Shown here: piece after piece, positions 1-34,627 of the stretch
How positions within the stretch are numbered: position 1 is the stretch's first letter
Layout of the letters: each line of letters opens with the position of its first letter
Assembly (NCBI GenBank): GCA_016649785.1
Contig: JAENXB010000002.1
Coordinates: forward strand, 1 to 34,627
Direction of reading: 5' to 3'
Origin: Flavobacteriaceae bacterium
Lineage (GTDB): Bacteria > Bacteroidota > Bacteroidia > Flavobacteriales > Flavobacteriaceae
Length of the DNA: 34,627 nt
Made by a program: the position numbers and the translations under genes
Notes under the pieces: model-generated
Told to the model about the DNA's origin: nothing
The model's input: only the letters and a program-made list of their open reading frames with translations
Database searches by the model: none

Positions 1-929
1 GTTTTAAACTCGTGCGTCATATTATTGATGAAATCGGTTTTGATTTGTGAGATCTGCCGTTGCTTGATCAATTGGGTTAAAGCACTGGAATAAGCGATCA
101 CGATAATAAGCGTAAAAATAATGGAGAGTGTAGCCATCAGGATTACCGAGGACAACACTACTTTTTTCTTCCCGGTAAAATTCACCAATAACTGATAGTT
201 GCTGGTGCCAGCCGTATCCACAAATAACGGCACCGAATAAGTTGCGGGAAAATCCAGAGAGAAATTGCTGGAATGCATCTTGGTTGCCAGTGAGTTGCTA
301 AATACTCCAAATTCAAAATCGGTTTTTAAATTGTAATTTTTTAGTTCACGGGTGAGCAAAGTTTTCACATTATCTTCTGAAAGCCTTTTATGTATGGGAA
401 TACGGGCGGTGTATTCAGAAATATAAGAACGCAACATATCCTTTTCAACTTCTTTCATTCGCATCAGTCGCTCAATGCGCTGCTCTGGAGTAAGCTGATT
501 TGATCCAATTTTATTGCGTTTAAAAATATCGGTCACCTTTTTATTGATAAGTTTTGAAAACTGAATACTGTCTTGGGCAGAAATTAAAAAATCTGAGGAA
601 ATTTTATAGTCTTCCTCAAGAATTCCTTCCATCATTAAACTCTCGTTATTATTAAACTTGTTTTTATTCAGTTGAAAATAGTCCATCAGGCTTGCCTCGG
701 TTAAAGCCAAGGCAGAGTTGTCCCCGCCTTCAAACTCAAACCAGAAATTTTCAAGTTCCTGATTTTGAAGCTCCTTTGATACGCTTATCAAAACCTGTTT
801 TACATTATATGAAAACTGTTCTTCCTTATCGTCTACAGCAGTTTTTATCCAATACCCCTGCACAAAAATTATCCCAATTAGTGATAAACTCATTAGCAGG
901 ATTAGAAGGAGGAATAACTTTTTATTCAT
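1..929 (-). CDS. Two-component sensor histidine kinase, N-terminal part (3' end lies outside the window)
   Basis: Reverse-strand translation from ATG at 929: MNKKLFLLLILLMSLSLIGIIFVQGYWIKTAV... (TM), a long periplasmic region, a second TM (VVLSSVMVILMATLSIIFTLIIVIAYSS), ending at the H-box ...QIKTDFINNMTHEFKT at the window edge. Open with no stop, so absent from the ORF track. Confidence 0.88.
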   Translation of the reverse strand, partial: MNKKLFLLLILLMSLSLIGIIFVQGYWIKTAVDDKEEQFSYNVKQVLISVSKELQNQELENFWFEFEGGDNSALALTEASLMDYFQLNKNKFNNNESLMMEGILEEDYKISSDFLISAQDSIQFSKLINKKVTDIFKRNKIGSNQLTPEQRIERLMRMKEVEKDMLRSYISEYTARIPIHKRLSEDNVKTLLTRELKNYNLKTDFEFGVFSNSLATKMHSSNFSLDFPATYSVPLFVDTAGTSNYQLLVNFTGKKKVVLSSVILMATLSIIFTLIIVIAYSSALTQLIKQRQISQIKTDFINNMTHEFK

Positions 930-933
930 GCAA

Positions 934-941
934 CAAAAGTA
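934..941 (-). promoter_or_regulatory. Bacteroidetes -7 box TACTTTTG upstream of the histidine kinase
   Basis: Exact match to TANNTTTG on the minus strand, about 5 nt before the ATG. No well-spaced -33 TTTG. Confidence 0.4.
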
Positions 942-995
942 ATATTTTAACATTTAGAGGCTTGACAATTTAACCAAATGTTAACAAAACAAAGT

Positions 996-1586
996 TTAAT
1001 TTTTATCAGGTATTAAGATAATTTCGTGAAATTTTCTTACTTGTTCCCTGGTATTCTGCAAATTTAAATTATTTATATGGAAATCGGCGAGTTTTCTTTT
1101 TTTTGAATCACTCCATTGGTGCTTCATTCTCGCTTCAATATCTTCTTCAGAACTTTTGTCGCGGCTTTTAAGGCGTTTGATCCTTTCTTCAAAGGGCGCG
1201 GTTACCAGAATAACCGCATCGCATTTTTTGTATCCTCCTTTTTCAAATAAAATTGCCGCTTCATAGATCACATAAGGCGAATTTTTCCAATTTTTCCAAT
1301 TTTCAAAATCAGTTGCCACGGCAGGATGAACTATAGAGTTGAGTTTTTCTAATTTTTCTGCGGAATTAAATACTTGTGCAGCAACATATTTTCGGTCTAA
1401 AACACCATCCGGATAAGCTTTTTCACCAAGAAGATCAATTATCTTGGATTTCACTTCAGCAGAAGTATTCATCAAAGTTTTTGCAGCATCATCGGCAATA
1501 TAAACAGGAATGCCCAATTCTTTAAAAAAATTGGCCACAGTGGTTTTACCACTTCCCATCCCGCCGGTAAGACCAATTACTTTCAT
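996..1586 (-). CDS. coaE: Dephospho-CoA kinase
   Basis: MKVIGLTGGMGSGKTTVANFFKELGIPVYIADDAAK: P-loop GGMGSGKTT and typical CoaE start and length (196 aa). Confidence 0.95.
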   Translation of the reverse strand: MKVIGLTGGMGSGKTTVANFFKELGIPVYIADDAAKTLMNTSAEVKSKIIDLLGEKAYPDGVLDRKYVAAQVFNSAEKLEKLNSIVHPAVATDFENWKNWKNSPYVIYEAAILFEKGGYKKCDAVILVTAPFEERIKRLKSRDKSSEEDIEARMKHQWSDSKKRKLADFHINNLNLQNTREQVRKFHEIILIPDKN

Positions 1587-1589
1587 TCT

Positions 1590-1670
1590 TAGATTTTAGA
1601 AATGAGATATTAGATATGAGATGTTAGTATTGAGATATTTTGAATTTTGAACTTTGAATTTTGAATTTTT
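1590..1670. repeat. Degenerate low-complexity intergenic repeat (GAGATATTAGATATGAGAT... then a tandem TTTGAATTTTGAA)
   Basis: TTTGAATTTTGAA occurs twice (1639-1651, 1653-1665). TAGTATTGAGAT (1625-1636) recurs inverted at 16116-16127. Confidence 0.6.
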
Positions 1671-2627
1671 TTATCTTTTAATTACAAATTGAATTTTATT
1701 TTCGTTTAATCGAAGATTATTTACAATATCGGGTTTTTCTACAATCTGGGCCAAAAGATACCCATCACTGTCCACAGAATTCTTGAAGTCCACGATCACC
1801 TTGAAATTTGAGGGTTTCACCTTGTCAAATTCGCTTAAACTTACCTGATAATATACAATTACCTCTTTTGGAAAAATAACCACATTCATTTTTTCAGGCA
1901 CGTTTATCATCTCGATAGGAATTTCAACTTTTCCTTCGGTAAACTTATCCGTACGAAGGGAATAGCTCACTTCATCCTGATAAAAAGTAACCGTACCGAG
2001 ATTTGTTCTATCCAGTTTTATTCTGCCTTCTATGTCTTTATTGATATTGCCAATTTTTAGCGCCTTTGTGTTGACCTGCCGTAAAGTATCCAAAATATTT
2101 TCAGGGCCGCTTACTGTGATTGAATCCGGTTGAAGTTTAATTTTATCCAATGCTGAATACCCCACAGAAAAGCCTAAATTTATTTTGGAATTAATAGGAA
2201 CCTTTTTGACCGCGCGCTGTTGAAAATCAATTTTCAGGTTTTCCTGAAGAAAACCGGCATTTTCATAGTCTATTCTTAACTGTGAAAAAATAGCCGTTTT
2301 ATGAAGTTCCAGATTGTAAACTAATTGTTCATCCAAAGGCTCGGCATCACTTAGATCTATCTTTAATTCCCTCGGAAAAAACTTATAAATAGCAATATTA
2401 AAACCTTTATCCCGAATCCTCAGATCTAAATATTTTGGGGAATTTTCCAGAAGAATTTTATCTTTTGGAAGGTTAATATAGCTTACCGGCAGCTCTATTA
2501 CTGTAGTATATTGTTTGGAAAATTGAACAAAGACCCAAATAACGGTGGAAAACCCCAAAAAGAATAAAAATGTTTTTAAAGGCCCCTTTTTTATCCAGTG
2601 CTTATTTTGCTTTTTTTTGTCTTGCAT
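1671..2627 (-). CDS. YbbR/CdaR-like domain protein
   Basis: Single N-terminal TM (LKTFLFFLGFSTVIWVFVQFSKQYTT) followed by YbbR-like beta repeats (VSGPENILDTLRQVNTKAL). Located next to coaE. Confidence 0.75.
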   Translation of the reverse strand: MQDKKKQNKHWIKKGPLKTFLFFLGFSTVIWVFVQFSKQYTTVIELPVSYINLPKDKILLENSPKYLDLRIRDKGFNIAIYKFFPRELKIDLSDAEPLDEQLVYNLELHKTAIFSQLRIDYENAGFLQENLKIDFQQRAVKKVPINSKINLGFSVGYSALDKIKLQPDSITVSGPENILDTLRQVNTKALKIGNINKDIEGRIKLDRTNLGTVTFYQDEVSYSLRTDKFTEGKVEIPIEMINVPEKMNVVIFPKEVIVYYQVSLSEFDKVKPSNFKVIVDFKNSVDSDGYLLAQIVEKPDIVNNLRLNENKIQFVIKR

Positions 2628-3627
2628 TGTTAAAAAATAACTTCGGAAAAGCGGTTTCTGGTTCCATCTTTAAGAATCTCAATTTCCATATAGATCTTAA
2701 AAATCCGTAGCCGTATCCTGAGAATTGAATAAAAGTAGCAATAATAGCTGCTAAACCAATATTTAAACTTCTGTTTTTTATACCGGCGTCCAATCCAACT
2801 ATTATAAAATAGAACAAATAGCACAATAAGAAAATGGAAACGCCTAGTAGGAATAATACTATTGCAAATAGAAGACCAATCAAAAACAAGCTGGGGAACC
2901 AATACGTTATTTTTCCCGATCCGGGATGCCAAAGGTTCAAAATGGGCCGTACCAACCCAAATTTATGAACCTGCCTGTAAAATTTCTTCCAATTTATTCG
3001 CCTTTTATGAAAAACAACAGCATTGGGGATCAAGGTAGTTTCAAATCCCAGTTTCAGTAATCGCAGGGATAGATCAGGATCTTCCCCTGGATTTATATTT
3101 CTGAACCCGCCGGAAACTTCAAAGGCTTTTTTTGAAAGTCCCATATTAAAACTGCGTGGCTGAAATTTATTTAAGGCTTGTTTCCTGCCGCGTATCCCGC
3201 CGGTGGTAAGGAAGGATGTCATGGCGTAGTTAATTGCCTTTTGCTTATCGGAAAAACTGTGATGAGCAGCATCCGGCCCACCAAAACAATTGTGAAAATT
3301 TAAAGATAAAAATGAATCGACTTCTTTTAAATAATCGGGAGGTAAGATCACATCGGAATCCAAGATGAGAAAATAATTTCCCCTCGCTTTGCGCATTCCG
3401 TAATTTCTTGAATCTCCCGGGCCGGAATTGTGTTTAAAATAATAACTTATCTGTAACCTGCCCTGAAATTCCCTGACCACTTTTTCTGAAGAAAGTGTAG
3501 AACCATCTTCAATAATAACAATTTCAAAAGTTCCTGCCCACCGGAGTTCTGTCATACTCTGCAACAATTCCCTGATTTCCCCCGGCCTGTTAAAAACTGG
3601 AATAATAAATGAATAGTTTATCTGCAT
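2602..3627 (-). CDS. Glycosyltransferase family 2
   Basis: NYSFIIPVFNRPGEIRELLQSM...IIEDGSTLSSEKVV...YFLILDSDVILPP: GT-A fold motifs. C-terminal TM segments. Confidence 0.88.
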   Translation of the reverse strand: MQINYSFIIPVFNRPGEIRELLQSMTELRWAGTFEIVIIEDGSTLSSEKVVREFQGRLQISYYFKHNSGPGDSRNYGMRKARGNYFLILDSDVILPPDYLKEVDSFLSLNFHNCFGGPDAAHHSFSDKQKAINYAMTSFLTTGGIRGRKQALNKFQPRSFNMGLSKKAFEVSGGFRNINPGEDPDLSLRLLKLGFETTLIPNAVVFHKRRINWKKFYRQVHKFGLVRPILNLWHPGSGKITYWFPSLFLIGLLFAIVLFLLGVSIFLLCYLFYFIIVGLDAGIKNRSLNIGLAAIIATFIQFSGYGYGFLRSIWKLRFLKMEPETAFPKLFFNNARQKKAK

Positions 3628-3648
3628 TGTAAAAAAACCGGTATTAAA

Positions 3649-3691
3649 TTATAAAATTTAGCCCCGAATTATTCAGGGCCAAATTTTATAA
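3649..3691 (-). terminator. Hairpin between fabI and the glycosyltransferase (putative fabI terminator/attenuator)
   Basis: TTATAAAATTT-a-GCCC-c-GAAT-t-ATTC-a-GGGC-c-AAATTTTATAA, symmetric about 3670. Confidence 0.55.
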
Positions 3692-3705
3692 GATCATTTT
3701 TTATG

Positions 3706-4527
3706 CTATTCTTCCCCTTTCATAAAGGCATCCATCACTTCCATACTAACGCCCATATTTGAGAATCCGCCATCATTGTATAAATTCTGAAGGGTAACGC
3801 GCTTTGTCAAATCAGAAAATAAGCTAACAGTATAGTTTGCACAGTCTAAAGCCGTGGCATTTCCAAGCGGAGACATTTTATCGGCATAGGCTATAAATCC
3901 GTTAAAACCTTTAACGCCCATTCCGGCGGTAGTTGGAGTTGGTGATTGGGAGATCGTGTTAACCCTAACTTTTTTATCCTTTCCAAAGAAATACCCAAAG
4001 CTACGCGCGATAGATTCCAGGTAGGCTTTATTGTCGGCCATGTCATTATAATCCGGAAATACACGTTGAGAAGCCATATACGTAAGAGCTACAATACTAC
4101 CCCATTCATTCATCGCATCTTTTTTGTAAAGCACCTGCATGGTTTTATGAAAAGAAACCGCTGAAATATCCCACCCTTTTTGAGTGAATTCATAGTTCTG
4201 GCTGGTATAATGGTTTCCTTTTCGCACATTCATGGACATCCCTATGGAATGCAGCACAAAATCGAGCTTTCCTCCCAAAATTTCGGTAGCTTTTTCTACT
4301 AGTTTTTCCAAATCCTCAATACTTGTCGCATCCGCAGGAATAACTTGTGAGTTGGTTGCTTCTGCAAGTTTATTAAGGGTTCCCATTCGCAAGGCAATTG
4401 GGGCATTTGTCAAAACAAATGTTCCGCCTTCGGCATGCACCTGTTCCGCTGTTTTCCAGGCGATAGAATTTTCGTCCAAAGCGCCAAAAATGATCCCTCT
4501 TTTTCCTTTTAGTAGATTGTATGCCAT
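3706..4527 (-). CDS. fabI: Enoyl-[acyl-carrier-protein] reductase (NADH)
   Basis: MAYNLLKGKRGIIFGALDENSIAWKTAEQ...LHSIGMSMNVRK...SQSPTPTTAGMG: FabI-type SDR. Confidence 0.95.
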   Translation of the reverse strand: MAYNLLKGKRGIIFGALDENSIAWKTAEQVHAEGGTFVLTNAPIALRMGTLNKLAEATNSQVIPADATSIEDLEKLVEKATEILGGKLDFVLHSIGMSMNVRKGNHYTSQNYEFTQKGWDISAVSFHKTMQVLYKKDAMNEWGSIVALTYMASQRVFPDYNDMADNKAYLESIARSFGYFFGKDKKVRVNTISQSPTPTTAGMGVKGFNGFIAYADKMSPLGNATALDCANYTVSLFSDLTKRVTLQNLYNDGGFSNMGVSMEVMDAFMKGEE

Positions 4528-4563
4528 GTGTATTGATTTTTTTTTAAAATTGTTTTAAACCTG

Positions 4564-4571
4564 CAAATATA
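4564..4571 (-). promoter_or_regulatory. -7 box TATATTTG upstream of fabI
   Basis: Exact TANNTTTG match on the minus strand, 37 nt upstream of the fabI ATG. Confidence 0.5.
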
Positions 4572-4581
4572 CAAACTTGAT

Positions 4582-6234
4582 TTAATTAAGTAAGGCTTTT
4601 GCATGAGCCATAGCCGATTTACTCAAAGTATTGCCTCCCAACATCATCGCAAGTTCCTCAATTCGCTCTTCGGGCTGAAGTTCTTTGATCTTGGTAACGG
4701 TAATTTCGGAAGCATCTTCCTTGAATATTTTAAAATGTTTGTTCCCTTTCCCGGCAATTTGAGGCAAGTGCGTAATGGCTATCACCTGCATAGTTTGCCC
4801 CATATTATAAAGTATATCGCCCATTTTTTGTGCAATATCACCGGATACGCCTGTGTCAATTTCATCAAAAATAATGGTAGGCAATTTGCTTTTGGAAGCG
4901 AGAATGCTTTTAACCGCAAGCATGATCCGGGATAACTCTCCTCCTGAGGCCGCTTTTTTCAGTTCCGTAAAATCGCCGCCTTTATTGGCAGATAAATACC
5001 AAAAAAGCTGATCCTGCCCATTCGAATAAAATTCTTCACGGAATTTTAGCTCCATTTTAAGACGGGCATTTGGCATTCCCAAATCGGATATTATTTTTTC
5101 AACATCTGAAATAAGCCCGGGAATGGTTTGCTCTCTATTCTCATGTATTTTTTTGGTAATAAGGCCCAAATTTACTTTTTTCTCAAAAATCTCTTTATTT
5201 AGCTGTTCCAGATCGGCTTCGGCATTTTCCGTCAGAGCCACCTTTTGGGCGAGTTGAGTTTTTATGCTCAATAACTCTTCTATACTATGTGCCGAATGTT
5301 TCTTTTTTAAATTATAGATTACCTGAAGCTTGGCGTTTACCTCATCCAACTCCTCAGGATTTGCCTCTACCCTTTCTAAAGAGGTTTCCAATTCCTGCGC
5401 AATATCGTCCAATTCTATTATTAGGCTTTCCACCCGCTCCTGCAAACTCGTGTAATTTCCTGAAAAACCCGCGATTTTAGACAAATTGGTACGCACCAGT
5501 TTTAAGCCTGCAATTGTGCCTATTTCTTCCTGCTGAATTTGGTTAAAGGCAAGTCCAAGATGTTCTGTAAGGGTTTCAACATTGTTCAATTCTTCGTGGC
5601 GTTCCTCCAAGTTCTCCAGCATGCCTTCCTTTAAACGGGCTTCTTCAAGTTCCTTTAGCAAAAAAAGATTGTAATCGTGTTCTTTTATCGCCAATGCCTG
5701 AGTTTCCTTTAACACCGTCAATTTGTGTTGTAGTTTTTTATAATCTTTAAGTCCTTCCTGAAACTCCTGTAACGAATCGTGATTTTTAGAGAGCGTATCC
5801 AATATCTCAAACTGATATTGGTTTTCCCCTAAACTCAGCGTTTGGTGTTGCCCGTGAATATCGATTAAAAAATCGCCCAATTTCACAAGCGTGGGAAGGG
5901 TTACGGGGGTATCGTTTATAAATGCCCTGGATTTACCCGAAGCGAGAATTTCCCTACGAATGATGGTTTGGTCTTCATAATCCAGATCTTCGGCAGTAAA
6001 AAAATCGGTGAGTTTGTAATTGGCAATATCAAAAACTCCCTCAATGACACATTTATTTTTTGAATTCCGGATCGCGCTATAGTCTGCCCGTTTTCCCAGG
6101 AGAAGTCCGAGCGCGCCAAGCATAATGGATTTCCCGGCACCGGTTTCGCCCGTAATGATGGTAAACCCCTGTTGAAGATCAATTTTGATATCTTCAATCA
6201 AGGCGTAATTTTTAATAGATAAAGCAGTTAGCAA
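4582..6234 (-). CDS. recN: DNA repair protein RecN
   Basis: MLTALSIKNYALIEDIKIDLQQGFTIITGETGAGKSIMLGALGLLLGKRAD...SGGELSRIMLAVKSIL...TIIFDEIDTGVSGDIA. Confidence 0.97.
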   Translation of the reverse strand: MLTALSIKNYALIEDIKIDLQQGFTIITGETGAGKSIMLGALGLLLGKRADYSAIRNSKNKCVIEGVFDIANYKLTDFFTAEDLDYEDQTIIRREILASGKSRAFINDTPVTLPTLVKLGDFLIDIHGQHQTLSLGENQYQFEILDTLSKNHDSLQEFQEGLKDYKKLQHKLTVLKETQALAIKEHDYNLFLLKELEEARLKEGMLENLEERHEELNNVETLTEHLGLAFNQIQQEEIGTIAGLKLVRTNLSKIAGFSGNYTSLQERVESLIIELDDIAQELETSLERVEANPEELDEVNAKLQVIYNLKKKHSAHSIEELLSIKTQLAQKVALTENAEADLEQLNKEIFEKKVNLGLITKKIHENREQTIPGLISDVEKIISDLGMPNARLKMELKFREEFYSNGQDQLFWYLSANKGGDFTELKKAASGGELSRIMLAVKSILASKSKLPTIIFDEIDTGVSGDIAQKMGDILYNMGQTMQVIAITHLPQIAGKGNKHFKIFKEDASEITVTKIKELQPEERIEELAMMLGGNTLSKSAMAHAKALLN

Positions 6235-6295
6235 ATTATAATAGATTTGAAGCTAAAGATACAAGAGAATTTCATTCCAATCAAAACCGAATGCA

Positions 6296-7186
6296 TTAGA
6301 ATTGGATCTTCCTCCAATTTTCTGCATACATGGGCGCAACCCTGTTTAAAGTATCCACAAGATCGGCAATAGGAACTGATGGGCCACCACTGAAAATTTG
6401 TTCGATTTCCTGAGCTTTGGAGTCAAAAAATACCCGCATTAACAATGAATTTGGCCTGCTGTCATTCATACTGCGCAAATTTTGAATTGAGTTTGCAATG
6501 GCTTTTTTTCCAGCAGCGGGATCTTTATGCATTACATCCAGACCCAGGCGGTGGTATTGGTACAATGCTGTTCTATAATCTAGAAAGGCCTTAGACAACA
6601 AATCGGCATTAAGCCTGTAACGGGAGCGGTTCCCGTCACTTCCGCGCCAGCCGGCGGCATTGCTTTGCTGAGCTGTAGTCACAATTCTGTTAGCTTCTTC
6701 AAAATATGGGGTTCCACCTTCCTGTTGAAAAGTATCTGCATCCAATCCTAAAATGGTATAAACATAGAATGATATTACGGAAACCAAATTGGAGGAATAT
6801 TCATTCTGACTGTATGTTAAAGGCTCAAATTCCCTGTAGTTGAAGCTGAATTGTTCATCGTTAAAATTGAAGATCGGTGTGATCATTGTAGATCCAAAAA
6901 CAGGACGTGAGGATTGCACCTGAATAGTTCCTGAAAATGCATCGTTTTCAAATTTTGAAATATTGATAAAAACACTGTAATTGATGCGTTCGTGATTGGC
7001 ATACTTCCGGTCTGTCCAACTGGTTTGATTGATGAATTCAGAAAGCGATCTTTGCAAGGTTTTAAAAACAGATAAATTGCTTTGCCCGGTTTGTTCGGCA
7101 TTAATAATTACCTCCCCATTCAAATCCTGGGCCGAAGCTATGGCTACCCAAAAAAACAGCAATAATACCAGTGCGATCTTATTCAT
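6296..7186 (-). CDS. porD: DUF4835 / PorD-like type IX secretion-associated protein
   Basis: Signal peptide plus QDLNGEVIINAEQTGQSNLSVFKTLQRSLSEFINQTSWTD. Conserved neighbourhood recN-porD-coaBC. Confidence 0.75.
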   Translation of the reverse strand: MNKIALVLLLFFWVAIASAQDLNGEVIINAEQTGQSNLSVFKTLQRSLSEFINQTSWTDRKYANHERINYSVFINISKFENDAFSGTIQVQSSRPVFGSTMITPIFNFNDEQFSFNYREFEPLTYSQNEYSSNLVSVISFYVYTILGLDADTFQQEGGTPYFEEANRIVTTAQQSNAAGWRGSDGNRSRYRLNADLLSKAFLDYRTALYQYHRLGLDVMHKDPAAGKKAIANSIQNLRSMNDSRPNSLLMRVFFDSKAQEIEQIFSGGPSVPIADLVDTLNRVAPMYAENWRKIQF

Positions 7187-8387
7187 TTAACAATAGGATT
7201 ACTTCATTTAAAATATCCCGTGCAACTTCCGATTTAGATTTTAAACCGAATGTTTTCACTTCGTTCTTTGTGATAATTCTTATTTTATTAGTGTCGGATT
7301 TAAAACCTGCGCCTTCATCATTCAGGGAATTCAGAACGATAAAATCCAGGTTTTTACTTTCCAGTTTTCCTTTCGCGTTTTCAAGTTCATTATTGGTTTC
7401 CAATGCGAAACCAACAAGCTTTTGTCTCTTTTTCAATTTTCCCAGAGAAGCCAAAATATCCTGGGTTGGCGTTAATTCAATTGTCAAAACAGCCTCCTGT
7501 TTTTTCATTTTTTGTTTAGCCACGGTTTTCGGTTTATAATCAGATACCGCTGCTGCCGCTATTGCCACATCCATTGTGGCGTAAAATTCGTGTGCCGCAT
7601 TATACATTTCCTGGGCACTGGTGACCCTGATAAGCCTAATATTCGAATTTTCTAAATTTAAATGGCTCGGACCTGAAATAAGGATTACCTCAGCACCTAA
7701 TTTGGCTGCTTCTTTTGCCAATTCAAATCCCATTTTTCCACTGGAATGATTTCCTATAAAACGCACAGGATCTATAGCTTCGTATGTGGGTCCTGCCGTA
7801 ATCATGACTTTTTTATTGCAAAGAGGCATTTTTTCGCGCAGGTTGTTTTCTATAAAGCTAAGAATATTTTCCGGTTCCGCCATTCTTCCTTCGCCGAAAA
7901 GGCCACTGGCTAGTTCTCCGGATTCCGCAGGGATCATACAATTTCCATAAGACTGGAGGATCTGTAAACTCTTTTTGGTAGCAGGGTGCTGGAACATGTC
8001 CAAATCCATTGCCGGAGCAAAATACACCGGACATTTTGCTGAAAGGTAGGTAGCCAAAAGGATATTATCACTGGTTCCCGATGCCATTTTAGATAAAGTA
8101 TTGGCAGTAGCCGGGGCAATAAGCATAAAATCGGCCCAAAGGCCGAGATCTACGTGACTGTTCCAGGTGGCATTTTCATCTTCCTCATCAGTGAATGATG
8201 AAATTACCTTGTTTTTTGAAAGTGTGGAAAGGGTAAGCGGAGTGACAAATTCTTTTGAAGCCGGTGTCATGATAACTTTCACCTGAGCACCGGCTTTAAT
8301 AAATAATCTGACTAAAGGAGCTGTTTTATAGGCAGCAATACCGGCAGAAATGCCTAATAGTATTTTTTTGTCCTCCAGAACACTCAT
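7179..8387 (-). CDS. coaBC: Bifunctional phosphopantothenoylcysteine decarboxylase/phosphopantothenate-cysteine ligase
   Basis: MSVLEDKKILLGISAGIAAYKTAPLVR...APAMDLDMFQHPA...ITAGPTYEAIDPVRFIGNHSSGKMG. Confidence 0.96.
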   Translation of the reverse strand: MSVLEDKKILLGISAGIAAYKTAPLVRLFIKAGAQVKVIMTPASKEFVTPLTLSTLSKNKVISSFTDEEDENATWNSHVDLGLWADFMLIAPATANTLSKMASGTSDNILLATYLSAKCPVYFAPAMDLDMFQHPATKKSLQILQSYGNCMIPAESGELASGLFGEGRMAEPENILSFIENNLREKMPLCNKKVMITAGPTYEAIDPVRFIGNHSSGKMGFELAKEAAKLGAEVILISGPSHLNLENSNIRLIRVTSAQEMYNAAHEFYATMDVAIAAAAVSDYKPKTVAKQKMKKQEAVLTIELTPTQDILASLGKLKKRQKLVGFALETNNELENAKGKLESKNLDFIVLNSLNDEGAGFKSDTNKIRIITKNEVKTFGLKSKSEVARDILNEVILLLNE

Positions 8388-8391
8388 TATA

Positions 8392-8724
8392 TTAGTTTTC
8401 TTCTGAAGTCTCCTTGGTATCGCGATAATAAATTTTATCTTCTAACCATTCCTGAATTGCCAAAGAGTGTGGTTTAGGTAATTTTTCGTAATATTTTGAA
8501 ACTTCAATTTGTTCTTTGTTTTCAAAAACCTCATCCAAACTATCGTTGTAAGTGGCAAATTCATCCAGTTTTTCCAAAAGCTCTCTTTTGATTTCGCCAT
8601 TGATCTGGTTTGCCCGCTTCGAGATTATTGATATCGCCTCATAAATATTGCCTGTTGGGGCATCCACCAAATTCTTGTCGATTGTGGTAGTGTTTATCGG
8701 TGCATTGCTCTTTTTCAAATCCAT
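8392..8724 (-). CDS. rpoZ: RNA polymerase subunit omega, Bacteroidetes type
   Basis: 110 aa, MDLKKSNAPINTTTIDKNLVDAPTGNIYEAISIISKRANQI. Position between coaBC and bamD is typical. Confidence 0.75.
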   Translation of the reverse strand: MDLKKSNAPINTTTIDKNLVDAPTGNIYEAISIISKRANQINGEIKRELLEKLDEFATYNDSLDEVFENKEQIEVSKYYEKLPKPHSLAIQEWLEDKIYYRDTKETSEEN

Positions 8725-8736
8725 AATAGGTAGTAA

Positions 8737-9549
8737 TTAAAAATTTTGTAGTCTAGATTCTAAATCCTTGTTAGAAGTTTGTATCAAATCGTAATAAGCG
8801 CTTCCTTCCGGATAATATTTTTGATAACTGTTGTAATAACCTTTAGCCGTATTCAATCGCTCTGCCATTAACTGCTGGTAGCTGTTGATCGCCAATTGAT
8901 AGGCGGAGTCAAACCTGTAATAAAAAGCAGCTTCCCTGAAGGGAGAACCGGGATACTCATTAACAAAATTGGTAAAGGCCACCATAGCCGATTTATAATT
9001 TTCAGTATGGTGATATTGTTTTGCAATTTCGTAAGCTTTCTTTTCCAGTTTTACCCTTAATTCGGTAGCAAGTTTATTGGCCTCATCCAAAAATTCCCCA
9101 TTTGGATAGGAGTCTATATATTTTTGCAATTCTGACATCGCCTTATCTGTTTCTGTCTGATCCAAATCGTATCTGGGAGACAAAAAATAATAACTTTTAG
9201 CACTTTTAAAAGAAGCTTCCTCTACCTTTTCACTATTGGGATAGGCCGAGGTAAATCGTTCAAATTGATATCCCGCCAGATAATTATCTTTTAACTGATA
9301 ATAAGTATCGGCAAAAAGATAGGTCACTTTCTCTCCCTGAGGTTTCCCACGGTACTGAGGAACAATTTGTTCAAATAACCGAAGTGCTTTTCTATATTTG
9401 GATTTATTGTTTTCTTCCTTAGCTTCATTGTAAAGCTTTTCAGCCATTGTATATTTCGCTCCGGCATCTTCGTTTTTCAATACCTTCTGGTACTCGCCAC
9501 AAGAAACCAACATAAGAAATACGCCCAATAATAATAACCCTTTTTTCAT
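8737..9549 (-). CDS. bamD: Outer membrane assembly lipoprotein BamD
   Basis: Lipoprotein signal MKKGLLLLGVFLMLVSCGEY with TPR-like repeats (YPNSEKVEEASFKSAKSYY). The ORF opens at 9564, but the internal ATG at 9549 gives a normal lipoprotein signal and lies after the predicted TSS. Confidence 0.9.
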   Translation of the reverse strand: MKKGLLLLGVFLMLVSCGEYQKVLKNEDAGAKYTMAEKLYNEAKEENNKSKYRKALRLFEQIVPQYRGKPQGEKVTYLFADTYYQLKDNYLAGYQFERFTSAYPNSEKVEEASFKSAKSYYFLSPRYDLDQTETDKAMSELQKYIDSYPNGEFLDEANKLATELRVKLEKKAYEIAKQYHHTENYKSAMVAFTNFVNEYPGSPFREAAFYYRFDSAYQLAINSYQQLMAERLNTAKGYYNSYQKYYPEGSAYYDLIQTSNKDLESRLQNF

Positions 9550-9568
9550 ACTTTGTAAAAACATCTGG

Positions 9569-9576
9569 CAAAAGTA
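9569..9576 (-). promoter_or_regulatory. -7 box TACTTTTG upstream of bamD
   Basis: Exact TANNTTTG match on the minus strand, about 20 nt before ATG 9549. Confidence 0.5.
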
Positions 9577-9639
9577 CTGTTTTCTATTCTATTATAAAAA
9601 CTTTCATTTGGTGCAAAATTAACTTCCAATTCACCAAAA

Positions 9640-10515
9640 TTAAAATTGGCCCATAAAGGCTTCAATTTCCCCAAGTAATTTGTCTGAAGATTTCACCAAA
9701 GGCAAGCGCAAGACATTTTCACAGGCTTTTTTGGAATGGAGCATGGCCTTGATCCCCGCTGGATTTCCTTCAGCAAAAATCAAATCGATGGAGGGCATTA
9801 TTTTATAATGAAGTTTATAGGCTTCCTTAACTTTTCCTTCCAGTCCCAGTTGAACCATTTTGGAAAACTCTGATGGCAATCCCTGTCCAATTACCGAAAT
9901 TACCCCGTGACCTCCCGCCAATATTATCGGCAGGGTAACCATATCATCTCCTGAGATCACTAAAAAGTCTTCAGGTAGAATAGAAATTAGTTTCATGGCT
10001 TGAACAATATCTCCCGCGGCCTCTTTTATTCCAATGATATTCTTAAAATCCTGAGCCAATCTCAGTACAGTCGCAGGCAGGACATTGGAGGCGGTTCTTC
10101 CCGGAACATTGTATATAATTACAGGTTTTTTGGAAGCTTCCGAAATGATTTTATAATGTTGATAAATTCCTTCCTGTGTAGGTTTGCTGTAATATGGAGA
10201 AACCGATAAAATGGCTTCAAAAGCAGATAGGTCTGTAAATTTCAACTCCTCTGCCAATGCGGCTGTATTGTTGCCTCCTATGCCCAAAACCAATGGGATC
10301 TTTCCGTTATTTGCTTTAATCACGGTATTGATAACCAAATCTTTTTCAGATTTTGAAAGCGTGGCACTCTCTCCGGTAGTTCCCAAAACCACCAGATAAT
10401 TTATCCCGTTCGCGACCTGGTCCTTCACCAAATTTGAAAGGGCTTCCACATCTACTGAAAGATCACTTTTAAAAGGGGTTATTAAAGCGACACCGGTTCC
10501 AATTAATTTATTCAT
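9640..10515 (-). CDS. dapA: 4-hydroxy-tetrahydrodipicolinate synthase
   Basis: [22 protein letters not shown]...[14 protein letters not shown]...[12 protein letters not shown]...GIKEAAGD. Confidence 0.96.
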
Positions 10516-11032
10516 CTTGTGATTTTTTAAGCTGTTTTAAATATTTCGACAATTCTTCCGTAAATAATTCTGCATCATTATCGGCCTGAATGATCATATC
10601 AAATAAGGCTACATTTTGCTGATATCTTCCCACCTTGATCCCCGCACGACATTGTGCCGTTAAAAGATGTACAGCGGTATTATCTTCTTCGGCAAAAGTA
10701 ATAAGTAAATCAATACTTTCAGAGGTAAATTTATTCATTCCCTCATTATTTATTTCCGCATCAAAATTTACATTTTTTAAACTATAGATCTCTCCCTCAA
10801 AATTGGATGGTTTTTTCCCATTTCGAATATAAGTCACTACCTTAAAATTGACATCGGAAATATTGAATTGTTTCTTAAGTTGTTCCAGTTGGCTTAAGGC
10901 CTTTCGGTTTTTAAAATCGAAAATGATCCCAATAGATTTAACCGGAATTGAATATGCTTCGGGTTGCCGGTTTTTAACAAGCTGGGCGATCTTTAATTTT
11001 GCCACGGCTAGTTTGATGCCTTTTATGATCAT
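10508..11032 (-). CDS. Conserved hypothetical protein (possibly DUF6913) between dapA and ligA
   Basis: 174 aa, overlaps dapA by 8 nt, coding-like composition. Family name is a tentative recollection. Confidence 0.7.
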
Positions 11033-11392
11033 GGATGCGTTCTAAGATTCGATAAATTTAACAACTGTGTTGATAACGTAATGTCTGAATGTAAAAGTGT
11101 TTCCTGAATTACATTTATCAGCTTTAGTTGAGTTTCCTTTGTAACAAAAAACAAGCCTAAATAGAATGGGCAGGCAAAGCTTATTATGCGTTAGATTCTT
11201 TAACAGATAAAGCTATGAGGCTAATAGCTGATATTCCGGGGAATTTCGCGAAAAATAATTCTTTTTATAAAAGGTGTTTCAATTCAAAAAAAATGTATCC
11301 TATCATTTAATTCGATGCTTTCATCTGGGAAGGATCAATTTTTCCCTGGATAATTAAAATAAAATTGAAGCCAATGGTTTGAGGATCATTGT

Positions 11393-11446
11393 TGGATAAA
11401 ACCTTGTAGATACGGACGGCTGTCCGTATCTACAAGGTTTTATCCA
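11393..11446. repeat. Perfect palindromic hairpin element, 25-bp arms, 4-nt loop (GGCT)
   Basis: TGGATAAAACCTTGTAGATACGGAC-GGCT-GTCCGTATCTACAAGGTTTTATCCA, read directly. Confidence 0.95.
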
Positions 11447-11550
11447 CAGGGATTTCCCTTATCAATAGGAATAAAATGCAGAAAGAAATATTAACGAGAC
11501 AACAACAAAATCCAGTTAGGGATGATCTTATTCCAAAAATCATTTCTTTT

Positions 11551-13545
<1,995 letters not shown>

Positions 13546-13601
13546 TCAAACTATGGTTTATATATAAGACATGCAAGGTTTAGGAAACCAGGCTGAAAAA
13601 T

Positions 13602-14279
13602 TTATTTTTTGGCCAATTTAAGGCAATCATTTATAAAATCAAGATCATAATTTGATCCTTTATGGCTGAATTCTATTCTGAAATCTGATGAAAACGCTTC
13701 ATCTCCGGTAGGAAACCAATTTTTTAACTTCTTGTTGATGGTGATAAGTAAACCCTGATGATCACCGATGGCACAGAATTTTCCGAAATTTCCATCGAAA
13801 ATCTCAAGTCCACAATTTTGCTGGAGAAAATTAAATTTTTCCTCGATATTATTTGTTGCCAAACCGATCTCTGCAATTCCCAAAAGACTTTTTCCAGAAA
13901 AAACCTCAGAAAAAGGTTTGTTGAAATTCCCACGGGCGATAAATTCCATGATGTTTTTGTCTTCATCATAAAAATAAACCGATTTTGCATCCCAGGCACT
14001 AAAATCTACGATTTCATCCAGGTCATTTTTTAGAATAGACACGCGTGATTTTAACCATGTTAAGGCAATTCCCGCCTGCTTATCGGGAATATGAATGGCA
14101 ATATGGTAAGGGGTAAAATTATTATCCTGCCGGAATTTTAAAATTGAAAATCCCATCACAATTTCAAAAGATCTTTCCTCCTGATCCCGAATTTCAAGTC
14201 CGAGCAGATCCCTGTAAAAATGTAATTGCTTTCCTATATCAGCGGTTGCTATTTCGAGCTTCTTAATTTTCATATTCAA
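13602..14279 (-). CDS. VOC (glyoxalase/bleomycin-resistance-like) family protein
   Basis: KKLEIATADIGKQLHFYRDLLGLEIRDQEERSFEIVMG...NIMEFIARG; second half IAEIGLATNNIEEKFNFLQ. Confidence 0.8.
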   Translation of the reverse strand: MNMKIKKLEIATADIGKQLHFYRDLLGLEIRDQEERSFEIVMGFSILKFRQDNNFTPYHIAIHIPDKQAGIALTWLKSRVSILKNDLDEIVDFSAWDAKSVYFYDEDKNIMEFIARGNFNKPFSEVFSGKSLLGIAEIGLATNNIEEKFNFLQQNCGLEIFDGNFGKFCAIGDHQGLLITINKKLKNWFPTGDEAFSSDFRIEFSHKGSNYDLDFINDCLKLAKK

Positions 14280-14283
14280 ACAT

Positions 14284-14895
14284 TTAAGTCTGATCCTTAT
14301 TCATCCATTTAGGCACAGGAAGAGGTTTGAATTCGAGCATTTTCAGGATAAGATCTTCTATTTTGTCTGACACCAATAACAAATTCATATTTGATTCTTT
14401 CAGCAATCCTTTTTGAAGCATTTTTTGCAATAACTCCAGCAAATCGTCGTAATAATGGTTGCTGTTTAATATGCCGATGGGTTTACGATGCAACCCGAGT
14501 TGTCCCCAGGTCAAAATTTCAAACAATTCTTCCATTGTGCCAAAACCTCCCGGAAGAGCTATAAATCCATCGCTTAAATCGTGCATTTTTAGCTTGCGTT
14601 CATGCATATCCTGGGTAGTGATCAAACTGGTTAAACCCGTGTGAACAACTTCCTTTGATTTAAGGAAATCGGGGATCACGCCGGTGACTTTTCCGTTATT
14701 GTCCAATGCTCCTTTGGCAACCTGACCCATCAGGCCGAGTTTGCTGCCGCCAAAAACCAGTTCAATCTTGTTATTGGCCAAAAATTCACCAACCAAATAA
14801 GCTTCTTCAAAAATTTTGGGATCAATCCCGTCGTTACTGGCACAAAAAACGGCTATGCTTTGTATGTTGTGATCTTGAAATTGCTGTTCCATCAA
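14284..14895 (-). CDS. LOG family protein (TIGR00730-type Rossmann fold)
   Basis: SIAVFCASNDG...ELVFGGSKLGLMGQVAKGAL...ALPGGFGTMEELFEILTWGQLG (PGGxGTxxE motif). Confidence 0.93.
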   Translation of the reverse strand: MMEQQFQDHNIQSIAVFCASNDGIDPKIFEEAYLVGEFLANNKIELVFGGSKLGLMGQVAKGALDNNGKVTGVIPDFLKSKEVVHTGLTSLITTQDMHERKLKMHDLSDGFIALPGGFGTMEELFEILTWGQLGLHRKPIGILNSNHYYDDLLELLQKMLQKGLLKESNMNLLLVSDKIEDLILKMLEFKPLPVPKWMNKDQT

Positions 14896-14913
14896 AATTT
14901 ATCTTTTTAAAAT

Positions 14914-15777
14914 TCAATTATTTGATTTCTTTCTTCCTCTAAGCATCCTGTAATTTCCGAAAATATCCTTTTTTAATCCGGTTTTAAAACCGGGATTTTT
15001 TAAAATTTCTTCAGTCTCGTTTGCCAGATATTGATTGATCTCAAAATATAAATTTCCGTTTTCTTGGAGACCTGCCTGGGCTAATTTCGTTATTTTCCTG
15101 TAAAAGATCAAAGGATCCGTATCTTTTACATAAAGGGCCAGATCTGGCTCATTTTCAAGTACATTTCGATGCATTTCAGCTTTTTCCATTTCCCTCACAT
15201 AAGGCGGATTTGAGACGATAACATCAAATTTTCCGCTTAAGGCTTCCAGATTTAAAATATCAGCCTGCATAAAATTGACGTTTACCTTATTTAAACCGGC
15301 ATTTTCCCTGGCTGTTTTTAAGGCATTTTCTGAAATATCCAAAGTGAAAATTTCTGCATTTGGAAGATTTTTAGCCAGACTTATTGCTATACACCCGCTA
15401 CCGGTGCCAATATCAAGGATTTTTAAATTTGAGGGGGTTTTTGATTCCCTGATATCGTCCAGGATCCATTGTACCAATTCCTCCGTTTCGGGCCGGGGGA
15501 TAAGCACATTTTTATTAACCTTAAATTTTAATCCGAAAAATTCGGTTTCCCCGATGATGTATTGAATGGGTTCATGCAGTATCAACCTGTGGATTGCAGA
15601 TTCAAATTTTTCTTTTTCCTCTAAAGAAAGCTCTTTCCCGGGTTTTAACGCAAAATCCAACCGATTCATTCCCAGATAAGATTCGATTAGAAAATTGAAA
15701 AAAGAATTCACTTCCTGAACTGGATATTCGTCCTTCAGAAGATTCAAAAATTTTAGTTTTAATTGGGATAGTAACAA
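14914..15777 (-). CDS. prmC: Peptide chain release factor N5-glutamine methyltransferase
   Basis: VLIPRPETEELVQWI...ILDIGTGSGCIAISLAKNLPNAE...VSNPPYV (NPPY motif). Confidence 0.95.
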   Translation of the reverse strand: MLLSQLKLKFLNLLKDEYPVQEVNSFFNFLIESYLGMNRLDFALKPGKELSLEEKEKFESAIHRLILHEPIQYIIGETEFFGLKFKVNKNVLIPRPETEELVQWILDDIRESKTPSNLKILDIGTGSGCIAISLAKNLPNAEIFTLDISENALKTARENAGLNKVNVNFMQADILNLEALSGKFDVIVSNPPYVREMEKAEMHRNVLENEPDLALYVKDTDPLIFYRKITKLAQAGLQENGNLYFEINQYLANETEEILKNPGFKTGLKKDIFGNYRMLRGRKKSNN

Positions 15778-15820
15778 ACTTGATGGTTAGATTTTGTTCT
15801 GCAAGAATATCCAATTTTAT

Positions 15821-15925
15821 CGCAAAGGGCGCAAAGATTATCCGCAAAGGTTTATTTATATGGTTTTGAATCCTGGTCTTGTTTCTTGTCTATTATTTGC
15901 GATTTTTAGCCACGAATGCACGAAT
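15821..15925. repeat. Intergenic heptamer repeats CGCAAAG (x3) and CACGAATG/CACGAATA
   Basis: CGCAAAG at 15821-15827, 15830-15836, 15843-15849; GCCACGAATGCACGAAT at 15909-15925. Confidence 0.65.
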
Positions 15926-16102
15926 ATTTTTCCCTTTTTATTATTCCTGGCTCTTGCAACTATTCCCTCATTTTTCTTTTAACTAGCCTGATTAGTATTG
16001 ATTGTTTTTAAACATTATTCCCAAAACTATAAATTTCTATTTCCCGCATATCTCGCAGACAATCATTTGTCTTTCCTCTCTCCTCTTTCCTCTATTTTCT
16101 TT

Positions 16103-16130
16103 TCTCAATACTCAAATCTCAATACTATCC
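16103..16130. repeat. Degenerate repeat copy (TCTCAATACTCAAATCTCAATACTATCC)
   Basis: Contains ATCTCAATACTA (16116-16127), reverse complement of 1625-1636; internal TCTCAATACT direct repeat. Confidence 0.6.
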
Positions 16131-16612
16131 AGGTCTTTCAACATCCACATACTACAATTGTAATGTCCGGTATCCCCCATTGGTTTTTCCAAAGATTTAA
16201 ATCCGCTGCGAGCGTAAAGTTTGCGAGCGTTTTCCATATAAGGCAGGGTTTCCAGATAACATTGTTTAAAACCTACGGATTTCGCGTAATTTAAACAGGA
16301 TTGCATCATTTCTGCGCCAATTCCCCTAGCCCGGGCCTCGGGTAAAAAGTACATTTTTTGAAGCTCACAGATGTCGTCTTCGGCTCCGGTTAAAGGAGCT
16401 ATTCCCGCGCTGCCAATGAGTTTCCCGTTTTCTACCACTACGAAATATTTCATTCTGGGATTATCGTAAGTGCCGTGCATATCCTCCAAAGATTTGTCTT
16501 CATAAGCGGTACCAACTTTGGGCACTCCCATTTCAACTAATACATTTCTTATCACCGTTGCAACTCCCTGGTTGTCTTTCGGTTGAATTTCCCGAATCTT
16601 AAATCTGTTCAT
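16112..16612 (-). CDS. GNAT family N-acetyltransferase
   Basis: FVVVENGKLIGSAGIAPLTG...CELQKMYFLPEARARGIGAEMMQ: motif A R/QxxGxG/A. Confidence 0.9.
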   Translation of the reverse strand: MNRFKIREIQPKDNQGVATVIRNVLVEMGVPKVGTAYEDKSLEDMHGTYDNPRMKYFVVVENGKLIGSAGIAPLTGAEDDICELQKMYFLPEARARGIGAEMMQSCLNYAKSVGFKQCYLETLPYMENARKLYARSGFKSLEKPMGDTGHYNCSMWMLKDLDSIEI

Positions 16613-16640
16613 TCTTGTTAATAAATCTTATTTTAGCGGT

Positions 16641-17717
16641 GTGAAGGTACACGAAAAATATATAAAACGCTGCATTCAACTTGCCCAAAACGGGCTAGGA
16701 ACCACCTATCCAAATCCTATGGTTGGCAGTGTGCTGGTTTATAAAGACAAAATTATTGGTGAAGGCTGGCACCGAAAAGCCGGAGGGCCTCACGCCGAGG
16801 TAATTGCGATTAATTCGGTTAAAAATAAATCCCTACTGAAAAAAGCGACTATTTATGTAAGCTTGGAACCCTGCAGTCATTATGGAAAGACTCCGCCTTG
16901 CAGCGATTTTATAGTTGCCAGCGGCATTAAAAAAGTGGTGATAGGAACAATGGATCCGTTTGCCAAGGTTGCCGGAAGGGGAATTAAAAAACTATTTGAG
17001 TCTGGATGTGAAGTGAATTTGGGATTTTTGGAAGCTGAATGTGAGGAACTTAACAAACGGTTTTTCACCTTTCACCAGCATAAAAGACCTTATATCATCT
17101 TAAAATGGGCGCAAAGTGAAGATGGATTTATTGCTTCCCTTCCTGCTGAAATTAACTCCAAAAGGGAGCCAGTTTGGATCACCAATAAATATTCAAGGCA
17201 ACTGGTACATAAATGGCGAAGCGAGGAGCAGGCCATTTTAGTGGGAACAAATACGGCCGTGGCCGATAATCCAAAATTGAATACCCGGCTATGGGACGGT
17301 CCAAATCCGGTACGAATTGTAATTGATCAACATTTGCGAATTATGAAAGATTCCGCATTGTTTGACGGCAGTATTAAGACCATTCTGATTTGCGGAAATA
17401 CAACAAAAAACCTCAACGCCATTCAATTGAGGCAATCAGAGTGTGAATTCCTTGCGATTGAAACAAAGGATTTTGAAAAGGATATAGCTACACAGATCTG
17501 CCAAATCTTGTACCAGAATGAATTGCAATCGGTGATAATTGAAGGAGGAACCAAAACAATCCAAACTTTTATTGATGCGGGACTTTGGGATGAAGCAAGG
17601 GTATTTAGCGGAAAGATTCAGTTTAAAAATGGTTTAGAAGCTCCAAAACTGAAAGGAACATTAAAATCGGAAGAAATGATCGATGGAGATCAATTAAAAT
17701 TTTATAGAAATGATTAG
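16641..17717 (+). CDS. ribD: Bifunctional diaminohydroxyphosphoribosylaminopyrimidine deaminase / reductase (GTG start)
   Basis: HEKYIKRCIQLAQNGLGTTYPNPMVGSVLVYKD...GGPHAEVIAI...SLEPCSHYGKTPPCSD. Confidence 0.96.
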   Translation: MKVHEKYIKRCIQLAQNGLGTTYPNPMVGSVLVYKDKIIGEGWHRKAGGPHAEVIAINSVKNKSLLKKATIYVSLEPCSHYGKTPPCSDFIVASGIKKVVIGTMDPFAKVAGRGIKKLFESGCEVNLGFLEAECEELNKRFFTFHQHKRPYIILKWAQSEDGFIASLPAEINSKREPVWITNKYSRQLVHKWRSEEQAILVGTNTAVADNPKLNTRLWDGPNPVRIVIDQHLRIMKDSALFDGSIKTILICGNTTKNLNAIQLRQSECEFLAIETKDFEKDIATQICQILYQNELQSVIIEGGTKTIQTFIDAGLWDEARVFSGKIQFKNGLEAPKLKGTLKSEEMIDGDQLKFYRND

Positions 17718-18318
17718 AACACTTATTTTTGATTTTGGCGATGTTTTCATCAATTTAGACAAGGCGGCAACGCTCAGGGAAATGAAAAAATTAAAAATTG
17801 AAGATCTATCTGAAGAACTTCTTCAGACAAACCTGGATTATGAAAAGGGATTGATTTCTTCTGATGTTTTTTTAGCTTCGTATTTAAAATATTTTTCCGC
17901 TTTAACCAAACCTCAAATTATAGCTTCCTGGAATGCTATTTTAATCGATTTTCCAAAATATCGCTACACCTTTATAAAATTACTTTCAGAAAAAAAATAT
18001 TATAAATTAATCCTGTTGAGCAACACCAATGAGTTACATATAAACTGGGTTATAGAAAACATCCCGTTTTATGAAGAATTTGTTGCTTGTTTTGACGCGT
18101 TTTATTTTTCCCACGAAATAAATTTCAGGAAACCGGATTCGGAAATTTATCAATTTGTACTTGAAAAGCACGATCTAAAACCCGAAGAATGCCTTTTTAT
18201 TGACGATACCAAAGTAAATACCGAAGCGGCGTCGGCTCTGGGAATTCACACCTGGAATATTGATCCTGCAATGGAAGATATTATCGACCTATTCACATCA
18301 AATAAGGAATTGTTTTGA
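17710..18318 (+). CDS. HAD family hydrolase
   Basis: LIFDFGDVFINLD...ILLSNTNELH...ECLFIDDTKVNTEAASALG: HAD motifs. Confidence 0.9.
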   Translation: MIRTLIFDFGDVFINLDKAATLREMKKLKIEDLSEELLQTNLDYEKGLISSDVFLASYLKYFSALTKPQIIASWNAILIDFPKYRYTFIKLLSEKKYYKLILLSNTNELHINWVIENIPFYEEFVACFDAFYFSHEINFRKPDSEIYQFVLEKHDLKPEECLFIDDTKVNTEAASALGIHTWNIDPAMEDIIDLFTSNKELF

Positions 18319-19181
18319 TATATCTCTTGCTCAGCGTCCTGGCTTCGAGTTTCATATTTGTCATGTTCAAACTCTTCAAGAGATTTGATATAAATACGAT
18401 GCAGGCCATTGTTATAAACTATTTTATAGCCTGTCTGGTGGGTTTTTTCGGGTTTATCAAAGAAACCGATATCAGCTTAATTCCCGAAAAAGCCTGGTTT
18501 CCCGGAACTATCTTTTTAGGTATTTTATTTATATTGGTGTTCAACCTGGCTGCAATTACCACACAGCGCAGCGGACTTTCGGTAGTATCTGTAGCCACAA
18601 AAATGTCGGTTGCAATTCCGGTTTTATTCGGAATAATGTATTTTAATGAAAGCTCGGGAACAATAAAAATCATTGGGATTATTCTGGCTTTGGCAGCGGT
18701 GTATTTAACTTCCATAAAAAGCAGGGAGGGAATCCCCATCAATAAGAAAAACCTGATCTTTCCTATTTTGGTATTTTTAGGAAGCGGGATAATTGACACC
18801 AGTATTAAATACCTTGAAACAAGTTATGTAAGCAAAACCGATGTTGCTCTTTTCTCCTCTTCCATTTTTTTTATCGCAGGAACTATTGGGACCGGAATTT
18901 TGGTTGTTCAGGGCTTTATGGGTACATTGAAAATTACAGGCAAAAATATTTTAGGCGGGATCGCATTGGGAATTCCCAACTTTTTTTCGATCTATTTTTT
19001 GGTAATGGCCTTAAGGAGTGAAGGATTTGAAAGTTCCTCCATTTTTACAATCAATAATGTCGCTATTGTATTGGTTTCAACGGCTTTGGGAATTGCGTTG
19101 TTCAAAGAAAGGTTAATTCCAAAAAACTGGATAGGAATTGCACTGGCCATTATCAGTATTTTACTGGTTGCCAACGGTTAA
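18315..19181 (+). CDS. EamA/DMT family transporter (TTG start, overlaps upstream stop)
   Basis: Ten-TM-like hydrophobic pattern with duplicated EamA halves. Confidence 0.8.
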   Translation: MIYLLLSVLASSFIFVMFKLFKRFDINTMQAIVINYFIACLVGFFGFIKETDISLIPEKAWFPGTIFLGILFILVFNLAAITTQRSGLSVVSVATKMSVAIPVLFGIMYFNESSGTIKIIGIILALAAVYLTSIKSREGIPINKKNLIFPILVFLGSGIIDTSIKYLETSYVSKTDVALFSSSIFFIAGTIGTGILVVQGFMGTLKITGKNILGGIALGIPNFFSIYFLVMALRSEGFESSSIFTINNVAIVLVSTALGIALFKERLIPKNWIGIALAIISILLVANG

Positions 19182-19192
19182 AAAAAATCAAT

Positions 19193-19801
19193 TTGAAAGA
19201 TACTTATAAAAGCATTTCAAAAGCTTCGGAAGAAGTTCTGTTCAAAGATAAAAACTCCAAATTTTTCGGTTATGCTTTTCCTATAACTTCTGAGGAGGAA
19301 GCAAAAGTCCATATCGAGGATTTAAAGAAAAAACACCACCAGGCGCGGCATTGGTGCTATGCGTGGCAAATTGGCAAGGAAGTACACCAATTTAGGGCGA
19401 ATGATGACGGCGAGCCTTCAAACACAGCCGGAATGCCTATTTACGGACAAATCCAGTCTTTTGATGTTACCAATATTTTGATAGTTGTGGTAAGGCATTA
19501 TGGCGGGATAAAATTAGGGGTTGGCGGCCTGATAAACGCCTATAAAACCACCGCTCAAATGGCATTGGAAAACAGCAAGATAGTCAAAAGAACCATAGAC
19601 GAGGTTTTTGTGATAAAATTTGATTATCCCGAGATGAATTTAGTGATGCGGGTGATCAAAGAGCACAATTTGAATATTATTGAACAAAAGCTGGAATTGG
19701 ATTGCGAGATCCATATTTCGGTAAGAAAAAAACTCGCCGTAGAAATTTTTCAAAAATTTGAGGCGATCTATAAAGTTGAAATAAAAAATTCAGAAGATTA
19801 A
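19193..19801 (+). CDS. YigZ/IMPACT family protein (TTG start)
   Basis: KNSKFFGYAFPITSEEEAKVHIEDLKKKHHQARHWCYAWQIG...DDGEPSNTAGMPI...VVVRHYGGIKLGVGGL. Confidence 0.93.
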   Translation: MKDTYKSISKASEEVLFKDKNSKFFGYAFPITSEEEAKVHIEDLKKKHHQARHWCYAWQIGKEVHQFRANDDGEPSNTAGMPIYGQIQSFDVTNILIVVVRHYGGIKLGVGGLINAYKTTAQMALENSKIVKRTIDEVFVIKFDYPEMNLVMRVIKEHNLNIIEQKLELDCEIHISVRKKLAVEIFQKFEAIYKVEIKNSED

Positions 19802-20196
19802 TTCTCCAGCTTGTCCAAAATATATTCAGGGCAACGAATAGGGCGTTTTGTTTTGGCATCCATAAAAACCAATACCGTGGTAGCCGTTGTTATGAGTTCG
19901 TTTTCCTGATTATAGACAGAATAATTAAATTCAATTTTAACCCGGGGAATTTTATTTAAATTGGTTTCAATTCTTAAAATATCGTCAAATTTTGCAGGTT
20001 TAATAAATTTAAATTCCATTTCATAAACCGGGAGCATAACTCCCTGCTCTTCCATCAATTTATAGGAAATTCCGAACTGCTCAAGCCATTCTAACCTGGC
20101 AATCTCGAGATATTGGGCATAATTGCCGTGATGTACGACTCCCATTTGATCGGTTTCGGAATATCTGACTTTAACATAGGTTTGTTGTCTTTTCAT
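19798..20196 (-). CDS. Acyl-CoA thioesterase (YbgC/4HBT family)
   Basis: VKVRYSETDQMGVVHHGNYAQYLEIARLEWLEQFG: hotdog-fold motif. Confidence 0.92.
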   Translation of the reverse strand: MKRQQTYVKVRYSETDQMGVVHHGNYAQYLEIARLEWLEQFGISYKLMEEQGVMLPVYEMEFKFIKPAKFDDILRIETNLNKIPRVKIEFNYSVYNQENELITTATTVLVFMDAKTKRPIRCPEYILDKLEN

Positions 20197-20402
20197 AAGA
20201 AATAAATCAGTTTTTTAAAATTGCTTTTTGTATATTCATTGCCGGAAGGAAGTATGCATAAAATTTTCTTAAAAGTCAAGTGCAAAATGGCTTTTTTATT
20301 ACATATTTTGTTCACATATTTGTTCTTCCGAAATTTGTAGGGGAATATTTTTCCAACAACTTTAGGGCCAACTACTAACCAATACTAAACCAAATTTATA
20401 GC

Positions 20403-21830
20403 ATGTCAAAAACTGCGCAATCAGTTTGGAATAGCTGTCTAGCTTTTATCAAAGATAACATAACCCCCCAAGCCTACAAAACATGGTTCGAGCCGATACA
20501 AGCAGTAAAACTTACCGATTGTGCGTTGAGCATACAAGTTCCTTCCAAATTTTTTTATGAATGGCTGGAAGAGCATTACGTGAAATTGTTAAAGGTTTCC
20601 CTCACCAAGGAGTTAGGTGAAAAAGCCAAATTGGTTTATGTGATCAGAATGGAAAACACCTACGGGAACAAACTTCCTTTTACAGAAAAAATCCCGAGTA
20701 CCCAACGAAGCCATATGGTTTCACAGGAAGTGGATGTGCCGGTGAAAAGCAAAAGCGCAGAATTAAGAAATCCTTTTATCATTCCTGGGATTAGGAATAT
20801 AAAAATAGAGTCTCAACTAAACCCAAATTACAATTTCGATAATTTCCTTGAAGGCGATTCAAACCGTTTGGCGCGATCGGCCGGGCTGGCAGTTGCCAAT
20901 AAACCGGGTGGCACTTCATTTAATCCATTGCTTATTTTTGGTGGGGTTGGATTAGGGAAAACACATTTGGGTCACGCTATTGGGGTTGAAATTAAAGATA
21001 AACATCCTGAAAAAACCGTTCTTTATATCTCTGCCGAAAAATTTACGCAACAATATATAGAGTCTGTAAAGAAGAACAACCGGAATGATTTTATTCACTT
21101 TTATCAGATCATTGATATCCTTATTGTGGATGACATTCAACTGCTTTCGGGAAAAGTGGGAACACAAGATGTGTTTTTCCATATTTTCAATCACCTGCAC
21201 CAAAATGGAAAACAGGTAATTCTAACAAGCGATAAAGCTCCCGTGGATATGCAGGATATAGAGCAACGCTTGTTGTCACGGTTTAAATGGGGACTGTCTG
21301 CAGAGCTTCAAAACCCTGATTTTGAAACCCGCGTTTCCATTATAAAAAGCAAATTATACAGGGATGGGGTAGAAATGCCCATAGATATTGTCGAGTTTTT
21401 GGCAAATAACATCAAGACCAATATCAGGGAACTGGAAGGGGCAATTATTTCACTTATCGCCCATTCGTCTTTTAATAAAAAAGATATCACTCTGGAACTG
21501 GCAAAAAAGATAGTAGATAATTACGTAAAAAACACCAAGCGGGAAGTATCTATAGATTACATTCAAAAAATTGTGAGTGACTATTTCCAGATGGATGTAG
21601 AAACCCTACAATCTAAAACCCGTAAACGCCACATTGTACAAGCCAGGCAATTGGCTATGTTTTTCGCCAAAAAATTCACAAAAGCTTCCTTGGCAAGTAT
21701 TGGGAGTCAAATAGGAAAACGCGATCACGCTACGGTTCTTCACGCCTGCAAAACAGTAAATAATCTCGCTGCTACCGATAAACAATTCAAGAAATTTGTT
21801 GAAGACCTCAATAAAAAACTAACCTTATAA
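20403..21830 (+). CDS. dnaA: Chromosomal replication initiator protein DnaA
   Basis: NPLLIFGGVGLGKTHLGHAIG (Walker A), DILIVDDIQLLSGK (Walker B), GKRDHATVLHACKTV (DNA-binding signature). Confidence 0.98.
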   Translation: MSKTAQSVWNSCLAFIKDNITPQAYKTWFEPIQAVKLTDCALSIQVPSKFFYEWLEEHYVKLLKVSLTKELGEKAKLVYVIRMENTYGNKLPFTEKIPSTQRSHMVSQEVDVPVKSKSAELRNPFIIPGIRNIKIESQLNPNYNFDNFLEGDSNRLARSAGLAVANKPGGTSFNPLLIFGGVGLGKTHLGHAIGVEIKDKHPEKTVLYISAEKFTQQYIESVKKNNRNDFIHFYQIIDILIVDDIQLLSGKVGTQDVFFHIFNHLHQNGKQVILTSDKAPVDMQDIEQRLLSRFKWGLSAELQNPDFETRVSIIKSKLYRDGVEMPIDIVEFLANNIKTNIRELEGAIISLIAHSSFNKKDITLELAKKIVDNYVKNTKREVSIDYIQKIVSDYFQMDVETLQSKTRKRHIVQARQLAMFFAKKFTKASLASIGSQIGKRDHATVLHACKTVNNLAATDKQFKKFVEDLNKKLTL

Positions 21831-21848
21831 TATTCAAATATTATTTTT

Positions 21849-22310
21849 ATGAAAACCAACGTTTTGATGGTGTGTCTGGGTAATATTTGCCGATCACCTT
21901 TAGCCGAAGGAATTCTAAAATCCAGGGTTAATCCGGAAAAAGTCCACGTGGACTCTGCAGGCACCGGGGATTACCATATAGACGATATTCCGGACTCCCG
22001 CTCTATTGCGGTTGCAAAGCATTTTGGCCTGGACATCTCCAACCAACGTGGAAGGCAATTTCAATCTGAAGATTTTGACAGGTTTGATCTTATTTACGTG
22101 ATGGACAATTTCAATTTTGCTGATGTTATTTCCCTGGCGAGAAATGAAGAAGATAAAAGAAAGGTAAAACTTATTTTAAATGAGGTTTTTCCCGGAGAAA
22201 ATGTCGATGTTCCTGATCCCTACCAGGGTGGTGAACCGGGTTTTGAAGATGTTTACAAGATGCTGGAAGAGGCCTGCGAAATTATTGCATCCAAACTAAC
22301 GGAAACCTAA
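21849..22310 (+). CDS. Low molecular weight protein-tyrosine-phosphatase
   Basis: VLMVCLGNICRSPLAEGI (CX5R) and DPYQGG. Confidence 0.95.
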   Translation: MKTNVLMVCLGNICRSPLAEGILKSRVNPEKVHVDSAGTGDYHIDDIPDSRSIAVAKHFGLDISNQRGRQFQSEDFDRFDLIYVMDNFNFADVISLARNEEDKRKVKLILNEVFPGENVDVPDPYQGGEPGFEDVYKMLEEACEIIASKLTET

Positions 22311-22350
22311 CTTTTTATTTTTCTGAATTAAATTACAATTTTCAATCTTC

Positions 22351-23082
22351 ATGGCTCAAGCACCCTTTCAGTATTCCGGTAAATTATATTTAATTCCTAC
22401 TACTTTAGGAGAATCAAATCCAATGGAAGTTCTTCCCATTTCAATTACCAAAATAATTGAAAAAGTAGATTATTATATTGTTGAAAATGAAAAGACCGCC
22501 AGAAAATCGATAAAACAAGTCGTTCCTGAAAAAAGTCAGCCACTATTAAAATTGAGCCTTCTCAATAAATTTACCGAAAAAAGTATGCTGTCTTCCTTTT
22601 TAGACCCTTGCAAAGAAGGTATTGATGTTGGACTTTTAAGTGAAGCTGGATGTCCGGGAATAGCCGATCCCGGAGCTGAAATAGTGAAGATCGCACACCA
22701 AATGGGGATTCGGGTTATCCCAATGGTAGGACCTTCTTCCATTTTACTTGCTATGATGGGAAGCGGGATGAACGGGCAGAGTTTTACATTTCACGGATAC
22801 CTTCCCATAGACAAGAAAGACAGGAAACACGAGCTTAAAAGCCTGGAGCGAATTTCTTCAGAAAAAAATCAGGCACAAATATTTATTGAAACACCTTACC
22901 GGAATAACAATTTGCTGGAAGACATGAAACAAATCCTGAATCCCGCAACGCAACTTTGCATTGCCTGTGATTTAACTTTGTCTTCAGAAATTATTGTAAC
23001 TAAATCCATTTCCGATTGGGGGAAAACAAAAATAGACCTTCATAAAAGGCCTACTATTTTTGTGATTCAGAAAGAGCTTTAA
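22351..23082 (+). CDS. SAM-dependent methyltransferase, RsmI/tetrapyrrole methylase family
   Basis: GKLYLIPTTLGE...DVGLLSEAGCPGIADPGAEIVKIAHQMGIRVIPMVGPSSILLAMMGSGMNGQSFTFHGYLP. Confidence 0.9.
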   Translation: MAQAPFQYSGKLYLIPTTLGESNPMEVLPISITKIIEKVDYYIVENEKTARKSIKQVVPEKSQPLLKLSLLNKFTEKSMLSSFLDPCKEGIDVGLLSEAGCPGIADPGAEIVKIAHQMGIRVIPMVGPSSILLAMMGSGMNGQSFTFHGYLPIDKKDRKHELKSLERISSEKNQAQIFIETPYRNNNLLEDMKQILNPATQLCIACDLTLSSEIIVTKSISDWGKTKIDLHKRPTIFVIQKEL

Positions 23083-23737
23083 GCCCTGTTAACAATGGCT
23101 TTTGCTTTTTTGTCAGGCTGTATGAAGGAGGTGTCGTAACCGGCGAATTTCTTTATGTAAAACCCAATAGTAGTTCCAAAAGCATCGCTAAAGGAATTGG
23201 CGCCCCAACTTCTCAAATATTTTTTGACACTTCCGGGTCCGGCCAAATGCGCTGCTGCCAAAATCCCCGATTCAGTGATCTCAATCCCATTGATCTTTTT
23301 TCCTGCAAATCGGGCTATATCCCTTTTTAAGATCCATTTGTTCCTGGAGGCATTGGCATAAAATGCCGCTTCCTGAAGTTCAGGGGAATTTAAGAATAAT
23401 TTAGCATCATAGATCCCTATTAAATTCAAAGTGCCCTTTCCAAATTGATATTTCCCCATATACCCGTACTCATTTACGGTTTTGTAATTTCCCCGGGATT
23501 CTTTAAAAGCAACCGCTTCCTTAAAACCAATATAAGATTTCCCTAATTTGGGAAGGATCTTTATTGCAGGTTCTTCAAACAAAGCGTTTTCCTCTAAGGA
23601 AGTAACTGTATATTCAAAAGTGTCGTTGGTGGTGGTAGCGTACATATCTAAATTTGCAACTTTTTTGTTGAAAAACTCAAAAATATAAAACCTGCTACGA
23701 TTGGCAGAACTGAAAATTTTACAATTTTCCTTCTCAT
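23079..23737 (-). CDS. Exported lysozyme/transglycosylase-like protein; reading frame requires a -1 shift near 23660-23666
   Basis: Body AFKESRGNYKTVNEYGYMGKYQFGKGTLNLIGI...AAHLAGPGSVKKYL in one frame. A typical signal peptide MRRKIVKFSVLPIVAGFIFLSFSTKK starts at 23737 in the -1-related frame. The ORF-track start at 23807 lies upstream of the predicted TSS. Confidence 0.7.
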
Positions 23738-23793
23738 AATTTATTGATTCTGAAAGGTTAATAGTCAACTTGACCCCTCTCAATTTCGCCGTG

Positions 23794-23801
23794 CAAAGAT
23801 A
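23794..23801 (-). promoter_or_regulatory. -7 box TATCTTTG upstream of the lysozyme-like gene
   Basis: Exact TANNTTTG (followed by C) on the minus strand; implies a TSS near 23790. Confidence 0.5.
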
Positions 23802-23865
23802 CAACAATTTTTAATAATTTGATATACAGCCTGTTAAAGAATTCCTAAAGGATTTCGGCCCAATT

Positions 23866-23926
23866 AAAACCCGTTAATTATCCAAACAAAATATTTATTG
23901 CAGATGCAATTATTAACGAAACGGGC
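23866..23926 (-). terminator. Composite hairpin downstream of mltG
   Basis: Minus strand: CCCG(TTTCG)TTAAT ... ATTAACGGG followed by TTTT, enclosing ATTGCATCTGCAAT (23897-23910). Confidence 0.45.
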
Positions 23927-23931
23927 TGGAT

Positions 23932-24975
23932 TTACCGGTTAATTCCCTGTTGGTTTATCCATCGCACATAAGCCTGCTTATTGCGGTTGTGCTGGGCTAA
24001 AGTTTCGGCAAATTTGTGATAGCCGAAATTTTCAACATCGGCCACGAAGAAAAAGTATTTGTGGACTTCATAATTAAGGACTGCATCTATGGAAGAAATA
24101 TCCGGCATTGCAATAGGGCCAGGAGGCAATTCCTTGTATAAATATGTATTGTAAGGAGAATTTATGGTCAGATCTTTATATAATACCCGTTTTATAACTG
24201 TGTCAAAATCCCTTTTTTGGAGTTTTACGGCATAAATCACTGTGGGATCGGCATCCAGTTTCCAGCCATTTTTATAACGGTTCATATAAACTCCGGCTAC
24301 TCTTGGACGTTCATCGGTTTTTGCCGTTTCTTTTTGAACTATTGAAGCTATTACAGCAACTTCAGAAGGAGTTAAATTGATTTCCTTTGCCCTTTTCAAT
24401 CGCTCCGGGGTCCAGAATATGTGATATTCTTTTAACATTTTATCCCGATATCCTTCCGCTGAAGTATTCCAAAAAAACTCATATTGATTTGGAATATACA
24501 TGGAAAGGGCATTGGCTTCGGTAAAATTGTTTTGCGACAGGAATTCTGGATCCCTCATCACTTGAATAAGGTCAGAACTATCTGCTTCAATTTGGGTTGC
24601 AATCCTTCCTGCAAGGTTCTCCAATCGTTCCTGATTGTTAAAAATCACTCTAACAGGAATGCTCTGGCTTCTTAAAACCTTTACAATTTGATAGTTATTC
24701 ATGTTTTTTTCAAGTACAAACTTCCCGGATTTCACATTTGAGGCAAAATCCATTTTTTGAGCAACAAGATCAAAAGCATCCAAATCCTTTAAGATTGGTT
24801 TTAAGCTGTCCAGAACGCGTTCATAATTTGCTCCTGTAGGAATAAAAACCGCAGTGGTTTCGTCTTCAAAAACCGTATTTGGAGAAAAAATGTTGTTGTA
24901 AATTATATAGCTAAAAATACCCAGGGCCACAAGGCCTAAAAGGGCGATAATCAGAAGAATTTTTTTAATGTACAT
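23932..24975 (-). CDS. mltG: Endolytic murein transglycosylase MltG
   Basis: LTPSEVAVIASIVQKETAKTDERPRVAGVYMNRYKNGWKLDADPTVIYA...INSPYNTYLYKELPPGPIAMP. Confidence 0.96.
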   Translation of the reverse strand: MYIKKILLIIALLGLVALGIFSYIIYNNIFSPNTVFEDETTAVFIPTGANYERVLDSLKPILKDLDAFDLVAQKMDFASNVKSGKFVLEKNMNNYQIVKVLRSQSIPVRVIFNNQERLENLAGRIATQIEADSSDLIQVMRDPEFLSQNNFTEANALSMYIPNQYEFFWNTSAEGYRDKMLKEYHIFWTPERLKRAKEINLTPSEVAVIASIVQKETAKTDERPRVAGVYMNRYKNGWKLDADPTVIYAVKLQKRDFDTVIKRVLYKDLTINSPYNTYLYKELPPGPIAMPDISSIDAVLNYEVHKYFFFVADVENFGYHKFAETLAQHNRNKQAYVRWINQQGINR

Positions 24976-25495
24976 TATTGATCAGTTGAAATAATATCTC
25001 GTTTTTAAATTTTCCGCCTGCACTGACCCAATCTTTTTTAACCCCGACCTTCTCAAATTTATTTTTTTCGAAAAGCTTAATACTTGCGGGATTATCTTCG
25101 GTCACATTGGCATAAACCTGATGCAGGTCAAGGTGTGTGAAACAGTAATTACAAATTAAAGTGAGCACTTCTGCGCCGTAGCCCTTCCCTCTTTCGGTTT
25201 CATTGACAATTAAAATTCCCAACGCAGCCCTACGGTCTTTTGGTTCAAGGTCAAAAACATCGATTAAGCCTATCGGGTTATTTTCCAGATCGCAAATCAT
25301 CAATCGCAACTGCTTGACTTCATAAATATCCCTGTGCGAATTCTGTAAATATTTTTTGATTAAATACCGTGAATAGGGTACCCTTGTAGCACTTATTTCC
25401 CAAAATTCTTCAGAATTTTCCACTTCCACAATAAAATCGAGATCTTCAGGTTCTAATGCTCTCAAACAAACATTATTTCCTCTTAAAGTCAGCAT
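24965..25495 (-). CDS. GNAT family N-acetyltransferase (RimJ/RimL-like)
   Basis: NNVCLRALEPEDLDFIVEVENSEEFWEIS...ERGKGYGAEVLTLICNYCFTHLDLHQVYANVTEDNPASIKLFEKNKF. Confidence 0.92.
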   Translation of the reverse strand: MLTLRGNNVCLRALEPEDLDFIVEVENSEEFWEISATRVPYSRYLIKKYLQNSHRDIYEVKQLRLMICDLENNPIGLIDVFDLEPKDRRAALGILIVNETERGKGYGAEVLTLICNYCFTHLDLHQVYANVTEDNPASIKLFEKNKFEKVGVKKDWVSAGGKFKNEILFQLINNVH

Positions 25496-26277
25496 TCTAT
25501 TACTCCCTTAAACACATTCTTTGCGGGTCCCGTAAGCCAGATATTCTTATAATTTTCTCCTTCTTTTTCAAAAGAAACAATTAATTTCCCTCCGGGAGTT
25601 TCAAGATGCACGGTTGTAGCCTGGGTTTTTCCAACTGCATGAACCGCAAGTGCCACTGCTGTTACCCCGGTACCGCAGGAAAAAGTTTCATCTTCTACTC
25701 CGCGTTCGTAGGTGCGCACCAAAAAGGAATCCTCTCCGGTTTGCTGCACAAAATCTACATTTGTCCCTCCGTCACTTTCATATTTATCTGAATAGCGAAT
25801 AATTGCACCTTCTTTTTTGACATCTATATCCCCAACTTCTTCTGAAAATAAAATATGGTGAGGCGACCCCGTATCTAAAAATAATTCCTTTTTATTTAAA
25901 TTTTCAGCTGAAATATCCTTCATTTTCAGGCTTACAATCCCATCTTTTACAATCCCTTTATGTTTACCATCTATCGCGCTAAAAACAGTTTCGTTTTCAA
26001 AGACCCCCAGGAATTTGGCGAATGCCACCAAACATCTTCCTCCATTGCCGCACATACTGCTTTGATTTCCATCGGCATTATAATATACCATTTTGAAATC
26101 CTCCTGATCATTTACCGGCTGTTCCAATAAAATAAGGCCATCGGCTCCAATTCCAAACCGGCGATGACATAATTCATGGATCAAATTGGTATCATTCTTG
26201 GGGAAAGATGCCATACGGTTATCAACCATAATAAAATCGTTTCCTGTTCCGTGGTATTTATAAAAATTAAGTTTCAT
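25489..26277 (-). CDS. dapF: Diaminopimelate epimerase
   Basis: MKLNFYKYHGTGNDFIMVDNR...CGNGGRCLVAFAK...ETFSCGTGVTAVALA. The ATG at 26277 fits the family; the ORF-track start at 26298 overlaps the promoter box. Confidence 0.95.
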   Translation of the reverse strand: MKLNFYKYHGTGNDFIMVDNRMASFPKNDTNLIHELCHRRFGIGADGLILLEQPVNDQEDFKMVYYNADGNQSSMCGNGGRCLVAFAKFLGVFENETVFSAIDGKHKGIVKDGIVSLKMKDISAENLNKKELFLDTGSPHHILFSEEVGDIDVKKEGAIIRYSDKYESDGGTNVDFVQQTGEDSFLVRTYERGVEDETFSCGTGVTAVALAVHAVGKTQATTVHLETPGGKLIVSFEKEGENYKNIWLTGPAKNVFKGVIEC

Positions 26278-26295
26278 AGCTTTATTTGAACAAGC

Positions 26296-26303
26296 CAAAG
26301 GTA
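26296..26303 (-). promoter_or_regulatory. -7 box TACCTTTG upstream of dapF
   Basis: Exact TANNTTTG on the minus strand, 19 nt before ATG 26277. Confidence 0.5.
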
Positions 26304-26400
26304 CAACAATATGACATATTTCTACATTGTTAATAGCCCGTTAAAGATTAGCAGAAAGAATTTGAAAACTTTAATTTTAGAATAACATCTTCGAAAAAAC

Positions 26401-27813
26401 ATGAAAAATAACATGAAAAATTTTGCCACATTATTATTAGTTTCAATGCTGGGAGGGATTCTCACATTAGGTTCCTATAAATTATTTATTGAAGAAAACC
26501 ATCCATTCTTTCAGGATGAAACTGTTACCGAAAACAATTCCGGGATTTTACCCGTTTCTTATGATCCCAATTTATACGGCACCAATGCCGATTTTACCGA
26601 AGCTGCCGAAAAGACCGTACATGCGGTTGTAAACGTAAAGAATGTGGCAGTTTTTAATAAGCCCAGCAGTATTTGGGAATATTATTTTTATGGTCAGAAT
26701 AGCGGAAAAATTTTACAGGGTGTAGGTTCCGGGGTTATTATTTCTCCAGATGGGTATATTATTACAAATAATCACGTGATTTCCGGCGCAAGTGAAATTC
26801 AGGTGACATTAAATAACAATAAAAATTACAAAGCAGATGTTATTGGGACAGATCCTAAGGCGGACATTGCCCTTATAAAAATAGATGCCAGGGATCTGGA
26901 TTTTCTTGTCTTCGGAAATTCAAATAACATCAAACTGGGAGAATGGGTATTGGCAGTTGGAAATCCCTTTAACTTAACTTCAACCGTAACGGCTGGAATT
27001 GTAAGCGCTAAGGCCCGGGATATCAATTTAAATGATGGTTCCCCACAATCTTTTATTCAGACAGATGCTGCCATAAATCCTGGAAACAGCGGTGGTGCAT
27101 TGGTAAATATAAATGGGGAGTTAATTGGCATCAATTCAGCCATCACCTCCCAAACAGGAAGTTATATAGGATATAGTTTTGCCATTCCTTCCAACAACGC
27201 CCGTAAAATTGTAGAAGATATTATGGAATATGGCGATGTACAGCAGGGCATTTTAGGAATTCGCGGAAGTGATATGAATGCGGCAATTTCAACACAATTT
27301 GATATCAACACCAGCCAGGGAGTATTTGTTGCTGCAGTGGATTCAGAAAGTGGGGCGGCAAAAGCAGGAATCAAAACTGAAGATGTAATAAAACAGATTG
27401 ATAATATAGAGATCAGGAAAATGTCTGATCTAACCGGTTATATCAACTCAAAAAGACCTGGTGAAACCGTAGTTGTAAGTCTGTTTAGAAAGGGAAATGA
27501 GCGCAAAGTAGAAGTAAAATTGACCAAATATGAAACTTTCCTAATTGAACCAATTGGATTGGAGATAACCAATGCTTCTGAGAATGCTCTCAAGGAATTT
27601 AAAACCAAAAATGGGGTAATAGTTATTGGAACAATCAAAGCTGAAAAACAATACCAGGCCTTGTTAGGAGCAATAATTTCAAAAATTGACGGCAGGAAGG
27701 TTTTCAATATTTCGGATGTAAAAAAGATTTTTAATTCAAAAAAAATATCAGAACCCATAAGCATCACTTTTCTAAACCAACAAGGGGAAGAACAAACCTA
27801 TATCTGGAGGTAA
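26401..27813 (+). CDS. HtrA/DegP-like trypsin-like serine protease with PDZ domains
   Basis: GSGVIISPDGYIITNNHVI, DIALIKID, QTDAAINPGNSGGALVN (catalytic Ser), then PDZ repeats. Confidence 0.95.
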   Translation: MKNNMKNFATLLLVSMLGGILTLGSYKLFIEENHPFFQDETVTENNSGILPVSYDPNLYGTNADFTEAAEKTVHAVVNVKNVAVFNKPSSIWEYYFYGQNSGKILQGVGSGVIISPDGYIITNNHVISGASEIQVTLNNNKNYKADVIGTDPKADIALIKIDARDLDFLVFGNSNNIKLGEWVLAVGNPFNLTSTVTAGIVSAKARDINLNDGSPQSFIQTDAAINPGNSGGALVNINGELIGINSAITSQTGSYIGYSFAIPSNNARKIVEDIMEYGDVQQGILGIRGSDMNAAISTQFDINTSQGVFVAAVDSESGAAKAGIKTEDVIKQIDNIEIRKMSDLTGYINSKRPGETVVVSLFRKGNERKVEVKLTKYETFLIEPIGLEITNASENALKEFKTKNGVIVIGTIKAEKQYQALLGAIISKIDGRKVFNISDVKKIFNSKKISEPISITFLNQQGEEQTYIWR

Positions 27814-27899
27814 AACAATCTTGATTTTATCTCCAGATATAAATCTAACAACGGGTGAATTTTTTTCTAAAAATACCTTACGAAAACGTTTGAAATCAA

Positions 27900-27907
27900 T
27901 ACTTTTG
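27900..27907 (+). promoter_or_regulatory. -7 box TACTTTTG upstream of gap
   Basis: Exact TANNTTTG match, 34 nt upstream of the gap ATG. Confidence 0.5.
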
Positions 27908-27941
27908 CAGTGTTTTAAAAAAAACTCAACGCTGTAAAATT

Positions 27942-29390
27942 ATGGGAATTAACGAAGTTTACGAAAAGGAACTTGCATTTCAAACCGATAGGAGACGTGC
28001 CTCGGTTGAATTTATTAAAATTATAAGCGATTTATGGTACGACAAATCCATAGAATTGGTGCTCTTCAGGAACCAATTGATCAACCTCAATGTGAGTGAT
28101 ATATTAAATCTTCACGAATATGCTGGGGAATTTGTACAAAAACCAATTTCTATTTTTGACTCGGTTGAAATCGCACAGGCTATCAAATATTTGGATATTC
28201 CGCCAGCAAAATTGGATATTGGCAAACTCACCTATGAGTACCATATAGAGGAGACAGATTATAACAATCCAAAGGCATTCATTTCAAATAAACTTAAAGA
28301 AGCCAGGGAATACAAAGAAGTTACGCCAAAAGATGTTGTCCTTTATGGTTTTGGAAGAATTGGAAGGCTATTGGCCAGAGAGTTGATGACAAGAACCGGT
28401 AAAGGAAGCCAGCTAAGACTTCGGGGCATTGTAACCCGGGGCAAAATAGATGCCGTTGTACTTGAAAAAAGAGCTTCACTGTTAAGGAATGACTCCGTTC
28501 ACGGTCATTTTTCGGGAACAGTTTCCATCGATGTGGAAAATTCGGCATTAATTATCAATGGAACTAAGGTTCATATAATTTCAGCAGATAAACCGGAAGA
28601 TGTAGATTATACAAAATACGGGATTGAAGATGCCCTTATTATAGATAACACGGGCGCCTTCAGGGATAAGGAGGAATTAAGCAGACATTTGACTTCAAAG
28701 GGAGCCTCAAAGGTTTTGCTTACCGCTCCCGGAAAAGGGGTTCCAAATATTGTTTATGGGGTAAATCATAAACAATACGATCCAGATACCGATTCAATAT
28801 TTTCTGCCGCTTCTTGTACCACCAATGCTATTGTTCCTGTTCTTTATGCAATAGAGGAGTCTTTAGGAGTGGTTCATGGACATTTAGAAACCATTCACGC
28901 GTATACCAATGACCAAAATCTGGTAGATAATTTTCACGGAAAGTATAGAAGAGGACGGGCTGCCGGATTAAATATGGTTATTACAGAAACCGGTGCCGGA
29001 AAGGCTGTTGCCAAAACTTTACCGGCTTTTGAAGGAAAATTAACCTCTAACGCGATTCGTGTACCTGTTCCAAATGGTTCACTGGCGATCCTAAACCTGG
29101 AAGTACAAAGTGCCACTACTGTTGATGGAGTTAACAACATTATGAAAAAATATGCCTTAGAAGGCGAGATGGTGGAACAAATTAAATATTCTTTGGATAA
29201 TGAACTGGTTTCCAGCGATATTGTAGGAACCTCTGAGCCTGCTATTTTTGACAGCAAGGCAACTATTGCCACCGAAGATGGGAAAAACATTGTCTTATAT
29301 ATTTGGTATGACAATGAATACGGATATAGCCAACAAGTAATACGGCTGGCCAAGTATATTGCCAAAGTGAGGAGGTTTACCTATTATTAG
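27942..29390 (+). CDS. gap: Glyceraldehyde-3-phosphate dehydrogenase, long Bacteroidetes form with N-terminal extension
   Basis: VLYGFGRIGRLLARELM...FSAASCTTNAIVPVLYAIEE (catalytic Cys motif)...WYDNEYGYSQQVIRLAKYI. 482 aa. Confidence 0.95.
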   Translation: MGINEVYEKELAFQTDRRRASVEFIKIISDLWYDKSIELVLFRNQLINLNVSDILNLHEYAGEFVQKPISIFDSVEIAQAIKYLDIPPAKLDIGKLTYEYHIEETDYNNPKAFISNKLKEAREYKEVTPKDVVLYGFGRIGRLLARELMTRTGKGSQLRLRGIVTRGKIDAVVLEKRASLLRNDSVHGHFSGTVSIDVENSALIINGTKVHIISADKPEDVDYTKYGIEDALIIDNTGAFRDKEELSRHLTSKGASKVLLTAPGKGVPNIVYGVNHKQYDPDTDSIFSAASCTTNAIVPVLYAIEESLGVVHGHLETIHAYTNDQNLVDNFHGKYRRGRAAGLNMVITETGAGKAVAKTLPAFEGKLTSNAIRVPVPNGSLAILNLEVQSATTVDGVNNIMKKYALEGEMVEQIKYSLDNELVSSDIVGTSEPAIFDSKATIATEDGKNIVLYIWYDNEYGYSQQVIRLAKYIAKVRRFTYY

Positions 29391-29411
29391 TGATTATAAC
29401 AAATTTTTAGG

Positions 29412-29441
29412 CAGAACCCACTTTATAAGGTGGGTTTTGTC
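29412..29441 (+). terminator. Rho-independent terminator of gap
   Basis: AACCCAC-TTTATAAG-GTGGGTT followed by TTGTCGTTTTT. Confidence 0.65.
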
Positions 29442-29652
29442 GTTTTTGCAAAATTTTGAAACCGCCTTTTTCCTAAAACAGGATGAATTTATCATTTTTA
29501 AACAATTAGAAATAAAAGACGTAAGAAATAGAATCAATTTTTTATTTTTGCATTTGATTCTATTAAAAAATAAAGTGTATAAAAAAAACGATTTTGGCAA
29601 TAAGTTTTTTGCCTGTACGTTTCTAATTTAGTATAACCGAAATACACCCCAA

Positions 29653-30237
29653 ATGAACAAAGCATTACTTTTTATTTTTATATTTTTTTCTTTTGCACCC
29701 CAGATTAACGCTCAGGATTTCAACAGCAGTGAAACCCCAATCCTGGATGGATTTACAACCTTAATAGAAAAATCCAACGATTATCAGGGTTATAAAGTAG
29801 TGGATTATAACGATTTGGTTACATTAAAGAAAAACACCATCGAGTTTATTGCCTTTCTAAAAAATGAAATTACCACCCAACAAAATACAATTGATCAACA
29901 AAAGGATGAAATTTCAGAATTAAAGGCAAGTTTAGAAACAACTAAACAAAACCTAGCTGATGTTACTGCAGAAAAAGACGCCATTACCTTCCTTGGAATG
30001 CCTTTTAGTAAAGGCAGTTATATGGCCCTTATGTGGGGAATTGTCGCTGCTTTGATCATTGCCTTGCTCTTTTTTATTTTCCGATTTAAAAAAGGAAATA
30101 TACAAACCACTGAAGCAAAAAAGAACCTTCTTCTAACCGAAAAGGAATTTGAAGCTTACCGTGTAAAAGCTTTGGAAAAAGAACAACGACTAGGCAGACT
30201 CCTACAGGACGAAAGAAACAGGGCAAGCGACAAATAA
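29653..30237 (+). CDS. Exported/membrane coiled-coil protein of unknown function upstream of trmD
   Basis: Signal peptide MNKALLFIFIFFSFAPQINAQ, coiled coil NTIDQQKDEISELKASLETTKQNLADVTAEKD, one TM (YMALMWGIVAALIIALLFFIFRF), basic/acidic tail. Confidence 0.8.
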   Translation: MNKALLFIFIFFSFAPQINAQDFNSSETPILDGFTTLIEKSNDYQGYKVVDYNDLVTLKKNTIEFIAFLKNEITTQQNTIDQQKDEISELKASLETTKQNLADVTAEKDAITFLGMPFSKGSYMALMWGIVAALIIALLFFIFRFKKGNIQTTEAKKNLLLTEKEFEAYRVKALEKEQRLGRLLQDERNRASDK

Positions 30238-30306
30238 GAGGCTTCCTTGAATATGAAAATATTGCATAGATATTCCCCATCTTTGCAAAAGTAAATTTTT
30301 ATTAAA

Positions 30307-30987
30307 ATGCGAATTGATATTATTACCGTTGTTCCCGATATTTTAACCAGTCCGTTTGAGGTTTCCATTTTAAAACGCGCTATTGACAAAGGATTGGTTG
30401 AAATCCATCTTCATAATCTCCGGGATTACGTTACCGATAATTACAGACATATAGACGACTATCAATTTGGTGGAGGTGCCGGAATGGTAATGATGATCGA
30501 GCCCATTGATAAATGCATCACTCACCTCAAATCTGAACGGGAATATGATGAAATTATTTATATGTCTCCTGATGGAGAACGCCTAAACCAGAAGATGGTC
30601 AACACCTTATCTTTAAAAGAAAATATTCTTATTCTTTGTGGTCATTATAAAGGAGTAGATCAAAGAGTGCGTGATCATTTTATAACCAGGGAAATTTCCA
30701 TTGGAGATTATGTGCTTTCCGGAGGCGAACTTGCGGCAGCCGTAGTTTGTGATGCCATAATAAGACTTATCCCGGGAGTACTCGGGAATGAGACATCTGC
30801 CCTGACCGATTCATTCCAGGACGATTTACTTGCTCCGCCTGTTTATACAAGGCCTGCAGAATACAAAGGATGGAAGGTTCCCGAAATTTTAACGTCCGGA
30901 AATTTTCCTAAAATTGAAGACTGGCGGGAGGAGCAATCCTATTTAAGGACCAAAAAACTAAGACCCGATTTATTAAAAAATGAATAA
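30307..30987 (+). CDS. trmD: tRNA (guanine-N1)-methyltransferase
   Basis: [42 protein letters not shown]...[11 protein letters not shown]...[18 protein letters not shown]. Confidence 0.96.
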
Positions 30988-31022
30988 TTGATTTTTAATA
31001 GGGTTTATACTATTAAATTTCA

Positions 31023-31030
31023 TAATTTTG
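31023..31030 (+). promoter_or_regulatory. -7 box TAATTTTG upstream of rplS
   Basis: Exact TANNTTTG match (followed by C), 68 nt upstream of the rplS ATG. Confidence 0.45.
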
Positions 31031-31097
31031 CATCCCTAAATCAACCTCTGGCGAAAACCGTGAATGTTGCTTTGGCATATATTTTAAACTATAGCTT

Positions 31098-31448
31098 ATG
31101 GAATCGTTAATTAAATTCGTACAAGACGAATTCGTTACCAAAAAAGATTTTCCTGAATTTTCAGCAGGTGATACTATTACTGTTTATTATGAAATTAAGG
31201 AAGGGGCTAAAACCCGTACTCAGTTTTATAGAGGTGTAGTAATTCAGGTTAAAGGAACAGGAATTTCAAAAACCTTTACCATCAGAAAAATGAGTGGTAC
31301 TGTAGGTGTTGAGCGTATTTTTCCAATAAATATGCCCGCACTTCAAAAAGTTGAAATCAATAAACGCGGTAAAGTTAGAAGAGCCCGTATTTATTACTTT
31401 AGAGGTCTTACAGGTAAAAAAGCCCGTATTAAAGAGCAAAGAAGATAA
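31098..31448 (+). CDS. rplS: 50S ribosomal protein L19
   Basis: FPEFSAGDTITVYYEIKEGAKTRTQFYRGVVIQVKGTGISKTFTIRKMSGTVGVERIFPINMPALQKVEINKRGKVRRARIYYFRGLTGKKARIKE. Confidence 0.98.
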   Translation: MESLIKFVQDEFVTKKDFPEFSAGDTITVYYEIKEGAKTRTQFYRGVVIQVKGTGISKTFTIRKMSGTVGVERIFPINMPALQKVEINKRGKVRRARIYYFRGLTGKKARIKEQRR

Positions 31449-31461
31449 TTACTTACTTCTT

Positions 31462-31502
31462 AAAAAATCAAAAAGCCCCAATTTGGGGCTTTTTGATTTT
31501 TT
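31462..31502 (+). terminator. Strong (potentially bidirectional) terminator after rplS
   Basis: AAAAAATCAAAAAGCCCCA-ATT-TGGGGCTTTTTGATTTTTT, 19-bp perfect arms. Confidence 0.95.
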
Positions 31503-31825
31503 CTTTTTATACAAAAACTATTTTTGAAAAGAAAAAGGAATTCAATCTTACTTTTTTTAAACAGAAAATTTATCTATAAAACAACCTTTTCTTTAAAAAA
31601 ACATAAACCTCATTTTAAAATTCAAACGTTAAAACATTTTACAAATTAAAATTTTCATCGTAAATTGTGGATGTATTTAAAATTCAAATAGAATGACACC
31701 AGAATTTCTAATATTTTAAGTACTTTAAAGTAAGTTCTTTGCACAGGTTTTTATCTTCTATAATGTATGTTTTATAAAATGTAGACAGCTATAAAAGGTA
31801 AAAACGTTTTTGATATAATTTGGGC

Positions 31826-31975
31826 GCGTTCGTGAACAATTTATATCAAGTGAAATATCGCTCGCGGTAAGTTATGAAAATTGACTTATTTCCGATCTTT
31901 AAAGATCCAGCGGCAAAGCGTTATTTCGTTAGAAGCCATTTCAAAATACCTTGTATTTTGAAATGGCTTTTTTTA
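31826..31975 (+). ncRNA. Candidate small structured RNA (boundaries approximate)
   Basis: Orphan strong terminator at the 3' end (31933-31969 plus U run), preceded by several self-complementary segments; no convincing ORF ending before the terminator. Confidence 0.35.
31933..31975 (+). terminator. Rho-independent terminator not attributable to any annotated gene
   Basis: AAGCCATTTCAAAATA-CCTTG-TATTTTGAAATGGCTT followed by TTTTT; 16-bp perfect arms, 485 nt after rplS and 200 nt before icd. Confidence 0.85.
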
Positions 31976-32174
31976 TTTAAATACTTCTATCCCTACTAAT
32001 TTTACTGGCCTTCAAAACATTAAAAAATCACTAAAAATGGTATCTTCGCAAGACTTACTGTTTTTTTAACATTTTAATACTTAATCAAAACTGTTTTAAT
32101 AATTGAACGTTATTTTTCAACAGAATTTATTTAAAAATCCAATCAGAAATAACGCGAAAAAATAAATTTTTAAT

Positions 32175-34399
<2,225 letters not shown>

Positions 34400-34421
34400 G
34401 CTTTGCGTTTAATCCATAATA

Positions 34422-34455
34422 AAGCGAGCCGGGTAAATATTCGACTCGCTTTTTC
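34422..34455 (+). terminator. Terminator after icd
   Basis: AAGCGAG-cCG...CGa-CTCGCTT followed by TTTTCTT. Confidence 0.8.
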
Positions 34456-34563
34456 TTATACTTACGGTTAAATACCGTTCTTAATTACTCACATTACGCA
34501 AAAGCATAATAAATTTCCTAGTTTTAACGTTTGAAAAGTTGATAACTTTAAGCTCCTGAAAAG

Positions 34564-34627
34564 ATGAAGAATTTTGCGGATCTATACAGTGATTATTTAA
34601 TAAGTTCAAATTCTTATGTCACATCAA
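34564..34627 (+). CDS. 5' end of a probable transposase ORF (IS4/IS701-like), truncated by the window end
   Basis: ATGAAGAATTTTGCGGATCTATACAGTGATTATTTAATAAGTTCAAATTCTTATGTCACATCA = MKNFADLYSDYLISSNSYVTS, resembling N-termini of IS4/IS701-type transposases (recollection, short sample). Confidence 0.5.
   Translation, partial: MKNFADLYSDYLISSNSYVTS

Follow-up and report, generated by a model that had tools for sequence, protein, structure and literature searches.

A muramidase-like gene in a Gillisia assembly very probably carries a one-base indel, not a recoding site, at its signal-peptide junction

The DNA analysed here (the window, a stretch of 34,627 nucleotides) carries a muramidase-like gene whose signal peptide and enzyme body lie in two different reading frames. 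The break between them is very probably a one-base indel at the signal-peptide/body junction and not recoding, because in every relative the gene is unbroken at this place. A secreted lysozyme-like gene of Gillisia that is read in one frame in relatives is one base short at the junction in this assembly, and as deposited its translation from the true ATG ends after 29 amino acids. No exported enzyme is predicted, apart from any made by spontaneous slippage at a low level on A_AAA_AAG. A second start inside the body would yield an enzyme that lacks a signal for export. We infer, rather than demonstrate, that the indel is probably an error of assembly or consensus, which we regard as the most likely origin, ahead of a real recent deletion. 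The parts of the gene that bear on the junction are the following.

23794..23801, minus strand: Bacteroidetes-type -7 promoter box TATCTTTG (from the sequence and its conserved position in orthologues)
23648..23737, minus strand: signal-peptide ORF of 29 amino acids, truncated by the frame change (from the sequence and the same signal peptide in the body frame in relatives)
23660..23666, minus strand: AAAAAAG, the site of the one-base deficit, resembling a slippery heptamer and without conservation as such (from the alignment and a survey of junctions)
23079..23660, minus strand: lysozyme-like/transglycosylase-like body, with no signal peptide of its own in its frame (from homology and a pN/pS like that of relatives)

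Read on the minus strand from the ATG at 23737, the sequence ATG AGA AGG AAA ... TTT TCA ACA AAA AAG TTG CAA ATT TAG gives MRRKIVKFSVLPIVAGFIFLSFSTKKLQI*, with the TAG stop at 23648. The first-pass annotation had described this as a 29-residue signal-peptide ORF that stops at once, and reading 23737-23648 (minus strand) confirms it, as it does the placing of the body frame at exactly -1 to the signal peptide and the phasing of the A6G at 23666-23660 as A_AAA_AAG in the signal-peptide frame. The long ORF at 23079-23807 (minus strand) has a TTG start and 242 amino acids; its frame, -1 to that of the signal peptide, reads ...NKKVANLDMYATTTNDTFEYTV... The likely transcription start is downstream of its TTG at 23807, which is therefore not a real start codon; it was rejected as such on the conserved promoter box, which sits downstream of it. 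Judging from the sequence, the N-terminal residues of the long ORF are the leader read as protein. A TAnnTTYG box is found at the matching position in all 15 aligned Gillisia orthologues and in nearly all Flavobacteriaceae loci, so that the annotation was also right in locating a -7 box at 23801-23794 and in calling the start in the ORF track false.

The window comes from an assembly of Gillisia, a marine Bacteroidetes genus, that consists of 429 contigs and is 81% complete. The named orthologues at 73-76% identity in a genome contig search are all Gillisia, and a genus-level search agrees. The congeners compared have about 66-74% protein identity to the window, which makes this a between-species comparison. 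Over its full length the window is collinear with G003:C1:193505-232736, G003 being a complete congener.

Thirteen other Gillisia orthologues have an intact N-terminus, and all of them keep signal peptide and body in one frame. The alignment of the window to the Gillisia orthologues is unambiguous save that the window lacks one base at AAC-AAAAAAG; the junction codons of congeners are, for example, ACA AAG GAA GCT GCA AAT TTA (K-E-A-A-N-L). The wider survey covered 102 distinct loci of Gillisia and other Flavobacteriaceae, including the window and the genome G013, and in 97 of these a signal peptide that begins with ATG shares the frame of the body. Three further loci (L057, L072 and L093) have the signal peptide in frame with no nearby ATG, which brings the count to 100 of 102 by inspection; TTG codons stand at the expected start position in L057 and L093, and L072 is similar by inspection. 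The two exceptions are the window and G013 (locus L023; a single-contig genome, 97% complete), whose orthologue shifts frame elsewhere, at two positions, probably through indel errors of that assembly. No Gillisia congener has A6G at the junction, and among the 13 whose N-terminus is intact, as across the other loci of the family, none has the two-frame arrangement together with the heptamer.

Near the Lys-rich junction, A6G does occur in 14 of the roughly 102 family loci, the window among them and the other 13 having it within a single open frame, and Salegentibacter sediminis (L048) has an in-frame A7 there (TCA ACA AAA AAA GCT GCA); so the run reads as ordinary Lys-Lys coding, and its coincidence with the junction as incidental. 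An in-phase A_AAA_AAG is found 176 times in the 405,961 codons of the ORFs of G003, in 166 of 1,154 ORFs (14%). The case is a caution: about one ORF in seven in this A-rich genus has the motif in phase, so that finding it at a broken gene counts for little unless relatives are compared. The headline of the first-pass annotation, that a -1 shift at a dnaX-type heptamer joins the body to the signal peptide, does not hold in view of relatives that are single-frame and without a heptamer at the junction. The orthologue alignment that it had itself proposed gave a single frame in close relatives and an in-frame A7 in a near genus, and this tells against the proposal. An indel or sequencing error was also among its explanations, and is supported by the single frame of the relatives and the one-base gap.

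Alternatively, the sampled strain could really have lost one base, and recently, in which case the gene would be a pseudogene of recent origin or a variant of that strain. This is possible though rather unlikely. It fits every alignment, and A-rich runs commonly gain or lose single bases by mutation. It has to be set against a gene that is otherwise intact in promoter, leader, signal peptide and body, that is constrained, and that was found in every Gillisia genome searched. The mean pN/pS of the body is 0.134 against congeners, compared with 0.147 among the other congeners; there was therefore no long period of relaxed selection, and there is no sign of decay. A second frameshift on the same contig, about 10 kb away, also points to the assembly.

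33359..33410, plus strand: second frameshift, splitting a monomeric NADP-type isocitrate dehydrogenase gene (a single protein of 740 amino acids in G003; PF03971 halves in two frames)

The split gene spans 32175-34399 and consists of the ORFs 32175-33410 and 33389-34399 (plus strand). Near 33375-33390 it has two extra bases relative to G003, with no homopolymer at the site, and this is the sole further clear frameshift along the stretch collinear with G003. A PF03971 search of the assembly, which is 81% complete, found no other monomeric isocitrate dehydrogenase copy, and the only other Iso_dh match in it is leuB, beside leuC and leuD. With two frameshifts in a stretch of 34 kb, and the only isocitrate dehydrogenase found being hit by one of them, a consensus error or a strain mixture is favoured over biology. 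A high indel rate across the whole assembly is without support. In a comparison of 364 kb of the assembly, the window included, with 1.36 Mb of G003 (80 orthologue pairs), no frameshift was detected in the 46 pairs outside the window, about 12% of the assembly, by a method that misses short terminal pieces and that left the muramidase-like gene itself unflagged. The GeneTack survey expects frameshifts that are validated by homology and occur as singletons to reflect sequencing errors and not true indels (PMC3711429).

Programmed -1 ribosomal frameshifting at A_AAA_AAG, specific to one species and setting the amount of enzyme that is exported, is very unlikely. In its favour, the heptamer is in the correct phase and is the dnaX shift site, which in E. 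coli is much more shift-prone than similar heptamers, one tRNA-Lys reading both AAA and AAG (PMC5009743); the two tRNA-Lys genes found in G003 both have the anticodon UUU (typing covered part of the 45 tRNAs). Against it stand the occurrence of the two-frame arrangement in no relative, the unshifted product, which would be a bare 29-residue signal peptide, and the second frameshift on the same contig, which has no such motif. Stimulators were also lacking, as the first-pass annotation had observed: shuffled sequence folds as well as the 70 nucleotides downstream of the heptamer (z = -0.40) and as the 99 nucleotides from just before it (z = 0.20), and no SD-like element is seen in the sequence upstream. 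E. coli dnaX frameshifting uses both kinds of stimulator, an upstream SD-like element and a downstream stem (PMC3711429).

Sequence that surrounds the site and reaches upstream of it, at 23654-23700 (minus strand), does fold better than shuffles (z = -2.33). A small CAAC/GTTG hairpin there has the A6 in its loop; it is in the wrong place for a 3' stimulator and is possibly, at most, an indel hot spot of the indel-prone quasi-palindrome kind.

Transcriptional slippage that mends the frame in some mRNAs is hardly credible: the A run is exactly at the frame change, yet an A6 is short when slippage-prone runs often have at least 8 nucleotides (PMC3711429), and the arrangement is without conservation. 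Both programmed frameshifting and transcriptional slippage were thus rejected, on conservation, on the missing stimulators and on the short run. There is likewise only a slight chance that the base is truly missing in one Gillisia species and that an unstimulated -1 shift at A_AAA_AAG gives low-level exported enzyme; a tRNA-Lys set with UUU only would perhaps favour such a shift. That it would amount to a lineage-specific compensatory frameshift linking signal peptide to enzyme is similarly improbable. If true, frameshift-controlled export would be a rare case.

Our preferred reading, an indel in an otherwise ordinary gene, leaves the structured 5' leader of a cell-wall enzyme gene as the matter of more lasting interest.

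23738..23793, minus strand: conserved 5' leader that links promoter to start codon and contains a bulged hairpin; the window has it intact (from covariation and a covariance model)

From promoter to start the leader measures 45-80 nucleotides across orthologues (23793-23738 in the window). Covariation was assessed in a set of ten different leaders from Gillisia, Salegentibacter and Christiangramia, which form a two-part hairpin with a bulge on the 3' side; 91.7% of the cells are paired, and changes on both sides occur in 7 of the 12 pairs. The observed covariation score was reached by 0 of 500 shuffles, and slid versions scored far lower. The covariance model matches the window leader with E=1.1e-11 and gives one match per genome, at the muramidase-like gene only, in all 15 Gillisia genomes with the upstream region; G012, whose contig begins inside the gene, lies outside this count. 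In 20 genomes outside Gillisia the model had no match at E <= 0.1, and an Rfam search with the leader matched no family. Other Flavobacteriaceae genera have leaders of similar appearance at the same position, with a similar beginning and often able to form a hairpin. The leader may be an mRNA-stabilising or regulatory element, a putative function.

Two other features of the window were recorded. An L19-Flavobacteria ribosomal protein leader (RF03130, 43.5 bits) lies at 31042-31069 (plus strand), upstream of the ORF 31098-31448. At 31669-31948 (minus strand) a G003 ORF of 106 amino acids (195942-196262) matches in short pieces and in three frames only, and this is either a decayed gene or non-coding similarity.

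The identity of the body comes from homology. No curated Pfam family reaches its cut-off against it, the match to PF06737 (Transglycosylase-like) having 16 bits against a cut-off of 27, and a PDB sequence search with it gave no match. It does match phage tail-lysozyme and endolysin families, among them phrog_27932 (tail lysozyme; E=1e-7). Domains of Tenacibaculum phages that bear the annotation baseplate hub subunit and tail lysozyme share 48-49% identity with it. The label muramidase-like is a fair one on this homology, the activity being a predicted one.

Three known systems can be set beside this gene. With the programmed -1 frameshifting of dnaX it has in common the heptamer A_AAA_AAG and its phase; unlike dnaX, it is without an upstream SD-like element, a downstream stem, conservation in relatives and a useful short product. 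The body is homologous to flavobacterial secreted lysozyme-like proteins related to the 'peptidoglycan-binding protein LysM', and to the tail-lysozyme domains of Tenacibaculum phages; unlike the latter, the cellular Gillisia gene stands alone and has a signal peptide. A parallel to the frame change is the class of singletons that GeneTack calls 'hypothetical pseudogene / error' (PMC3711429), where a single genome is likewise affected, the homologues are in one frame and the two halves are homologous to one protein, and from this class the window gene shows no difference of substance.
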